Shown piece after piece: positions 1 to 64,000 of a stretch of DNA of 64,000 nt. The stretch is taken from positions 1 through 64,000 of the forward strand of contig JAEUHH010000090.1 of the NCBI GenBank assembly GCA_016795505.1, read 5' to 3'. The notes below the pieces were generated by a model, which ran no database searches, was not told the DNA's origin, and was given only the letters and a program-made list of their open reading frames with translations. The translations under genes were made by a program, and so were the position numbers. The stretch's first letter is position 1. Each line of letters begins with the position of its first letter. Origin of the DNA: Verrucomicrobiales bacterium. GTDB lineage: Bacteria > Verrucomicrobiota > Verrucomicrobiia > Verrucomicrobiales > DEV007.

Positions 1-6
1 CCGCAT

Positions 7-1065
7 TCACGGTTCGGCGACACGCACGGGAAGGGTCGGTTGGGTGGTGAGGGTGAGCCGGACGTCATCGGCATACTGTTCGCCAAAGACCGCCTTCGTG
101 CCAGGCTGGCTCTCCGGTTCGTGGACCATGATGTGGACCACAGCGAAATCCGCCTCAGCGGGCATCAACACTTTCGCCCTGCCAAGGTGCCACGTATCAG
201 GCGATCTTCCCTCGCTGGCCACATGAACCGACGCAGTGGCGAGGGCCTTTTCCTGGGAAAACGGCCACTCGGGCACGATCGTCCCGGGATCTCCGCTGAA
301 GAGAATGATCCGCCCGAAAAAGTTCAGCACCTCGCCCTTCCCGGCCCGGCTGTCGCGAAAACGCACCGACAATTCGAGGGTGGCGTCATCATTCGCTCCG
401 GGTGATTTCAGCGAACTTAGATCGACGAGCTGGAACACGTCGCACGCCGCCGCCCCATAGGCGGGCAGGGCCGGCTCCCGTTCAGCCTCGAGAAATCGCA
501 GGACACCTGTCCCCTCCGCTGGAGCCACACCTCCCTCCGACACAATCTCCGAGCGGTCACCACTCCAGACGCCAAAAGTCGTCGGCAAGCCGGAGGCGAT
601 CACTCCCCCGCCCTTCTCGAAGCTTCCATCCGCCAGCGTGAAGAGCCGCGACACCGTCGCCACCGCCTTTGTCGAGGTCAACGCCCAAACCATGGACGCG
701 CTGAGCAAGCCAATCATCAGCCCCGCCGCCGCAGCCAGCCATGGCCTCGTGAATCCCATTCGCCGCCGACCGACGGCAGCCATCACGTCCGACTCGAAAT
801 CCAAGTCAGCGTGCGACTCATCGCCCATCGCTCCGAAAAGGCTTTCCTCGATCCTCAGCCACCTCGGCTCCCCTGCCTGCACCGCACGGGCCAGCCCGGC
901 GAGATGAATCTCCCCGGCCACGAGGCGGCGCAGTTCAGCCTCGCTCCTCAGCCTGTCGATCCAATACCGCCGCCGCTCGTCAGAGAGCTCACGATTGCCA
1001 TGCCAGGCCTGCAGGAGTTCACCGATCCCCTCACCCAATCCGTTCTCATCCGTTTCTTTGTTCAT
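7..1065 (-). CDS. Membrane anti-sigma-like protein paired with an ECF sigma factor
   Basis: About 352 residues. The N-terminal ~105 residues are charged and helical and should be cytoplasmic. One membrane segment follows (around residues 107-130, rich in A, L, G and I), then a ~220-residue extracytoplasmic, probably beta-rich domain. This is the architecture of the membrane partners that accompany ECF sigma factors of the Rhodopirellula/Verrucomicrobium type. The sigma gene lies immediately upstream: its TGA (1069-1071) directly abuts a GTG (1066-1068) and an ATG (1063-1065), so the two are almost certainly translationally coupled. I chose the ATG; the GTG one codon earlier is equally possible. 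The anti-sigma role is inferred from topology and context, because I see no zinc-binding ZAS motif. The C-terminal domain looks like a carbohydrate-binding or LamG-type fold only in a general sense. Confidence 0.75.
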   Translation of the reverse strand: MNKETDENGLGEGIGELLQAWHGNRELSDERRRYWIDRLRSEAELRRLVAGEIHLAGLARAVQAGEPRWLRIEESLFGAMGDESHADLDFESDVMAAVGRRRMGFTRPWLAAAAGLMIGLLSASMVWALTSTKAVATVSRLFTLADGSFEKGGGVIASGLPTTFGVWSGDRSEIVSEGGVAPAEGTGVLRFLEAEREPALPAYGAAACDVFQLVDLSSLKSPGANDDATLELSVRFRDSRAGKGEVLNFFGRIILFSGDPGTIVPEWPFSQEKALATASVHVASEGRSPDTWHLGRAKVLMPAEADFAVVHIMVHEPESQPGTKAVFGEQYADDVRLTLTTQPTLPVRVAEP

Positions 1066-1068
1066 CAC

Positions 1069-1644
1069 TCACTCGCTTGGAAGTTCCTTCAATTGCCTCA
1101 TGCAACGCCGCAGCATTCCGTGAGCCCGAAACCGGGCCTGATAAATCGCATTGGCATTCATGCCCAACTCCTCCGCCAGGCTCGCAGCCCGCGTGCCCTC
1201 CAGACCGGCCCGGACGATGCGCCGCAGCCGGTCCGGCAGCAGACTGATGCAGTGCAGCAGCCGGTCGATCTCCGAAGGCGAAAACTCACGGCTGATCTCG
1301 TCGAGTTCCGGCTCGATCACTTCGCCCACCTCCTCGCGAAACCGGTCCATCGCATCGGCCCGGCGGCGACCCGCACGCCAGTGATTCCGGAGCTGATTGC
1401 GGGCTATCCCCACCAGCCAGGCCCCAAAGTGACCGGGTTCGTAGCTATCCAGCCTCTCGAAGGCGATCAAAAAGACCTCCTGCGCGAGATCCTCCACATC
1501 CTCCTGATGGTGCAGTCGGGCAGCCAAGTAGCCCCGGACCAGCAGGCCATACTCCCGCAGGATGAGGCGGAACTTGTCCGTCTCACCCCGCCGAATAGAG
1601 GCAATTACCGATTCGATCGGAAAGTCTGTAGACTCGTGGGTCAC
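1069..1644 (-). CDS. ECF-type RNA polymerase sigma factor (sigma-70 family)
   Basis: A 191-residue protein with region 2 in the first ~95 residues (including DVEDLAQEVFLIAFERL and GAWLVGIARNQLRNHWR) and a region 4 helix-turn-helix near residues 135-180 (LLPDRLRRIV, then LGMNANAIYQARFRA). These are hallmarks of ECF sigma factors. The length and the tail resemble the subgroup named after Rhodopirellula and Verrucomicrobium. The start is a GTG at 1644, and no in-frame ATG precedes the conserved region. It directs RNA polymerase to an unknown regulon and is probably held inactive by the membrane protein encoded immediately downstream. The 123 bp between it and the esterase gene on the same strand could hold its promoter. 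Confidence 0.9.
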   Translation of the reverse strand: MTHESTDFPIESVIASIRRGETDKFRLILREYGLLVRGYLAARLHHQEDVEDLAQEVFLIAFERLDSYEPGHFGAWLVGIARNQLRNHWRAGRRRADAMDRFREEVGEVIEPELDEISREFSPSEIDRLLHCISLLPDRLRRIVRAGLEGTRAASLAEELGMNANAIYQARFRAHGMLRRCMRQLKELPSE

Positions 1645-1767
1645 GCTTCACTTTTGTCCGCGCGCGAATCAGTCTTATCGATGGAACCGATCAGATCCCG
1701 CCGCAATCGCGTGAGGATATTGCCCCCCTCTGCGCACCTCGCTGCAAGATTCCGCAACCGGATTGAC

Positions 1768-2649
1768 CTATTTCGGCAGGGTATCCAGCCACTCGAGCAG
1801 CAGCCAGGGCCAGCGTGCCGGCGGAAAGCCATTTTTCACCCGCTGCGGGATCAAATTGCCCACCCCATGGCCACCCTCCTCGAAAACGGCGAGCTTCACC
1901 GGTACACCGAGCGCCTTCAAGTCGCGCTCGATCTCCCTGACCAGACCAATGGGAGCCCCGCCGACCCGTCCATCCGGCCCCGGCACTCCGTCATTCGTCG
2001 CATGGACCAAAAAGACCGGCGGCGCCTGCTTCTCAAAGCGAAAGGGAGACCGGCTCTCGCGCCAGTGCCATGTGGCCAGCCCGACCGCGAAGTCCGGCCG
2101 ACTGCTGTGGCGCTCCACGGGGTCGGCGGCAGCAGAGTCCCCTCCGTCGAAACTCGCCGCGAGATTCATGGCAAGGTTGCCACCTGCCGAATAGCCTGCG
2201 ATTCCGATGCGGTCCGGATCGATTCCCCACTCCGCCGCCCGGTGCCTCACCAGTCTCACCGCCCGCTTCGCATCAAGCAGCGTGAGGGCCTGAATGCCCG
2301 CATTGTTCACGCGATGCGGGGGCCGCAGCCGGTATTTCAAACCCACGATCGTCACGCCGAGCGGATTGAAAACCTCGGCGGCATAGTCCACATGCGTTTT
2401 CCAATCCAGTCCGCCATAGCCCCCACCAGCGCACACGATGAGTGCCACCCCATTCCGCTTCTCAGCATCCGCGGGATACACCGTGATCGACGGCACGGTG
2501 ACACCACGGATCACTCCCCTTTCGTCCCGTGTCTCCGGCGCGGCATCGGCCAGAAACTGCGGGGGCTCCCCCGGCCAGAGGGGAAACTCGCCGCCCACCG
2601 CCAGATCCATCGCCATAACGGCCAAAATGAGCCACATCACTTGTTTCAT
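1768..2649 (-). CDS. Exported alpha/beta-hydrolase (acetyl esterase / BD-FAE-like)
   Basis: A 293-residue protein with a short N-terminal signal peptide (cleavage after about residue 20). It has an alpha/beta-hydrolase fold with nucleophile elbow GYSAGGN, oxyanion region CAGGGYGGL, acid motif HATNDGVPG and catalytic histidine in EEGGHGVG near the C-terminus. The WPGEPP opening after the signal and the overall layout match secreted carbohydrate esterases of Planctomycetes and Verrucomicrobia, which remove acetyl or other acyl groups from polysaccharides; the substrate here is inferred. A sulfatase gene lies just upstream on the same strand (about 50 bp between them), which fits a shared role in sulfated or acylated glycan breakdown. 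Confidence 0.85.
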   Translation of the reverse strand: MKQVMWLILAVMAMDLAVGGEFPLWPGEPPQFLADAAPETRDERGVIRGVTVPSITVYPADAEKRNGVALIVCAGGGYGGLDWKTHVDYAAEVFNPLGVTIVGLKYRLRPPHRVNNAGIQALTLLDAKRAVRLVRHRAAEWGIDPDRIGIAGYSAGGNLAMNLAASFDGGDSAAADPVERHSSRPDFAVGLATWHWRESRSPFRFEKQAPPVFLVHATNDGVPGPDGRVGGAPIGLVREIERDLKALGVPVKLAVFEEGGHGVGNLIPQRVKNGFPPARWPWLLLEWLDTLPK

Positions 2650-2699
2650 ATGTCATGGACACGTTCTCGCCGCCCCGAAATCCCCCGGCTTTCTGCGGT

Positions 2700-4436
2700 T
2701 CACTTTGCCTTCGCACCACCGATGAATTCAGCCCGCGTCACAAAGCCATCGCCATCCTTGTCCAGTTTCCCAAATCGCTCCCGCGCCGCCGCCTTGTCTC
2801 CTCCCTGACCGGCGACGTAATCCTCTTCTGTCAGCCTCGGTTTCCCCGGGTAAAGCCGGTCGTATCGCTGGTCGCGTGGCTCGTTCGGATCGTATGCCTT
2901 TGCCGCCGCAGGCCGAACCGCGACCGGCGCAGGCGACTTCGGTCCCGGGGCATCGGAGCCGACCGCCGGGAGATGCTTTCTCAGCGAGTCCAGGAGAGCC
3001 GCATGTTCGGAGCGCCCGGCCAGATTCACCGTCTCGGCAGGGTCGTTGACCTCGTCGTACAATTCGACGTAGCCGATATCCTCCCCATTTCGCTTCCGCC
3101 AGAAAGTCGCCCGCCATCGCTCATCCCGCACGCTGTAACCCATCAGCGAGCCGCCGTGATCGGGCGAACTGCGCGGGTACTGGCTGATCGCCGGCTTCTG
3201 CATCGGTGCCGCCGGGTCCGCCAGATAGGGCCGCAGACTCTCGCCGTCGAGATCCTGTGGCACCGGCAGACCGCACACATCGGCCAGCGTCGGATAGATG
3301 TCGACAAACTCAACCGGCACCCGGCAGGTCCCTCCGGCACCGGCAAAGCCGGGCGCGCTCACAATCAACGGGGCACGGGTCGCCCGCTCGAAATTGGTAT
3401 GCTTGTGCCACAGCCCGTGGTCGCCCAGTTGCCAGCCGTGATCGCCCCACAGGATGACGACCGTACTGTCCGCCAATCCCTCGCGTTCCAACGCATCCAG
3501 CAATCGCCCTACCTGCGCGTCGATATAGCTGATGCAGGCGTGGTAGCCGTGGCGCAGGGTCCGGGCAAAGTCGTCGGGCAGCGGATTCCCGGCCGGAACC
3601 CCCGGATAGGAATGCAACTCACCGTTGGTGTGACCGACGAACTCAGCCGTCCCATCCGGCAGCGAATCCGTCTCGGGCAGCGGAATTGTCGCCGGATCGT
3701 GCAGTTCCCAGTATTTTTTGGGCGCCACAAAGGGCAGGTGCGGTTTCACGAATCCCACCGCCAGAAAAAACGGCTCTCCTGAGGCCTTCAATGCCGTAAT
3801 CCGCTTCACCGCCTCGGCTGCGGTGGCACCATCCGGCAGTTCGTTGTCTCCTTTGGGGCTGACTTCAAAAGACGGCCCCAGCTTGACCTTGCCACCCTTC
3901 GACTTTTTGCCCTGCTCCCTGGGTAGCGGACTGGCAAACTCGCTCGGCACGCCCGCGAACGGAGTCACCGTCTGCTTCGTCCAATCCTTCGGGTCCACCG
4001 AAACCAATCGGCCGGACGGAAACCAGCGGGGATCGCTCCAGGAGCGCCCGTCTTCGAATCCGCCATGCTCGATCTTGCCCAGCCCCACCGTGCGATAGCC
4101 ATGCTCGCGGAAATGCTGCGGCAGGGTCACCACATCGGGCAGGGCGGCCCGGAAATGCGTATCCAGATCCCACACTTTCGTCGCATCGGGCCGTTTGCCG
4201 GTGAGAATCGACGACCGCGACGGACTACAGACCGCCTGCTGACAGTAGGCCCGGTCAAACACCACTCCCCGCGAGGCGAGGAGGTCGATATGCGGCGTCT
4301 TCGCATGAGCCACGCCGTAACAGCCCAAGTCCGGCCTCAGATCGTCGACGGCGATGAACAGGACATTCTTTTTTTCCGCCCCCGGCGAGGCGAACGGCAA
4401 AAGCAAAGTCAGTAAGATCGGAAACGCGGATTTCAT
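2700..4436 (-). CDS. Exported sulfatase (iduronate-2-sulfatase-like) with C-terminal EF-hand
   Basis: A 578-residue protein starting at the ATG that opens a clean signal peptide (MKSAFPILLTLLLPF); an upstream in-frame ATG would add 18 polar residues and was rejected. Sulfatase hallmarks are the metal-binding FIAVDDLRPD near the mature N-terminus and the active-site motif C70-SPSR, whose cysteine is converted to formylglycine by a maturase. The order (VDDLRPDLGCYG, HFREHGY, WGDHGWQLGDH) is typical of iduronate-2-sulfatase-like members. The last ~25 residues hold a canonical EF-hand loop (DKDGDGFVTRAE), a calcium site seen on several exported verrucomicrobial hydrolases. It likely removes sulfate esters from algal or host glycans in the periplasm or outside the cell. 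No maturase is encoded in this window. Confidence 0.9.
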   Translation of the reverse strand: MKSAFPILLTLLLPFASPGAEKKNVLFIAVDDLRPDLGCYGVAHAKTPHIDLLASRGVVFDRAYCQQAVCSPSRSSILTGKRPDATKVWDLDTHFRAALPDVVTLPQHFREHGYRTVGLGKIEHGGFEDGRSWSDPRWFPSGRLVSVDPKDWTKQTVTPFAGVPSEFASPLPREQGKKSKGGKVKLGPSFEVSPKGDNELPDGATAAEAVKRITALKASGEPFFLAVGFVKPHLPFVAPKKYWELHDPATIPLPETDSLPDGTAEFVGHTNGELHSYPGVPAGNPLPDDFARTLRHGYHACISYIDAQVGRLLDALEREGLADSTVVILWGDHGWQLGDHGLWHKHTNFERATRAPLIVSAPGFAGAGGTCRVPVEFVDIYPTLADVCGLPVPQDLDGESLRPYLADPAAPMQKPAISQYPRSSPDHGGSLMGYSVRDERWRATFWRKRNGEDIGYVELYDEVNDPAETVNLAGRSEHAALLDSLRKHLPAVGSDAPGPKSPAPVAVRPAAAKAYDPNEPRDQRYDRLYPGKPRLTEEDYVAGQGGDKAAARERFGKLDKDGDGFVTRAEFIGGAKAK

Positions 4437-4606
4437 GGCAATCATCGGAGCCGGATTGTGCCAGCAACGCCTCTCTGGAACCAGCCTCAATTGCCCTGGT
4501 TGCCGAAAAAAGCCCCCCCCTTTTCCCCAGCGGGGCGTCTTCCCATACGTCGCCGGGTGGCCGGCCGCCTTTTCCCATCGTATCCTGTCCCCCGCGACCC
4601 GTTTTC

Positions 4607-7297
4607 ATGCCGCCACTCATCGCCGTCACCCACCCGCATGGGATCTATCTGCCCGAGGCCGACCTCTGGCTCGATCCGCATTTCCGCGTGTCCCGGGCCT
4701 TCATTTCCCATGCCCACAGCGACCATGTCGCCCGGCACGAGATGACCCTGTGTTCCGCCGTCACCCACCGGATCATGCAGGCGCGCTACGGCTATAAGGA
4801 CGAGGGCCAGGTTCGCGCCCTTCCGTTGCGCGACCCAATCGAGTGGGAAGACTGGCACATCCGCCTGCTGCCCGCCGGACACATCGTGGGCTCGGCCATG
4901 CTGCACCTCACCCGGAGGACGGACGGGGCCACCCTGCTCTACACCGGCGATTACAAACTGCGCCCGGGGCTCAGTTCAGAGCGCTGCGAACTCCTCCCGG
5001 CGGACACCCTGATCATGGAGTGCACCTTCGGCCTGCCCGCCTTTCGCTTCCCCCCTGCCGGTCAGGTCATCGCCGACATTCTGAAATTCGTCCAGGAGAC
5101 TCTCGACGAGGGTGGCATACCCGTACTGCTGGGCTACTCGCTGGGAAAAGCCCAGGAAATGCTCCGCGCCCTCGCCGGAGCCGGATATCCCGTGATGGTC
5201 CACCGATCCATCTGGGACATGACTCGTGCCGTGGCTTCCGAGCTGGGGGCACTGCCCGATTACCGGCTGTTCGATCCCGCCGAAGCCCGCGGGCATGTGC
5301 TCCTGTTTCCTCCCGCCAACGGGCGATCCGTCGCCATCAAGAAACTCAAGGTCTGCCGCACCGCCATGCTGTCCGGCTGGGCGCTGCAACCCGGCGCCCG
5401 TTTCCGCTATCAGGTGGACGAAATCTTCCCCCTCAGCGACCACGCCGATCATCCCGAACTCATCGAAACCGTCGATCAGGTCAAACCCAGGCGTATCTGG
5501 CTGGTTCACGGCTACACCCGCGAGTTCGCCGCCGAACTCCGCTCCCGCGGCCACGAAGCTTGGACCATCGACGGCACCGACCAACTCGAGCTCAGCCTCG
5601 TCGACAGCTCCGGCTCCACTCCCGCCAGCGAACCGCTCGACGAGACCGAAGACTGGGGCGAGGGCAGTTTCGCGGAATGGTCCCGCATCTGCGACACCAC
5701 CGCCGCCACCGCCTCGCGGCTGAGGAAAGTCGAACACCTCGCCGGCTTTCTGGCCGGTCTCGACGAGGCCTCGCTCACCCTCGCCGTCACTTATGCCTCC
5801 GGCAGCACCGGCAGCCGCCCCCTCGGCGCCGGATGGTCGATCATCAAGCGAGCCCTCATCGAGGCAGCCGGAATCACCGAAGCCGAATACCGCGTCATCT
5901 CCCGCTCCCAGGCCGACGCCGGCCGCACCGCCTATCTCATCCTGCAACGCGCCAACCGCACGCCCTCCACCTGTCACCTGACCGACGTCGCGGCCCTTTG
6001 CGACCGGCTTACCCGCGCCGGCAGCCAGGGTGAGCGGGTGAGTCTGATCCGCGAGCGCCTCCTCACCCTGACAGCCCGCACCGGTTCGTGGCTGGTCCGG
6101 CTCCTCACCGGCGAACTGCGCATGGGATCGCGTGAGGGCCTGATCGAGGAGGCCGTCGCCGCCGCCTTCGCCCAGGAGGCCGATGCCGTGCGCGAGGCAG
6201 CCATGCTCTGTGGTGACATCGCCGCCGCCTCCCTGCTGGCTAAAGCCGGACGCCTCGCCGAGGCCACGCCCCGGCCCATGGTTCCCATCAAGGTCATGCT
6301 CGCCTCGCCGGAGGAGTCCGCCCGCGCCATCCGCGACCGTCTGACCGACTCCCACCTGTGGCTAGAGGACAAATTCGACGGCATCCGCGCGCAGGCTCAC
6401 CGCCAGCGCGACCGGGTGGAAATTTTTTCCCGCGACCTCAAGCCTCTCACCGCCCAGTTCCCCGAGATCGCCCGAGCCCTGTCCGGTCTGACCGAAGAAG
6501 TCATCCTCGACGGCGAAATCATCGCCCACGCCGAAGGCAAACGGCTTACCTTTTTCGACCTCCAGAAAAGGCTCGGCCGCCGCGACCAATCCGACCTGTT
6601 CCTGCCCAGCGACGTGAGCGTCCAATACGTGGTCTTCGATCTGCTCTGGATCAATGGACGCTCCCTCCTGCCCGATTCCCTCGCGGATCGCCGGACGGCG
6701 CTGGAGAGCCTGTCTCTGCCCGACGGCCTGCGACTCATCGACGTGTGGCGCGTCGCCGAAGTCGCCGACATCGAGGCAACCTTTCTCGCCGCCCGACGAC
6801 GGGGCAACGAAGGGCTCATCGCCAAGGATGTCGGCAGCCCCTACAGCCCCGGACACCGCGGCAAGGCCTGGCTCAAACTGAAAAAGGCCCAGGCCACCCT
6901 TGATGTCGTCGTGGTCAAAGCCGAGCAGGGCCACGGCAAACGCAGCCACCTGCTGAGCGACTACACCTTCGCCATCCGCGATGAATCCGCCGGCGACGCG
7001 CTCCGCATCATCGGCAAAGCCTACAGTGGTCTCACCGACACCGAGATCGAGGAGTTGACCGAGCACTTCACCCTCACCACCCTGAGTCAGCGCGGCCGGG
7101 TCCGCACCGTGGTGCCCGAGATCGTGCTGGAGATCGCCTTCGACTCCATCCAGCCCAGCAGCCGACACGACAGCGGTCTCGCCCTGCGCTTTCCGCGGAT
7201 CAAAGCCATCCGGCGCGACAAGTCGCCCTCCGAGATCGACACCCTCGCCTATGCGAGCCGGCTGGCGGGAGTCGTCGATTCCGATCAAACAGGGTAG
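4607..7297 (+). CDS. Exonuclease-ATP-dependent DNA ligase fusion (Exo-LigB type)
   Basis: An 896-residue fusion. Residues ~1-335 are a metallo-beta-lactamase/beta-CASP nuclease with the metal motif H35-AHSDH, further sites in PAGHIVGSAM and TGDYKL, and a C-terminal HGYTREF. This matches the ligase-associated exonuclease. Residues ~370-880 are an ATP-dependent DNA ligase: an N-terminal helical domain, then motif I EDKFDGIRAQ with nucleophilic K589, motif III VVFDLLW, motif IV EGLIAKD, motif V KAWLKLKK and an OB domain. In many bacteria these are separate genes in a repair cassette with an Lhr-type helicase and a phosphoesterase; here they are fused and neither partner is nearby. The role is DNA strand repair. 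The stop codon lies inside the dispersed repeat at 7280-7331, so the last few residues are repeat-encoded. Confidence 0.92.
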   Translation: MPPLIAVTHPHGIYLPEADLWLDPHFRVSRAFISHAHSDHVARHEMTLCSAVTHRIMQARYGYKDEGQVRALPLRDPIEWEDWHIRLLPAGHIVGSAMLHLTRRTDGATLLYTGDYKLRPGLSSERCELLPADTLIMECTFGLPAFRFPPAGQVIADILKFVQETLDEGGIPVLLGYSLGKAQEMLRALAGAGYPVMVHRSIWDMTRAVASELGALPDYRLFDPAEARGHVLLFPPANGRSVAIKKLKVCRTAMLSGWALQPGARFRYQVDEIFPLSDHADHPELIETVDQVKPRRIWLVHGYTREFAAELRSRGHEAWTIDGTDQLELSLVDSSGSTPASEPLDETEDWGEGSFAEWSRICDTTAATASRLRKVEHLAGFLAGLDEASLTLAVTYASGSTGSRPLGAGWSIIKRALIEAAGITEAEYRVISRSQADAGRTAYLILQRANRTPSTCHLTDVAALCDRLTRAGSQGERVSLIRERLLTLTARTGSWLVRLLTGELRMGSREGLIEEAVAAAFAQEADAVREAAMLCGDIAAASLLAKAGRLAEATPRPMVPIKVMLASPEESARAIRDRLTDSHLWLEDKFDGIRAQAHRQRDRVEIFSRDLKPLTAQFPEIARALSGLTEEVILDGEIIAHAEGKRLTFFDLQKRLGRRDQSDLFLPSDVSVQYVVFDLLWINGRSLLPDSLADRRTALESLSLPDGLRLIDVWRVAEVADIEATFLAARRRGNEGLIAKDVGSPYSPGHRGKAWLKLKKAQATLDVVVVKAEQGHGKRSHLLSDYTFAIRDESAGDALRIIGKAYSGLTDTEIEELTEHFTLTTLSQRGRVRTVVPEIVLEIAFDSIQPSSRHDSGLALRFPRIKAIRRDKSPSEIDTLAYASRLAGVVDSDQTG

Positions 7298-7331
7298 CAT
7301 CTCCGATCATACCCTGTTTGATCGGAAACCG
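7280..7331 (+). repeat. Dispersed palindromic repeat, copy 1 (inverted form)
   Basis: Two 22-bp-spaced units (cores begin at 7282 and 7304). The second carries the reversed core, so the whole forms a perfect 18-bp inverted repeat (7280-7297 with 7311-7328) around a 13-nt loop. It lies between two plus-strand genes and could act as a terminator or transcript-stabilising hairpin, although there is no T-run. The stop of the upstream ligase gene is in the left arm. Confidence 0.9.
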
Positions 7332-7430
7332 GACCGGGTCCGCACGGGAGGCTCCGCGAGTCCACCCGGCGCGGTTTGCGTCTTGATCTCGGACGCACCA
7401 CGGGGCAATCTTCGCCAGAATCCCACTGCG

Positions 7431-9608
7431 ATGAAACGCCCCCTTTCCCTCCTCGTCCCGCTCTGCTTACTGCTGGCCTCGCCTCTGGCCGCGGCTCCTC
7501 GTCCCAACATCATCGTCATCCTGTCCGACGACATGGGCATCTCGGACATCGGCTGCTACGGCGGCGAGATCGCCACGCCGAACCTCGACTCTCTGGCCGC
7601 TGGCGGTCTGCGCTACTCTCAGTTTTACAACACGGCCCGCTGCTGTCCCACGCGGGCCAGCCTGCTCACGGGCCTGTATCCGCACCAGGCCGGGATCGGC
7701 CACATGATGGAGGACCGGAACCTGCCGGGCTACCAGGGCGACCTGAACCGGCAGTGTGTAACGATCGCCGAGGTGCTGCGCCCGGCGGGCTACCGCAACT
7801 ACGCGTGCGGCAAGTGGCATGTGACGAAGAAAACGAAGCCCGAGACCGACGCGGACCGCGCGAACTGGCCGCTGCAGCGCGGCTTTGACCGATTCTACGG
7901 CACCATCCACGGGGCGGGCAGCTTTTATGACCCGAATACGCTGACGCGGGACAATGCCTACATTTCCCCCTTCGTGGATCCGGAATATCGGCCTGCCGAC
8001 GGCGTCTTTTACTACACCGACGCGATCAACGATCAGGCGTCACGTTTCGTCCGCGAGCACGCCGCCCAACATGCCGGCGAGCCGTTTTTCCTCTACGTGG
8101 CGCACACGGCGGCCCACTGGCCGATGCACGCGCTGGAGCGCGACCTCGCCAAATACCGCGGCCGCTACGACGCCGGTTACGAAGTCATCCGCGCCGCCCG
8201 CTACGACCGAATGAAGGCCATCGGCCTGATCGATGACCGCGCCGCGCTGACGCCACTGGGTGCCTCATGGTCGGAGGTCACGAACCAAGCCTACGAGGCC
8301 CGCTGCATGGAGGTCTATGCCGCGATGGTGGACTGCATGGATCAGGGAATCGGCCGGATCGTGTCGACTCTGAAGGAGACGAATCAATTTGAGAACACGC
8401 TGATTTTTTACCTGCAGGACAACGGAGGCTGCGCCGAGGGCATGGGGCGGAACGGGGAATACAAACCACGCCCCGAAGCCCCCACCCTGAAACCTCTCGC
8501 CAATGACTACCTGCAACCGGACATGATCCCGAAACAGACCCGCGACGGCTACCCGGTGCGACAGGGAGACGGCATCCTGCCCGGCGGACCCGACACCTAC
8601 CACGGCTATGGTCAAAACTGGGCGACGGTCTCGAACACTCCTTTCCGCGAATACAAGCACTGGGTCCACGAAGGCGGCATCGCGACGCCGCTCATCGCGC
8701 ACTGGCCCGCCGGCCTGCCGCGTCGGAATGAATGGGAGCGCACCCCCGCCCATCTCATCGACATCATGGCCACCTGCGTGGAGGTGTCGGGTGCCCGCTA
8801 TCCTGAGACGTTTCACGGAGAACAACGCATCCACCCGCTAGAGGGCCGCAGTCTGGTGCCAACATTTTCCGGCCGCCCGGTCGAGCGTGACGCGATCTAC
8901 TGGGAACACGAAGGCAATCGCGCCATCCGGGTGGGCGACTGGAAACTGGTCGCCAAAGGCGCCACCGGACCGTGGGAACTCTACGACCTCGCCGCCGATC
9001 GGTCGGAAACCCATGATCTGGCCGCCGAAAAACCGGAGCTGACCACTGAACTGTCCAAGAAATGGGAGGAATGGGCGACGCGCGCATTGGCGAAGCCATG
9101 GCCCTGGGATGGCCGCGCGAATCGCGCCGAAAAGATCGATCGTCGCAAGCGTCAGTTCCGTCTGGCCCAGGGTGAGACGCTGACCGCTGGCAATCCCGAT
9201 GTGGCGGGGCGCGGTTTTACGGTAAAAGCCAGGGTCGAGGAAGCCGGGAGCGGCGTGATCCTGGCTCAGGGCGGCGTGGCTCACGGCTGGTCCGTCTATC
9301 TCACCGACGATCTGCGGCCGGCTATGGCCCTGCGCCGGTCGGGCAAACTGGAGACGATCACCGGCGAGACGGCGGTGCCCGCGGCGCCATTCGACCTGGG
9401 CATGACCCTGTCCGCCGAAGGTCGGGTGACGATGACGGTGGCCGGGAAGCAGGCGATTCACTCCGCCAGCGCGGGCCTGCTGACGAACACGCCGCAGGAT
9501 GGCCTCAGCGCCGGTCTCGATGCCAATGATCCCGTGGGCGATTATGTCCGGGAGAATGCGTTCTCCGGCCGGCTCGGCGCGGTCGAACTGGAACTGCGGA
9601 AACCCTGA
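7431..9608 (+). CDS. Exported arylsulfatase with extra C-terminal domain
   Basis: A 725-residue protein starting at the ATG that opens the signal peptide (MKRPLSLLVPLCLLLA, cleaved near AAA-PRP). Sulfatase hallmarks are IIVILSDDMGISDIGCYGG (metal site) and the formylglycine motif C71-CPTR followed by ASLLTGLYPHQAGIGHM. A second metal region is LQDNGGCAEG. The core ends near residue 570 with WELYDLAADRSET, typical of arylsulfatases. About 120 further residues look like a beta-sandwich (lectin or LamG-like), possibly for glycan binding. The product probably acts in the periplasm or outside on sulfated polysaccharide. It lies 100 bp downstream of repeat copy 1. The second cysteine next to the catalytic one is unusual but tolerated by the CxPxR motif. 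Confidence 0.92.
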   Translation: MKRPLSLLVPLCLLLASPLAAAPRPNIIVILSDDMGISDIGCYGGEIATPNLDSLAAGGLRYSQFYNTARCCPTRASLLTGLYPHQAGIGHMMEDRNLPGYQGDLNRQCVTIAEVLRPAGYRNYACGKWHVTKKTKPETDADRANWPLQRGFDRFYGTIHGAGSFYDPNTLTRDNAYISPFVDPEYRPADGVFYYTDAINDQASRFVREHAAQHAGEPFFLYVAHTAAHWPMHALERDLAKYRGRYDAGYEVIRAARYDRMKAIGLIDDRAALTPLGASWSEVTNQAYEARCMEVYAAMVDCMDQGIGRIVSTLKETNQFENTLIFYLQDNGGCAEGMGRNGEYKPRPEAPTLKPLANDYLQPDMIPKQTRDGYPVRQGDGILPGGPDTYHGYGQNWATVSNTPFREYKHWVHEGGIATPLIAHWPAGLPRRNEWERTPAHLIDIMATCVEVSGARYPETFHGEQRIHPLEGRSLVPTFSGRPVERDAIYWEHEGNRAIRVGDWKLVAKGATGPWELYDLAADRSETHDLAAEKPELTTELSKKWEEWATRALAKPWPWDGRANRAEKIDRRKRQFRLAQGETLTAGNPDVAGRGFTVKARVEEAGSGVILAQGGVAHGWSVYLTDDLRPAMALRRSGKLETITGETAVPAAPFDLGMTLSAEGRVTMTVAGKQAIHSASAGLLTNTPQDGLSAGLDANDPVGDYVRENAFSGRLGAVELELRKP

Positions 9609-9707
9609 TCCGCAGCGGGCCGGCGGTTTGCCATCGACGAGCAGCGGGGAATCGCCCTATTTGATCCCCCCTTGCCGCCGGGCTCGTGCGCCGGCAACGG
9701 AATCGGG

Positions 9708-9941
9708 TCAGTTCTGCCCGTGTATCGGATTGCTCACGCCCTGACTGCCCAGGCTCAGGAGTAGCTGGGTGAGGCTGGGATGAAACTGCACGATTTCCTC
9801 CGCCAGCTTACGCAGCTCCTGATCGAACGCATCCCGAACCGCGGCATCGGACTCGTAGGCGTCGACTGGTGAATCCCCGACGTTTTCCAAGACACGCAGA
9901 TTTCCCGCATCATCGTCGTTCTTTGGGCTATGGTAATACAT
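9708..9941 (-). CDS. Small hypothetical acidic protein
   Basis: A 77-residue frame downstream of, and codirectional with, the small ribbon-helix-helix gene (48 bp gap). The product is acidic, with a helical middle (DAFDQELRKLAEEIVQF) and no recognisable domain or signal peptide. Two points favour it being real: it is placed as a second gene of a small unit, and its codon use looks normal. It could be a partner of the upstream regulator, but nothing in the sequence shows a toxin fold. I do not recognise the family. Confidence 0.4.
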   Translation of the reverse strand: MYYHSPKNDDDAGNLRVLENVGDSPVDAYESDAAVRDAFDQELRKLAEEIVQFHPSLTQLLLSLGSQGVSNPIHGQN

Positions 9942-9989
9942 TGTGTTTATAGGGCTGGTGGGTGCATCTCAAAAATTGACTGAATGACA

Positions 9990-10175
9990 TCACGGCGGGA
10001 CCTGCCCCTTTTCCATCAGCTCGCGGATGCGCTCCTTGAGCAGGGCTTGGGCGGTGTCGGCCGCATTCTTCCCATACAAACCCGTAGAGGTGAGCCGATC
10101 CAAGACATCGCGCACCTGGGAGGTGGTCGAGATTGTGATCTGGATGGTGTCCAGACTGTTCTTGGGACGGGCCAT
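9990..10175 (-). CDS. Small ribbon-helix-helix-like DNA-binding protein
   Basis: A 61-residue basic protein. It opens with MARPKNSLDTIQITIS, a short strand followed by two helices (QVRDVLDRLTSTG and ADTAQALLKERIRELM). This is the strand-helix-helix pattern of Arc/CopG-type regulators and antitoxins, which dimerise through the strand and insert it into the major groove of a short palindrome. A good promoter lies upstream with a GATAACTATC dyad in its spacer, consistent with self-repression. The next gene on the same strand encodes a 77-residue protein of unknown function. Function is inferred from fold pattern only. Confidence 0.65.
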   Translation of the reverse strand: MARPKNSLDTIQITISTTSQVRDVLDRLTSTGLYGKNAADTAQALLKERIRELMEKGQVPP

Positions 10176-10206
10176 TTACGCGTTTTGAACCGGAATTAAT
10201 GGCATT

Positions 10207-10234
10207 CTTATCGGATAGTTATCGGGTGAGTCAA
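10207..10234 (-). promoter_or_regulatory. Promoter with embedded dyad upstream of the RHH gene
   Basis: On the minus strand a TTGACT -35 (10234-10229), a 16-bp spacer and a GATAAG -10 (10212-10207) lie about 30 bp upstream of the ATG at 10175. The spacer contains the palindrome GATAACTATC (10223-10214), a plausible operator for the gene's own ribbon-helix-helix product. Confidence 0.45.
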
Positions 10235-10300
10235 GGGTTTTCCGATTTTTCGGAAAATTTCCAGCCCCGCCGCTTGGCGCAGGCACGCCCGGGGCTGCGG
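10234..10300. other. Two adjacent hairpins in the divergent RHH / msrA intergenic region
   Basis: The first is TTTTCCGA-TTT-TTCGGAAAA near 10238-10256. The second has 8-bp arms CAGCCCCG and CGGGGCTG between about 10261 and 10297. Neither is followed by a T-run on the plus strand. They may be structured leader or regulatory DNA for the divergently transcribed genes; their function is unknown. Confidence 0.35.
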
Positions 10301-10360
10301 TTGACGCCCCGGCAGGCCGGTGCGACACGTTTGGGGAGTAACCACTAGCCCCCAAAAACC

Positions 10361-11032
10361 ATGAGATTCCCGTCCCCCGCCCCGATCCGATCGATCTCGT
10401 CCCTTTTGTCTCTTTGCCTCGCCCTGCTGGCCCCCATCGGCTCAGCGGAAGAAAAGAAACCCGCATCCACCACTCCCGTGAAAGAAGACGCCACCTCCCA
10501 GCCTGCCACCCCTGCCAAAACCGAGTTGGCCACCTTTGGCGGGGGCTGTTTCTGGTGCACCGAAGCCGTGATGGAGCGGCTGGAAGGAGTTTCCGACGTG
10601 AAATCGGGCTACATGGGCGGCCATGTGGACAATCCGACCTATGAGCAGGTCTGCGAGAAAAACACCGGCCACATCGAGGTGATCCAGATCACCTTCGATC
10701 CGGCCAAGATCAGCTACGATGAGCTGCTCGACGTTTTCTGGCAGGCTCACGACCCCACGACGTGGGATCAGCAGGGCGCCGACAAGGGCCCGCAGTATCG
10801 CTCGGCCATTTTTGCCCACAGCCCGGAACAGAAAGCCAAGGCCGAGGCTTCCAAAAAGAAGCTGAATGAATCGGGCACCCTGGCCAGCCCCGCGGTTACC
10901 GAGATTCGCGACGCGGTGAAGTTCTGGGTGGCGGAAGACTACCACCAGGATTTCTACAAGAACAATCCCGCCTACGGTTACTGCCGGGTGGTGATCTCGC
11001 CGAAACTGCGCAAGCTCGGTCTGGAGAAGTGA
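10361..11032 (+). CDS. msrA: Exported peptide-methionine (S)-S-oxide reductase MsrA
   Basis: A 223-residue protein. Residues 1-28 are a signal peptide ending near SAEEKK, followed by a ~25-residue T/P-rich linker. The MsrA domain follows: GGGCFWCTEAVMERL with catalytic C63, then GYMGGHVDNPTYEQVC, GHIEVIQITFDP and the C-terminal AEDYHQDFYKNNP. These motifs are diagnostic. The enzyme reduces methionine-S-sulfoxide in proteins; the signal peptide places it in the periplasm or cell envelope, where it would repair oxidised exported proteins. The C-terminal region contains a candidate resolving cysteine in YGYCRVV. The MsrB partner is not nearby. It is a single gene with its own upstream intergenic region. 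Confidence 0.95.
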   Translation: MRFPSPAPIRSISSLLSLCLALLAPIGSAEEKKPASTTPVKEDATSQPATPAKTELATFGGGCFWCTEAVMERLEGVSDVKSGYMGGHVDNPTYEQVCEKNTGHIEVIQITFDPAKISYDELLDVFWQAHDPTTWDQQGADKGPQYRSAIFAHSPEQKAKAEASKKKLNESGTLASPAVTEIRDAVKFWVAEDYHQDFYKNNPAYGYCRVVISPKLRKLGLEK

Positions 11033-11121
11033 GCGATCACCGGTCCGCCGCGGCAGCTTGACCGCGGAGCCCGACGCCAAGCTTGCCAAAACCGGGCAGG
11101 CGATGGTACCATGGTGTCACC

Positions 11122-11295
11122 ATGAAGCACCTCGCCATCCTACTGACGATCACCCTCGCGGCTCTGACTCTGACGCAATGCGCCTCGACTGAGGGCGATC
11201 CGAACGCGCCGGCGTCCTACGACAATCCGAGCACGCTCGAGACGCAGGCCCGCATCCAGCAGCTTCACTCGGAAGCGCTGCGGCAGGAATTCTGA
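11122..11295 (+). CDS. Small lipoprotein
   Basis: A 57-residue product starting at the ATG of MKHLAILLTITLAAL, which opens a lipoprotein-type signal peptide ending LTLTQC-AST. The residue before the cysteine is Q rather than the usual G, A or S, so lipidation is likely but not certain. The mature part is only ~35 polar residues with no domain. An upstream in-frame ATG (11083) adds 13 basic residues and was rejected because the signal peptide fits the later start. It ends 21 bp before the end of the convergent DUF1080-SMP-30 gene. Function unknown. Confidence 0.6.
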   Translation: MKHLAILLTITLAALTLTQCASTEGDPNAPASYDNPSTLETQARIQQLHSEALRQEF

Positions 11296-11315
11296 AACTG
11301 CCGCCTCCGCCGCCC

Positions 11316-12812
11316 TCAGCGGAGACCTCGGGCATTCAGGTCCACGGCATAGAAGCCGGTGCGGGCGGTGACATACATCGTCTTCCCCGCCAGAAGGCAA
11401 TTGGCCGGTCCCTCGGGAAAGGCGATCCGGGCCACTTCGGTGCCGTCGGGAGCAAAACCGATGACCTCGACTTTCCACGTCACATAGACATTGCCGGCCG
11501 TGTCGATGGTCATGCCGTCGCTGCCCACGGCGGCGAACTTCCGTTTGTTGGCGATCTTGCCATCGCCTTCGACATCGTAGGCCCAGATCGTTTCGGCACC
11601 GGGGTCGGCGATGTAGAGGATGCGGTTGTCGGGAGAGAGAATGATGCCGTTAGGCTTGGTCAAATCGGCGGCGACCTGGGTGACTTTGCCCTTGTTGTCG
11701 ATGTAGTAAACGGCCTCAACGCCCTGCTCCAGGCCGGACTTGTCGCGTCCGTAGTGGGGATCGGTGAAATAGACGCCGCCGGCTCCGTCGATCACCAGGT
11801 CATTGGGGCTGTTGAGCTTTTTCCCGCCGAAGCTGTCGGCGAGCGCCGAGGCAGTGCCGTCGGCTTCGATCTTCGAGACGCGGCGGTTGCCGCCCTCGCA
11901 GGCGAACAGACGACCGCCGGGCGTCCAGAACAGGCCGTTGGCGGCGCCGGTCTCCTCCCGGAAGACGACGGTCTGGCCTGACTTCGGATCGAAGACGTGG
12001 GTGCGGTTGTTGGGAATGTCGTTGAAATAGATGCGGCCATCCGGCCCAAGCGCGGGGCCTTCGGTGAACTTGAAGCCCTCGGCGAGTTTCCGGACCTCGG
12101 CGCCCGCCGGGACGATGGGACCGGCCGGAGCGGCCTCGGCGACAGGCGGTTCGGGCGAGGGCGTGGGATTTTCCTGGAGCCGGATGTTGCGCCAGCGGAC
12201 CTGCATGGTCTCCTCGCGGTTCCCGATGCCGTGGACCTGGAGGGCAATGAATCCCTTGGCGGTCATGTCATCGGTCAGATCGGCGGCGGGCACGCCATTG
12301 AGCCAGGTGCGCAGGCGGCTGCCGATGGCCTCGATGCGGACGTGATTCCACTCGTTCTGCTTGAAGGCGTAACGGGCGGCGAGATTTCCCTTCAGGTCAT
12401 TGAGCCAGCCCCGGCGGCCTTCGTCGTAGATGCCGGCGGTCCATCCGCGGTCGGAGGGGTCGATCTCACACTGGTAGCCGTGGACGCGGCCGTTTTCGTG
12501 CTCGGGCAGGCTGAGGGAACGGAACTGAATGCCGGAGTTCATGCGCGGATCGACCTTGAACTCGAGTTCCAGTGCGAAATCGCCGTAGTCCCGCGGGGTG
12601 CAGAGGAAGGAATTCGGCGTTTTCGGAACCGTGGTGCCGACGATGACGCCGCCCTCCTCGATGGCATACTTGGCAGTGCCGCCCCGCTGCACCCAGCCAT
12701 CTAGCGACTTGCCGTCGAACAGCGAAGTCCATTTGGAATCGTCCTGGGCCGCGGCGGCAGCGAGGCCGGCGGCGAGGGTGAGTGCGGTCAAGAGGCAGGC
12801 GGTGGGTTTCAT
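11316..12812 (-). CDS. Exported DUF1080 (3-keto-disaccharide hydrolase)-SMP-30/gluconolactonase fusion
   Basis: A 498-residue protein with a signal peptide (residues 1-22, ending AAAAAQDD). Residues ~25-200 are a DUF1080 / 3-keto-disaccharide hydrolase domain: WTSLFDGKSLDGW, NSGIQFRS, WNHVRIEAIG and VRWRNIRLQ. After a proline-rich linker, residues ~225-498 form an SMP-30/gluconolactonase-like six-bladed propeller: FTEGPALGPDGRIYFNDI, GANGLFWTPGGRLFACEGGNRRV, LNSPNDLVIDGAGGVYFTDP and SDGMTIDTAGNVYVT. These are the metal-site motifs of the family. Such fusions would couple cleavage of oxidised sugars with lactone hydrolysis, but the substrate is not evident. The longer upstream frame was rejected because this ATG opens the signal peptide. 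Confidence 0.88.
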   Translation of the reverse strand: MKPTACLLTALTLAAGLAAAAAQDDSKWTSLFDGKSLDGWVQRGGTAKYAIEEGGVIVGTTVPKTPNSFLCTPRDYGDFALELEFKVDPRMNSGIQFRSLSLPEHENGRVHGYQCEIDPSDRGWTAGIYDEGRRGWLNDLKGNLAARYAFKQNEWNHVRIEAIGSRLRTWLNGVPAADLTDDMTAKGFIALQVHGIGNREETMQVRWRNIRLQENPTPSPEPPVAEAAPAGPIVPAGAEVRKLAEGFKFTEGPALGPDGRIYFNDIPNNRTHVFDPKSGQTVVFREETGAANGLFWTPGGRLFACEGGNRRVSKIEADGTASALADSFGGKKLNSPNDLVIDGAGGVYFTDPHYGRDKSGLEQGVEAVYYIDNKGKVTQVAADLTKPNGIILSPDNRILYIADPGAETIWAYDVEGDGKIANKRKFAAVGSDGMTIDTAGNVYVTWKVEVIGFAPDGTEVARIAFPEGPANCLLAGKTMYVTARTGFYAVDLNARGLR

Positions 12813-12886
12813 CGCCGGGACTATGGACGCACCTGAGAAAAAATGCCAGCGCGGCCCGCCGCAGGCGCAAAGCCGCCGATCCCGGG

Positions 12887-13714
12887 TCACCCAAAAGCCG
12901 GATCCGCCAGCGCCCAGACCCGCGATGGGTCGCCCGGCGTGTCGTTGCCGCCGAGCCACATCCGGGTGAGCACCCGCACCGGCTCGAACCCCAGCCGCCC
13001 GGCCAGGGAAACGGCGGCGGCATTCCCATCCGGAATGTCCCAAAAAATCCAGCGGTCGGAGGGCGCCCGGCGGATCAGCGCCTCCATCATGGCCGCGCCG
13101 GAGGCCTCGTCCCGCGCCACGGCAGGCCCGAGATAGAGGGCCCGGGCGCCGTCACGCATCAGGGCGAAGCCGCCGTCGGCACCCAGTTCCCCGCCCAGCC
13201 CTTCTGCCGCCAGCGACCTGAGCAGCGGTGATCGATCCGCGCCAAAAACCTCATGGTCCAAAGCCAGCGACGCCCCGGACAGGTCCACCGGGGCCAGCGC
13301 GGCAGCCTGCCCACCCGGCCTCGACTCGGACCGCCAGCGGCGCAGCCCCCACTCGGCGCGAAAGCCGAGCTTTTCATAGAGCGGCTGGCCCTCCGGAGTC
13401 GCATCGAGCTTGACCGAACGAATCCCGCGGTCTTCCCGAAGATACTGGATGGCGTGCTCCAGCAGCGCCGTGCCGACGCCCCGACGCCGGAAATCAGGAT
13501 GCACCAACACCATCCCGATCCAGGCCAGGTCGGTGCCGTAGCAGGTCACCGTCGCGGTGCCGGCCGGCTGACCATCGACCTCGGCCAAAAAGCACCCCTC
13601 CGGCTCAAGGTCCAGGAAACGGCGCCAGTCGCCCGGCAACTGGTTCCAGCCAGCAATTTCCCGAACCCGGTCGGCAAATCCCAGATCGGCTTCGCTCAAT
13701 AGTCGGATGCGCAT
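12887..13714 (-). CDS. GNAT acetyltransferase with a degenerate second GNAT-like half
   Basis: A 275-residue protein starting at MRIRLLSEADLGFADRV. Residues ~1-130 are a GNAT domain with the acetyl-CoA loop IGMVLVHPDFRRRGVGTAL (motif A: RRRGVG) and the typical LYEKLGFRAE near its end. Residues ~140-270 (ALYLGPAVARDEASGAA, LIRRAPSDRWIFWDIP, AGRLGFEPVRVLTRMWLG) are a second, degenerate GNAT-like half as seen in two-domain family members that end in a similar MW tail. The substrate is unknown. It is codirectional with the sugar isomerase gene upstream (about 30 bp gap). Confidence 0.85.
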   Translation of the reverse strand: MRIRLLSEADLGFADRVREIAGWNQLPGDWRRFLDLEPEGCFLAEVDGQPAGTATVTCYGTDLAWIGMVLVHPDFRRRGVGTALLEHAIQYLREDRGIRSVKLDATPEGQPLYEKLGFRAEWGLRRWRSESRPGGQAAALAPVDLSGASLALDHEVFGADRSPLLRSLAAEGLGGELGADGGFALMRDGARALYLGPAVARDEASGAAMMEALIRRAPSDRWIFWDIPDGNAAAVSLAGRLGFEPVRVLTRMWLGGNDTPGDPSRVWALADPAFG

Positions 13715-13745
13715 TTCCCAAAAAGATGTCCGCCCTCCCCGGTGC

Positions 13746-14678
13746 TCAGTCACCCGCACAAATCTTACGCATCCGGTCCAGAACCGGCGGGATGGCCTCG
13801 TAGGGGTTGTCGTCCTCTTCGTACTCCAGGACGACGTAGCCCTGGTAGCCGGCTTCGCGGAGGATCGTGCCGATGCGCTCGAGATCCGCGGGGACTTTCT
13901 CCTTGCCCTTCCTCAGGGCGACCTTGACCTGCACGTTTACCGCGTAGGGCGCGGAAGCGGCGATCTCGGGATAGGGATCGTCGGAGGTGAAGTTGCCGGT
14001 GTCGAGATTCACGCCCACCCAGGGGCTTTTCACCGCTTTCACGATGCGCAGCAGGCGGTCGGCGGTGCCGATGGAGTCGTGGTTCTCGATGCCGAGGAAG
14101 ATGCCCTTCTTACCGGCATAATCAGCCGCCTCCTCCAGTGCCTCGGAGGCATTTCGCTCGGCGTCCTCCGGGCTGACTCCCTTCGGATGCGCGCCCGCAA
14201 AGACGCGGATGTGCGGAGCGCCGAGCAGGGCGGAGCGGTCGATCCATTGCTTCACATAGGTCATCTGCTCGGCCCGCTCGGGGGCATCCTTGGGCCAGGA
14301 GAAATTGTTCCCCACCGCGGTGCCGCAGATCTCCACCCCGGTCACATGCGCGAGGTGGCGGCACTCGGTGAGGTAGGCATCGGTCACGTTCGGATCGAAG
14401 AAATAACTCGTCAGTTCAGCGCCCCCACACTGGTTCTCGGCGCAAAAGCGGATGAAATCCGTCATCTCGATCTGCTGATCGGCGGGCATCTTCTCGTTCG
14501 GCTTGCCGCGCATCGTCTTGAAGTAATTCCGGAAAGAGTAAGCCGCCAGGCCGAGCCGCAGCCGCGGTCCGCCGGCACGGGCATAGGGTTCCGTCACGGC
14601 GAGAGCGGGCGAGCCCAGGCCCAGTCCCATCAGGGAGGCTGCGCCCAGGAATTGGCGTCGGGAAAAATCGTTTTGCAT
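13746..14678 (-). CDS. Tat-exported sugar phosphate isomerase/epimerase-like TIM-barrel protein
   Basis: A 310-residue protein with a twin-arginine signal (NDFSRRQFLGAASLMGLGLG). The mature protein is a xylose-isomerase-like TIM barrel (AP endonuclease 2 / sugar epimerase superfamily). Metal-site segments are visible: GIFLGIENHDSIGT (Glu/His), WVGVNLDTGNF (Asp) and GYVVLEYEED near the end. Members of this type are abundant in Planctomycetes and Verrucomicrobia and usually lie with oxidoreductases of unusual sugar metabolism; the reaction here cannot be specified. The start was chosen at the ATG that opens the Tat signal rather than 13 codons upstream. It probably shares a transcript with the GNAT gene downstream. 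Confidence 0.88.
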   Translation of the reverse strand: MQNDFSRRQFLGAASLMGLGLGSPALAVTEPYARAGGPRLRLGLAAYSFRNYFKTMRGKPNEKMPADQQIEMTDFIRFCAENQCGGAELTSYFFDPNVTDAYLTECRHLAHVTGVEICGTAVGNNFSWPKDAPERAEQMTYVKQWIDRSALLGAPHIRVFAGAHPKGVSPEDAERNASEALEEAADYAGKKGIFLGIENHDSIGTADRLLRIVKAVKSPWVGVNLDTGNFTSDDPYPEIAASAPYAVNVQVKVALRKGKEKVPADLERIGTILREAGYQGYVVLEYEEDDNPYEAIPPVLDRMRKICAGD

Positions 14679-14862
14679 GGCGGAAAGACTAACACGACTC
14701 CCCCTTTCGCCGTCCATCCTTTTTCGCCTCGATTCAGGGCGCGATCAGGGCAATCAGGCCTCAAAAAGGCCCGCCGCCGGGCAGTTCCGCTTGAGTCCAC
14801 TCCGGTCGATCGATACGGTGCGCGCTTCCCGATTCCGTTTTCAGACCCGCCCCCACCCCTCG

Positions 14863-15429
14863 ATGTCCGCCGTTCCTCCTTCCCGTACCCTTTGTGTCTT
14901 TTGCGGTTCCCGTCAGGGACAGTCGCCGGCGTTTGCGGAGGCTGCCATCCACACAGGCCGGCTGCTCGCGATCCGGGGCATCCGGCTCGTCTATGGCGGC
15001 GGCAGCGTGGGGCTGATGGGCATTCTCGCCGACGCCTGTCTGGAAGCCGGCGGTCACGTGACCGGAGTCATCACCCGCCACCTGATGGATCGCGAGGTCG
15101 GGCACTCCGGCTGCACCGAGTTGATCCTGGTGGACACGATGCTGGAGCGGAAGACCCGCATGGCGGAGCTGTCCGACGCCTTCCTGTCCCTGCCGGGCGG
15201 CATTGGCACGCTCGACGAGCTGTTTGAGATGCTGACCTGGTCGCAGCTCCATCTCCACCGCAAGCCGAACGCCCTGCTCAATGTCGAGGGCTACTACGAC
15301 CCGCTGCTCGCCTTCCTGCGGGAGAGTGTGCATGGCCGCGGCTTCGCCGACCAGGCCCATGTGGACGCCCTCCTCGTGGGTGACGAACTGGAGTCCCTCG
15401 TCGAGGCACTGTTGCCAGATCCAGCGTAG
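14863..15429 (+). CDS. LOG-family protein (cytokinin riboside 5'-monophosphate phosphoribohydrolase-like)
   Basis: A 188-residue single-domain protein of the LOG / TIGR00730 family: LCVFCGSRQGQSPAF at the N-terminus, VYGGGSVGLMG, and the signature P111-GGIGTLDELFEMLTW. The family cleaves the N-glycosidic bond of nucleoside 5'-monophosphates; in plants and some bacteria the substrate is a cytokinin nucleotide, and many bacterial members act on AMP. It is cytosolic. The start at 14863 matches the family N-terminus; the open frame continues upstream only with low-complexity residues. It runs divergently from the Tat isomerase gene and convergently with the dienelactone hydrolase gene. Confidence 0.92.
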   Translation: MSAVPPSRTLCVFCGSRQGQSPAFAEAAIHTGRLLAIRGIRLVYGGGSVGLMGILADACLEAGGHVTGVITRHLMDREVGHSGCTELILVDTMLERKTRMAELSDAFLSLPGGIGTLDELFEMLTWSQLHLHRKPNALLNVEGYYDPLLAFLRESVHGRGFADQAHVDALLVGDELESLVEALLPDPA

Positions 15430-15465
15430 CCGGGAGAGCCACCTCACGGCCATCAGTCGGCGAAA

Positions 15466-16287
15466 TCACTGCCCGAACACCTCCCGGAGCAGCTTTTTCA
15501 GCGCCTCCCAGCTCTTGCGGTCGGCTTTTTCCTGATAAGCCAGCTCCAGGTCAAACTTCTTCCCGAGAGCGGTCGCGTCCGGATTGGTGAAGCCGTGTTT
15601 CGCCCCCGGGTAATTCTCGAACTGGTAGTCCACGTTGGCATCGGCCATCTCCCGGTGAAAAGCCTCGATCTGCTCCTTCGGAATGAAAGAGTCATCCGCC
15701 CCGTTGCACACCAGGATGCGGGCTTTCACCTTCCCTTCCTGGGCTTCCGTCTTCGGCGACAGGTTGCCGTGAAAGCTGGCCACTGCATCCAGCGGCATAC
15801 CGATGCGGGCCATGTGCAGGGCGATCGCCCCGCCAAAGCAATAGCCGATCGCCGCGATCCGCTCCCCATCGGTCTGCGACTGGCTCTTCAGGAAATCCAC
15901 CGCTGCCTTGAACCGCGCCTCGCCCACCTCGATGTCTCCCATCACCGCGCCGGCAAAGGCGCCGGCGTCCTTCGGATGATCCGCCGTCTTGCCGTCGCCG
16001 AACATGTCCACCGCCAGCGCGACATAGCCCAACTCCGCCAGCATCTCGGCGCGCTTGCGGGCGTAGGCGTTGTGCCCCCACCATTCATGGATCACCAGGA
16101 CACCGGGACGGGCGCCCGGCTTGGCATTGTTATAGGCGAGGTAGCCTTTCAGCGTCGTACCATCGGCGGTGTAGGTCACCTCCTTGCCAACCACTTCCGC
16201 CCCGACGGGAGCCACCGCTCCGATCGAGATGGCGCCAACAAGGATTGCCGAAAAGCGAAAGAAAAGAGCACGGGTTTTCATGCGCAT
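15466..16287 (-). CDS. Exported dienelactone-hydrolase-family protein
   Basis: A 273-residue protein with a signal peptide (about 30 residues, ending VGAEVV). The alpha/beta-hydrolase core has the dienelactone-hydrolase layout: VIHEWWGHNAYARKRA, nucleophile elbow GYCFGGAIAL with cysteine rather than serine, ICNGADD-like acid region (VCNGADDSF) and AKHGFTNPDA with the catalytic histidine. DLH proteins hydrolyse lactone or ester substrates; the exported verrucomicrobial members have no assigned substrate. Two in-frame ATGs (16287 and 16281) precede the same signal peptide, and either could be used. No operon partner is evident. Confidence 0.88.
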   Translation of the reverse strand: MRMKTRALFFRFSAILVGAISIGAVAPVGAEVVGKEVTYTADGTTLKGYLAYNNAKPGARPGVLVIHEWWGHNAYARKRAEMLAELGYVALAVDMFGDGKTADHPKDAGAFAGAVMGDIEVGEARFKAAVDFLKSQSQTDGERIAAIGYCFGGAIALHMARIGMPLDAVASFHGNLSPKTEAQEGKVKARILVCNGADDSFIPKEQIEAFHREMADANVDYQFENYPGAKHGFTNPDATALGKKFDLELAYQEKADRKSWEALKKLLREVFGQ

Positions 16288-16373
16288 CAGAGTAGCTGCC
16301 GCAGCGCGGAACTCCAGCCGGGATTGAAGAAGCCCAGATGACGCGATTTTCCGTAAAAATCGTATTCTCCGTC

Positions 16374-16402
16374 TTGCAATATTATTTCAGCTATCTTAAT
16401 AT
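16374..16402 (+). promoter_or_regulatory. Candidate sigma-70-type promoter of the LysM lipoprotein gene
   Basis: TTGCAA (16374-16379) and TAATAT (16397-16402) are separated by exactly 17 bp. They sit in a conspicuously AT-rich stretch of otherwise GC-rich DNA, about 50 bp before the ATG at 16452. Confidence 0.45.
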
Positions 16403-16451
16403 TCGCCACTTTTCAACCAGTCATCGTTTTTCCGCGGTGCACTTCCCTGCC

Positions 16452-16889
16452 ATGAAATTCCTCCCTGCAATCTCCCGGCTGGCGTTCCTGTCCGCCACCG
16501 CTCTTCTGGCGATCTCCTGCAAAAACAAGGACGCCGAAGCGAATCCCTACGCCGACAATCCCTACTACGGACCGTCCGGCGGTGGTTCCACCTACGGAAC
16601 CGGTGGTGGCGGCGCTGGCGAATATCCCGACGTCCAGCCGACGGCTCCCCCGCCCACCGACTACGGCTCCACCGGCGGCGGCTACACCGCTCCTCCCCCG
16701 GCGCCCTCGACTGGCGGCGGCTACTCGGGCGGTGGTGGTGGCGGCGGCGGGTCTTCCCACACCGTTGCCAGAGGTGACACCCTTTTCAGCCTCGCCCGGC
16801 GCTACAACACGACCGTCAGCGCCATCAAGAGCGCCAATGGTCTGTCGTCTGACATGATCCGCATCGGGCAGGTCCTGACCATTCCCTGA
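16452..16889 (+). CDS. LysM-domain lipoprotein with Gly/Pro-rich linker
   Basis: A 145-residue protein. The lipoprotein signal ends LLAISC-KNKD. A ~70-residue linker rich in Gly, Tyr, Thr and Pro follows. The C-terminal ~45 residues are one LysM repeat (HTVARGDTLFSLARRYN, SAIKSANGL, IRIGQVLTIP). LysM binds N-acetylglucosamine in peptidoglycan, so the protein probably tethers the envelope membrane to the cell wall. The start is the ATG that opens the signal peptide; an AT-rich promoter region precedes it. A strong hairpin follows the stop, so the gene is probably transcribed alone. Confidence 0.88.
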   Translation: MKFLPAISRLAFLSATALLAISCKNKDAEANPYADNPYYGPSGGGSTYGTGGGGAGEYPDVQPTAPPPTDYGSTGGGYTAPPPAPSTGGGYSGGGGGGGGSSHTVARGDTLFSLARRYNTTVSAIKSANGLSSDMIRIGQVLTIP

Positions 16890-16918
16890 TCGGCCCTTTT
16901 CTTCTAGCGACCCGTAGC

Positions 16919-16954
16919 AGCCCCTGCCACGCCTCCCCGGTCGTGGCGGGGGCT
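16919..16954. terminator. Terminator hairpin between LysM gene and eboD
   Basis: 13-bp arms AGCCCCTGCCACG and CGTGGCGGGGGCT (one G-U pair) surround a 10-nt loop, followed by TCTCATTTT on the plus strand. It sits between two convergent genes and could terminate both. Confidence 0.7.
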
Positions 16955-16956
16955 TC

Positions 16957-18162
16957 TCATTTTCGGCCCCCACCAGCCGGGACGAGCCCGACCTCGGCCG
17001 CGACTCCATAGCGCTGACGCAGATCGTCCAGCGCAGCCAGCACCCCGGCCTCGTCCATCTCGTGGACTTCGATTTTCCGGCCGATTTCGGGAATCAGGGT
17101 GATCGTCAATTGCCCGCCGAGGTGCTCCCGGAATTCCCCCAAGCCAGCCAGGATCATCGGACGCCCCGTGGACTCATCCACCCGGTCGAGAAATTCCGAC
17201 CAGAGCCGGAAACCGACCGCCTCGATCAATTGCAAAATGCGTTCGCCCGTCCGCTGCGGCAGCAGCCCGATCCGCATCGAATAGAGCAAATCCACCGCCA
17301 TCCCGATGGCCACCGCCTCCCCGTGGCTCACGGCGAAGCGCGACACCTGCTCCAGCTTGTGGGCTACCCAGTGGCCGAAATCCAAGGGCCGGGCCGAGCC
17401 GAACTCAAAGGGGTCGCCCGACGTCGCGATGTGATCCACGTGCAGTTCCGCACTGCGGCGGATCGCCCGCTCCAGCGGCTCCGTCTCCAGCCGGCGCAGG
17501 CCGGGAGCCTTTGACTCCAGATACTCGAAAAACGGGCGGTCCCGCAGCAGCGACACCTTGATCGCCTCGATCAGCCCGTCCCGGCAGGCCCGCTCCGGCA
17601 GCGACTTGAGAAAATCGAGGTCGTTCACCACCGCGAAAGGCACGCAGAAGGTGCCGATCCAGTTCTTCTTCCCAAAAAAGTTCACCCCATTTTTCACCCC
17701 CACGCCCCCGTCGCCCTGGCTCAGCGTGGTGGTCGGCATGCGGACCAGCCGGATGCCGCGATGCGCCGTCGCCGCCGCAAAGCCCGCCAGATCGATGAAG
17801 GCCCCGCCGCCGATCGCGATCACAAAGGAATGCCGGCAGATGCCGTGGAATTCGATCGCCCGCCAGAGCTTCTCCACCAGTGACCAGTCGTTCTTGCAGG
17901 CCTCGCCACCCGGCAGCACCATCGGCTCGGCCACCAGATCGATCGCATCGCGATGACGGTCGAAATAGCAGACGATCGACTCTCCCAGATTCGGATTGCC
18001 CGCCAGCAGACCGTCCTCCAGCACCACCAGCACCCGGCCGCGACCGTCCAGTTCTGCCGCCTCGGCGATCAGGTCACGCAGCGTGAGATTCGCCCCCGAG
18101 AAAGCCCCGTGGGTGAACACGATGCGGTGCTCGAAGGTCAGAGTGATGGCGCGTTGAATCAT
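16957..18162 (-). CDS. eboD: EboD-like 3-dehydroquinate-synthase-family protein
   Basis: A 401-residue protein of the dehydroquinate synthase-like fold. It has the NAD-binding VIAIGGGAFIDLAGFAAAT, the LVRMPTTTLSQGDGGVGVKNGVN segment that replaces the usual AroB substrate region, and metal/active-site segments EAIKVSLLRD, DFGHWVAHKLE and SHGEAVAIGMAVD. It differs from housekeeping AroB in spacing and size and is preceded by a UbiA-type prenyltransferase and a TIM-barrel gene, the signature of the ebo cluster (eboC, eboD, eboE). In cyanobacteria ebo genes are needed to deliver a precursor to the periplasm for scytonemin assembly; the product elsewhere is unknown. It is the last gene of the three-gene run. 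Confidence 0.85.
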   Translation of the reverse strand: MIQRAITLTFEHRIVFTHGAFSGANLTLRDLIAEAAELDGRGRVLVVLEDGLLAGNPNLGESIVCYFDRHRDAIDLVAEPMVLPGGEACKNDWSLVEKLWRAIEFHGICRHSFVIAIGGGAFIDLAGFAAATAHRGIRLVRMPTTTLSQGDGGVGVKNGVNFFGKKNWIGTFCVPFAVVNDLDFLKSLPERACRDGLIEAIKVSLLRDRPFFEYLESKAPGLRRLETEPLERAIRRSAELHVDHIATSGDPFEFGSARPLDFGHWVAHKLEQVSRFAVSHGEAVAIGMAVDLLYSMRIGLLPQRTGERILQLIEAVGFRLWSEFLDRVDESTGRPMILAGLGEFREHLGGQLTITLIPEIGRKIEVHEMDEAGVLAALDDLRQRYGVAAEVGLVPAGGGRK

Positions 18163-18258
18163 GTCTCGGTTTCAGCCGTAAACATCCCGTCGCCCGGCAA
18201 TTCGCGCAAGTTGGCGTCATCACGCGGAAAAAGGCGCGAAAAAAGGTCTTCCCGTCCA

Positions 18259-19131
18259 TCAACTCGCCGGGATACGCCGCTGCAGCAGCAGCGTCACCGG
18301 CAACAGCACCGCACACACCGCGCCCGCCCGCCAGTCGAGATAGACCAGCGCCGCGCCATCGATCAGCGTCATCGCCGCGATCAGCATGCCCACCGCCCGC
18401 GGCTTCGAGCGGCCCAGTTGCAACTCCGCCCACTCCATCCAGGCCACCACCGCTGCCGTGACCACAAAAAAGAGCACCGCCCGCGCCGGACCCGAGCCCA
18501 TCTGCGCCGGCGCCACCGCCAGCACAAAGATCGGCGCGTGCAGCAGCAGACCCGCCAGCACGCCGGTTGCCGCTCCGGCTTCCGTCCGCTCCGACCGCGC
18601 CGCCACCGTGATCCCGGCGACGAAAGCCCACACCGCCCCCATCAACACCCAGAAAAGCGCCGGCAAACCGTCGAGCGCCGTGCTGCCCATCGCCGCCGAT
18701 GCCGCCACCAGATAGACGCCCGCCCGGCAGGCCCCCATCACGATCACTGCCAGCGGCGTCTTCTTGTGGATCGCATCATAGAGCAGGATGGCGCCGATCA
18801 GCCCCGCCACCCAGACCGCCGAGGCTCCCGCACCCAGCCACAGCACCACCGTCCCGGCGATCATCTGGACAAAGCCGGCGATCCAGACCGCATTCCGCGA
18901 CACCGCCCCGCTCGGAATCGGCCGCTCCGGCGCGTGCCGGCGATCCCAATCCGCGTCGCAGGCATCATTCAGCGTCATACCCGCGATGTAGAGAAAGCTC
19001 ACCCCGACCGCCGTCCAGAGCAGCCCCCACGACCAGCCGCCACCGGCGAGAAACCAGCCGGCCAGCACATTTGTCCACACCGTCGGCAGGTTCGACACCC
19101 GGCCCAGGATCAAGAGCGTGCGCACATTCAT
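18259..19131 (-). CDS. eboC: EboC-like UbiA-family membrane prenyltransferase
   Basis: A 290-residue polytopic membrane protein starting at MNVRTLLILGRVSNLPTVW. The LGRVSNLPTVWTNVLAGW opening and the first aspartate-rich motif NDACDADWDRRHAPERPIP identify the UbiA superfamily, where the aspartates hold magnesium and prenyl diphosphate. The second motif region (LLYDAIHKKTPLAVI) is the expected counterpart. About eight membrane segments are visible. It lies between eboE (80 bp upstream) and eboD (96 bp downstream), the expected ebo association. It probably prenylates a small aromatic or sugar-derived precursor for envelope transport; the substrate is unknown. Longer upstream starts would add ~60 low-complexity residues and were rejected. 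Confidence 0.85.
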   Translation of the reverse strand: MNVRTLLILGRVSNLPTVWTNVLAGWFLAGGGWSWGLLWTAVGVSFLYIAGMTLNDACDADWDRRHAPERPIPSGAVSRNAVWIAGFVQMIAGTVVLWLGAGASAVWVAGLIGAILLYDAIHKKTPLAVIVMGACRAGVYLVAASAAMGSTALDGLPALFWVLMGAVWAFVAGITVAARSERTEAGAATGVLAGLLLHAPIFVLAVAPAQMGSGPARAVLFFVVTAAVVAWMEWAELQLGRSKPRAVGMLIAAMTLIDGAALVYLDWRAGAVCAVLLPVTLLLQRRIPAS

Positions 19132-19211
19132 CAGGCCTTGAACCTGACACATTCCCGGCCCCGACGGGAGCGAAAAACAAGAAACGCCGCGACTCCGCCA
19201 AGTTCCACCCA

Positions 19212-20402
19212 TCAGCCCCGCAGCCCCACCCGGTCGAATTCCGCCAGACACCAGCCGTATTCCTTCACCAACTGATCCACCACGTCGCTCGACCGCATCT
19301 CGGGCGGCAACACCTCCCACGTGTACGTTTCCATCTCAAAATGGGTGCACCACCCCGGCTCGCGTCCCAGCAGGTCGAGCACCCCGCTGACGTGATCCCG
19401 CGTGTCGCCGAAAAACGCCCGATCCGGCTGCGCATGGATGGGCACGTGGAAATGCACCCGCCACTCGTCACCGATCGCGGCCCCCGCCGACTCCGCCCAG
19501 TCCAGAGCCGGCTGCAGATCGCGGAAACGCCGCGTCACCGCCGTCCCCTCCCGCACCACCACCTGGTGCAGATAGACATCGTCCTGAAACGCCCGCAGCC
19601 GGTCCCGTGACGCCGTCGACGGAGCCAGCGTCAGCGCGCTGCTCAGGTGGATCTTGCTCACCCGGATGCCCGCGCCGCGCAGGCGGCCGATCGCCTCGGT
19701 CGGCGACTCATACTCCACCGCCAGATGACAGGTGTCGTAGTTCACCCCAATGTGGCGCCGCACCGACTCCGCCTCATCCCGGCCCAGACCGTCCAGCAGG
19801 CGGTCGAAAAAAGCCACCGTCTCCGGCGTCGTCTCGAACCAGCCCAGCGGCTCCGGCTCCAGACCCAGATGCAGGTCGCGCCCCGTCTGGTCCCGCAGCC
19901 GATCCAGATGCGCCGCGCAGGCCCGGACATTCTCCACAATCGCCGCGCCCTGACCCGCCTCGTCGGTGATGAATTCCTTGAACGACCCCGGCAGCGTGCT
20001 CACGCTGACCTCAGCCCCCGGCGGAGCGATCGCGCACAGCAGGTCGAACAGCTGGCACGTATAGGTCAGCCGCTCCGGCCGGGTCCAGTCCGGCGCATAG
20101 ACCTGCTCCTTCACCCGCCCGCCATGGAATTTTCCGTAGGGGAAACCATTGATCGTAAAGACATAGCACCCCGTCTCATCCAGCCAGCGGCGAAACGCGT
20201 CCACCTTGCCCCGATCCGCCGCCAATTCCCCCGCCGCGTCGGCACTGAGCCGCAGGCCGATCCCATAGGGCACGCCCGCCGGACACACCGCCTCCCGCAC
20301 CCGCCGCGTATGCCGGTCGAGCCCGTGGAAGGTCTCCTCCCACGTCTCCCCGCGATGGATATTCGTGCAATAGCCAAGATGAATGCCGTGCCCAAGCTGC
20401 AT
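19212..20402 (-). CDS. eboE: EboE-like metabolite traffic protein (TIM barrel)
   Basis: A 396-residue protein of the xylose-isomerase-like TIM-barrel type. It opens MQLGHGIHLGYCTNIHRGE and contains LGLEPEPLGWFE, VNYDTCHLAVEYE, RVSKIHLSSAL and HFHVPIHA, whose Glu, Asp and His residues would form the metal site. The HLGYCTNIHRGETW opening is characteristic of EboE. It is the first gene of the eboE-eboC-eboD run. Its ATG directly abuts the dispersed repeat at 20404-20476, so the 5' untranslated region is largely repeat sequence; the GAGGG inside the nearest unit lies about 14 nt upstream of the start and could serve as a weak ribosome-binding site. eboA, eboB and eboF are not in the window. Confidence 0.85.
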   Translation of the reverse strand: MQLGHGIHLGYCTNIHRGETWEETFHGLDRHTRRVREAVCPAGVPYGIGLRLSADAAGELAADRGKVDAFRRWLDETGCYVFTINGFPYGKFHGGRVKEQVYAPDWTRPERLTYTCQLFDLLCAIAPPGAEVSVSTLPGSFKEFITDEAGQGAAIVENVRACAAHLDRLRDQTGRDLHLGLEPEPLGWFETTPETVAFFDRLLDGLGRDEAESVRRHIGVNYDTCHLAVEYESPTEAIGRLRGAGIRVSKIHLSSALTLAPSTASRDRLRAFQDDVYLHQVVVREGTAVTRRFRDLQPALDWAESAGAAIGDEWRVHFHVPIHAQPDRAFFGDTRDHVSGVLDLLGREPGWCTHFEMETYTWEVLPPEMRSSDVVDQLVKEYGWCLAEFDRVGLRG

Positions 20403-20403
20403 T

Positions 20404-20476
20404 TTCCGAACAAACCCTCTTTGATCGGAGGAGCAACCCTCTTTGATCGGAGATCAGACCCTCTTCGATCGGAACC
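20404..20476 (-). repeat. Dispersed palindromic repeat, copy 2 (three-unit direct form)
   Basis: Three cores of the form ACCCTCTTTGATCGGA on the plus strand begin at 20414, 20436 and 20458, exactly 22 bp apart. The copy is in opposite orientation to the other five and carries a CTC variant of the core. It occupies the eboE leader. Confidence 0.88.
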
Positions 20477-20690
20477 TCGCGGCCAGTTTCCCCCGCTTTC
20501 AGAGCTCGATTCCCCAGAAGCTCCCCAGCAAATCCGACCCACCTCCCCAAATCGGGCTGCCCGCCTTTCCCATCCCCTGCCTAAATCAAAAACGCAACCC
20601 ATTCAATTAAAGCGACTTACCTTTATGACATTGACCTTTTCAGTCGTAATCAGTTACACAATGTGGCGGAAGTCATCCACCCCTACTCCC

Positions 20691-22733
20691 ATGAAATCCC
20701 CGTCGATCCCCAACATACTGAAGCTGTCTGCCTCCGTATTCGCTTCTACCGCCCTGCCCCTGCTTGCCCAAGACGTCGCCCAACCAGATCCCTACGAATG
20801 GGTTGTGGAAACGTACTCTTTCCCCGCGCACGAACTCGTCCAGGGCTTTGCCTCGGAGGAGCGCGGCTCGCTGACAGCCCCCAAGTTCCCGGAAGGTGAT
20901 CTGACCGAAGATGGCACGATTGATTTCCTCCGAAAGAGCCACAGCATCGTCACGCATTACCTGAAAAAGCAAGGGCTCGCCCTGCCGGAAGGAACTGTAG
21001 TCGTGTTCGATCCCGAGTCTCTCAGTCTCGCTGCCCGCGCCCCCCGCATCACGCAGCAATCCATTCACTTCACCTCCGCCGCCTACCGCGCCGGAGTCCC
21101 GACATTTTTGGAACTCAATACCGTGCTTCTCGAAGGCGAAGCCGCCACCATCCGGGAGCAATTGGCGCTCGCAGGTGAGACTCCAGACCATTCCGGCATT
21201 CTGCAACGACTGGAGGCTGCCGTACCGGCGGGAACCGTTTCCATTCTAAAGAGGAACCGAATCGAGGCCCGGAGCGGACAAAGGGCAAAAATCGATGAAA
21301 CACGCGAAATCGTGGCCCCGTCAAATCTCGCCATGGCCCCTGACGGCATGGTGCTCTACGACACCGAAAGCCACCGCGAGGGCACGATCTGGGAAATGGA
21401 CCCGGTCGTGGGAGGCGACGAAAAGATGATCGACCTGAACCTCTCACTTCGGCATCATTTTGCTCCATCGGCGCGCCGATTCGTCCCTTTTGCACGGACC
21501 GGGGAAGCGACGCTTTCGTCCGTGGCTTTGGAGCCTTCCACCGCCAGTGCCACATCCCAGTTCACGCTCGCCAACTCCACCACGAAAATGGTTGGCGTAT
21601 GGAAACCCCAGAGTGTCGTCGGTGCTCCCGGTGCCCCTGACCGTCTCCAGGCCGGCTTCATTTCGGCCGATATCGTCGAAGTGCTGCCGTTGCCCAATCT
21701 CAAGCTGGCGGAGATACTCACGAAGCACGCGAATGCCGTGGCACCCATTCCCGAGGGGCGACCCGTTTTTGACAAAGTCGCGGAGGAAATTCCCGAGGGC
21801 ATGATCGTGAGGCGTTTCCGCATCCCTCCGACCTTTTTGACCAACACAGCCGACAATCGTTCGGGTCCCGCAGACCCTTTTGCCTCCATGCCCGCCGGGG
21901 GAGCCGTTGCTGAACCCACTTTCACCGTTCGGGCGACCGCCAAAGACATTCTTGCCTCCTACGGCATTCCCTTTCCTGAGGGTTCCTCGGCGAATTTTCT
22001 CCCGGAGACATCCACACTGGTCGTCCGAAATACCCCCGAGAACATCTCTCTGGTCGAAGCCATCGTGATGTCGATCCGTGGAGGCGGTCAGACTGGTATC
22101 GGCATCACCACCTACTTCGTGGAAGGATCGGCCGAAACCATCCGGGCCGCCGTCGCGGCAAGTCGTAGGCTAGCCAACCACGTCGGCGCATGGCAATCGC
22201 TCGCGGAGAATCCAGCCATCCGGCATCTCGGAAGCTATTGGGTGGAATCCAGGAGTGGCCAGCGCAGCCAGCTAAAGGCAGTGACAGAGTTCCATTTCCC
22301 CTCCGGCAATGGCGTCGAAACCGGACCCGAAAAGGACGAAAAGGAAAAGCCGGAAGACGGGCAAGAGCCGGTCGGAACTCTTTACGGCACCTTCGACGTG
22401 TCGGAGATCGGGACCAGCATCGAGATCGATTCCGTGTTGGGTGGCGATGGAAACACCATCGAACTGAACTACGCGATCTCCTACGACTACGCCGACCCCT
22501 CCACCGGTGCCGTTCCCGTGGCTGCCGGAGCCGACGGCGCCATCCAGCTTGACGGTCCAACCACCCAACTCCACCGGGCCACGTTAAGCGGAATCTCCAC
22601 GGTGCGCGATGGGATGGTCCGCCTCGTTGGCTTTTGGCGCCCCGAGGGGACGCCCCGCTTCGAACAGCAGGATCTGCTTCAAGCCGTCTTCATGAAGGTC
22701 GATGTTTTGGCCGCAGACCAATCCGACGAATAG
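20691..22733 (+). CDS. Exported protein with secretin-domain-like repeats
   Basis: A 680-residue protein starting at MKSPSIPNILKLS, which opens a signal peptide ending PLLAQDV. The body shows two related arrays. Each has a short helical module of the secretin N/STN type (GYFPEG-like AKDILASYGIPFPEGSS, then TSTLVVRNTPENISLVEAI) and a beta-rich segment resembling part of a secretin core (TFDVSEIGTSIEID, NTIELNYAISYDY; earlier VGGDEKMIDLNLSL). Verrucomicrobia and Planctomycetes encode many such proteins, some annotated as type II/III secretion proteins, and their role is unclear. No full secretin membrane gate or other secretion gene is nearby. AT-rich DNA upstream (20590-20680) contains a TTGACC element and probably the promoter. 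Expression as a single gene is likely. Confidence 0.7.
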   Translation: MKSPSIPNILKLSASVFASTALPLLAQDVAQPDPYEWVVETYSFPAHELVQGFASEERGSLTAPKFPEGDLTEDGTIDFLRKSHSIVTHYLKKQGLALPEGTVVVFDPESLSLAARAPRITQQSIHFTSAAYRAGVPTFLELNTVLLEGEAATIREQLALAGETPDHSGILQRLEAAVPAGTVSILKRNRIEARSGQRAKIDETREIVAPSNLAMAPDGMVLYDTESHREGTIWEMDPVVGGDEKMIDLNLSLRHHFAPSARRFVPFARTGEATLSSVALEPSTASATSQFTLANSTTKMVGVWKPQSVVGAPGAPDRLQAGFISADIVEVLPLPNLKLAEILTKHANAVAPIPEGRPVFDKVAEEIPEGMIVRRFRIPPTFLTNTADNRSGPADPFASMPAGGAVAEPTFTVRATAKDILASYGIPFPEGSSANFLPETSTLVVRNTPENISLVEAIVMSIRGGGQTGIGITTYFVEGSAETIRAAVAASRRLANHVGAWQSLAENPAIRHLGSYWVESRSGQRSQLKAVTEFHFPSGNGVETGPEKDEKEKPEDGQEPVGTLYGTFDVSEIGTSIEIDSVLGGDGNTIELNYAISYDYADPSTGAVPVAAGADGAIQLDGPTTQLHRATLSGISTVRDGMVRLVGFWRPEGTPRFEQQDLLQAVFMKVDVLAADQSDE

Positions 22734-23011
22734 GCATTCAGCCCAATCGGCTCCAAGAGGAGCGAAGAGGTCCTGAGGAGGTGCCGCGCGAACTCCCAAA
22801 AGCGCATCACCCGTAGGAACGATTTTGCCCCCGACCGCTCCCCGCACCCGCCCACAACCTGTCCGAAATTTATCGGATGCAATCCCCTGCCCCCTGCGCT
22901 AGCTTGCGCGCCTTTTGCGGTCCGGGCTGGACGTTACGGCCCGCCGGCCGCAGAGCGACTACCGACAAACCGCACCTTTCGTTTCATCCCCCATCCCCCC
23001 TTCCTGCTCCC

Positions 23012-24370
23012 ATGACCATCTCCGTCGAAAAACTCCCGGACTGCAAAGCCAAACTCAGCGTCGAGATCCCGTCGGGCGAGGTCAATCCCGAGCGTGACAA
23101 GATCGTGAGTCTCTACGCCCGCCAGGCGAAAATCCCCGGCTTCCGCCCGGGCAAGGCCCCGCGGTCGGCGGTGGAAAAACGCTATCCCCAGGAGATCGAA
23201 GGCGAACTGCGCGACCGACTCGTCTCGCAGGTGATCCGCCGGGCGGGCTCGGATGAAAAACTGGAGATCCTCGGTGTCGCCCAGATGGAACATGCGATTT
23301 TCGGCCCCGATGGCAGCTTTGCCCTGTCTGTCACGGTGGTGACAGCGCCGGAGTTCTCGATTCCGGACTACTCCACCATCCCGGTGGAAGTGCCGCGCAT
23401 CGGCGTGGAGGACGCCCAGGTGGACGCGGTGTTGGAAAGAATGCGGCAGAATTTCTCCGAACTGGCCGACATTGAAGGCCCGCTGAAGCGCGGCGACATC
23501 GCGGTGCTCGCCTGGAAGACCACGCTGGAAGGCCAGCCGCTCGCCGAAGCAGTCGAGGAAGACCTCAGGGCTCTGGCCGAGTCGGAAGAGTATTGGATGG
23601 CGATTCCGGAAGAAGGAAGCGACGGCCATTTCCTCCCCGGCTTTGCCGACCAACTCATCGGGCTGTCCAAGGGCGACTCCCGCGACATCAACATCACGCT
23701 GGGTGAAGATTTCGAGCCGGAGTCCCTCCGCGGCAAAGAACTGGTCTTCGCCGTGACGGTGAAGGAGACGAAGGAGCGCAAACTGGCCCCGCTCGACGAC
23801 ACGCTGGCCAACCGGGTCAGCGAGGGCAAAACTCTGGAAGAAGTGCGCGAGCAAATCCGCGCCGGCCTGATGGCTGAGCACGAGCGCATGCGCGCGAATC
23901 TGGTGACCAATCAGGTCCTGGCCCATCTGGGCGAGAGACTGGAATTCGAACTGCCCCAGCACCTGCTGTTCAACGAAACGCAGCGCCAGGTGAACGACAT
24001 GGTTTACGAAAGCTATCAGCGCGGCGCCACCGAGGACCTGATCCGCGAACACCAGGGCGAAATCCTCGAAAACGCCCAGTCGCGCGCCAAGATAAACCTC
24101 AAGACGACCTTCATCCTCGAGAAAATCGCCGAAGCCGAGGGCATCGCCGCCACCGATGAGGAGGTGTCCCGCCAGATCGTGATGCTCTCGATGCAGAGCC
24201 AGAAGCCGGTGAAGAAAGTGATGCGGCAACTGCGGGAGAACAATGGATTCGCCCGCATCCGCCACGATGTCACGATCTCCAAGACGCTCGATTTCCTGCG
24301 CTCCAAGGCCGTGATCACCGAAGTCGATCCGCCAGCGCCCGAGGTCACACCCGAAGAGGGCGAGAATTGA
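23012..24370 (+). CDS. tig: Trigger factor, ribosome-associated chaperone
   Basis: A 452-residue protein with the three trigger-factor domains. The N-terminal ribosome-binding domain (VNPERDKIVSLYARQAKIPGFRPGKAP) contains the GFRPGKAP signature, which contacts the ribosome near the exit tunnel. The FKBP-like peptidyl-prolyl isomerase domain is around residues 160-250. The helical C-terminal domain follows, with an acidic tail (PEVTPEEGEN). It assists folding of nascent chains. It is followed by clpP and clpX in the widely conserved tig-clpP-clpX order. The start was chosen at MTISVEKLPDCKAKL because the upstream extension is proline-rich and not conserved in type. Confidence 0.96.
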   Translation: MTISVEKLPDCKAKLSVEIPSGEVNPERDKIVSLYARQAKIPGFRPGKAPRSAVEKRYPQEIEGELRDRLVSQVIRRAGSDEKLEILGVAQMEHAIFGPDGSFALSVTVVTAPEFSIPDYSTIPVEVPRIGVEDAQVDAVLERMRQNFSELADIEGPLKRGDIAVLAWKTTLEGQPLAEAVEEDLRALAESEEYWMAIPEEGSDGHFLPGFADQLIGLSKGDSRDINITLGEDFEPESLRGKELVFAVTVKETKERKLAPLDDTLANRVSEGKTLEEVREQIRAGLMAEHERMRANLVTNQVLAHLGERLEFELPQHLLFNETQRQVNDMVYESYQRGATEDLIREHQGEILENAQSRAKINLKTTFILEKIAEAEGIAATDEEVSRQIVMLSMQSQKPVKKVMRQLRENNGFARIRHDVTISKTLDFLRSKAVITEVDPPAPEVTPEEGEN

Positions 24371-24503
24371 GCCGCGTTTTGTGGGAAACTTGTTTTCCCC
24401 CACTGGCATCCCGCGCCAACTGGTGCGATGGTGGGGACGGTTGACCGGCCAGCAAGACCGGCTTCGCCTCTCAACTTCATTGCCATTCACCGATACTCCC
24501 ATC

Positions 24504-25178
24504 ATGCACGAAGAAATCGCCGAAATTTCCCCTCTCCTGCCGCCCCACCTGCAACGCCGCGTGCAGCCGTTCACCAATGTGAGCGTGATCGAAAAAGAGG
24601 GCAGTTCCCTGATCCAGTTCGACCTGCTGTCCCGCCTGATGAAGGACCGCATCGTCTTCATCGGAGAGGCGATCAGCGATCCCCTGGCGAACTACATCAT
24701 CGCCCAGATGCTCTACCTGCAGATGCAGGATCCCAACAAGGACATCAACATCTACATCAACAGCCCCGGCGGCTCGGTCACGGCCGGCCTGGCGATCTAC
24801 GACACGATGCAGTTCGTCACCTGCGACGTGAACACCTACTGCATGGGCATGGCGGCCAGCATGGGCGCCGTGCTGCTCTGCGCCGGCTCCAAGGGCAAAC
24901 GCTACGCCCTGCCCAATTCCCATGTGATGATCCACCAGGTCTCCGGCGGCGCCCAGGGCACTGCCAGCGATGTCGAGCGCACCGTGGAGTTCATGTACCG
25001 CCTGAAAAAGCGCCTGAACCAGATCCTTTCCTATCATACCGGTCAACCGGTGGAAAAGGTGGAGATCGACGCCGACCGCGACAACTACATGACTGCGGAG
25101 GTGGCCTGTGAATACGGCCTCATCGACAAGGTCCTCGAGAGCCGCAAGAGCTCCGACACGCCGGCACCGGCGAAGTAA
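24504..25178 (+). CDS. clpP: ATP-dependent Clp protease proteolytic subunit
   Basis: A 224-residue serine protease with the ClpP fold: INSPGGSVTAGLAIYDTM, catalytic S119 in GMAASMGAVLL, H144 in HVMIHQ, and the downstream aspartate in DADRDNYM. It forms the double-heptamer chamber that degrades proteins delivered by ClpX. The N-terminus is ~20 residues longer than in Escherichia coli ClpP and may be processed. It sits 133 bp after tig and 202 bp before clpX on the same strand, the classical gene order. Confidence 0.97.
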   Translation: MHEEIAEISPLLPPHLQRRVQPFTNVSVIEKEGSSLIQFDLLSRLMKDRIVFIGEAISDPLANYIIAQMLYLQMQDPNKDINIYINSPGGSVTAGLAIYDTMQFVTCDVNTYCMGMAASMGAVLLCAGSKGKRYALPNSHVMIHQVSGGAQGTASDVERTVEFMYRLKKRLNQILSYHTGQPVEKVEIDADRDNYMTAEVACEYGLIDKVLESRKSSDTPAPAK

Positions 25179-25380
25179 GCCGCCGCGCCGGCGGGAGCGG
25201 AGCCGGGTCCATCCGGACCGGTAAAAAGACATTTTTCTGCCGATTCCCGAGGACAAAGCTCTGGCGGAGGTCGATCCACTCGGCTACAGTCCCGCGAGAG
25301 TCTGGCAGGCCCGTCTGTCACCTGGCTCCACCCGCTTTTCTCCCCCTCCCCTCACCCGTCACCGACCGACCTACTGACAC

Positions 25381-26667
25381 ATGGCAAGGGCGTCCAATCT
25401 CACGATGTGTTCCTTCTGTGGCAAAAGCCACGCCGAGGTAAGAAAGCTGATCGCCGGTCCCGGCGTCTACATCTGCGACGGCTGCATCAATGTCTGCCGG
25501 GGCATTCTCGAAAAGGAACTCAATGAGGAGGAGGATGAAGTGCCGCGGCATTTCTCCGTCCCGAAGCCGCGCGAGCTTTACGACCTGCTCAATCAGCACG
25601 TCATCGGGCAGGATCATGCGAAAAAGGTCCTCTCCGTGGCCGTCCACAACCACTACAAGCGCATCCAGCAGTTCCAGGCGCCCAAGACCTCCGGCAAGCG
25701 CTCCCGCTTCTCCGATTACCAGGATGTCGAGATCGAAAAGAGCAACATTCTCCTCATCGGGCCGACCGGCTCCGGCAAGACGCTGCTCGCCAAGACCCTG
25801 GCCAAGCTGCTGAACGTGCCTTTCTGCATCGCCGACGCCACCACCCTGACCGAGGCCGGCTACGTGGGCGAGGATGTGGAAAACATCATCCTGCGCCTGC
25901 TCCAGACCGCCGATTACGACGTGAAGCGCGCCGAACTGGGCATCATCTACATCGACGAGATCGACAAGATCGGCCGGAAGACGGAAAACGTCAGCATCAC
26001 CCGCGATGTCTCCGGCGAGGGCGTGCAGCAGGCGCTGCTGAAGATCCTCGAGGGCACCATCTGCAACGTCCCCCCGCAGGGCGGCCGCAAGCATCCCCAG
26101 CAGGAGTACATCCAGGTGAACACGGAGAAGATCCTCTTCATCTGCGGCGGAGCCTTTGTCGGCCTCGAAGAGATCATCTCCCGCCGCGTCGGCAAACGGG
26201 TGCTCGGCTTCAACCACGAACTCACCGTCTCCGGTGAAAACGGAGCCGCCTCCGGCTCCACGGCACCCGACGTGACTCCGGAGGACCTGCTTGGCTTTGG
26301 CTTGATCCCCGAATTCGTCGGCCGCCTCCCCGTCGTCTCGACCTTGGAAAACCTCACCCGCGAACAACTGATCCGCGTGCTGACCGAGCCGAAAAACGCC
26401 ATGGTCAAGCAATACAGCAAGCTGCTGGCCATGGATGGCGTCGAGCTCGAACTCAAAGACGACGGCCTCGAGGCCATGGCCGAGCAGGCCCTGGTGCGCG
26501 GCACCGGCGCACGCGCCCTGCGGTCCATTTTTGAAAAGCTGATGCTCGACGTGATGTTCGAATCCCCGAGCAGCAACGATCAAATGCACGTCACCGTCGA
26601 CCGCGGCGTCGTGACCGGCGAGCGCCCCGCCATGATGGAGCGCAAGGAAGAAAAAGACGCCGCCTGA
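25381..26667 (+). CDS. clpX: ATP-dependent Clp protease ATP-binding subunit ClpX
   Basis: A 428-residue AAA+ unfoldase. The N-terminal zinc-binding domain has paired CxxC motifs (MCSFCGK and [10 protein letters not shown]). The AAA+ core shows Walker A ([15 protein letters not shown]), the pore loop ([12 protein letters not shown]) and Walker B ([13 protein letters not shown]), followed by the [11 protein letters not shown] segment and a C-terminal small domain. It recognises, unfolds and threads substrates into ClpP. The ATG at 25381 gives the canonical N-terminus. The last gene of the tig-clpP-clpX run. Confidence 0.97.
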
Positions 26668-26764
26668 ATCGGCGTGGCCGCATACGGAGAAGCTTTTGGG
26701 GGACGAAATTTTTTGGCGACGGGAAATTAGACCCCTCCTCGTCCTGCCCGCTGCTGAGTCAAAT

Positions 26765-26786
26765 AGCGCCTGCACTCTCAGGCGCT
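26765..26786. terminator. Hairpin downstream of clpX
   Basis: 8-bp perfect arms AGCGCCTG and CAGGCGCT around a 6-nt loop, about 100 bp after the clpX stop. There is no T-run, so this is only a candidate terminator or RNA-stabilising structure. Confidence 0.4.
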
Positions 26787-26856
26787 TATGACGCGACCTC
26801 GCATCCAAAAAATGTGATGCGAGGCCATCTTCTTCTTCCCCAGTTGCCGGGCAACT

Positions 26857-27177
26857 ATGAAGGTAGCCGGAACTCTGAACCGGCGGGAAGAAGTCCAATT
26901 GTTCCTTCAACGCCACGGATTATGGGAAGGAATCGGCGTTCTGCCATCACCACCTCGTCCGCCCTTCGACATCGACACGTTGGAGCCGCTTGGTGTGCCT
27001 CCCCAATGGGGTTAGCGCGATGACATCGAACCTCCGCCGCCTGATTGGTGGAAGGGTGACACACTCGATCCCATGTGGCAGAATCTCGAGTTCGATTTCG
27101 GCGAAGGGCGCACCTTGAGGCTCGATGGGGCCAACCCTTTCCCGCCTGATGACGTGCCCGTCTTCCGGTGGGACTGA
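26857..27177 (+). pseudogene. C-terminal gene relic with an in-frame stop, possibly a transposase tail
   Basis: A continuous plus-strand frame reads REEVQLFLQRHGLWEG, then PPRPPFDIDTLEPLGVPPQWG, a TAG at 27013-27015, and continues in the same frame (DDIEPPPPDWWKGD ... DVPVFRWD) to a TGA at 27175-27177. The codon pattern on both sides of the stop is protein-like, and a single TGG-to-TAG change would explain the break. The acidic, proline- and tryptophan-rich tail recalls the C-termini of some transposases, but I cannot name the family. No N-terminal part exists upstream, so this is a decayed fragment next to clearer transposon relics. Confidence 0.4.
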
Positions 27178-27471
27178 GGGGGCAAGACGCTGTTCGCAGA
27201 AGATTGATCTGGGGCGCTTCCCCATGCCCAAATCTCCCGAAAAGCGGCGGCATTCGGTCCGCAAATCAGTCAACTTCGGAAAACCAGTTGACCGACGCAA
27301 CGAATTCAGCGCAAAATTCCTCGAAATGAGCCCCATTTTACGCTTCCTCCCCCTGAACGCCCACCAACCCGGCCCCAAGGGCGGCGAGATAAGGGAGGGC
27401 TTGAAAATGCTAATTCCTACTAGCAGCAATGAGGTTCCCTCTTGGGTAGCGGATTGGGTAGTTTTGACGGT
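27178..27471. other. Non-coding stretch before the lower-GC lipoprotein gene
   Basis: I see no convincing gene here: stops are frequent in all plus-strand frames and no known motif is visible. It probably contains the promoter of the lipoprotein gene that starts at 27472. Confidence 0.4.
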
Positions 27472-28788
27472 ATGAAGCACCAATCCGGAAGATTCGTGTC
27501 CTTTTGTTTTTGGACGGCCGTTCTGGTGTTGGCGCTGAATGAGGCGGGCTGTCGTAATGAAAAAACGGCGAATGGGGAAAGCGGAGGCTCGGCCAAATCG
27601 GAGGGGAACGTAAGTGCCGCGCCCCGTCAGATGGTCACGGCTGCGATTCCGGTGCCACCTAGTTATTTTGGGCGAGTGAAAGCCGATGGAAGCCGAATGA
27701 CCTTGGCGGAAATCTTTTCCGAAGTCACCGGGGCGGAGATGATTCCCGGAGCCGTGGCGAAGTTCCTTCCCCAGCAGAGCTTGATGCTGGTTCACCACTA
27801 TCCGGAAGCCGTGGAAAATTTCAGGCAGTACACCGAAGGCGCGGGGCTCTATTTGCCGTATGAGGAAGCCTTCCGAGAATACACCCGCCTTGGAGTGATG
27901 ATCCGGTGCCTGAAGTTGAAAATCGACCCGGAAACCCATCGGTCCGGAAAATCGGATTGGGCTTCTATTAGGGATTCCGGACAAGTTCTCGATTTGTCGC
28001 CGGACGACCTCGACTACGAGTTGGTAGATGAGGAAATTCAGTTTAAAGATGCGGCTGACCAATATTCGGCTAACGGACTGATGAACGTTCGCCTGTCGGG
28101 TAGGATTATGGACCCAGATTTCTTTTCCGATAGTTGCTTTATCAATGTGAGCTACCCGGTTCCCGATGAACCGGGAATGAAACTTGAAAGCACCGCCCAT
28201 TTTGTTCCCGGTAAGGAACAATTGTTCTATATCGGCTCCACCTACGTGGCGGGTGTCACGGTTTTCCTGATCTCGGATTTTCCGATTCCCACCCGGTCGG
28301 AATGGGAGAAAAAAAGCGGCGCGCGTCTGGGCGACTATGATCAGGCCAATATGGCCTTCTCTTTTGAAATAGGGAGGATTGACCGTTTCTTACCAGGGTG
28401 GAACGGGTTCGACGAATCGAAGTCTTGGGACTTTTTTTACGAGCCGAATTGGGTGGGATTGGGCGCGTTCCATCCCGACGTGGCCATCTACGCGAACCGG
28501 AAACCCGATCAGACGTACGCCAAAGATCAGCCAAAGGGAAATGGAACATCAGAGCAGGGCGATCGGGGAGGGATTTGCGACCTGGGCGATGTTCCTTTGG
28601 AAACGGCCACCGTTCCCAACGAAGCCCAGTTTCTTCCAGCTATCCCAAAGCCCCACCAAGGCCGCACCTACGCCATCCGAAATCGACGCGGTGATCTCGT
28701 GGGATTTATCCGGATTATATCGGTCAATTCCAGCAAGGGGGATGCATCTTTCATTTGCTTTCATTGGCGCCGGGCCGCCCATCCGTGA
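27472..28788 (+). CDS. Hypothetical lipoprotein of lower-GC composition
   Basis: A 438-residue protein starting at MKHQSGRFVSFCFW. The signal peptide ends NEAGC-RNEK, a good lipobox. A short polar linker leads to a body without a domain I recognise; it is rich in Tyr, Phe, Pro and Asp, contains several YEEAFREY/YPEAVENFRQY-like segments, and ends with a small beta-rich part (GDLVGFIRIISVNSS). Base composition is visibly lower in GC than the neighbours and codon choice is less biased. It is flanked on both sides by transposase relics, which together suggest acquisition by transfer. Function unknown. Confidence 0.65.
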   Translation: MKHQSGRFVSFCFWTAVLVLALNEAGCRNEKTANGESGGSAKSEGNVSAAPRQMVTAAIPVPPSYFGRVKADGSRMTLAEIFSEVTGAEMIPGAVAKFLPQQSLMLVHHYPEAVENFRQYTEGAGLYLPYEEAFREYTRLGVMIRCLKLKIDPETHRSGKSDWASIRDSGQVLDLSPDDLDYELVDEEIQFKDAADQYSANGLMNVRLSGRIMDPDFFSDSCFINVSYPVPDEPGMKLESTAHFVPGKEQLFYIGSTYVAGVTVFLISDFPIPTRSEWEKKSGARLGDYDQANMAFSFEIGRIDRFLPGWNGFDESKSWDFFYEPNWVGLGAFHPDVAIYANRKPDQTYAKDQPKGNGTSEQGDRGGICDLGDVPLETATVPNEAQFLPAIPKPHQGRTYAIRNRRGDLVGFIRIISVNSSKGDASFICFHWRRAAHP

Positions 28789-28837
28789 TTGAGCGCTTTT
28801 GTGGATTAAGGAAATCATCGGTGTGGAAAAGTCCGTC

Positions 28838-28948
28838 CTAGAAAGTTGCGTAGACACGCCGCAGGCGGGCCAGGGCTTCCTCCCAGGATGTCCTACGGTA
28901 GACAAAGTTCCTCAACCAGCGGATGAATATAGAGTTGCTTAGATAAAT
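28838..28948 (-). pseudogene. Short C-terminal relic, unidentified
   Basis: A 36-codon minus-strand frame reads IRWLRNFVYRRTSWEEALA and ends RLRRVYATF before a TAG at 28840-28838. It looks like the tail of a basic helical protein such as a transposase. It abuts the IS630 tail on the same strand but is in another frame. Confidence 0.3.
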
Positions 28949-29079
28949 TTATAGCCACAAGAAGCAAACAAACCCAAGGCATCCTGATGGGTGACTCTTT
29001 CGAGGGCGGCGGCAATCGCCTTGTCGAGTTCATCGGGCGTTCGGGCTTCCGCGCTACGCAGGCTGAACTTCACCTTGCT
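28939..29079 (-). pseudogene. IS630-family transposase C-terminal relic
   Basis: The minus strand encodes SKVKFSLRSAEARTPDELD, then KAIAAALERVTHQDALGLF and ASCGYKFI before a TAA at 28941-28939. The SKVK-xxLR-xxARTxxxL-xxAI-xxAL-xxVTxxDxxGxFxxCGY pattern is the characteristic end of IS630-family DDE transposases. Everything upstream is gone: the frame closes at a TGA just beyond the SKVK. The relic overlaps the tyrosine-transposase relic on the other strand at about 29080, which may mark where the element truncated it. Confidence 0.7.
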
Positions 29080-29082
29080 TCA

Positions 29083-29304
29083 CTAAAGAGGGAACTATCA
29101 ATCCCGGAGATCATCCGGTGCCGGGTGCGGTGTTTCTGCGACGGGGCGGTCTTTGGCTCGGTGGAGTTCGTGAATGGCGTCTTCGAAGCAAATCGCTGGC
29201 GCTACGGTCTAAAGCAGAAGAGCGGCGCGCGCCGACTGCGAGGCGGGGCGGACCGGGGAGAGTTGCGGAAGCTGCGTGACTTGCAGGTGAGGCCGGTGGG
29301 ATAG
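29083..29304 (+). pseudogene. Probable REP-associated tyrosine transposase (RAYT) C-terminal relic
   Basis: The plus strand encodes KRELSIPEIIRCRVRCF, then DGAVFGSVEFVNGVFEANR, KQKSGARRLRGG and LRKLRDLQVRPVG. The order RVRxFxDGAxxGSxEFVxxxF, KxxxGARxLRG and LRxLRDLxV is what I recognise as the C-terminal part of Y1-type REP-associated transposases common in Verrucomicrobia and Planctomycetes. The catalytic HUH and tyrosine region is absent. RAYTs mobilise short palindromic repeats, which are present in this window, but this copy is dead. Confidence 0.55.
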
Positions 29305-29695
29305 GCTGCGTTCTTTCCTACTTGGAAAAGCGTGTCAGCCGCAGTGACCTCTCCCGCGCCTTTTGAAAGCCTCCCGGAACAGCGGCGCTTCTCTCCCTCC
29401 GTTCGCGATCCGCTCAGGCTCCGATGAAAACGGTCGGCCGCGCCATGTCGTCCCGGCATGTCTCAGGGAGGCGAGTTCGACCGATCCCCGGCTACGGACT
29501 CGAGAAATCCAGATTTTATAGAGCCGGCAGATTCATGTGGGATTTGTGGCCATAGGAAGGAAAAGACGCCGTTCGAGCCAGCGTAGCTGTGGATGCAAAG
29601 GCAGCCCAAACCCCACTGGTGGCTCGCGGGCGGTTCACCGTGGACGCGGTTTTTCCTCTGGCATGTTTATCGCCATCGTCTAGACTCGACGGATC
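29305..29695. other. Non-coding stretch after transposon relics
   Basis: No convincing gene or RNA is visible. It probably includes further eroded mobile-element DNA and the promoter of the cNMP-binding protein gene. Confidence 0.4.
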
Positions 29696-30172
29696 ATGAG
29701 TGACGCATCAGGATCCGAGCCCGAATTGCCCCCGTTGGGATTTGCAGAGTCTCTGACCGCCGACGAGAGACGCTCTCTCGGCAGTTTCGGGGAGTTCATC
29801 ACCGCCTCTGAGGGAGATGTCATCATCGAGGAGGGGCACGAGCAGGACTCGCTCTTCCTCATCGTCTTCGGCACCTTCCACGTCCAGACGGATACCACCG
29901 GGCGCCCGGTACTGCTCGGCAACCTCAAGTCCGGCGACACCATCGGTGAAGTGAACATTTTCGACTCCGGCAAAGCCAGCGCCAGCGTCGTCGCCAAGAG
30001 CATTTCCCAAGTCTGGAAGATCGACCGATCCCGCCTCGAGAGCTTCCTGGAATCCAATCCGGAGGCCGCCACCCGCCTGCTCGTCAGCGTGGCCACGCAA
30101 CTCAGCAAGCGCCTGCGTCGCGCGAACGAAAAGGCCGCCATGGCGCGCGAGGCCGTGCTCGACGCCTTCTGA
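29696..30172 (+). CDS. Stand-alone cyclic-nucleotide-binding-domain protein
   Basis: A 158-residue cytosolic protein. Residues ~15-135 form a cNMP-binding beta-roll: EGDVIIEEGHEQDSLFLIV, VLLGNLKSGDTIGEVNIFD and ASASVVAKSISQVWKIDR. The phosphate-binding cassette (GDTIGEVNIFDSGKASASV) lacks the usual RxA arginine, so ligand binding may be lost or altered. The last ~30 residues form a basic helix. There is no helix-turn-helix, kinase or channel domain, so it is not a Crp-type activator by itself; it may be a regulatory subunit. Expressed alone as far as I can see. Confidence 0.85.
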   Translation: MSDASGSEPELPPLGFAESLTADERRSLGSFGEFITASEGDVIIEEGHEQDSLFLIVFGTFHVQTDTTGRPVLLGNLKSGDTIGEVNIFDSGKASASVVAKSISQVWKIDRSRLESFLESNPEAATRLLVSVATQLSKRLRRANEKAAMAREAVLDAF

Positions 30173-30371
30173 TCCCCTCGCCGGCATCCCGGGCGGTCCA
30201 GTTCGACCGAGACGGAGCCGCTCCATCCGGGACGGGAACGGCACTGTGGCTTGATGCTTGACGCGCCAGAGGCCCGACGCCACACTTTCCCAGCGAGCAT
30301 CACGACGCCCCCACTTCTTTCCCCCAAGGGAGTAAAACAGGCTGATTCAGTCAACCACCCCACCCGCCATC

Positions 30372-30764
30372 ATGTTCGACAGCCTGCCCGTCACCGACCT
30401 GCAAGGGGCTTTGATCTTGTTTTTCGCCTTCTCGATCGGTCACGCCATCGCCGACTTTCCGCTCCAGGGCGAATTCCTGTCCCGCGGAAAAAATCGGCAC
30501 CTTCCCCCTCCCCCACTGGCAGATGGAGGCTCCTCGCCCAAGCGGCTCTGGATCTACCTGATGTCGGCGCACGCCCTGACCCACGCCGGTTTCGTGTGGA
30601 TCATCTCCGGCAGCGTCCTGCTCGGTTTGGCCGAATTCGTGATTCACTGGATCATCGACGCGCTCAAGTGTGAGCGCTGGACCTCCTTCGAGATGGACCA
30701 GTGGCTCCATCTCCTGACCAAGGCGGTCTTCGTCGCCCTGATCTGGGCCGGAGTCGTCGGCTGA
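30372..30764 (+). CDS. DUF3307-like small integral membrane protein
   Basis: A 130-residue protein with an N-terminal membrane helix carrying HAIADFPLQGEFLSRGKNR, then two or three further membrane helices (LWIYLMSAHALTHAGFVWI, LLGLAEFVIHWIIDALKCE, LLTKAVFVALIWAGVV). The H-x2-ADFxLQ and WIIDxxK signatures match the DUF3307 family, whose function is unknown. Conserved histidines and aspartates at the membrane face suggest metal or proton chemistry, but this is not established. A strong hairpin follows the gene. Confidence 0.75.
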   Translation: MFDSLPVTDLQGALILFFAFSIGHAIADFPLQGEFLSRGKNRHLPPPPLADGGSSPKRLWIYLMSAHALTHAGFVWIISGSVLLGLAEFVIHWIIDALKCERWTSFEMDQWLHLLTKAVFVALIWAGVVG

Positions 30765-30795
30765 GACGGCTATTCCACCCCGCCCCCCCCAGACT

Positions 30796-30862
30796 GGCGC
30801 GATCGCGCCTCCCATTTTCCCGTAACAGGGCTCATGCCGTCGGTTAAACCGATGTCGGCATG
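30796..30862 (+). terminator. Hairpins downstream of the DUF3307-like gene
   Basis: A perfect 14-bp palindrome GGCGCGATCGCGCC (30796-30809) is followed by a nested hairpin, CATGCCG paired with CGGCATG (30833-30862) enclosing TCGGTT/AACCGA, and then TTTC. A terminator or mRNA 3'-end structure is likely. Confidence 0.55.
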
Positions 30863-31046
30863 TTTCACCACCGACCAGTCCGGTTAGGTGCACCCGGCTG
30901 CTCGTCCGAACAATCGGCAGCCCGCGTTTCCGCCATGCCCAAGCCACATCCCTCGTGGGAAAGGCGTTGCTTCTCCCCTTTTCCCGGCCGGGTTCGGCCG
31001 GTTTGCAGAGCTGAAGAAACATCCACCTGAAACACCACCCACGAAA

Positions 31047-31775
31047 ATGAACCGAACCACATACCTCCCCCACCTGTGCGCCTTAATCGCGGCGCTCCAC
31101 GTTCCCGTCGCCGACGGCCGGGAATTCAAGTCCACCGATGGCAAGGTCATCAATGCCGACATCGTCAACGTCCGCGGTACCGATGTCGTGCTGAGCATGG
31201 CCGGGAAGTCGTTTACCGTTCCCATCAGCCGATTCTCGGCCGCGGATCAGGAATACATCGCCCAGTGGAAGGCCCAGGCCGCCGAAAATCACGTGCCGAG
31301 GCTGCGCGTGGAGGTGAACTCCGGCAAATCGGACCGCTCCGACAAAGCCGACTGCTTCGACGATCGGAAAGGCTCGTTCGAGTTCACCATCAAAGTGAAG
31401 AACGAAGAAATCGACTTCGACCTGAAGGGAGCGAAGGCCTACCTCTCCGTGATCGGCGAGGATGCGGAGAACAAGGGCCGCTTCGGCGTCATGCAGAAAT
31501 CCTCCTTTGAGGTGTCCGTCACTCCCGGCGGCACCTTCGAGTGGCGGGGCGACAAGGTGAGTTACAAGTTTGACGACAGCCCTCCAGCTTACTGGGGCGT
31601 CTCCTATGCCGGCTATGCCCTGCAGATCAAGAACGCCAAGGGGAAGGTCATCTTCGAAAACGCCATCCCCCAGGCCTTTGAGAAAAAGGTCGAGGATGTC
31701 CTCAAGTTCGGCGTCTCGGATGCCTTCGACCGCGACGCCAAAGCCCGCGGAAAAGTTTACATCTACGACAACTGA
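31047..31775 (+). CDS. Exported SHD1-domain protein
   Basis: A 242-residue protein with a signal peptide (about 23 residues, ending VADGREF). Residues ~25-75 form an SHD1-like (SLA1 homology domain 1) beta-barrel: REFKSTDGKVINADIVNV, VLSMAGKSFTVPISRFSAAD and QEYIAQW. The module is common in exported planctomycete and verrucomicrobial proteins. Residues ~85-240 form an immunoglobulin-like beta-rich domain. Function is unknown; it is likely an envelope or secreted protein. Upstream, repeated AGGC/CCTTTTCCC stretches and a GC hairpin occupy the leader. A strong hairpin at 31818-31850 separates it from the convergent oxidoreductase gene. Confidence 0.78.
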   Translation: MNRTTYLPHLCALIAALHVPVADGREFKSTDGKVINADIVNVRGTDVVLSMAGKSFTVPISRFSAADQEYIAQWKAQAAENHVPRLRVEVNSGKSDRSDKADCFDDRKGSFEFTIKVKNEEIDFDLKGAKAYLSVIGEDAENKGRFGVMQKSSFEVSVTPGGTFEWRGDKVSYKFDDSPPAYWGVSYAGYALQIKNAKGKVIFENAIPQAFEKKVEDVLKFGVSDAFDRDAKARGKVYIYDN

Positions 31776-31817
31776 GCCCAGAACAAAGGCTCGCGTGCCG
31801 GCTTTCCGAAAAGACAA

Positions 31818-31850
31818 GGGCGGGAGCCGGTTCGATCCGGCCTCCCGCCC
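31818..31850. terminator. Bidirectional hairpin between convergent genes
   Basis: Arms GGGCGGGAGCCGG and CCGGCCTCCCGCCC (one bulged base) with a 6-nt loop lie between the ends of the SHD1 gene and the oxidoreductase gene. Confidence 0.65.
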
Positions 31851-31882
31851 CGTCTGTTCAAGGGCTTCGCGTCAAAAATCGA

Positions 31883-33229
31883 TCACGCCAGCTTCCACGG
31901 CGCCCGGTAGGGCAGTTCCATCAGTTTCTTCTGGGCATCGGCATCGCCGACGATTTGTTCCTTGGCGGCATCCCAGACCACCTTGCGGCCGAGGTCGTTC
32001 GACACGTAGGCCAGGTGGCCGGGAGTGATGCTGCGATGGCCCGTCTCGGCCGGGCAGATGCACTCGGCCCGCGTCTTGATGCCATCGATGAAGTTCTGCG
32101 AATGGCCGGGCGACTTGTAGGCGGCCTTGTCGCCGGCCTTGAAGCCTTTCTCCAGCCAGGCGGGATTCGACGCCTCGATCTTGCCGCGGTTCACGTACAC
32201 CCAGCCCGATTCGCCAATCCACTTCGTGCCCATCGGGTTGACGGAACCGATCGACACCTGGATGCCACCGGCATATTCGCAGCGGACCTCGTAATCGACC
32301 GGCGAATTGTACACATCCGTCTTCGGCCACGTCCAGTTGACCGCCTCGACACTGAGCGGACCGCTCTTGTCCATCCCGAGGCCCCAGTGGGCGATGTCAT
32401 TGTGGTGTCCGATCCAATCCATCAACTGCCCGCCGCCGTAGGCGCGATGCCAACGCCAGCTCCAGTGGTTGCGCGCCCGGGTGTAGGGCAGCATCGGCGA
32501 GGGACCGGTCCAGAAATCATAGTCGAGCGAAGCCGGCGGATCGGTGAAGGCGGGGTCCCCATCCGGCTGCTCATGGCCGCGGGGCAGGCCGACCTTCACC
32601 TCCTTGATCTTGCCGATCGCCCCATTGATGACCAGTTCCACCCCCTGATGGAACAGCGCGTCCGACCGCTGCTGGGAGCCAACCTGGAAAACGGCCTTCC
32701 GGGCGGCCACTTCGCGATAGACCGCCTGTCCCTCGGCGAAATAGTGCGTCACCGGCTTCTCGCAATACACGTCCTTGCCACCGCGCAGCGCCTCGATCGT
32801 CGCCAGGGCATGCCAGTGGTCGGGCGTGGCCACGAGGACCGCGTCGATGTCGGTGCGGGCACATAATTCCCGGTAGTCCTTGTGGGTGCCGCAGCCCTTG
32901 TAGGCGCCGCTCTCCTTTTCCTTGGCGTAATGCGTGTCCACGATCTGCTGGCCGGCTTCGAGTCCCCAGGGACGCCCCGTCCGGCCGGGATTCTTGCCGT
33001 AGTGGAGCTTGTCCACGTCGCAGACCGCCACCACCTGTACATCGGCTTTGCGGAGGAAATCCTCCATCACGGAAATGCCGCGCCCGCCCACGCCGATGAC
33101 CCCGAGGGTGATGCGTTCGCTGGCGGCGGCGCGAGCCTTCGTGCCAAGGACCGAGGCGGACAGGATCGTGGGGGCCACGGCGGCCGCGCCGGCCTGTCTC
33201 AAAAAGTTTCTGCGGGAGGTGTGATTCAT
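31883..33229 (-). CDS. Tat-exported Gfo/Idh/MocA-family oxidoreductase
   Basis: A 448-residue protein with a twin-arginine signal (TSRRNFLRQAGAAAVAPTIL). The Rossmann domain follows: ITLGVIGVGGRGISVMEDF, VVAVCDVDK, VLVATPDHWHA and the family signature CEKPVTHY. The C-terminal half is the Gfo/Idh/MocA substrate domain with DYDFWTGPSP, ARNHWSWRWHRAYGGGQLMDWIGHH and a metal-like histidine pair. Exported members are very numerous in Planctomycetes and Verrucomicrobia; they act on sugars or sugar acids with tightly bound NAD(P) acquired before export. The specific substrate is unknown. It ends a minus-strand run separated from the CHASE2 gene by repeat copy 3. Confidence 0.92.
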   Translation of the reverse strand: MNHTSRRNFLRQAGAAAVAPTILSASVLGTKARAAASERITLGVIGVGGRGISVMEDFLRKADVQVVAVCDVDKLHYGKNPGRTGRPWGLEAGQQIVDTHYAKEKESGAYKGCGTHKDYRELCARTDIDAVLVATPDHWHALATIEALRGGKDVYCEKPVTHYFAEGQAVYREVAARKAVFQVGSQQRSDALFHQGVELVINGAIGKIKEVKVGLPRGHEQPDGDPAFTDPPASLDYDFWTGPSPMLPYTRARNHWSWRWHRAYGGGQLMDWIGHHNDIAHWGLGMDKSGPLSVEAVNWTWPKTDVYNSPVDYEVRCEYAGGIQVSIGSVNPMGTKWIGESGWVYVNRGKIEASNPAWLEKGFKAGDKAAYKSPGHSQNFIDGIKTRAECICPAETGHRSITPGHLAYVSNDLGRKVVWDAAKEQIVGDADAQKKLMELPYRAPWKLA

Positions 33230-33427
33230 GGGATCGAGCGGGGTCTATGGGGATTTCTTAAACAACGGAAAGTGGCACCAGCCCAACAACCGGACCAATC
33301 CACGAGCCGGATAATAGCCAAGACCGCCCTCCGACTCCAGCCCTCTTTTGCGCCAGATAAGAAACACGACAGGCGCAGCCGCAAAATCCCCCCAACCACC
33401 CGCCATCCAGTGCTGCCGGGGCGGGCG

Positions 33428-33481
33428 TTTCCGATGCAACCCGGTTGGATCGCCGATCAGACCCTGTTTGATCGGAAAGCC
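33428..33481 (+). repeat. Dispersed palindromic repeat, copy 3 (inverted form)
   Basis: Cores begin at 33431 (CCGATGCAACCCGGT) and 33453. The second unit has the reversed centre (CAGACCCTGTTTGATCGG) and the copy ends GGAAAGCC. It lies 14 bp beyond the stop of the CHASE2 gene. Confidence 0.88.
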
Positions 33482-33494
33482 AAGCCGCTGAGGC

Positions 33495-34778
33495 TCAGGC
33501 CTTGGCCGGTGAGTCGGCTTTGGCACCGGGGAGCACCGCGCCGATGATGAACATCAGGGCGAACAGGGCCAGCGGGGCAAACGGCGGCGCCCAAGCGAGC
33601 GTGCTCTTGAAGGCCACCATGGCAATGCCGAACCAGAGAAAAGCGCCCAGCAGCGACCAGGCGATGGCTTTGCCGCGGGAACGGCGGAAGGCGGCGGCCG
33701 CGAGCAGCGCGATGACGGCGACGCTCAACAGGCGCGCCCAGAAAGGCCACCAGTCGACGTAGCGACCGCTCTGGATGGTCGCGATGGCGCGGGTCAGCAA
33801 TTCGGCGCGGGACAGCGGCTTGTCGTAGCCGACCAGGGTGGCGCGCCGGTCCTCGGTGCGGTCGCGGCCGATGACGACGAGATTCTGCCGCAGCGTCTCG
33901 AAGTCTTTCTCCACGTCGGCGAGCAGTTTGCGGATCGCTTCGTCCTCGTCGCCGGTGAGCGCGAGCTGGAAGGCCGACACGACGGGATAAAAGCCGGGAC
34001 CGACACCGGACTGCTCGTAGAGCTTCATCCGGCCGCGCCCGTCGATGGGGACCCGGATTTTCTCGCCGATTTCGATGACTCCGGAGCCGACGGCCGGCAG
34101 TTTCACCGTCACCTGATCGAGCGGCACGCCCGCGTGGCTGGCGACGGCAGTGACGATGAAGGAGGCCACGATTTTGTCCCCCTGTCGGGCGATCAGCGGG
34201 AGGCTGCGGTCGGTGGTGCCGTCCAGTTCGATGCCGGTGAAGGCCGGCAGGCCGTTGGCGAGCAGTTGCGGATTGGGCGCGGCGACGACACGGGTCAGCG
34301 GCGTCACGTTGGCGGTGTCGCCCTCGACTTTGGTGAGGACGGGGAACTTCGGCTCCTCGGTGGGACCGGCCGGCGGCTGCCCATTTTCCGCCACCGCCCC
34401 GAGGGTGACGCGGGGCAGCGGGAGGGTGGCCTCCTTGAGCAATTCCAGAGTCGTCTGATTGATGGCGAGGGACTCGTCGAAGACGGGATTCGGCTCAAAG
34501 GCGACGGCTTTGGGGCTGAATTTCCCGACAAAGCCAAAGACGGCGGCGAAATCGGCCTGGGAGAGGCTCTCACCGATGGCGGGCTTGTACTCGTCGTCGA
34601 TGGTGACGAGGGTCACGGCGGGATCGGCGATCTTGTCGCGGGAGTTGGCGATGCAAAACTCCAGCCACCACCGGTTCAGCCCGGCGGCAAAACCCTCGCC
34701 TCCATTTTTCAGATTCCACTCCCCGAGCAGGGTCAGGACGGCTCCGAAGACGAGGAAGAGGGTCAGTCGATGGCGCAT
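33495..34778 (-). CDS. CHASE2-domain membrane protein without an output domain
   Basis: A 427-residue protein. An N-terminal membrane helix (residues ~5-22) is followed by a ~320-residue extracytoplasmic CHASE2-like sensor: LVTIDDEYKPAIGE, QADFAAVFGFVGKFSPKAVAF, FTGIELDGTTDRSLPLIAR, and the late segment LVVIGRDRTEDRRATLVG with GYDKPLSRAELLTRAIATI. Three C-terminal membrane helices then end the protein. CHASE2 normally feeds a kinase, cyclase or GGDEF domain; here nothing follows, so the signal must pass to another protein or the domain has a structural role. It is downstream of glgE on the same strand. Confidence 0.82.
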   Translation of the reverse strand: MRHRLTLFLVFGAVLTLLGEWNLKNGGEGFAAGLNRWWLEFCIANSRDKIADPAVTLVTIDDEYKPAIGESLSQADFAAVFGFVGKFSPKAVAFEPNPVFDESLAINQTTLELLKEATLPLPRVTLGAVAENGQPPAGPTEEPKFPVLTKVEGDTANVTPLTRVVAAPNPQLLANGLPAFTGIELDGTTDRSLPLIARQGDKIVASFIVTAVASHAGVPLDQVTVKLPAVGSGVIEIGEKIRVPIDGRGRMKLYEQSGVGPGFYPVVSAFQLALTGDEDEAIRKLLADVEKDFETLRQNLVVIGRDRTEDRRATLVGYDKPLSRAELLTRAIATIQSGRYVDWWPFWARLLSVAVIALLAAAAFRRSRGKAIAWSLLGAFLWFGIAMVAFKSTLAWAPPFAPLALFALMFIIGAVLPGAKADSPAKA

Positions 34779-34937
34779 GGCAGGTTATGGGGGAAGATCG
34801 TGTGTAGGGAGGACAATCGCGGGTCACCTTTGGCCGCGATCAGGGGAAAAGGCAAATGGCGGAAATGGGCCAGCGATGAATTTCAAGTTTTCCGAAAGAT
34901 CGTCCGGAGCCGGCTTGGCCCTCCGCAGGCGAACGGG

Positions 34938-36935
34938 TCAGACAGTCTCGCGGTGGAGCAGGAACAGGTGCACGGGCTTGGACCGGGGTTCGAGAGCGAC
35001 GTAGTTCGACGCTCCCTGCCAGTGGTAGATCTCCTCGTACATGAGGTCTTCCACCGCGAATCGCCGGTCGTGGCCAATTCCCATGGCCTCCAGGGGCAGG
35101 TGCAGCACGGTCTCCTGCCGGTGATGGGGATCGAGATTGACGACGCCGATCACGATGTTGCTCCGGTCATCGGTCCACTTGTAGTAGGCGAGGATCTGGT
35201 CGTTCTCGCAGGGGATGAAATCGATGTTGGCGTAGCTCTGGAGGGCAGGCTGCTGGCGGCGGATGCAGTTGAGCCGGCGGATGAAATCCTTGATGTTGCC
35301 GGGCGCGTCCCAGTCGCGGGCTTTGAGCTGGTATTTCTCACTGTGATTGTATTCCTCGCGGCCGGGCAGCGGGTCGTTTTCGCACAGCTCGTAGCCGCTG
35401 TAGATGCCCCAGGAGGTCGACAGGGTCGCCGCGAGGGCCGCGCGCAGCTTGAAGGTCGCCGGCGGCGCGTGCTGGAGATGGTGAGGCAGGATATCCGGCG
35501 TGTTCGGCCAGAAATTGGCGCGGTAGTAGTCGCGCATTTCGCCCCGGGTCAGCTCGCGGACATACTCGATGATCTCGGCCTTGGTCACGCGCCAGGTGAA
35601 GTAGGTGTAGCTCTGGGTGTAGCCGATCTTGGCGAGGGTCTGCATCATCTTCGGCCGGGTAAAGGCCTCGGAAAGAAAAATGGTGTCGGGCGCCGTCTTT
35701 CTCACCTCGGCGATGAGCCATTCCCAGAAAGCCACCGGCTTGGTGTGGGGATTGTCGACCCGGAAGACTTTGACGCCGCGATCGATCCAGAAGAGCACCA
35801 CATCGAGGAGTTCCTGCCAGAGCTCACGCCACTCGTCGCAGTGGAAATTGATCGGGTAGATGTCCTGATACTTTTTCGGCGGATTCTCGGCGTATTTGAT
35901 GGTGCCGTCGGGCCGGTGGAAGAACCAGTCGGGATGCTCGCGCACGTAGGGATGATCGGGCGAGCAATTGATGGCAAAATCGAGCGCGATCTCGATGCCG
36001 AGGGCGCGGGCCTCGCCCACCAGCCACTCGAGGTCGGCCACCGTGCCGAGGGCCGGCTCGACGTCGCGATGACCGCCAGCCGGACCACCGATGGCCCAGG
36101 GCGAACCGACATCGTCGGGACCAGCGGTGAGGGTGTTGTTTTTCCCTTTGCGGAATGTGATGCCGATCGGATGGATGGGCGGGAAATAGACAATATCGAA
36201 GCCCATGTCGCGCGCGTCACGGAGGCGCGGCAGACAGTCGCGGAAGGTGGAGTGCTTGTCCTCGCGTCCCTCGGCGGATCGTGGGAAAAACTCATACCAG
36301 GCAGAAAACTGGGCCAGCGGGGCCTCGACCAGGAGGGGCAGAGCCGGGTCGAGCTGGGTGGACAGGGAGCGGTTCGGCCAGCGGGCCAGCAGGGTGTGCA
36401 CGCGGTCGGTGCCGACGAGATGCGGAACCTCGCGGGCGGGCGTTTTCATCAACTCGGCGACGAGGGCGTCGATTTCCTCGGCATCGGCCCGCGAACGGCC
36501 GCGGGCGGCTCGATCGGCGGCGAGGTTCAGGATCACCCGCCCCTCCTCAATCTCGGTGCTGAAGTCGCTCTGGTCGCCGGTGAGCCGCCGCTCGTAGTCG
36601 TGCAGCCACGTGAGAAAATCATCGGCCCACGCCTCGACCGTGAACCGATACTCGCCCGGCTCGGGCACGGGAAACTCGGCCCACCAGCGGTCGTTGTCAC
36701 CGGGCACCATCGGTGTTTCTTCCCAGGTCCGGCCGGTACGCTTGCGCCACTTCACCACGGCGGCGATCACGTCGTGGCCGTCCTTGAAGAGGTCGGCTTC
36801 CACCCGGATTCTTTCACCGACAATGCGTTTCGCCGGGTAGCGCCCCCCTTCGACGGCGGGCGTGACATGGGCGATGACGACCGTGGCCGGTCGGGACTGC
36901 GGGGCAACGGAAGTGACGGCGGTGCTCTTGGCCAT
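34938..36935 (-). CDS. glgE: Alpha-1,4-glucan:maltose-1-phosphate maltosyltransferase GlgE
   Basis: A 665-residue GH13_3 enzyme, the usual GlgE length. The N-terminal beta-sandwich ends near residue 120. The catalytic barrel shows GFDIVYFPPIHPIG, LDFAINCSPDHPYV, and VFRVDNPHTKP with nucleophile D394, then FLSEAFTRP with acid/base E423. Both numbers coincide with the characterised Streptomyces coelicolor enzyme. It transfers maltosyl units from maltose-1-phosphate to alpha-glucan in the cytosol. The start at MAKSTAVTSVA matches the family; an upstream in-frame extension is low-complexity. The next gene upstream on the same strand (35 bp) encodes an APH-fold kinase that could supply a sugar phosphate. 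Confidence 0.96.
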   Translation of the reverse strand: MAKSTAVTSVAPQSRPATVVIAHVTPAVEGGRYPAKRIVGERIRVEADLFKDGHDVIAAVVKWRKRTGRTWEETPMVPGDNDRWWAEFPVPEPGEYRFTVEAWADDFLTWLHDYERRLTGDQSDFSTEIEEGRVILNLAADRAARGRSRADAEEIDALVAELMKTPAREVPHLVGTDRVHTLLARWPNRSLSTQLDPALPLLVEAPLAQFSAWYEFFPRSAEGREDKHSTFRDCLPRLRDARDMGFDIVYFPPIHPIGITFRKGKNNTLTAGPDDVGSPWAIGGPAGGHRDVEPALGTVADLEWLVGEARALGIEIALDFAINCSPDHPYVREHPDWFFHRPDGTIKYAENPPKKYQDIYPINFHCDEWRELWQELLDVVLFWIDRGVKVFRVDNPHTKPVAFWEWLIAEVRKTAPDTIFLSEAFTRPKMMQTLAKIGYTQSYTYFTWRVTKAEIIEYVRELTRGEMRDYYRANFWPNTPDILPHHLQHAPPATFKLRAALAATLSTSWGIYSGYELCENDPLPGREEYNHSEKYQLKARDWDAPGNIKDFIRRLNCIRRQQPALQSYANIDFIPCENDQILAYYKWTDDRSNIVIGVVNLDPHHRQETVLHLPLEAMGIGHDRRFAVEDLMYEEIYHWQGASNYVALEPRSKPVHLFLLHRETV

Positions 36936-36970
36936 GGATCGGTGGCGACGGGAAAGGCGTCGCGGCGCGC

Positions 36971-37987
36971 TCAGGCTACACGCGATTCGGCCAGACTCAA
37001 GGCGGGAGCCAGCCCCGGAGCGGCCCCGCGCTCCACCGCGACCTCGCGCAGGCGGGCGACTGCCGCCGGGATGTGGCGGAGGAAACCGGGCTGCCCTTTG
37101 TTCAAGCCGAGATTCCCATAGGCGCCGAGCGCCTGCATCAGCCGTTGCACGGCACAGCGATCCAGCCGCTGGCGGAAACGCTCCCACGGCTCCCCATGAC
37201 CGCTGGCGTCGCGGAGCGCGTGGTAATGCCGCGCCAGCTCCTCCTGCTGATCGGCCGACAGCGCCACGTAGGGATCGTAGAGCAGCGACGCCAGATCATA
37301 CTCCGGCAGCCCCCACCGCAGCCCCTGATAATCGATGAGCCAGGCGCCTCCGTCGCGAATCATCACGTTGGAAGACTGGAAATCGCGGTGCAGCAGCCCG
37401 CGGGGCTCGGCGGCCAGCGACTGCGCCAACTCGCGCAGCTCGCTGCCGGCCTGGATCGACGCCAACGCCTCCGCCGGTGCGGCGCTGAAGTGGGCGGCAA
37501 AATGCTCGAAAAAGTAGTCTTGCTCCCAGCGGTAGAGCGCCTCGTCGAATCCCGGCTCCAACTCCGGCAAGCCTGCCGGCGGCGACGCCTCCCCCACCCC
37601 ATGCAGCGGCAGCACCGCCGCCAGCGCCAGACGATAGAGCGGCGCGCGCACCGTCGCCCAGTCGGCCGTCTCGTGGGTCGCGAGGTCCTCACTGCCGAGA
37701 TCCTCGACCCACAGCACCTGGCGGGCGGCATCCTCCGCCACGATGGCTGGCACCGGCACCCCGAGATCGCGGAGAAACCGGGTGATTTCGGCAAAGCGAC
37801 CATTTTCCCGCCGCTCCAGCGAGTAGTGCATCGCCAGCAGCCGCCGCCCCGCCTCACCGGCCGACCGCAGACGGAAAAACCGCCGCCCCGAGCCGGACCG
37901 GTCGATCACCCCGCCTTCCGACACCTCCGCGTCGGCCCAATCCGGCAGGGTAGAACGAGTCAGGGCGGTGATGTCGGCAATGTCCAT
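36971..37987 (-). CDS. APH-fold small-molecule (sugar) kinase, AmgK-like
   Basis: A 338-residue cytosolic kinase of the aminoglycoside phosphotransferase fold. Visible are DRSGSGRRFFRLRS (nucleotide loop), VLWVEDLGSEDL (hinge), the catalytic loop LLHRDFQSSNVMIR and the metal motif WLIDYQGLRWGLPEYDLASLLYDP. The length, the RRFFRL loop and the YDLASLLYDP tail match anomeric sugar kinases of the AmgK type (N-acetylmuramate/N-acetylglucosamine kinases). Because it sits directly upstream of glgE, a maltose- or other sugar-1-kinase role feeding GlgE is an alternative. No MurU-type nucleotidyltransferase or trehalose synthase is nearby to decide. Confidence 0.78.
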   Translation of the reverse strand: MDIADITALTRSTLPDWADAEVSEGGVIDRSGSGRRFFRLRSAGEAGRRLLAMHYSLERRENGRFAEITRFLRDLGVPVPAIVAEDAARQVLWVEDLGSEDLATHETADWATVRAPLYRLALAAVLPLHGVGEASPPAGLPELEPGFDEALYRWEQDYFFEHFAAHFSAAPAEALASIQAGSELRELAQSLAAEPRGLLHRDFQSSNVMIRDGGAWLIDYQGLRWGLPEYDLASLLYDPYVALSADQQEELARHYHALRDASGHGEPWERFRQRLDRCAVQRLMQALGAYGNLGLNKGQPGFLRHIPAAVARLREVAVERGAAPGLAPALSLAESRVA

Positions 37988-38103
37988 GGGCGTCAGGGGT
38001 AAAACGGCGGGAAACGGGAACCATCCGGGCCTTTTCCGCCATCGCCAAGGGAAAAGGCGCTGCTTTCTCCGCCGGAGGCCATCGTCGCGGAAACCAACGA
38101 CGC

Positions 38104-39165
38104 TTAGCACGCCGGGCTCTCGCCCCCGGTCGGCAGGGCCACCGCCCGCCCCTCGCGCGCGGACACCAGGCCCGCCTCCAGGATCTCCTGGGCATCGCGG
38201 CCGTGACCCGGATCGCACAGGGGATGGATCGACGCTTCCGGGTGACGAATGAGATGGACAAAATGGGCGCTGGCAGTCTCCAACTCCGCAGCCACCGGTG
38301 GCGCGGCGATTTCGACGCCGTCGGGCTGCTCCAGCGTGGCCTTCACCAGGGGCGCGCCGTGATGCGGCGGGATCATCAGCGTGCCGGCGCTGCCGTAGAT
38401 CAGCGTGGTGTAGGAAGACAGGTGGCCGATCTGAGTCCAGCTCGCCTCGGTCGTGGCGAGCGCCTGCGGGTAGCCCAGCACGAGGATGGCGTTGTCCTCG
38501 AGCGACAGGGCCGGCTTCAATCCCGTGCGCAGGGTGACGCCGGTCACCGACTGCGGCCGGCCCAGCACCGTCCGAGTCAGCACCGCGCCGTAGCAGCAGT
38601 AGTCCATCAGCGCGCCGGCTCCATTCAGCGTTTCATCGTAGAGCCATTCGCAGAAAAATCGCGAGCACCCCAGCTCCACCGGCCCCTGATGGGCGGCGCG
38701 GTATTTCACCTGCCAGATCTCGCCGATCTCACCCGCGCGCAGTCGCTCCAGCGCATGCTGCATCTGCGGCCACCAGGTGAAGGGCCAGTTGATCATCAGC
38801 CGCACCCCGGCCGCCTGCGATGCCGCCAGCATCCGCTCGGCTCCCGCCAGAGTGGCTGCCATCGGCTTCTCGACCAGACAGTGCAGGCCCCGCCCGCAGG
38901 CGGCCACCGCGAGGTCTTCGCTGACGCGATTGCTGGCAAAGATGTAAACAGCGTCGAGCGACTCATCCGCCAGCAGGTCGGCATACTCGGCGTAAACCGG
39001 CCCGCCGAATTGACTCTCATACCGGTCACGCAGTTCCGGATAGGGATCAGCCGCGCCGGCCAGCGACACCCCGTCTCCGAGCCGGAGCAGTTCCTCCAGA
39101 TTGCCCCAGACATGGTCGTGATGCAGGCCGAGGACGCCGATGTGGATGGGTTTCGTGTCGTTCAT
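38104..39165 (-). CDS. Gfo/Idh/MocA-family oxidoreductase
   Basis: A 353-residue cytosolic protein (no signal). The Rossmann domain has IHIGVLGLHHDHVWGNL in place of the usual glycine-rich loop, DAVYIFASNRVS and the signature CLVEKPMAATLAGAE. The C-terminal domain holds LMINWPFTWWPQ, WLYDETLNGAGALMDYCCYG and the late GRDAQEILEAGLVSAREGR characteristic of the family. The unusual HHDHVWG loop is shared by a subgroup whose substrates are not known to me. It is 31 bp downstream of a second oxidoreductase of the same family and belongs to the same minus-strand unit. Confidence 0.9.
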   Translation of the reverse strand: MNDTKPIHIGVLGLHHDHVWGNLEELLRLGDGVSLAGAADPYPELRDRYESQFGGPVYAEYADLLADESLDAVYIFASNRVSEDLAVAACGRGLHCLVEKPMAATLAGAERMLAASQAAGVRLMINWPFTWWPQMQHALERLRAGEIGEIWQVKYRAAHQGPVELGCSRFFCEWLYDETLNGAGALMDYCCYGAVLTRTVLGRPQSVTGVTLRTGLKPALSLEDNAILVLGYPQALATTEASWTQIGHLSSYTTLIYGSAGTLMIPPHHGAPLVKATLEQPDGVEIAAPPVAAELETASAHFVHLIRHPEASIHPLCDPGHGRDAQEILEAGLVSAREGRAVALPTGGESPAC

Positions 39166-39196
39166 CAGGAAAAAGCGATTCTGTCATTCCCAGCCT

Positions 39197-40447
39197 TCAC
39201 AGCAGACCAAAGCGTTCGTCGATCGGCCGCTGATAGTCGCGCACCGCGCCGCTGAGCACATCGGCCACCGCGATCTCCCGTCCCGCATGGGCCGACTCCA
39301 CCACCGCATAGGAGCAGGCCAGATCCAGCAGGCCCTCGCGTCCCGAGCATTCCGGCTGAGTGCGGTTGCGGATCGCGTCCAGCCAGTCGAGCTGGGCGAT
39401 CGCAAAGTCGTCCGTCAGTCCGAGCGGAAAATGCCGCGCCTGGAGATGGGCCGGCGCCTCGGCCGCATACAGCGCACTCAGGGACCGTGGCTCCGCCTCC
39501 CCATCGAGATGCAGGGCGTCGCCGCAGACCCGGCCCCGGGTGCCGTAATAGGTGGGCCCCTCCCCGATCACCGTCGGGCTGCCGTGCCCCGCCCAACTGC
39601 CCAGCACCACGCCCGATGCCCCGCGCTCGTTGATGAAACTCGCATGGAACGTGTCGTCCGCATCGCACTCGCAGGGCTCCACCCGGCGACCATCGCGGAT
39701 CAGGTAACGCACCGGCTCGACCACCGCGGTCCGCGCCGTCACCGCGCGCATCTCCGCCCCGCCGATGTGTCTCAGCATGTCGAAAAAATGCGGCCCCAGA
39801 TCCAGCGCGATCCCGCCGGCCTCGGCCAGCACGTGCCGCCACGGCGTCTCGGCCACGATCCGGTCCGGCGCCCACCACGCGCCGATGTAGCCCATGTAGG
39901 CCATCTGCATCGGCCCCGCCGGCCCCTCGTCGCCCAGAGCCCAGGCCGCGTGGCGCACGTCGGAGCGAAACCGGGCATTTTCAAACACCCCGAAAGTCAC
40001 CCCCGCCGCCTCGGCCCGCTCGCACATGCGCCGCGCCGCCTCCATCGTCACCGCCAGCGGCTTCTGCGACATCAGGTGCTTCCCCCGCGCAAAAGCCGCG
40101 TCCGCCACCCGGTGATGCAGGCTGTGAATGGTGAAATCATTGACCGCATCGATCGGCCCCTCGGCGATCATCCGCTCGTAGTCCGTGTAAACGGCCACCT
40201 CCACCCCCGGCTGGAAATCGCTCAGATACTCGTCCGCGATCGCCAGCGGATCGCCCGCGATGTCCGACACCGCCCGCCGCTGCGGCGGCCCCTCGCCCCG
40301 CTTCACATAGCCGAGCGCATCCTCCTCGCGCCGCGCGCACAGGGCGGTGATCTGAAAGTCATCCACGCCCGCCTCCCGCAGCAGACGATAGCCCCGCAGA
40401 TGAGCCGCCAGGATGCGTCCGCAGCCGACAATGCCGATTCGTATCAT
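39197..40447 (-). CDS. Gfo/Idh/MocA-family oxidoreductase
   Basis: A 416-residue cytosolic protein starting at MIRIGIVGCGRILAAHLRG, a canonical nucleotide-binding loop. Further family marks are DAVNDFTIHSLHHR, the signature LMSQKPLAVTMEAARRMCE (Q in place of the usual E before KP), GVFENARFRSD, the metal-like ALDLGPHFFDMLRHI and the C-terminal LLDLACSYAVVESAHAGRE. The QKP variant still carries the catalytic lysine. It is the first gene of a five-gene minus-strand run ending with the CHASE2 gene. The substrate is presumably a sugar or inositol derivative. Confidence 0.9.
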   Translation of the reverse strand: MIRIGIVGCGRILAAHLRGYRLLREAGVDDFQITALCARREEDALGYVKRGEGPPQRRAVSDIAGDPLAIADEYLSDFQPGVEVAVYTDYERMIAEGPIDAVNDFTIHSLHHRVADAAFARGKHLMSQKPLAVTMEAARRMCERAEAAGVTFGVFENARFRSDVRHAAWALGDEGPAGPMQMAYMGYIGAWWAPDRIVAETPWRHVLAEAGGIALDLGPHFFDMLRHIGGAEMRAVTARTAVVEPVRYLIRDGRRVEPCECDADDTFHASFINERGASGVVLGSWAGHGSPTVIGEGPTYYGTRGRVCGDALHLDGEAEPRSLSALYAAEAPAHLQARHFPLGLTDDFAIAQLDWLDAIRNRTQPECSGREGLLDLACSYAVVESAHAGREIAVADVLSGAVRDYQRPIDERFGLL

Positions 40448-40534
40448 GATGCCCCGCACCCTAGCCAGCCCCACGCCGGGCGAAAGTGCTTTGTTCGCCC
40501 GAGATCGCGCCTTTCCCGCCGCGAACGGCGCTCC

Positions 40535-40587
40535 GGTTCCGATGAAAAAGGGTCTGATCTCCGATCAAACAGGGTCTCATCGAAACC
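40535..40587 (+). repeat. Dispersed palindromic repeat, copy 4 (direct form)
   Basis: Cores begin at 40539 (CCGATGAAAAAGGGT) and 40561 (CCGATCAAACAGGGT), 22 bp apart, both in the same orientation. It ends CATCGAAACC. It marks the border between the sugar-oxidoreductase run and the restriction island. Confidence 0.88.
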
Positions 40588-40929
40588 GCCCCCGCCCCTC
40601 CCCAAATCCATGTCAATCAATCCGCTCTCGATCCCAAACAATTCCGTCTCCGCACCAATCCGTGGAGCGACGCGAATCGACAGCCGGGCCATCGACCAAA
40701 TCGAACTGGGCCGCTGCCTCGGCATTTCCTCACGACACTCCGTCGATGGATTCCCAATACCGCTCCCTTTTGTCGCCAGACCACCGTCTCCCGGCTGACT
40801 ATTGCACAGAGCCGGCCACCAGCTGGGCGATCGGCTGGACAAGCTGGTGCCGCTCATCGCCGACCGTTCCCCCACCTTCGGCCCCGCGTGGCGGAATGCG
40901 CGGAACATCTACGACTCCGGCGGCCCGTC
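40588..40929. other. Border of the restriction island, no confident gene
   Basis: A 62-codon frame from the ATG at 40610 to 40798 and a further open stretch from 40802 ([18 protein letters not shown] ... [10 protein letters not shown]) look partly protein-like. Neither has a domain I recognise. The second is in frame with the hsdM relic and may be part of its ruined leader. Confidence 0.35.
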
Positions 40930-41080
40930 CCGCCGTCGTCGAGTTCGGGGTCGGCTTGAGGCTTGGCGCCAGCTGGCTTGGCGCAACGGGGCGCGGATTT
41001 GGGGTTGCCTTGGCGGAGTCGGCAGGGTAAGAAACGGGCGTTCCCACCCCGCTGAACCGCCTCTCCCGATCATGCCCCGC
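40930..41080 (+). repeat. Duplicated hsdM leader, copy 1
   Basis: About 150 bp beginning GTCGTCGAGTTCGGGG and ending at CCCCGCTGAACCGCCTCTCC plus the ATG of an hsdM relic recurs, with scattered changes, at 44098-44253 before a second hsdM relic. Confidence 0.75.
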
Positions 41081-42271
41081 GTTGCAAAAGCCCAGATTGA
41101 CAGTGGCATGGAGGATTCCACGGCCAAACGTGGCTTCGAAGCGACAATCTGGCTCGCCGCCGACCCGTTCGGCGACAACTTCATCTCCGGGCAGGACAAA
41201 CGGGAGCAGCAGCAGCAGCGGCCATTTCGCGTCGGGAAGCGAAACCCCAGGGTGAGGCTGCGGCGGCAGCAGCCGAAACAAAGCAACGCCAACACCCGCC
41301 GCCTCGCCATCAAGAACCTCGCCATCCGCGGCATCCGCGGCATCGAGGCCGACATCGGCAAGGAACACGCCGACACCTTCCGCCTCGTCCAGCATCCCGA
41401 CCTCCGCGCCGACTACGTCCTCGCCAACCCGCCCTTCAACGACTCCGACACTGCCCTGCGCGGCAGCGCATTCCTTCAAAGCGAAGCCAAACCGCAGGTC
41501 GTGAGCGAAGCGAAGGACAATTTCCGCAAGGACGACGACGTGCGCTGGCAATGGAGCGGAGCGACATGGACCACCCGACAGGGTTGCCCGGAGGGTGCAC
41601 GCGGGGGCGTTCATCAATTCGGCGTTCCGCCGAAGGGGAATGCCAACTTCGCCTGGGTGCAGCACTTCATCCACCATCTCGCTCCGAACGGGATGGCCGG
41701 GTTTGTCTTGGCGAGTGGGAGCATGTCGTCGAACCAGTCCGGCGAGGGCGAGATCCGGAAGGCGATCATCGAGGCGGACCTCGTGGACTGCATGGTCGCC
41801 CTCCCCGGCCAGATCTTCTACAGCACGCAGATACCTGTCTGCCTTTGGTTCCTCGCAAAAAACAAAGCCGCCGACGCCAAACGCGGCTTCCGCGACCGCC
41901 GCAAAGAGACCCTCTTCATCGACGCCCGGAAAATGGGCACCCTCATCGACCGCGTCCACCGCGAGTTGACCGACGCCGACCTGGAGAAAATCACCTCCGC
42001 CTACCACGCCTGGCGGAGAGACAAAGACGCGGGCAAATACCAAGACGTGGCCGGCTTCTGCAAATCCGCCACCACTGCCGAAATCGCCGCGCACGGCCAC
42101 GTCCTCACGCCCGGCCGCTACGTCGGCGCCGAGGAAGTCGAAGATGACGGCGAGCCCTTCGAGGAGAAGATGCCGCGACTTGTCGCCGAACTGGCGGGCC
42201 AATTCATGGAATCAGCGAAACTGGAAGCCGCCATCCGGCAAAACCTGAAGGGACTCGGCTATGCGCTCTGA
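41064..42271 (+). pseudogene. hsdM: Type I restriction methyltransferase HsdM, internally deleted and interrupted
   Basis: The frame is open (402 codons) but the protein is mutilated. It begins MPRVAKAQ, keeps [10 protein letters not shown] from the N-terminal helical domain, then jumps through a Q/R-rich patch to [13 protein letters not shown]. About 190 residues are missing, including motif I (SAM-binding, FxxxxGSGGMF). Motif [10 protein letters not shown] is present, but the next conserved block is split by two in-frame insertions: 24 codons ending EAKDN before [10 protein letters not shown], and 22 codons ([19 protein letters not shown] and on) before [15 protein letters not shown]. The remainder, including [18 protein letters not shown] and the tail LKGLGYAL, is normal. 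It cannot bind SAM as usual and is almost certainly inactive. Confidence 0.85.
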
Positions 42272-42287
42272 ATCCACCCAAAAAGAA

Positions 42288-42335
42288 ACCCCGGGGCCTC
42301 TCAACCGCAAGCGGCCAAGGAAGGGATCCCGGGGT
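42288..42335. terminator. Hairpin between hsdM relic and Abi-like gene
   Basis: 8-bp arms ACCCCGGG (42288-42295) and CCCGGGGT (42328-42335). There is no T-run; a structured spacer or weak terminator is possible. Confidence 0.3.
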
Positions 42336-42409
42336 CAACACAGGCAAGTTGCCGTCACTCTGGTTGATCGTCAAACCGATTTGTTCTTCAACGTGGGCTA
42401 CGGACTCTG

Positions 42410-43096
42410 ATGAATGGGGCGTTTTTCCAGCAGATCGAGGCCATCCTCCATACGGAGCGCATTGACGCCTACCGGCAGGACGGAGCAGCGCCCGCGCTCA
42501 CGCTCGCCCGCTACATGCTGAACATGGCCTTGAGCGAATCGCTTTATCCGACCCTCCAATTCGCCGAGATCGCGCTCCGCAACGCCGTGCACCGCGAACT
42601 CACCGCCCGCTGCGGCACCGATGCCTGGTATGACTCGCCGCTCGCACGGCTTACCTCCTGGCAGCAAGACAAGGTGGCGGAAGCGAAAGCCGCGCTTGCG
42701 AGAAACCGGAAACCGCTCACGCCGGGGCGAATCGTGGCCGAGCTGACTTTCGGATTCTGGACCGGCTTTTTCAACAACGCCCACGCCCGCACCGGTATCG
42801 GCTCCTTCCTCTCCCGCAACGCCTTTCCCCACGCCCCCACCACGGAGCAATACCAAGCCAGACTCGATCGCCGTTGGCAGGACATACGCGACCTCCGCAA
42901 CCGCGTCTTCCACCACGAACGCATTCTCCACTGGCGGGATCTGGATCACCGCCATCAAGCCATCCTCGAAATCATCGCCTGGATGTCGCCGGAATTGCAC
43001 GATTTTGCCAAGGCTCTCGACCGCTTCATTTCGATTCGAAGCGACGGCTTGAATCCGTGGGTCGCAAAACTCCAAAGCAAATGGCCCAAACCATGA
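42410..43096 (+). CDS. Abi-like (abortive infection, HEPN-type) protein
   Basis: A 228-residue all-helical protein: ILHTERIDAYRQ near the start, LYPTLQFAEIALRNAVHREL in the middle, and RDLRNRVFHHERIL around residue 165. The last contains R-N-R-V-F-H, the RxxxxH motif of HEPN ribonucleases and of the Abi_2-like family involved in phage exclusion. It stands between the first hsdM relic and an hsdM tail. Its TGA overlaps the ATG of that tail (ATGA at 43093-43096), so it is embedded in the former operon. It is the sort of gene often inserted between hsdM and hsdS. RNase activity is inferred from the motif. Confidence 0.75.
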   Translation: MNGAFFQQIEAILHTERIDAYRQDGAAPALTLARYMLNMALSESLYPTLQFAEIALRNAVHRELTARCGTDAWYDSPLARLTSWQQDKVAEAKAALARNRKPLTPGRIVAELTFGFWTGFFNNAHARTGIGSFLSRNAFPHAPTTEQYQARLDRRWQDIRDLRNRVFHHERILHWRDLDHRHQAILEIIAWMSPELHDFAKALDRFISIRSDGLNPWVAKLQSKWPKP

Positions 43097-43266
43097 AACC
43101 TCAGGTTGATCACACGGAAAAGATGCCGCAGCTCGTCGCCGAACTGCATGCGCAGTTCCCTTCACTCCTCTCCCGCTGGGAGAGGCCGGGTGAGGGTGCT
43201 TGCCTATCCGCGAAGCTGGAGCAGGCCATCAACGCAAACCTGAGGGGGCTGGGTTATGGCGGGTGA
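43093..43266 (+). pseudogene. hsdM: HsdM C-terminal tail relic carrying a REP-like hairpin
   Basis: The 57-codon frame reads EKMPQLVAELHAQF, then an in-frame insertion, then SAKLEQAINANLRGLGYGG. It parallels the end of the first hsdM relic ([15 protein letters not shown] ... [19 protein letters not shown]). The insertion contains CTCTCCC-GCT-GGGAGAG (43171-43187) followed by GCCGGGTGAGGG, a REP-like palindrome. It overlaps the hsdS frame by 11 bp at its end. This is evidence that the Abi-like gene was inserted near the hsdM 3' end and that the locus was partly duplicated. Confidence 0.75.
43171..43199. repeat. REP-like palindrome inside an hsdM tail
   Basis: CTCTCCCGCTGGGAGAG (7-bp arms) followed by GCCGGGTGAGGG; this pattern is familiar from extragenic palindromes in several bacterial phyla. 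Here it lies in frame within a former coding sequence. Confidence 0.6.
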
Positions 43267-43855
43267 AAGTTGGCAGCAGACGAAAGTGGACGAAATGATT
43301 CGTCGTGGCGTGCTCGCGCTGAACGACGGCTACCGCGTTCGCAACGTCGAGCTTGGCCCAGTAGGAATCCCGTTCGTTCGCGGCGGGGACATCGGCGACG
43401 GCGGAATCAACACCGCAGTCGAAGACCACATCCGGCCTGAGTTCCCTTACCGCGTTCAGTCGAAGCTCACCCGCCCCTTCGATGTGGCCTTCATCACGAA
43501 AGGCACTGTTGGCCGCGTTGGAATGGCTCGCCCCGGTCAGCCGCAGTCAGTCTTCGCGCCACAAGTGTGTTATTGGCGCTCGCTCGACCCCGACCAGTTG
43601 GAGCCTCGTTTCCCTTTCTACCTTCTCACCTCCGCAGAGTTTCAGGCGAACCTCGACGCCGTAAAGACGCACGGCTCGATGGCCGCCGATTATGTGAGCA
43701 TGACCGACCAGCGGGATTTCCGGCTCACGTTTCCTCCGATTCGAGAGCAAAAAGCCATCGCGGCGGTGCTTGGGGCGCTGGACGACAAGATCGAGTTGAA
43801 CCGGCCGATGAATGCGACGCTGGAGGCGATGGCGCGAGCGCTGTTCCAGAATTGA
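43256..43855 (+). pseudogene. hsdS: Type I specificity subunit HsdS, N-terminal half only
   Basis: The 199-codon frame covers one target-recognition domain and the first conserved spacer: FVRGGDIGDGGINT, TRPFDVAFITKGTVGRVGM, DYVSMTDQRDFRLTFPPIREQ, IAAVLGALDDKIELN and ATLEAMARALFQN, then TGA. Intact HsdS continues SWFVDFDPVRA; a VDFDPVRA is found just after the stop (43860 on), so a small change removed the readthrough. The second recognition domain is replaced by a low-complexity tract. A half HsdS could in principle dimerise, but with no intact HsdM here it is probably inactive. Its ATG overlaps the hsdM tail by 11 bp. Confidence 0.82.
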
Positions 43856-43859
43856 TTCG

Positions 43860-44110
43860 TGGACTTCGACCCCGTCCGCGCCATCCCTGCCGCCGTCGTC
43901 CTCTTCCTCCAGCCCGTCGTCATCCTCGTCGTCGAGCTGGAGTTCGCCGGGATCGCCGTCGCCTTCATCTTCGTCGTCGCCGTCGTCCTCATCGAGTTCT
44001 TCCTCGTCGTCCCCGCCGCCGCCGCCGCCTTCCTCCTCGTCGCCGTCGGCATCCTCGTCGAGTTCGCTCCAGTTGCCGGAGCCGCCGTATCCCCCGCCGT
44101 CGTCGAGTTC
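43860..44110. other. Low-complexity TCGTC-rich tract replacing the second half of hsdS
   Basis: About 250 bp of GTC/TCC/GCC-rich, imperfect triplet-like repeats. Read on the plus strand it gives a hydrophobic V/A/L/I/F-rich stretch; on the minus strand it gives an acidic D/E/G-rich stretch. Neither looks like a real protein. It runs into the second hsdM leader copy. Confidence 0.6.
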
Positions 44111-44253
44111 GGGGCCGGGGTGAGGGGGAGGAGCGGGTTGGCTTGGCGCGAGGGGGCGCGGATTTCGGGTTGCCCTTCGTGAGGCTGGAGGGTAAGAAGC
44201 AGGGGTTCCCACCCCGCTGAACCGCCTCTCCCGATCATGCCCCGCGTAGCCGA
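44098..44253 (+). repeat. Duplicated hsdM leader, copy 2
   Basis: The counterpart of 40930-41080: begins GTCGTCGAGTTCGGGG, ends with the identical CCCCGCTGAACCGCCTCTCC plus ATGCCCCGCGT, and is followed by another hsdM relic. Confidence 0.75.
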
Positions 44254-44542
44254 AGCCAAGATTGCCCGTGGCAAGCAGACTCGCGTTGCCAACCATGGAT
44301 TTAAAGGTGGGTTTATCCTCGCCAGCGGCAGCATGTCCTCCAACCAGTCCGGCGAAGACGACATCCGCAGCGCCCTCATCGAGGCCGACTTCGTGGACTG
44401 CATGGTCGCCCTCCCCGGCCAGCTCTTCTACAGCACGCAGATTCCCGTCTGCTTCTGGTTCACTGGGAAAAACAAAACGCTCGATTCGGAGAACGATGCC
44501 CGTTTGTTTGATGGCGAAACGGAACTCAACTTGGTAGCCTGA
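44237..44542 (+). pseudogene. hsdM: Second HsdM relic (two short segments joined)
   Basis: A 101-codon frame. [12 protein letters not shown] parallels the start of the first hsdM relic ([12 protein letters not shown]). It jumps after ~25 codons to [20 protein letters not shown] and on through [19 protein letters not shown] before ending in unrelated residues. The shared block differs from the first relic at many sites, so the two derive from different hsdM alleles rather than a recent copy. All catalytic motifs are lost. It ends 4 bp before the methyltransferase gene. Confidence 0.8.
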
Positions 44543-44546
44543 CGCC

Positions 44547-46028
44547 ATGAAGATCGCGGTAATAGAAAACTCCAGAAGTCGTCAGGAGGAACTCGGACAG
44601 TTCCTCACCGCGCCGCCTGTAGCTGACTTCATGGCGTCGATGTTTGGTCCTCTGCCGCGAACCGTGCGCCTGCTCGATGCTGGCGCCGGCGCTGGCTCAC
44701 TCACCAGCGCTTTCGTCTCCCGGTGTTGTGAAAAGCGCGACGGCGTCCGCGCCATCGAAACGACGCTCTACGAACTCGACGGTGAAATCCTCGACGCGCT
44801 GGCCGAGACGATGCGCGAGTGCGTGCACCGCTGCGCCGACGCGGGCATCCGCTTCACATTCACCATTCACTCCGCCGACTTCATCCGGGAAATGTCGGCG
44901 CGTATCGCGGGCGACTTATTCGGCACGCATCCTCCCGTCTTCGATGTCGCCATTGCTAATCCACCGTATCGCAAAATCAGCACCGACTCCGCTGAACGCC
45001 GCGCACTGCGTTCCGTCGGCGTCGAGACCAGCAACCTCTACACCGGTTTCATTGCGCTCATCCAACGCCTGCTCGTTCCCGGCGGGCAACTCGTCGGCAT
45101 CACGCCTCGGAGCTTTTGCAACGGCCCTTATTTCCGTCCGTTCCGCGAAGACTTCTTGAGCCAACTGGAACTTCGTCGCCTTCACGTCTTCGATTCCCGC
45201 CAAGCCGCATTCCGCGATGACAGCGTCTTGCAGGAGAACATCATTTTCCACGCGGTTAAGGGCCGGAACCAGCCAGACGAACTCATCATCTCCAGCAGCA
45301 GCGGCGAGCACGGTGGCGACGTCACCGAAGCCACCTTTCCATTCGCCGAAATCGTCCACCCACGCGACCCCGAGAAGTTCATCCACATCCCCTCCACGGC
45401 CAGCCATGCCACGGCCAAGGAGGCGCTAAGTGAACTCCGCCACAGCCTCGCCTCGCTAGGGGTCACCGTCTCCACCGGGCGCGTGGTGGACTTCCGCCTC
45501 AAGGACGCCCTGCGCAAGGAGCCCGAACGCGGCACCGTGCCGTTGCTCTATCCCTGCCACTTCAACGGCGGCACCGTCCACTGGCCCAAGCTCGAAGCCC
45601 GCAAGCCCAACGCTATCCTCGACAACGACGAGACGCGTCCGTGGCTTGTGCCCTCCGGCGTGTATCTGCTCACGAAGCGCTTTACGTCGAAGGAAGAGCG
45701 CCGCCGCCTCGTGGCCTGCCTCTTCGACCCGGACGAAGTCAAAGCCGAGTGGGTCGGCTTCGAGAACCACCTGAATTACTTCCACGCCAGCGGGCACGGC
45801 TTGGAGCGCACTCTGGCCGTCGGCCTCTACGCCTTCCTGAACTCCACCGTGGTTGACCAGTATTTCCGACGCTTTAGCGGCCACACACAGGTGAACGCCA
45901 CCGACCTGCGCACCCTCGCCTATCCCGACCGCGAGACGCTCCAAGCGATGGGCCGCGACATGAAGAGCCTCGACCTCTCGCAAGACGAAATCGACCAACT
46001 CGTCACAAAGCACCTTAATGCCCGCTGA
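44547..46028 (+). CDS. DNA N6-adenine methyltransferase, BsuBI/PstI type
   Basis: A 493-residue enzyme. Motif X-like EELGQFLTAPPVADFMAS is at the N-terminus, motif I is LLDAGAGAGSLTSAF, and the catalytic motif IV is VAIANPPYRKI. The order X-I-IV and the RQEELGQFLTAP opening are characteristic of M.PstI/M.BsuBI-type adenine methyltransferases, which protect CTGCAG. The C-terminal half is the target-recognition region. The downstream endonuclease gene overlaps it by 11 bp, so the two are coupled. Specificity for CTGCAG is inferred from family. This gene looks intact, unlike the type I genes around it. Confidence 0.9.
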   Translation: MKIAVIENSRSRQEELGQFLTAPPVADFMASMFGPLPRTVRLLDAGAGAGSLTSAFVSRCCEKRDGVRAIETTLYELDGEILDALAETMRECVHRCADAGIRFTFTIHSADFIREMSARIAGDLFGTHPPVFDVAIANPPYRKISTDSAERRALRSVGVETSNLYTGFIALIQRLLVPGGQLVGITPRSFCNGPYFRPFREDFLSQLELRRLHVFDSRQAAFRDDSVLQENIIFHAVKGRNQPDELIISSSSGEHGGDVTEATFPFAEIVHPRDPEKFIHIPSTASHATAKEALSELRHSLASLGVTVSTGRVVDFRLKDALRKEPERGTVPLLYPCHFNGGTVHWPKLEARKPNAILDNDETRPWLVPSGVYLLTKRFTSKEERRRLVACLFDPDEVKAEWVGFENHLNYFHASGHGLERTLAVGLYAFLNSTVVDQYFRRFSGHTQVNATDLRTLAYPDRETLQAMGRDMKSLDLSQDEIDQLVTKHLNAR

Positions 46029-47013
46029 TAAGCCCAACCGCAAAGCCGCCGCCCGGAAGAAACGCCTCGCCGAAGCCGTCGAAGCGCTCACGGCGTTGCA
46101 GTTCGGTCCGAAACAGCGGAATGAAACCGCCGCCTACACGTTGCTTGCCCTGCTCGACCTCCAGCCGGATGCCGCATGGGCCGACGCGCAGTCTCCTTTG
46201 CGTGGCATCACTCCCATCATTGACTTCGTCGCGACTGCCTACGGCAACCGCTACGCCCCCAACACCCGCGAAACCATCCGCGACGACGCGGTGAAGTTTT
46301 TCGTCGAGGAGGGACTTCTGCTGCGCAATCCCGATGATCCCAACCGCCCGACCAACAGCGGCAAGACGGTATATCAGATCGAGCCGACCGCCCTCGCGCT
46401 CTTCCGCACGTTCGGCACCCTCGAATGGACTCCCGCCTTGGCGCACTACCTCGCCAGTCGCGAAACCCTCAAGCACGAGATTGCCCGGAAGCGCGACCTC
46501 GCCCGCGTGCCCGTTACCTTGCCCGACGGTTCCCCAGTCGCGCTCTCACCCGGCGGCCAGAATCCGCTCATCAAGGCCATCATCGAACACTTCTGCCCCG
46601 CCTTCGCCCCCGGCGGCGTGGTCCTCTACATCGGCGACACCGAAAACAAGTTCGTCCATCTGGAGACCGCAGGCTTGGCCGCGCTCGGCGTCACCTTGGA
46701 TTCCGCCGCCAAGATTCCCGATGTCATCGTCCATGACACCAATCGAAACTGGCTCCTGCTCATCGAAGCCGTCACCAGCGCCGGGCCGGTGGACGGCAAG
46801 CGCCGCAAGGAACTCAAGGACCTGTTCGCCGGCTGCAAAGCCGGTCTCGTCTTCGTCACAGCCTTCGAAACCCGCCGCACCATGCAGACCTTTGTATCAC
46901 ACATCGCCTGGGAATCCGAAGTCTGGATCGCCGAAGCCCCCGACCACATGATCCATTTCAACGGCGAGCGGTTCCTTGGGCCGTATCCAGACGTGATGCC
47001 GATAGACCCATGA
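46018..47013 (+). CDS. Restriction endonuclease of the BsuBI/PstI family
   Basis: A 331-residue protein. The N-terminal half (LTALQFGPKQRNETAAYTLL, GITPIIDFVATAYGNRYAPNTRET) is the winged-helix-like recognition part. The C-terminal half is the PD-(D/E)xK-like nuclease with LYIGDTENKFVHLE, KIPDVIVHDTNRNWLLLIEA and VTSAGPVDGKRRKEL. This arrangement is diagnostic for the BsuBI/PstI family, which cuts CTGCAG. It overlaps the methyltransferase gene by 11 bp. The frame is complete and key residues are present, so the pair is probably active. A RloC-like gene follows after 42 bp. Confidence 0.9.
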   Translation: MPADKPNRKAAARKKRLAEAVEALTALQFGPKQRNETAAYTLLALLDLQPDAAWADAQSPLRGITPIIDFVATAYGNRYAPNTRETIRDDAVKFFVEEGLLLRNPDDPNRPTNSGKTVYQIEPTALALFRTFGTLEWTPALAHYLASRETLKHEIARKRDLARVPVTLPDGSPVALSPGGQNPLIKAIIEHFCPAFAPGGVVLYIGDTENKFVHLETAGLAALGVTLDSAAKIPDVIVHDTNRNWLLLIEAVTSAGPVDGKRRKELKDLFAGCKAGLVFVTAFETRRTMQTFVSHIAWESEVWIAEAPDHMIHFNGERFLGPYPDVMPIDP

Positions 47014-47055
47014 AATTGCCGAGTGGAGGGGGATGCTCCAGCAGGCGACGCAAAC

Positions 47056-49287
47056 ATGATCCAGCAAATCGACCATCTTCGTGACTTCGGCATCTACCGC
47101 AATTTTCAGGGCGGCGGCCTGCCGGCTTTCGCGAAGTGCAATCTGATTTACGGCTGGAACTACTCAGGCAAGACCACTCTATCGCGGCTGTTTCAGATTC
47201 TCGAAAAGCCCGACCGCATCGCTAGTTGGCCCAACACATCCTTCCGAATCGTCCTCGGCGATGGCTCGGCAGTGACCCACACGTCGTTGGCAACAAATCC
47301 CCCGCCCAAGACTCGCGTCTTTAACCGCGAGTTTGTCGTCGCCAACTTTGCTCATGAGCACACCGCTCCCGCAGTCTTCATTCTTGGCGCTCAAAACGTG
47401 GCACTGCGGCATCGCCTCGAATTGCTGAACCGCCGTCGGGAACGCGTGGCGCATTTGGAGGCCAGGCTTCTAGAGCGAGCGAAGCAGGCACAAGGTGAAA
47501 TCGACCAACTAGGCACAGACAAGGCTAGTGGCGCGGGCAGTCTGCTGGGAGTCCGAAACTTTCGTCGCCCCGATTTAATGCGGCGAGTCGAGGAAGTGCG
47601 GCAAAACTACGCGTCTGCCGTTCTAGCAGATGCCGAAGTGACGGCGAAGCTCGAGATTTGTCGGACGACGAGTGCTTGGTCGGTGCTGAACCCTGTTCCA
47701 ACGACGGTGCCGGATTGGATCGCAGTCTCTGCAAGCGTTGCCGCCTTGCTGGGGCAGACTGCATCAAACCGCGCGATTGAGCGCCTAAAGTCTGACCGCG
47801 ACTTGGAAACCTGGGTCCGCACTGGCATGGCGCTTCACCAAGACAAGCGAGAGTGTGAGTTTTGTGGTTCGCCAATCAGCGATACGCGGCTGGAGTTGCT
47901 GAGGGGGCACTTTTCCCAAGAGTATGAGGCCCTAGTCCGAGAACTGATCGCGAAGGTTCAAGACTGTCAGAATCTCCGGCTGGATGCGGCCCTTCCAGAT
48001 GAGCGAGATTTCGCCCCCGACCTCAAGGCTGAGTTCACAGGTTTGCGCAATCAATTCCAGAATTGGAAGGAGTGGGCCGGCCAGGTGCAGGCGAGAATGG
48101 TTGAGGCATTGAACCAGAAGAAGACGCGAATCGAAGCCGCGATTGCTTGGGAGGCCGATCTGTCGCGCGCTGCGGAAGGGCAGACGCTGTTGGATCAGGT
48201 CAATGCGCTCATCCAACGACACAACCAAGCTGCCAATGAATTGACCCAAGCAAAGGCAAACGCGAGGGCTGCGCTTGAAATGCATTTCGCGGCGGTGCTG
48301 TTCCGCGACAACGACCTGACCGGGAAGGAAGACCGCGTGGCGGTGGCTCGCCAACGTGCAACGGACGCAACGGGAGTGTTGAGCCGCGTGGCGGCTCAAA
48401 TCACAGCCGTCGAATTGCGGGTGCGCCAGCAATCCATCGGCGCAGCAAAGCTTAACGATGTGCTACGTTTTCTCCTCGCGGGAAACAACATCGAGGTTGC
48501 GGCTGTTGGCGATGGCCTGTTCGAGTTCCGTAGGGACGCCGCGCCAGCAGCAAACCTCAGTGACGGGGAGAAGACCGCCATCGCGTTCGCCTATTTCCTC
48601 ATAAGCCTCGAAGCAAACGGAGCGGTGTTGGCGGATACCATCGTATTCATTGACGACCCCATTTCCAGTCTGGACTCAAACCACATCTACGCCGTTTACG
48701 CTCTCATTGCCGAACGCCTTGCTGCCTGCCGACAAATCTTTGTTTCCACGCACAACAGCGAACTTTTCAACCTGATGAAGGATGAGTGGTTCGAGGCACG
48801 CTCGCGTTACGCGAACAACCGGGATGCCTGCGCCTACTACGTGAACAGGACGCTTGATGGCGGCGCGCAGTGGATGGCAGCCCTGGAAGACCTGCCTGCC
48901 TTGCTTCGCAAGTATAAGTCAGAATACCACTTCATTTTCGCGCAGTTGCACGCATTCGCGAACGCTCAAGCACCTTCGCTGCATGAGGCATACACCGCGC
49001 CGAACCTCCTGAGAAAATTCCTGGAGGCATACCTTGGTTTCAAGAAGCCCTGTGTGTCCAAGTGGTCGGACAAACTCGACCTGCTGTTCGCAACGCCAGA
49101 GGAACAACGTGAGATTCAGAAATTCGCGGACGATGCGTCCCATCTCCAAGGTGTGAGCCGGGCGTTGCAGCAACCGAACTTCATCACGGCCGCTCAATCG
49201 TGTGTGGGCAAGGTGATCGCTGGCCTGAATGCCCGGGACTTCGACCACTACCAATCACTTTGTAACGTCATCGGAGCGACACCTTGA
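47056..49287 (+). CDS. rloC: RloC-like ATPase / anticodon nuclease
   Basis: A 743-residue protein. The ABC-type ATPase head is split: Walker A is G33-WNYSGKT near the N-terminus; the signature ANLSDGEKTAIAFAYF, Walker B TIVFIDDPISSLDSNH and H-loop IFVSTHNS lie after residue ~490. Between them is a long coiled-coil region with a zinc hook, C267-EFC270. After the ATPase comes a nuclease-like domain with R653-KFLE657 and a histidine in DDASH696. This mirrors the PrrC triad (R-x3-E ... H). RloC cleaves tRNA anticodons on DNA damage or phage attack and usually sits in type I restriction loci, as here. The alternative GTG start at 47023 adds 11 residues. Confidence 0.8.
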   Translation: MIQQIDHLRDFGIYRNFQGGGLPAFAKCNLIYGWNYSGKTTLSRLFQILEKPDRIASWPNTSFRIVLGDGSAVTHTSLATNPPPKTRVFNREFVVANFAHEHTAPAVFILGAQNVALRHRLELLNRRRERVAHLEARLLERAKQAQGEIDQLGTDKASGAGSLLGVRNFRRPDLMRRVEEVRQNYASAVLADAEVTAKLEICRTTSAWSVLNPVPTTVPDWIAVSASVAALLGQTASNRAIERLKSDRDLETWVRTGMALHQDKRECEFCGSPISDTRLELLRGHFSQEYEALVRELIAKVQDCQNLRLDAALPDERDFAPDLKAEFTGLRNQFQNWKEWAGQVQARMVEALNQKKTRIEAAIAWEADLSRAAEGQTLLDQVNALIQRHNQAANELTQAKANARAALEMHFAAVLFRDNDLTGKEDRVAVARQRATDATGVLSRVAAQITAVELRVRQQSIGAAKLNDVLRFLLAGNNIEVAAVGDGLFEFRRDAAPAANLSDGEKTAIAFAYFLISLEANGAVLADTIVFIDDPISSLDSNHIYAVYALIAERLAACRQIFVSTHNSELFNLMKDEWFEARSRYANNRDACAYYVNRTLDGGAQWMAALEDLPALLRKYKSEYHFIFAQLHAFANAQAPSLHEAYTAPNLLRKFLEAYLGFKKPCVSKWSDKLDLLFATPEEQREIQKFADDASHLQGVSRALQQPNFITAAQSCVGKVIAGLNARDFDHYQSLCNVIGATP

Positions 49288-49344
49288 AGACATCCGACAC
49301 AGCATCGCCTGTGACATGTTGACGGTCGCAATTCAGACAATCAG

Positions 49345-49479
49345 CAGAACGACACACCCATCGAGAAGACGGACGCAAAAACGCGGGTCGTCTTCGGCGA
49401 CTACATCAGCATCTACGACATCCAGCGGGCGGTCGCCAACAAGGCGACAGTGCCGATCTATTACGAGAGCCGCATATAA
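49345..49479 (+). pseudogene. hsdR: HsdR relic (44 codons)
   Basis: The plus strand reads [19 protein letters not shown], then [17 protein letters not shown] and IYYESRI before a TAA. [40 protein letters not shown] is the hallmark helicase-domain segment of the type I restriction subunit HsdR. Only this piece survives, immediately after the RloC-like gene. It shows that the island was once a full hsdM-hsdS-rloC-hsdR type locus. Confidence 0.85.
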
Positions 49480-49629
49480 CTCCATCGCGGCCCTGCTCGA
49501 TCAGACTTCGCCCAACGGGTTGCGTCGTCTATCTCAAAAAAAACTCAAAGAGACAGGCAAATAAAATACCGATTCGTGCGGTGTCGCTCCACCGACCGGC
49601 GCAACAGGGAAGCCGCATGCTCGGAACAC

Positions 49630-50895
49630 TCACTGCCCATCCGGCCCGGACAGGCGGCCCTGGATGACCCGCAGGTGGGGCGCCACGGCGGCGAAGGCCG
49701 GATCCTGCATCCAGGCCGACACGGTCTCCAAGGTCGCCCGGTCCAGCCCCGGCGCCTGCCGCAGGCCCTCCCATTCGCTCACCAGACGGTTGCCGACGAA
49801 GGCATTCAGGTTGGGAAACACGGTGGCGAAATACTCCAGCTCGCCCGCCGGCGCCTGACCGCTCAGCAGATAATCCCGCAGGAAATCCCGCTGCGCGTCG
49901 GACCGCACATCCAGGCGGGTGAGCAACGAGGTCAGGTGCCGCGGCGCCCACTGGAGCCAGTCGGGCGTCTCCTGCAGAATGCCGATCAACGTCTCCGGCT
50001 CGCGCTGCATCAGGCGATCGAGGGCGACGAAGGCCGCCCGGTTCACCGGATGCTCGGGCACGGCGCCGCCGGGTCCCTCGATCTTCAGCACGCTGCCGAC
50101 CTGACGCCACAGATCAGCCCCGCCCAGAGCCACTGCGACATCGAAGGCTTCGAGAAATCCGGCACTCGGATTCGCGAGCCATTCCGGCCGGTCCAACATG
50201 CCGGAAAAGGCGGTCGCAATCTCGGCATCGAAGGTGCCGTCCACATTCAGCCACGCCAGATTGCGCAGGGCGATGGCGTATTCGTCGGGCCGGTTCGCGC
50301 CCGGCAGGAAGCCGCGACTGTAGTCCGACGCCAGGCCGGGATCGGTCTGGGCCAGCCAGTCGAGCAGGGCCACCCGCCAGGTCGGCGCCTCGTCGAGCAC
50401 GCCTTCGCTGCCCACCACAAAAGCCAGACCGGTCGGCGCGTCCCGGCCGCTCTGGAGAAAGGCGACGATCGCCGCCGCGGCTCCGGCGGGATCGGCGGCG
50501 TGGATGGCCTCGCGCATCCGGCGCAGGGCCTCGCGAATGTCATCCGCCGACAGACCTCCGCGCGCGATCCGGTCGAAGGCATCTTCCAGGGCCCGGGTCA
50601 GCTCCGGGTCGGCTGTCACCGGTTCCGCCGGTCCGGCGAGCTTCTTCTCCGTCCGGCTCTGTGCGGCTTCATCAGGGGAGCCGTCGGCCTCTCCGGGCGC
50701 GGCTGGCTTCGGCATTTTCGGGGCATCGGGATGGGACGCTGCGAGTAACGTGGGATCGCTCGGCGCGGGGCTCCCGCCACGGTTGGCTGATGGTCGCGGA
50801 AAGAAAAACCAGATTCCCACCAGCAGCGCGGCCGCCGTGCCCACCAGCACGAGCGTCCTGCCGATCGGGCTGGGGTGGCCGGGCGTCATCGTCAC
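49630..50895 (-). CDS. Hypothetical single-pass membrane protein
   Basis: A 421-residue protein with one N-terminal membrane helix (around residues 12-30) and a ~70-residue Pro/Ala/Ser-rich linker. A ~310-residue mostly helical extracytoplasmic domain with repeated DW/W motifs follows (AIVAFLQSGRDAPTGLAFV, WRVALLDWLAQTDPGLASDY, WLQWAPRHLTSLLTRLDV). It resembles helical-repeat scaffolds, but no family is recognisable. It lies downstream of the protease gene on the same strand (52 bp gap), so the two may be cotranscribed. Function unknown. Confidence 0.7.
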   Translation of the reverse strand: MTMTPGHPSPIGRTLVLVGTAAALLVGIWFFFPRPSANRGGSPAPSDPTLLAASHPDAPKMPKPAAPGEADGSPDEAAQSRTEKKLAGPAEPVTADPELTRALEDAFDRIARGGLSADDIREALRRMREAIHAADPAGAAAAIVAFLQSGRDAPTGLAFVVGSEGVLDEAPTWRVALLDWLAQTDPGLASDYSRGFLPGANRPDEYAIALRNLAWLNVDGTFDAEIATAFSGMLDRPEWLANPSAGFLEAFDVAVALGGADLWRQVGSVLKIEGPGGAVPEHPVNRAAFVALDRLMQREPETLIGILQETPDWLQWAPRHLTSLLTRLDVRSDAQRDFLRDYLLSGQAPAGELEYFATVFPNLNAFVGNRLVSEWEGLRQAPGLDRATLETVSAWMQDPAFAAVAPHLRVIQGRLSGPDGQ

Positions 50896-50947
50896 AGCGC
50901 GGAGCGGGAGTCAGCCTGCCGGTTGGCCGACGAAGTCCCCCGGCATT

Positions 50948-52153
50948 TCAGCGGGCCGACACCGTGAGCGTGGCGCCCTGGTAGCGGGCGCGGTCACCGC
51001 GGTAGAAATCGCGCATGTAGAGGGTCCAGCGTCCGTTGGGATTGGATCCCACGAAGCTGTCCGAGAGATCCTCCTGGCTGAGGCTCAGGTTCGCTGTCCC
51101 GTCATTTGCATTGTGCTGGGCCACCCAGCGGATGCGACCGGATGGCGACCGGAGATAGACATCGAGATCGCCGCGGAACGGGGTGGTGATCGACAACGTC
51201 AGTTTCACGCCGGTGGCGTAGGTCGGCAGGCCGGAGACGGAAAAGTGACGGGCCACGTATTTCGTCGAACCATCGGCCAGCAGCGCCGCCTGGGAGTTGG
51301 CGATGGATTTCTGCGCATCGGTGGTCGGCGGCGGCGGATTCACCACCGTGCCTCCGGCGGCCGTGATCGCCTCGGTGGCCACGTTGTTGGCCGCGCTGGT
51401 CAGGCCGAAGACGCCCGCCGTGCTGCTGGACCCGGCCACCAGAATGCCGGCCACGGTCCAGACGCCATTCTGCGAGACCAGGGTGGGGCCGCCGCTGTTT
51501 CCCGGACCGGTGACGATGCGGTTGAAGTCGAGAAAGGGATTCAAAATGACGGAGGCGGCGGCGGTGAACGGTCCGGTGCGGTGTTGATAGTATCCGCCCG
51601 AGCTACCCGTATGATCCAGCTCGGCGGGGTAGCCCACGATCATCTTCTGCGCGGTGGACCGCAGGGGCGTCACGCCATCGACCAGAACCGGCAGCGGATT
51701 GCCGAAATTCGAGGTCGCCGTGCCGAAACCGACGGCAAAATCCGCCGCAAACGCCTGATTGGAATCCTGTCCATACCGGGTCACCGCATCCGAATAGCCC
51801 GTCATGTGCCGGAAGCCGCGCAGCGTGACGTAGGAGCTGTCCGGCGCATCGCCGCTCCCATTCCACGCCCGCGCAAAGCGGAGGGTCGAAGCCCAGGTGC
51901 CATTCTCAAAGACATTGTGCCCGCAGGTGTAGATGATCCGCGGGTCGCGCGCGACCGAGCCACTGCCCCGGTAGCCATTCCGACCGATCACGATGTCCAC
52001 CACGCCGGTGGAGGCATACGGTGCCTGGGCCAGATCCGCCGCCGTCACGCGCACCGGACCGAGGATGGTCTGTGCCGATGCGGTGGAGGGAAAGCCGAAA
52101 CCTTGGGCCGCCAGGGCGGCCAAACCGACGAGAAACGCGCTCCGAGTGTTCAT
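50948..52153 (-). CDS. Exported trypsin-like serine protease with C-terminal P-domain
   Basis: A 401-residue protein starting at MNTRSAFLVGLAALA; the signal peptide ends near ASAQTIL. The chymotrypsin-like domain carries the triad IIYTCGHNVF (His), AFAADFAVGFG (Asp) and GPGNSGGPTLV (Ser with the GNSGGP signature). The C-terminal ~120 residues form a proprotein-convertase P-domain (LSITTPFRGDLDVYLRSPSG, NGRWTLYMRDFYRGD). The combination is common in secreted bacterial proteases, where the P-domain aids stability or substrate binding. An extended -10 promoter lies just upstream. Confidence 0.9.
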   Translation of the reverse strand: MNTRSAFLVGLAALAAQGFGFPSTASAQTILGPVRVTAADLAQAPYASTGVVDIVIGRNGYRGSGSVARDPRIIYTCGHNVFENGTWASTLRFARAWNGSGDAPDSSYVTLRGFRHMTGYSDAVTRYGQDSNQAFAADFAVGFGTATSNFGNPLPVLVDGVTPLRSTAQKMIVGYPAELDHTGSSGGYYQHRTGPFTAAASVILNPFLDFNRIVTGPGNSGGPTLVSQNGVWTVAGILVAGSSSTAGVFGLTSAANNVATEAITAAGGTVVNPPPPTTDAQKSIANSQAALLADGSTKYVARHFSVSGLPTYATGVKLTLSITTPFRGDLDVYLRSPSGRIRWVAQHNANDGTANLSLSQEDLSDSFVGSNPNGRWTLYMRDFYRGDRARYQGATLTVSAR

Positions 52154-52180
52154 GAGTGGCGAAAATAGCAAATTATGGAA

Positions 52181-52189
52181 ATTATAGCA
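52181..52189 (-). promoter_or_regulatory. Extended -10 promoter of the protease gene
   Basis: On the minus strand TGCTATAAT (52189-52181) is a consensus extended -10 element in an AT-rich island, about 28 bp before the ATG at 52153. No good -35 is seen, which fits an extended -10 type. Confidence 0.55.
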
Positions 52190-52217
52190 AGAAACTTTCT
52201 CGACTCATTTCGGGTCC

Positions 52218-52270
52218 GGTTCCGATCAGACCGGGTTGGATCTCCGATGGTACCCTGTTTCATCGGAAAC
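52218..52270 (+). repeat. Dispersed palindromic repeat, copy 5 (inverted form)
   Basis: Cores begin at 52222 (CCGATCAGACCGGGT) and 52244. The second has the reversed centre (GGTACCCTGTTTCATCGG) and the copy ends GGAAACTCC. It lies 14 bp past the end of the small exported protein gene and upstream of the protease promoter. Confidence 0.88.
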
Positions 52271-52283
52271 TCCGCCCCCCGGC

Positions 52284-52754
52284 TCACGGCTTTTTCTCCT
52301 CCGGCTCGGCCTCGCTTTTCGCCGGGCTGCCGCGGCGGGCGGCTTGGGCGATGGCTTTGATGTCGATCTGGTCGGGCTGACTCAGTTGGTCGAGCGGGTA
52401 ATCGATCGGCTCGGTGCCACGATCGAGCAGGAAGCGCACTTTTCCCTCGCGAATGACCTCGACCGGCCCGCTGTCACCCTCCTTCGGCGCGGCAAAAGCC
52501 AGCAGGCGGGCGATCATGGTCTTTCCCCCGGCATTGGTCCACTGCCGCATCGGCGACACGGCGGTGTATTGGATGACGATGGTCCTCGCCGCTGCGCTGG
52601 GCCCCGGCGAGATATTGACGGAGGCGCCTCCGCCCGCGCCATTTTCACCGATCTTGCGGCGCGTCACCTCGTTCGGATTCGGGGGCACGGTGACCTGACC
52701 GGCCACCAGACACGGGATGAGGAGGCAGCTCAACAGGACGGCGGGACGTTTCAT
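52284..52754 (-). CDS. Small exported protein of unknown function
   Basis: A 156-residue protein with a signal peptide (MKRPAVLLSCLLIPCLVAG, cleaved near residue 19). The mature part contains VVIQYTAVSPMRQW-like beta segments (TIVIQYTAVSPMRQW) and VEVIREGKVRFLLDRG, then an acidic, basic-alternating tail ending EAEPEEKKP. I see no known domain. A GCGCCTTTTCCC stretch occurs upstream at 52852-52863 on the same strand, as in several other leaders here. It follows the permease gene on the same strand after 117 bp. Confidence 0.65.
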   Translation of the reverse strand: MKRPAVLLSCLLIPCLVAGQVTVPPNPNEVTRRKIGENGAGGGASVNISPGPSAAARTIVIQYTAVSPMRQWTNAGGKTMIARLLAFAAPKEGDSGPVEVIREGKVRFLLDRGTEPIDYPLDQLSQPDQIDIKAIAQAARRGSPAKSEAEPEEKKP

Positions 52755-52871
52755 CGGGTGGGGCGACGGATTCGGTTTTCATCCTATCGGAATCGCGCGG
52801 CGCTGTCGATGCGGGAATGTCGCGAAAAACGCGCCACGCAGCCAAATCCACGGGAAAAGGCGCCCCTACGC

Positions 52872-54194
52872 TCACTCCACCCGCCGGCGGGCGAGCCAGC
52901 GGCGCTTCAACTGGTCGAGCAGCACGGCGAGCAGGATGATGACGCCGAGCACATATTTCTGCGCACCGTAGTCGATGCCGGTGAGATTCATGCCATTCTG
53001 AATGACGGCAATGATGAGCACGCCAACGAGGGTGCCCGAGATGCGACCGCTGCCGCCCATCAGGGAAGTGCCCCCGACCACAACGGCGGCGATGACGGTG
53101 AGCTCATAGGCGGCGCCGTAGGTGGGGGCGCCGCTTTCCAACTGCGAAGCCAGCAGCACGCCGCCGGCTCCGGCGAGGAGGGCGCAGGCGGTGTAGGCAA
53201 AGATCAGCACGCGCGTCACCGGCACGCCTGACAGCCGTGCGGCCTCGGGGCTGCCGCCGATGGCATAGATGTGCCGTCCGAGCACGGTGCGGGTCATGAA
53301 AACGTGCGCCCCGGCATAGAGGCACAGCATCAGCAGCACCTGGAATGGAATGCGCAGCCCGAGACCCGGCAGGGTGAAGCCGGCCCGACCGAGCCAGGTG
53401 AATGCCGGCGGCAGGCGGTGGATCGACTGGCTGTCCGACCAGTCGAACGCAATGCCACTGGCAACGAGCATCATCGCGAGGGTGACGATGAAGGGCGGAA
53501 TGGAAAACGCCGTGACCATGACTCCGCTGAACAGTCCGATGAGACCACAGAGGGCGATGGCTCCGAGAGAGGACAGCACCATGGTCAGCGGACCGGCCGC
53601 CTCGGCTCCGCCGCGCTCGATGAACCACGCGGTAGCCACGGCGGAGAGGGCCAGGAGGCTGCCGACGGACAGGTCGATGCCGCGGGTGATGATGACCAGG
53701 GTCATGCCGATGGCCAGGATCGCGATCACGACTATCTGGTCGGCGATGTTGATGAGATTTTCCCGTTTCAGGAAATTGGGCCAGAGTCGTTCCACGGGAA
53801 AATGCCGGGGCACGTCGGGGTGGGACTCGAAAATCTGCCAACTCGCGGTCGATGGGCTGCACAGCAGGGCGGCTGGCGGATCGGAGCTTGCCGCGAGCGC
53901 GGTTTTCACCTCCGGCGGGGCGCCCTGCAAAGTCCGGGCGACCAAGCCGGCTTCCTCGAGGCGTTTTCGCGCCGCCTCGGCGAAGGCGGCATCCTCGGGT
54001 TTGGTTCCGGCGATGACGAAGACCCGATCACCCGGCTCGAGACCGGCGGCGACCTCGCCGGCGAGGGTCCGTCCGCCCTCGGGCCCTGTGGCGGGCTGCT
54101 TCTCGAGGGTCACGAGGGAATACCAGGCACAGATCAGGCCCAACACGACGACCATGCCGTGATCGGTCAGAAAGGAGGTGAGTCGGGCGAGCAT
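52872..54194 (-). CDS. RbsC-type ABC transporter permease with a periplasmic insert
   Basis: A 440-residue polytopic protein starting at MLARLTSFLTDHGMVVV. The RbsC/AraH-type permease core is evident: IVVIAILAIGMTLVIITRGI, DLSVGSLLALSAVATAW, the GLFSGVMVTAFSIPPFIVTL coupling region, and IYAIGGSPEAARLSGVPVTR with GAAYELTVIAAVVVGGTSLMGG. Between the first membrane helix and the core is an extra ~110-residue soluble segment (GDRVFVIAGTKPEDAAFAEA and RKRLEEAGLVARTLQG) that looks like part of a periplasmic-binding-protein lobe. No ATPase or separate binding protein gene is adjacent, so it is an orphan or uses components encoded elsewhere. It diverges from the Bat operon. Confidence 0.82.
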   Translation of the reverse strand: MLARLTSFLTDHGMVVVLGLICAWYSLVTLEKQPATGPEGGRTLAGEVAAGLEPGDRVFVIAGTKPEDAAFAEAARKRLEEAGLVARTLQGAPPEVKTALAASSDPPAALLCSPSTASWQIFESHPDVPRHFPVERLWPNFLKRENLINIADQIVVIAILAIGMTLVIITRGIDLSVGSLLALSAVATAWFIERGGAEAAGPLTMVLSSLGAIALCGLIGLFSGVMVTAFSIPPFIVTLAMMLVASGIAFDWSDSQSIHRLPPAFTWLGRAGFTLPGLGLRIPFQVLLMLCLYAGAHVFMTRTVLGRHIYAIGGSPEAARLSGVPVTRVLIFAYTACALLAGAGGVLLASQLESGAPTYGAAYELTVIAAVVVGGTSLMGGSGRISGTLVGVLIIAVIQNGMNLTGIDYGAQKYVLGVIILLAVLLDQLKRRWLARRRVE

Positions 54195-54342
54195 CGGGGT
54201 TGAAATCGGGTGGATGGTGCCCGCGAACCGGCCCCCAAGACAAGCCCGGAAATCGGCGCGGACGCGGTTTTCGACGCGGGACAGGCCATTTCCCGTTCCC
54301 GCCGTGGCGTCCGGGCATTTCCCGGCTACAATGGGCGCGCGC

Positions 54343-54924
54343 ATGAATCCCCCCGACGGCACGACCGAACTGCCCGACATCAAGGAGATCGCCGGTCCCG
54401 ATACGCTCCCCGACATCTGGGAGTTGCTGGGATCGGCTGGTGGTGTCGTGATTGGCCTGGGCATTCTGACGGCGCTGCTGGTGCTGCTCTACCGCCGGCT
54501 TTCGTCCCGCAAGGCCGTCGCCCTCTCGCCGCTGGCCCGGGTGCAGCGCCGGCTCGACGCCTTGTCGCGCGACGTGGACAGCCTGTCGGCCAATGCCTTC
54601 AGCGTGGCCGTGTCGGATGCGCTGAAGGACTACCTGAGCCAGCGCTACGGCGACCCGCTGCGCTACGAGACGAGTGAAGAATTTCTCCAACGGCTCAGCC
54701 GGGCCGGTGCAAATGCCCTGCCGATGGCCACACGCGAATCGGTGACCGCTTTCCTGTCCGTCGCGGACGAGATCAAATACGGCCGGCCCCGCGATGCCGA
54801 GGCGCGCAAGCTCCCGCTGCTCGACCAGGCCCGCGAGGTGATCCGGGAGCCCAGCGGAACGCCGCCACCTCAATCGGGAAATCCCCAGGCCGGTCGCCGC
54901 CGGCTGCCGCCTCCGAAAGCCTGA
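54343..54924 (+). CDS. DUF4381-family membrane protein (Bat operon)
   Basis: A 193-residue protein with one membrane helix (residues ~30-50, GVVIGLGILTALLVLLYRR). A cytosolic helical domain follows (VQRRLDALSRDVDSLSANAF, ALKDYLSQRYGDPLRYETSE, LLDQAREVIREP). The RYxxxxxxxTSEEFL and FLSVADEIKYGR patterns match DUF4381, a family almost always found in Bat operons just before batA. It probably helps assemble or anchor the VWA-protein complex. The start was chosen at MNPPDGTTELP; an ATG four codons upstream (54331) is possible. It is 11 bp before batA and diverges from the permease gene. Confidence 0.82.
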   Translation: MNPPDGTTELPDIKEIAGPDTLPDIWELLGSAGGVVIGLGILTALLVLLYRRLSSRKAVALSPLARVQRRLDALSRDVDSLSANAFSVAVSDALKDYLSQRYGDPLRYETSEEFLQRLSRAGANALPMATRESVTAFLSVADEIKYGRPRDAEARKLPLLDQAREVIREPSGTPPPQSGNPQAGRRRLPPPKA

Positions 54925-54935
54925 CCGAACCGCCT

Positions 54936-55961
54936 GTGTCCCCTCCCCTGCTGGCTGTCACCGATGCCGACGGATTCCGTTTCGAGAATCCCTGGGCACT
55001 GCTGTTGCTGCTGCTCATCCCGCTGCTGGCGGTGCTGAAAGGGCGCCGGGGTCAGCAGGGCGCGGTGGTGTTTTCATCCCTCCACATCCTCCGCCGCCTC
55101 GGTCCGGCGGCCCGGGTGCGGGCGGGCGGATGGCGGATGGCGCTGCTCTTTCTCTCGCTGGCCTGCCTCGCGGTGGCGCTGGCCCGCCCCCAGAGCGTGC
55201 GGTCGACCGAGTCGGTCACGGAGAGCGGCATTGAACTCATCGTGGCGATCGACGTGTCGCGATCGATGCAGGTGGACCAGGACGGCTTTACCATCGGCGG
55301 GCGGCAGGTTAATCGGCTCCAGGCGGCGAAAAAAGTGACGCGCGACTTCATCGCCGGGCGCAAAACCGACCGCATTGGCATCGTGGCCTTTGCCGGTCGC
55401 CCCTATCTGGTCAGCCCCATCACGCTGGACAAGGACTGGCTCGAGGAGAGCATGCAGCGCATCCAGATCGGTCTGGTGGAAGACGGCACGGCGATCGGGT
55501 CGGCCATCGCGGCGGCGGCGAAGCGGCTCGACAAACGGCCGTCCAAGAGCAAGGTCATCCTGCTGCTGACCGACGGGGTGAACAATGCCGGACAGCTCAG
55601 CCCCATCCTCGCCGCCAAGATGGCGAAGACGCTCGGCATCAAGATCTATACCATCGCGGTGGGTGGCTACGGCGATTTCGTCATCCAGACGCCCCAGGGT
55701 CCCCAGCGGCTGGTGCAGGAATTCGACGAAGCCACGCTGAAGGAAATCGCCCGCATCGGCGAGGGCGCCTACTTCCGCGCCCAAGACACGGGCGGGTTGG
55801 AAAAAGTCTTCGCCCTCATCGACGACCTCGAAAAGACCGAGGTGCGCCGCAAGATCACGGTCCACGCCCGCGAGTGGTATCAGATCCCCGCCGCCGCCGC
55901 GCTGGTTTTGGGGTTGCTATCGCTGGTGGGGGGAGAAACATTTTGGCGACGCTTTCCCTGA
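54936..55961 (+). CDS. batA: BatA-like von Willebrand factor A membrane protein
   Basis: A 341-residue protein with a GTG start. Two N-terminal membrane helices (FENPWALLLLLLIPLLAVL and WRMALLFLSLACLAVALAR) flank a short loop. The VWA domain follows with an intact MIDAS: D106-VSRSM, the threonine region and LLLTDGVNNAG. One C-terminal helix (IPAAAALVLGLLSLV) ends the protein. This is the BatA layout. BatA and BatB form a membrane complex implicated in oxidative and envelope stress tolerance in other phyla; its mechanism is not settled. Its TGA overlaps the ATG of the next gene by one base, showing tight coupling. Confidence 0.88.
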   Translation: MSPPLLAVTDADGFRFENPWALLLLLLIPLLAVLKGRRGQQGAVVFSSLHILRRLGPAARVRAGGWRMALLFLSLACLAVALARPQSVRSTESVTESGIELIVAIDVSRSMQVDQDGFTIGGRQVNRLQAAKKVTRDFIAGRKTDRIGIVAFAGRPYLVSPITLDKDWLEESMQRIQIGLVEDGTAIGSAIAAAAKRLDKRPSKSKVILLLTDGVNNAGQLSPILAAKMAKTLGIKIYTIAVGGYGDFVIQTPQGPQRLVQEFDEATLKEIARIGEGAYFRAQDTGGLEKVFALIDDLEKTEVRRKITVHAREWYQIPAAAALVLGLLSLVGGETFWRRFP

Positions 55962-58045
55962 TGCCGATCGAATTTGCCAACCCGGAATGGCTTTGGTGCC
56001 TCTTCCTGCTGCCGCCCCTGTGCGCGCTGCGGGCGTGGTCGCACCTCCGGGCGCGTCGCGGCGCGCAGGGCATCGTGTCGCCGCGACTGACGAAGGATCT
56101 CGTCATCGGCGCCAGCCAGTGGTCGCGCTGGGTGGTCTTCAGCCTGCAACTCATCGCCCTCGGTCTGATCCTGCTCGCCCTGGCCCGCCCACAGTGGGGC
56201 TTTGAAACCGTGGATGAGGAGACGGACAGCCGGAATCTCATCCTCGCCATCGACACCTCGCGCAGCATGCTGGCCAATGATGTCCCGCCGGACCGGCTCA
56301 CCCGCGCCAAGCTGGCGGCGGAGGACATCGTGCGCTCCCTGCCGGAAGACCGTATCGCCCTGATCGCCTTTGCCGGCCGGGCCTTCATCCAGGCGCCTCT
56401 GACGCTCGATCACGACGCGGTCATCGAGTCGATCCAGCAATTCGACACCGAGATCATCCCGCGAGGTGGCAGCAATCTCTCCAAAGCCGCCGAACTGTCG
56501 CTGGAACTGCTGGAAAAGGCGGAGAGCCGCGACAGCGCGCTGATCCTGTTCAGCGACGGCGAAGCCCTCGAGGGAACCGACGATCTGGAGCCGCTGGTCG
56601 AAAAAGCCGGACAAGTGGGTCTGACCGTCGTCGCCATCGGAGTTGGCACCGACAGCGGATCGATCATCCCGGAGCCTGACGAAAATGGGAAACCGCAACC
56701 GGGGGTCTTCGTCACCGATGACGCCGGCAACGTCGTGCGCTCCCGGCTCGATGCGGCGGCACTTCAGAATTTCAGCCGCACCCTCGGCGGTGGAGCCTAT
56801 CTCGATCTCGCCGCCACGCCGTCGATCGCCAGCGCGGTGGGCGACGCGCTCCGCCAGATCGAGGCCAGCGGAGGCGTCAGCCAGTCATCCCGGCGGCCCA
56901 TCGACCGGTTCATCTGGCCGCTGTCCCTCGCCCTGGTGCTGTTCGTGGCTGCGTGGTTGCTGCCCGGCACCACGCGGCTGGTTCGCCGCCTGCTGGCCGG
57001 CATTCGCCGCCCGGCTGCTCCGGGTCGCACGGCCCCGGCTTCCGCCGTCATGCTCGCGCTCGGTCTGCTCGCCACTGCCGATACGGCCTCAGCCGGCCTG
57101 GGCACCGTGGACTCGGAGGGTTACGAGGCTTACTTGAAAAAAGATTACCCCACGGCGATCGAGTCCTACCGCCGCGAGCTCGAAGCCGCCGAATCTCCTC
57201 GGGAGCGCGCCTGGCTGAACCTTGGCCTTGGCTCGGCCGCCTATCAGAACGGCGATCTCGCGCTCGCGCAGGAGGCTTTCGGCCGCACCCTCGCCGACGG
57301 CGGCAACAAGGCCCTCACCGAGCGGGCTCACTACAATCTGGCCAACACCCTGTTCCGCCGCGGCGAGACCCTGCTCCGCGACAGCGCGCATCCGAAGAAT
57401 CCCAACATTCCCAAAGACGAAGCCGCCAAGTCGGCCATCGCCGAGCAGTGGCAGGCCGCCCGGGAACACTATCAATCCGCCCTCGACATCGATCCGTCCG
57501 ATCCCAATGCCCGGCACAATCTGTCGGTGATCGATCAACGCCTCGAACTGCTCAACCAGCCGCCGCCGCCCGAGGAGGAACAGCCGCAGCAACAAAATCA
57601 GGATCAACAACAGCAGCAGCAGCAGCAGCAAAATCAACAGCAGCAGCAGCAACCCCAGCCGCAGGATCAGCCGCCACAGCAGCAAAATTCCCAGCCATCC
57701 CCGGACCAGCCTCCCCAGGATGGCCAGCCGCAGGAGCAACCGCCCGGCCAGATGCCGCCTCCGGAATCCCAACCGCCGGGCGGACAGCCGCAACAGCCGC
57801 CGCCTCCTCCCAAACCCGAGCCCGGCTCCGAACTCCCGCCGCCGGACGGCCAGCTCAAGGGCAATCCCCAGGAAACCCCGGAAGAGCCCCAGCCTGCCGA
57901 AGCGGCTGAGACCGAAGTGAACCCCGAGACCGGCTTGTCTCCCGAAGAGGCCCGCCAGCGGCTCCGCACCCTGTCCGACGAGGATCAGGACGTACGCCCG
58001 ACGCAGAAACTGCCCTTCCAAGCCGAGAAATTCAAAAACTGGTGA
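55961..58045 (+). CDS. batB: BatB-BatC fusion: VWA domain plus TPR and Q/P-rich tail
   Basis: A 694-residue fusion. Residues ~1-325 are BatB: two N-terminal membrane segments, a VWA domain with MIDAS D98-TSRSM and LILFSDGEALEGTDD, and a membrane helix near residue 320 (FIWPLSLALVLFVAAWLLPG). A second hydrophobic segment precedes residues ~385-530, which contain TPR-like repeats (YEAYLKKDYPTAIESYRREL, AYQNGDLALAQEAFGRTL, HYQSALDIDPSDPNARHNL) as in BatC. The tail (about 545-650) is very rich in Gln and Pro, with a CAG-type codon run near 57585-57660, and ends with a short charged helix. BatB and BatC are often separate; the fusion makes them stoichiometric. Confidence 0.85.
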   Translation: MPIEFANPEWLWCLFLLPPLCALRAWSHLRARRGAQGIVSPRLTKDLVIGASQWSRWVVFSLQLIALGLILLALARPQWGFETVDEETDSRNLILAIDTSRSMLANDVPPDRLTRAKLAAEDIVRSLPEDRIALIAFAGRAFIQAPLTLDHDAVIESIQQFDTEIIPRGGSNLSKAAELSLELLEKAESRDSALILFSDGEALEGTDDLEPLVEKAGQVGLTVVAIGVGTDSGSIIPEPDENGKPQPGVFVTDDAGNVVRSRLDAAALQNFSRTLGGGAYLDLAATPSIASAVGDALRQIEASGGVSQSSRRPIDRFIWPLSLALVLFVAAWLLPGTTRLVRRLLAGIRRPAAPGRTAPASAVMLALGLLATADTASAGLGTVDSEGYEAYLKKDYPTAIESYRRELEAAESPRERAWLNLGLGSAAYQNGDLALAQEAFGRTLADGGNKALTERAHYNLANTLFRRGETLLRDSAHPKNPNIPKDEAAKSAIAEQWQAAREHYQSALDIDPSDPNARHNLSVIDQRLELLNQPPPPEEEQPQQQNQDQQQQQQQQQNQQQQQQPQPQDQPPQQQNSQPSPDQPPQDGQPQEQPPGQMPPPESQPPGGQPQQPPPPPKPEPGSELPPPDGQLKGNPQETPEEPQPAEAAETEVNPETGLSPEEARQRLRTLSDEDQDVRPTQKLPFQAEKFKNW

Positions 58046-58080
58046 GCGCCCTTCCTTTTCCCCGTTCGCGGACCAGCCCA

Positions 58081-59901
58081 ATGGCCGCTTTTCCCATCCG
58101 GTTCGGCAACCGCACGACCGGACTGCGGGCTGTCTTCGCCCTGCTGGCTTGCCTGTTGACCGCTCCCCACAGTCCGGCCCAGACGGCCGGCGGCGTCACC
58201 GTGCAAGCCGATGTGCTGACCAAACGCCTGCCCCTCGGCGAGCAGGCGCAACTGGTCGTCCGGGTGATCAATGGCCGGGTCGAAGCCCTGCCCGACTCCG
58301 TGCCGGTCGAGGGACTCACCATCCGCCGCAGTCCGCGGATCGAGCAGAAAATGGAATTCGACGCCGGAGGTTCGCGGACGGAATACCACATCTACTACGT
58401 GGTCGAAGCCAGCCGCGCCGGCGATTTCACCATCCCGGCGATCACGGTGCGCGTCGACGGCCGCGACTACACCACCGAGCCGAAGGCCCTCACCGTTTAC
58501 GAGCGCGATCCGTCCGATCCCGCGCTCGACGCCAGCCGGCCCTACTTTGCCAACCTCGAGTGCCAGAGCCGCGAGATCTGGGCCGGACAGGTGGTGCCGC
58601 TGACACTGGCCATCTACGTGCGCGGCGCCCGCAGCATCAACGATGTCGGCCCACCGCTCCTGAGACACGATGCCTTCGTTTTTGCCTATGATCGGTCCTA
58701 CGCGCTCGACGGCGTCGATCTGGACGGCATCACCTTCACCACCGCCAAGCGCCCCGCCTCCGTCTTCGGCCTCACGCCGGGCACCTACAGCGTCGGACCG
58801 GCGGAAATCCAGGTCGCGATGCTCGATGAATCGTCGCCCTTCGGTCGCATGCCCGGCTTTTTCCAAAGCTTCACCGCCCGCACCCTCCGCACCAATCCGC
58901 TGAACCTCACCGTGAAGCCCCTGCCCGAAACAGGCAAGCCGCCTCACTTCAAGGGCGCCGTCGGCAATTTCACCGTCACGCTGAAGGCCTCGCCGCTCAC
59001 CGTGGCGATCGGCGATCCCATCACGCTCGACTTCGAGGTGACCGGACCGGGCAACTACGAGCTGCTGGAGGCCCCCGTGCTGCTAGAAGCCGATCTCTCC
59101 GACTGGCGCACCTACGACGCCCGCAAACAGATCGACACGGAGGCCTTTTCCGACGGCGTCAGCCCCGGCCGCGCCACCTTTACCCAGATCGTGATGCCCC
59201 AGGCTCAGGTTGCCGCGGTGCCCGCCTTCGAACTGAGCTTTTTCAATCCCGAGACCGGCGCCTACGAAAACCGGCGCACCGATCCCATCGCCATCCGGGT
59301 CACGCCCGACACCCGCCCGGTCGGCAGCGCCCCGGCCGGCGTCGCCATTCCCGCCAACGGCGCTGCCACGGCGGCGGCTCCCGGCAGTGGCTTCATTGTT
59401 GAGGAAGCGGCCACGCCCGAGGCCCAGTACAACGACATTGTTCATATCCGCACCACGCCGCCCCGGTGGCAGCCGCTACCTGTCGCCATCACCAGCCGTC
59501 CTGGCTTTTGGGTCGGCCAGATCATTCCCTCGATCGCCCTGTTCACCCTGATCGGGCTCGGCTGGATCCGACGCCGGCGCTCCACGGCGGGGAATTCCGG
59601 CAAGACCGGGCCGTCCCCCACATTCAAAGCCTCCCTCGCCTCGGTCGAGTCAGCCCGCACCCAGGCAGACTTCCTGCGCGCCGTCCTGCGGGCGATCGAC
59701 CGGTGGATGGCCGAGGCCGGCTCGCAGACGGCTGCCTCCCTACCCGACGACCTGCGCCAGGCACTCGCGACCCAGCGCACCCACGCCCAGAACCGCCTCT
59801 ACGGCGCCTCGACCGAGGCCCTGCTCAACCAGGCGCCGGATCCCACCGAGCGGACCGCTGTGCTCCGTCTGCTCTCCGCCCTGCGCCGGCATCTGCCCTG
59901 A
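58081..59901 (+). CDS. batD: BatD-like membrane protein
   Basis: A 606-residue protein with a signal peptide (cleaved near SPAQTAGG). It has several beta-sandwich repeats typical of BatD (VQADVLTKRLPLGEQAQLVV, EYHIYYVVEASRAGDFTIP, FTVTLKASPLTVAIGDPITL, DFEVTGPGNYELLEAP). One membrane helix follows (WVGQIIPSIALFTLIGLGW), then a ~100-residue cytosolic helical tail. The large exposed part faces the periplasm or outside. It lies directly after batB-batC; a GTG 13 codons upstream overlapping the previous stop is an alternative start. Function within the Bat complex is unknown. Confidence 0.85.
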   Translation: MAAFPIRFGNRTTGLRAVFALLACLLTAPHSPAQTAGGVTVQADVLTKRLPLGEQAQLVVRVINGRVEALPDSVPVEGLTIRRSPRIEQKMEFDAGGSRTEYHIYYVVEASRAGDFTIPAITVRVDGRDYTTEPKALTVYERDPSDPALDASRPYFANLECQSREIWAGQVVPLTLAIYVRGARSINDVGPPLLRHDAFVFAYDRSYALDGVDLDGITFTTAKRPASVFGLTPGTYSVGPAEIQVAMLDESSPFGRMPGFFQSFTARTLRTNPLNLTVKPLPETGKPPHFKGAVGNFTVTLKASPLTVAIGDPITLDFEVTGPGNYELLEAPVLLEADLSDWRTYDARKQIDTEAFSDGVSPGRATFTQIVMPQAQVAAVPAFELSFFNPETGAYENRRTDPIAIRVTPDTRPVGSAPAGVAIPANGAATAAAPGSGFIVEEAATPEAQYNDIVHIRTTPPRWQPLPVAITSRPGFWVGQIIPSIALFTLIGLGWIRRRRSTAGNSGKTGPSPTFKASLASVESARTQADFLRAVLRAIDRWMAEAGSQTAASLPDDLRQALATQRTHAQNRLYGASTEALLNQAPDPTERTAVLRLLSALRRHLP

Positions 59902-59941
59902 GGCAGTGCCGCCCGGACGACCTCCCTTTTTCCCAAATCCC

Positions 59942-60751
59942 ATGCTCCTGTCACCGCGCCGCCTGATCCCCTTTCTTATCGCCTGCGCGACTGTCGCTTT
60001 GCTGCTCCCGACATCCATGCGAGGCGCGGTGACCGATCCGGACGGCGCCTTTTCGAGGGCCAATCAGGACTTTGAACGCGGCGACTACGCCTCTGCCGAA
60101 GCCGCCTACCGCACTCTGGCCCAAAGCCCGCTGGCATCGGCCGAACTCTATTACAATCTGGGAAATGCCCTCTACCGCCTCGATCGCCCCGGCGAGGCCG
60201 CGCTGTGGTACCGCCGCGCCCTCGCCCTCGATCCCCGCTTCGCGGAGGCCCGCCAGAATCTCCAGGTCGTGAAAAAGAAGACCGGCTATCTCGTCTTCGA
60301 GACCCGCGGCATCGATGCCTGGCTGTCCCGCTTCGGCCAGGGCGAGTGGGTCGCCGTGTTGTCGGTCGGACTCTGGGTCGCGGCCCTGTCCGTGACGGCC
60401 GTCTTCGTCGTGCGCCGCCTGCGCGACTGGCGATCCCTGCTCTGGGTCGCCGCCGCTTTTGGGCTGGCTACGGCCGGTTTCTCGGCATGGGGACTCCACC
60501 GACTCAGCCGCAGTGCGGCCGTTTCCGACGATCTCGCGGTCGTCACCGCTGGAGGGGCGATGGCCGTGACCAGCCCGGTGCCGGACGCGGAAAAAGTCGT
60601 CGATCTGCCACCCGGCAGCGAGCTGCAGATTCTCCAGACCGCCGGCCCCTGGACCTACGTCGCCATTCCCGAGGAACTCCGCGGCTGGGTCAGAAGCGAA
60701 CACCTCGCCCGGGTGACCGATTTCCCCGCAACCTCCCCGGAGAAGCGCTAA
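59942..60751 (+). CDS. batE: BatE-like TPR protein with SH3-like C-terminus
   Basis: A 269-residue protein. An N-terminal signal or anchor (LIPFLIACATVALLLP) is followed by TPR repeats (FSRANQDFERGDYASAEAAY, AELYYNLGNALYRLDRPGEA, ALWYRRALALDPRFAEARQN). Two membrane helices lie around residues 125-190. The last ~70 residues resemble a bacterial SH3 domain (AVTSPVPDAEKVVDLPPGSE, LRGWVRSEHLARV). The TPR-membrane-SH3 order is that of BatE. It is the last gene of the operon; the next gene starts after an AT-rich gap with its own promoter-like sequence. Confidence 0.83.
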   Translation: MLLSPRRLIPFLIACATVALLLPTSMRGAVTDPDGAFSRANQDFERGDYASAEAAYRTLAQSPLASAELYYNLGNALYRLDRPGEAALWYRRALALDPRFAEARQNLQVVKKKTGYLVFETRGIDAWLSRFGQGEWVAVLSVGLWVAALSVTAVFVVRRLRDWRSLLWVAAAFGLATAGFSAWGLHRLSRSAAVSDDLAVVTAGGAMAVTSPVPDAEKVVDLPPGSELQILQTAGPWTYVAIPEELRGWVRSEHLARVTDFPATSPEKR

Positions 60752-60765
60752 GCGCATCTAATTAT

Positions 60766-60771
60766 GATAAT
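60766..60771 (+). promoter_or_regulatory. Candidate -10 element in an AT-rich gap
   Basis: GATAAT lies in an isolated AT-rich stretch (60756-60780) about 65 bp before the ATG of the large exported protein. No clear -35 is visible. The AT-rich island resembles those before the LysM and protease genes. Confidence 0.3.
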
Positions 60772-60836
60772 TTTTATAGACAATTTCGCCAAAACTGCGA
60801 TTAATTCCAGTTTTTGCAATCGTCTCTGCAATTCTC

Positions 60837-63062
60837 ATGGTTGGATACCCGCCGCGACTGACGTTCGCCCGCCTTTGGTTCGTACTGGGCGGGCTCGTGC
60901 TGTGTCCATCGGCTGATCCCGCCCGCAGCCAGAGCCTGACGCACGATGAAATGCGGAGCAGTGCGGTCGAATTGTCCGCCACCGTCTCCGAAACCGCGCC
61001 CCACATCACGCTGCAGTGGAATCCGGGCATCTTTCCCGTCACCGGCATCACCGTTTATCGACGCCTGCCCGGCTCGGGTGACTGGGGCTCCGGCACCTCC
61101 CTGCCAGCGACGGCGACGAGCCATGCAGACACCACGGCGGCCCCGGGCGTGCTGTACGAATACCGGGTCGTCCGCACCCACGACCATCCCAGCGTCCCCG
61201 TGGCCGAGGGCCATCTCTGGTCCGGCGTGAATGTGCCGCCCGTCGAAAGCCGCGGCCGGCTCATCCTCATCGTGGAGTCCGGCATCGCCGCCCCTCTCGC
61301 CACCGAGATCGCCCGCCTGACCGATGACCTCACCGGAGATGGCTGGACCGTGGTGCGCTCCGATGTCGCCCGCACCGACAGCGTTCCCTCGGTCAAAGCC
61401 GCCATTCTCGCCCATTACCAGGCTGATCCCGGCGCCACGCGGGCCGTCTTCCTGCTCGGGCGCATACCTGTCCCCTACTCCGGCATCGTGTGTCCCGATG
61501 GCCACTACGATCCCCCGCCGGACGCCCACCATCGCGGCGCCTGGCCGGCCGATGTTTACTACGGCGACATGGATGGCGTCTGGACCGACTCCACGGTGAA
61601 CTACACCACCGCCAACGTCGACGGCACCCGGAATCACAACATCCCGGGCGATGGAAAATTCGACCAGTCGCTCATCGTCGGCGAGCACCTGCCCGAACTG
61701 GCTGTCGGCCGGGTGGATCTTTCCAATCTCAGTTGGATCAGCAATGGCGTCAGTGAAACCAACCTGATCCGCCGCTATCTGAACCGTCACCACGATTTCC
61801 GGCACCGGCTTTCGCCCTTCACCACCCTCGCCAACAAGGTGATGATCGACGACAATTTCTCCAATGCGTTCAACATCAACGGCGGCGCCAGCGGCTGGTC
61901 CTCCGGCATCGCCCTCGTCGGCAATGCCAACACCAGCGCCCAGAGCGACTGGGTCGGCACCCTGCGCGACCAAAGCCACCTCATCGCCTACGGCAGCGGT
62001 CCCGGCTCTTTCGGCAGCGCCTGGGGCGTCTCGTCGAACATCGACTTCCGCGACACCCGCTGCCGCGCCGTCATCACCCTGCTGTTCGGCTCCTTCTTTG
62101 GCGACTGGGACTCCTCCGACAACTACCTGCGCGCCGCCCTGATGGGCACCACCCAGTCGCATGGCCTCGTCAGCCTCTGGTCGGGCATCCCGCGCTGGCA
62201 GCTTTTCCCCCTCGCCGCCGGCGGCACCATGGCCGATGCCTACCACCACGTCCTCCGCGAGTCGAATCTCCCCGGCGGTCCGTTCCCGCCCCACGACGAT
62301 TCCTGGACCAATCCCGACCAGACCCACGTCGCCCTCATGGGTGATCCCGTGCTGCGCATACAGCCGGTCAAGCCGGTGTCCTCGCTCAGCGGCTCCGCCA
62401 GCGCCGATCAGGTCACGCTCACCTGGTCAAATCCGCTCGGCGAGAGCGACCTGCGCGGCTCGCTCATCTACCGCGCCAGCTCAGCCTCGGGCCCCTGGAC
62501 CCGCGTCGCACCGCAGACCGCGCCGGGCACCACCAGCCATGTCGATACGGTGCCCGCTCCCGGCACTTGGCACTACATGGTGCGCTCGGTGAAACGCCAG
62601 GCCACCGCCTCTGCCACCTATGACAATCCCGGCCAGGGCATTTTCACCACCGTCACGGTGCCGCTCTATGGCTACGCCGCCTGGGCGCAGGGCCTGCCCG
62701 ATCCCGCCGCGGAAGCCGATGTCAATGGCGACGGCGTGACCAACCTGTTTGCCTACGCGGCCGGCGCCGCTGACGGCCACAGCCCGGCGCTCGGCCTGCT
62801 GCCCACCCTTTCCGCCGATGGGTCCGGCTACACCGTGCCGGCCTCCGGTCGCAGCGATATCCACTACGCGATCCAACTCAGCACCGATCTCGCCCAGTGG
62901 TACACCGTCGCTGCCAAGCCTGCTGGCGGCACTTGGTCGCTTCTGGCAGGCTCCGGTTACCCGCATCAGGCCGGACTGAGCCTGAACGCTTCCGGCCCGG
63001 TCACGGTCACGGATCCCGGACCGGAACCCCGGCGATTTTGGCGGCTCAAAGTCAGCCAGTGA
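60837..63062 (+). CDS. Large exported protein with Fn3-like domains
   Basis: A 741-residue protein with a signal peptide (cleaved near ARSQSLT). A fibronectin-III-like domain (ITLQWNPGIFPVTGITVYRR and LYEYRVVRTHDH) occupies residues ~45-135. The central ~370 residues (RAVFLLGRIPVPYSG, ADVYYGDMDGVWTDSTV, DQSLIVGEHLPELAVGRVDL, VITLLFGSFFGDWDSSDNYL) recall the caspase-like fold of C25/gingipain-type proteins, but the catalytic Cys-His pair is not evident. A second Fn3-like domain follows near residue 515. The end has DVNGDGVTNLFAYA, a calcium-binding repeat typical of verrucomicrobial exported proteins, and a FWRLKVSQ tail. Function unknown; likely surface or secreted. Confidence 0.7.
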   Translation: MVGYPPRLTFARLWFVLGGLVLCPSADPARSQSLTHDEMRSSAVELSATVSETAPHITLQWNPGIFPVTGITVYRRLPGSGDWGSGTSLPATATSHADTTAAPGVLYEYRVVRTHDHPSVPVAEGHLWSGVNVPPVESRGRLILIVESGIAAPLATEIARLTDDLTGDGWTVVRSDVARTDSVPSVKAAILAHYQADPGATRAVFLLGRIPVPYSGIVCPDGHYDPPPDAHHRGAWPADVYYGDMDGVWTDSTVNYTTANVDGTRNHNIPGDGKFDQSLIVGEHLPELAVGRVDLSNLSWISNGVSETNLIRRYLNRHHDFRHRLSPFTTLANKVMIDDNFSNAFNINGGASGWSSGIALVGNANTSAQSDWVGTLRDQSHLIAYGSGPGSFGSAWGVSSNIDFRDTRCRAVITLLFGSFFGDWDSSDNYLRAALMGTTQSHGLVSLWSGIPRWQLFPLAAGGTMADAYHHVLRESNLPGGPFPPHDDSWTNPDQTHVALMGDPVLRIQPVKPVSSLSGSASADQVTLTWSNPLGESDLRGSLIYRASSASGPWTRVAPQTAPGTTSHVDTVPAPGTWHYMVRSVKRQATASATYDNPGQGIFTTVTVPLYGYAAWAQGLPDPAAEADVNGDGVTNLFAYAAGAADGHSPALGLLPTLSADGSGYTVPASGRSDIHYAIQLSTDLAQWYTVAAKPAGGTWSLLAGSGYPHQAGLSLNASGPVTVTDPGPEPRRFWRLKVSQ

Positions 63063-63074
63063 CCTGCGGCCCGG

Positions 63075-63692
63075 TCACGTCGAGCCCCGCATCCAAAAGA
63101 CCGGCAGCCGCAGCCGCCATCGCATCGCCGCCAGTCGCAGGCACAGGATCGTCGCCATGCCGGCGTAGCGCGGCACCACCGAATCCGGCATCCACGCGAC
63201 CAGCACCACATAGACCGTTGCCCCGGCCATGGCTGCGGTGGCATAGAGATTCACCTCGGACTGGAACACCCACGGGATCTCACGGCGCAGCACATCGCGG
63301 AGGATGCCGCCCGCCACCCCCGTCACCACACCCAGCAGCACCGCAACGATCGCCGGGCTGCCGTAAGCCAGAGCCTTCTCCGTGCCCGCGATGCCGAAGA
63401 GCGCCAAACCAAAGGCATCCGCCACGCCCAGCAACCGCTCCGGCGGACGCACGAAGCGTGCCAGCACGAACGTGACCGCCGACACCCCCATCGCCGTCGC
63501 CACCAGATGCGGCTGCCCGACCCAAAACACCGGCGTCACGCCGAGACAGAGGTCCCGGATCGTGCCACCGCCGACCGCGGTCACCAGCGCCAGCACCATC
63601 ACCCCGAACAGGTCGATCCCCTTCCCCTCCGCCGCGAGCACGGCAGAGATGGCACAGACGGCGACAGCCAATGATTCGATCCAGATGGGCAT
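63075..63692 (-). CDS. TRIC/YadS-family membrane protein
   Basis: A 205-residue protein with about seven membrane helices in two similar halves. Each half has the family GGGxxRD motif: VTAVGGGTIRDLCLGVTPV in the first and VTGVAGGILRDVLRREIPWV in the second. This internal duplication and the motif define the trimeric intracellular cation channel / UPF0126 (YadS) family, likely potassium or other cation channels. The start at MPIWIESLAVAVC gives the usual family length; the frame continues ~35 codons upstream without support. It is convergent with the large exported protein gene (12 bp between stops). Confidence 0.88.
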   Translation of the reverse strand: MPIWIESLAVAVCAISAVLAAEGKGIDLFGVMVLALVTAVGGGTIRDLCLGVTPVFWVGQPHLVATAMGVSAVTFVLARFVRPPERLLGVADAFGLALFGIAGTEKALAYGSPAIVAVLLGVVTGVAGGILRDVLRREIPWVFQSEVNLYATAAMAGATVYVVLVAWMPDSVVPRYAGMATILCLRLAAMRWRLRLPVFWMRGST

Positions 63693-63774
63693 GGCGGGGG
63701 TGGAGGAAAAAGCGACCAAAGCCGGAGGAAAACCCAGTCCCCGCGCCGAATCAAGCCCGTCCCGTGTCAGCACA

Positions 63775-63828
63775 TTTCCGATGCAACAGGGTCTCATCGC
63801 CGATCAAACAGGGTTTCATCGGAAACCG
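63775..63828 (+). repeat. Dispersed palindromic repeat, copy 6 (direct form)
   Basis: Cores begin at 63778 (CCGATGCAACAGGGT) and 63800 (CCGATCAAACAGGGT), 22 bp apart and in the same orientation; the end is TTTCATCGGAAACC. It lies in the divergent region between the TRIC-family gene and recO. Confidence 0.9.
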
Positions 63829-63868
63829 GACCATTGTCCCACGGCCCGCATTCGCTACAGTAGCCATC

Positions 63869-64000
63869 GTGTCGAAGCCGACGAAAACCGCCGCCACCCT
63901 GATCCGCAAGCTCCCGCTCACGGAGACGAGCCTGATCCTGCACTGGTGCAGCGAGGAATACGGGCTGGTGAAGAGCGTGGCCAAAGGGGCCCGGCGACCC
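63869..64000 (+). CDS. recO: DNA repair protein RecO, 5' part only
   Basis: The first 44 codons of a gene that runs off the window, beginning with a GTG. The sequence (ATLIRKLPLTETSLILHWC, then GLVKSVAKGARRP) is the N-terminal OB-fold of RecO: the xIxRKxPLTExSLIxxW opening and the GxVxxVAKGARRx end are characteristic. RecO promotes annealing of complementary strands and loads RecA together with RecR in the RecFOR pathway. Repeat copy 6 is 40 bp upstream. Confidence 0.85.
   Translation, partial: MSKPTKTAATLIRKLPLTETSLILHWCSEEYGLVKSVAKGARRP

Follow-up and report, generated by a model that had tools for sequence, protein, structure and literature searches.

The gene at positions 47056-49287 (forward strand) of the 64,000-nt stretch of DNA analysed here (the window, to which all positions refer unless labelled otherwise) encodes a 743-residue protein (plus stop) that, by homology, is probably a bona fide RloC, a DNA-end-triggered anticodon nuclease, which has outlived its type I restriction locus; we put the probability of this reading at roughly 0.8. 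In the protein, coiled coils bearing a CxxC hook interrupt the ABC-ATPase head, and the C-terminus holds a predicted HEPN-like nuclease domain. Gene integrity, motifs, conservation, predicted fold and locus structure were all observed in this work.

The open reading frame begins with ATG and has no internal stops. This ATG is likely to be the start, because the closest relative, from a Verrucomicrobia subdivision 3 MAG (L002; 77% identity, 575 of 743 residues), is also 743 residues long and starts at the same residue, with a gapless alignment. The Pfam profile AAA_13 matches residues 11-701 (E 7.6e-115), and the best PADLOC profile, the candidate defence family PDC-S06, matches the full length (residues 1-737, E 3.6e-245), with no differences found. 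The PADLOC model for PrrC matches only residues 500-626, in the ATPase (E 5.5e-16), and none of the NCBIfam profiles compared with the product scored above its curated cut-off. RloC proteins are described as ABC ATPases of 658-897 residues that are interrupted by a coiled-coil insert with a CxxC motif and end in a triad Arg-X3-Glu-X36-52-His in which Ser often precedes the His (PMC2610378). The window protein has the size, the ABC motifs, the hook insert and an R-X3-E-X38-SH triad, like the RloC proteins of G. kaustophilus and A. baylyi (Davidov and Kaufmann 2008; Klaiman 2013), and the RloC-like identity proposed in an earlier note on this DNA is thereby borne out. As far as the sequence can tell, the gene encodes an ordinary, full-length protein of the standard RloC type. 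PrrC likewise joins an ABC ATPase to a C-terminal triad, but it is 341-416 residues long, has no hook insert and is linked to type Ic restriction-modification (R-M) systems. Membership of the PrrC family was rejected on the length and the CxxC insert of the window protein, and in place of the intact type Ic hsd locus of PrrC only hsd fragments lie around rloC.

All residues named in the earlier note were located by script at the positions given there, with coordinates obtained by arithmetic. Walker A (GWNYSGKTT, residues 33-41) is encoded at 47152-47178, the ABC signature (LSDGEK, residues 501-506) at 48556-48573, Walker B with the D-loop (FIDDPISSLD, residues 531-540) at 48646-48675 and the H-loop (STHN, residues 564-567, with His566) at 48745-48756, all on the forward strand, as are the remaining features below. 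The zinc-hook motif C267-EF-C270 (47854-47865) sits between Walker A and the signature, with long predicted helices on both sides. The three predicted catalytic positions were placed by script and alignment, R653-x3-E657 at 49012-49026 and His696, preceded by Ser695, at 49138-49143. The Arg-to-Glu spacing of 4 equals that of the PrrC triad (Arg320-Glu324-His356, spacings 4 and 32; PMC2610378), as the earlier note had it. The Glu-to-His distance of 39, which the note singled out, does exceed the 32 of PrrC, but it is no peculiarity: it groups the protein with RloC, since the G. kaustophilus triad (Arg692-Glu696-His737; PMC2610378) has 41, and the relatives examined here span 37-52.

These relatives were 25 proteins aligned with MAFFT (from four genome contigs, 11 other genomes, nine of 218 matching plasmid records and one of nine matching phage records), a set that is free of biochemically studied RloC proteins. 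They are diverse, with a median pairwise identity of 24.5%, and most are 23-35% identical to the window protein. Both hook cysteines are Cys in all 25, and Asp533, Asp534, Pro535, Asp540 and His566 are identical in all 25; the Walker lysine is kept in 23 (one gap, one Ser). At the triad, position 653 is Arg in all 24 relatives that align there, position 657 holds Glu in 21 of them and Asp in the other three, and position 696 is His in 23 and Thr in one. The single gap at these columns belongs to a fragment, L009, which is unlikely to be an RloC, and the Thr to a Streptococcus phage protein that is annotated as RloC and whose C-terminus aligns poorly (L026). The Arg-to-Glu distance is 4 in all 24. 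The loss of triad residues among homologues that the earlier note would have counted against its reading did not emerge, and no aligned relative lacks the Arg. Chance occurrence of the triad was considered and rejected, because its conservation is far above that of the C-domain at large: the window residue is matched in 24 relatives at Arg653, 23 at His696 and at Asn650, and 21 at Ser695 and at Glu657, compared with 3.5 of 25 at the median C-domain column. Asn650, together with the likewise conserved Glu623, did not figure among the residues listed in the note.

A model of the whole protein, built from 14 alignment rows without the plasmid rows, has a mean pLDDT of 84.4 and a pTM of 0.54, and its best Foldseek matches are SMC and Rad50 heads. 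Arg653 and Glu657 lie within one long predicted helix (residues 642-663) and His696 just past another (681-694). The C-terminal domain modelled alone (residues 584-743; 48805-49284) reached pLDDT 85.8 and pTM 0.76. Foldseek with this model gave no significant match in the PDB (best E 0.36), with HEPN entries among the first 50, and the best hit of the domain profile against PDB sequences was an unrelated adaptor protein (E 0.054). With VIA, the 15 best rows are HEPN proteins, counting 1wwp and 1ylm, which we take to be HEPN-like. The first is the HEPN toxin 7ae8 (Z 8.3, rmsd 3.6, 113 residues aligned), followed by HEPN-MNT complexes, Csm6' and Las1. Z falls from 8.3 to 5.8 across the rows, with about 102-116 residues aligned, and values under about 13 may reflect an arrangement common to helical bundles. 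Four VIA or Foldseek rows just below the HEPN rows are non-HEPN proteins, for example aminoglycoside nucleotidyltransferases and catenins. Structure prediction of this region agrees with the earlier expectation of a nuclease fold in that its nearest resemblance is to HEPN RNases, and because of the range of Z we grade the HEPN fold of the modelled domain as likely.

The same resemblance bears on the substrate. HEPN domains are described as including mRNases and rRNA-processing enzymes (PMC3710099), and HEPN toxins, Csm6' and Las1 are the best VIA rows here. The protein might thus be an ABC-HEPN RNase of the same fold whose target is mRNA or a different site in tRNA, with no excision of a wobble base; the low identity to most relatives, and the make-up of the comparison set described above, leave room for such a shift. 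Both in its full-length architecture and in its R-X3-E-X36-52-SH triad, however, the protein follows the studied RloC proteins, and we regard a different RNA target as unlikely, if not negligibly so.

Studied RloC proteins are reported to be switched on, via their ATPase, by linear or broken DNA, to be inhibited by zinc through the hook, and to cleave anticodon loops: that of A. baylyi cuts tRNA-Glu and tRNA-Gln, and that of G. kaustophilus excises the wobble base (PMC2610378; PMC3874168). The DNA trigger, zinc switch, tRNA target and anti-phage role that we propose for the window protein are carried over from these proteins. It would be a one-protein alarm in which a Rad50-like ABC ATPase carries a coiled-coil arm with a zinc hook and, at the C-terminus, a HEPN-type RNase. 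Dimers joined via the CxxC hook would keep the nuclease inactive until linear or broken DNA stimulated ATP hydrolysis and so unlatched it; Arg653, Glu657 and His696 would then cut the anticodon loop of tRNA, and the cut would stop translation and with it phage growth.

The rloC gene is surrounded by the remains of a type I locus. A broken hsdM with leader DNA (40811-42263) consists of pieces at 40811-40934, 40929-41164, 41282-41449, 41522-41551 and 41624-42263, and a broken hsdS (43207-43883) of pieces at 43207-43267 and 43745-43883. A second copy of the hsdM leader (43864-44278) and a second hsdM scrap (44309-44476) together occupy 43864-44476. An hsdR scrap of 41 codons (49350-49475) begins 62 bases past the rloC stop. 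With the locus of a Methanoperedens MAG (L004) as reference, the type I pieces are hsdM at 41276-42247 and 44303-44476, hsdS at 43619-43864 and hsdR at 49354-49467. An intact locus of the order hsdM-hsdS-three ORFs-hsdR is present in the same genome (G000) on contig 37 (L045:1489-11506). Nine pieces of it, each at least 61 bases long, match the broken locus at 86-92% DNA identity, and a tenth piece of 30 bases matches at 96.7%; two weaker matches (77% over 57 bases at 52221, and 70% over 112 bases) were left out of this count. The hsdR piece (126 bases) is 89.7% identical to contig 37 in DNA and 92.7% identical to the intact HsdR in amino acids. Between hsdS and hsdR, contig 37 has a Mrr-like ORF, an HD-domain ORF and an ORF without family assignment, and no rloC.

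On contig 37, the intact hsdM is preceded by DNA that occurs twice in the island, at 40929-41164 and at 43864-44278; an hsdM scrap comes after each of the two stretches, so that the island holds two broken hsdM copies. It also contains a 228-residue ORF (42410-43096) with a match to Abi_2 below the curated cut-off (E 1.2e-4). The G+C content of rloC is 57.4%, compared with 63.9% for the window, which is consistent with a later arrival of the gene without proving it. In three genomes of the same genus, the left-hand neighbour of the island is present in all and the right-hand neighbour in none, and blastn of the stretches around the left-hand gene in these genomes gave no match to the window right of the island. 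We propose that rloC would have arrived in, or inserted into, a type I locus whose hsd genes later broke, while rloC and the type II pair described next stayed whole.

Directly upstream of rloC lie an intact type II adenine methylase gene of the BsuBI/PstI type (44547-46028, 493 residues; PADLOC type II methylase profiles, E 1e-165) and, overlapping it, an intact BsuBI/PstI-type restriction endonuclease gene (46018-47013, 331 residues; PF17728 and PF06616). Each product matches its family profiles over nearly the whole length, and this combination of endonuclease domains and adjoining adenine methylase identifies a BsuBI/PstI type II R-M system. The description of rloC in the earlier note as the best-preserved long gene in the island consequently stands only in part: rloC is intact, but both type II genes are complete as well. 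Studied rloC genes are sometimes found inside type I loci; here the type I locus is in fragments, and the genes directly upstream form a complete type II pair. On the same strand, 42 bases separate the end of the endonuclease gene from rloC, a closeness that would fit an rloC guarding the pair and firing when it is disturbed. Beyond the window, however, a search of 17 genomes for the endonuclease returned only contig 15 of the same genome, G471 C70, G403 C295 and G469 C122; tblastn of the stretches around the rloC relatives returned no type II homologues; and most relatives that are linked to R-M genes have type I or III systems. A conserved pairing of RloC with the type II system was rejected, as neither search showed it elsewhere, and we hold a guard function to be very improbable. 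The match on contig 15 (17724-18179) is a second BsuBI/PstI-type endonuclease of this genome.

Our preferred reading, an RloC that remained when its type I locus broke, draws on the loci of the relatives. In the closest one, rloC lies just before hsdR in a locus of the order hsdM-hsdS-DUF7380/DUF4209 protein-rloC-hsdR in which all genes are whole, whereas the window rloC stands among type I scraps. The 614-residue DUF7380/DUF4209 protein between hsdS and rloC (L002:4160-6004) overlaps the rloC start by four bases and has no counterpart in the window. In the Methanoperedens MAG the order is hsdM, hsdS, rloC, two further ORFs and hsdR. In at least six of the 13 relatives inspected, rloC is next to an R-M locus (these two, G228 and G352 with type I genes, and G045 and G135 with type III genes), a count for which Pfam scans covered 20 hand-picked neighbour ORFs in nine of the 13, so that the other seven may also carry R-M genes, and that leaves aside the partial or doubtful L008 and L009 and the plasmid and phage records (L017-L026). 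In G444 the neighbour of rloC is HsdS-like only, and in G281 it is HsdR-N-like. In the 2008 paper, type I or III linkage is given for eight of 73 RloC genes (PMC2610378). Relatives in L041 and L044 adjoin a type III methylase and a helicase-type restriction gene, and one in L040 (7264-12284) is flanked by a GmrSD/Schlafen-domain protein on one side and by a Cap15-like cyclic-dinucleotide receptor on the other.

The window adds one more RloC, a single copy in its genome, to a lineage in which such a gene was found at E 1e-20 in only eight of 387 phylum genomes and two of 74 family genomes (own genome counted in both), and at E 1e-3 in none of the three other genomes of the genus. This patchy distribution, judged from sequence searches, is what would be expected of a mobile defence gene. 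Among viral contigs searched for close relatives, none of 11 candidate stretches was confirmed.

Compared with the L002 gene, rloC shows no sign of decay and no acceleration. Relative-rate tests with three outgroups gave 16, 15 and 20 unique changes in the window protein and 22, 17 and 21 in the relative, and of the 76 columns at which at least 80% of 21 relatives agree, the two proteins deviate at the same seven, with the same residue in six. The earlier note had suggested selection on the gene, and the ratio dN/dS of 0.094 (dN 0.141, dS 1.49) agrees with this for the divergence from L002 as a whole. This ratio also covers the time before the hsd genes broke, and dS is near saturation (saturated in the last two domains), so that it does not establish purifying selection since the decay of hsd; integrity is, moreover, shared with the flanking type II genes.

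An intact reading frame may still belong to a recently silenced gene, whose nuclease or regulation is already defective or which is unexpressed. The type I locus around it is in pieces, and PrrC orthologues linked to cryptic R-M systems are reported to be inactive (PMC3874168), so a nuclease that neighbours a defunct R-M locus may itself be inactive; this is the main caution on the activity of the window RloC. A scan for promoters and terminators found one promoter-like sequence (shuffle mean 0.6) and two terminator-like sequences (shuffle mean 3.4), not above noise and no convincing promoter near the rloC start, but so simple a scan says little, and transcripts of the type II operon, whose end is just upstream, may extend into rloC. 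The intact motif residues and the even rates relative to L002 likewise speak against silencing. Furthermore, RloC, unlike PrrC, is reported to be independent of R-M proteins: activation in A. baylyi needed neither HsdR nor HsdM and was unchanged in hsd mutants (PMC3874168), so loss of hsd need not silence the window gene. On balance we find silencing decidedly improbable and favour a functional RloC that survived its type I locus.

Only the broken type I locus around rloC, together with its close intact counterpart elsewhere in this genome, goes beyond routine interest. In A. baylyi, the dependence of RloC on R-M was probed with an unlinked R-M system only. The window RloC, intact amid a broken type I locus, its 77% identical relative in a whole one and a close intact HsdMSR in the same genome together make a set suited to a direct test of whether a linked R-M protein is required by RloC or restrains it. 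We consider it quite unlikely, though worth stating, that the surviving rloC now responds in trans to the nearly identical intact HsdMSR encoded on contig 37, or that no R-M protein governs it any longer. If so, the intact locus of the relative and the broken one of the window would form a natural before-and-after pair for an RloC freed from its hsd partner.
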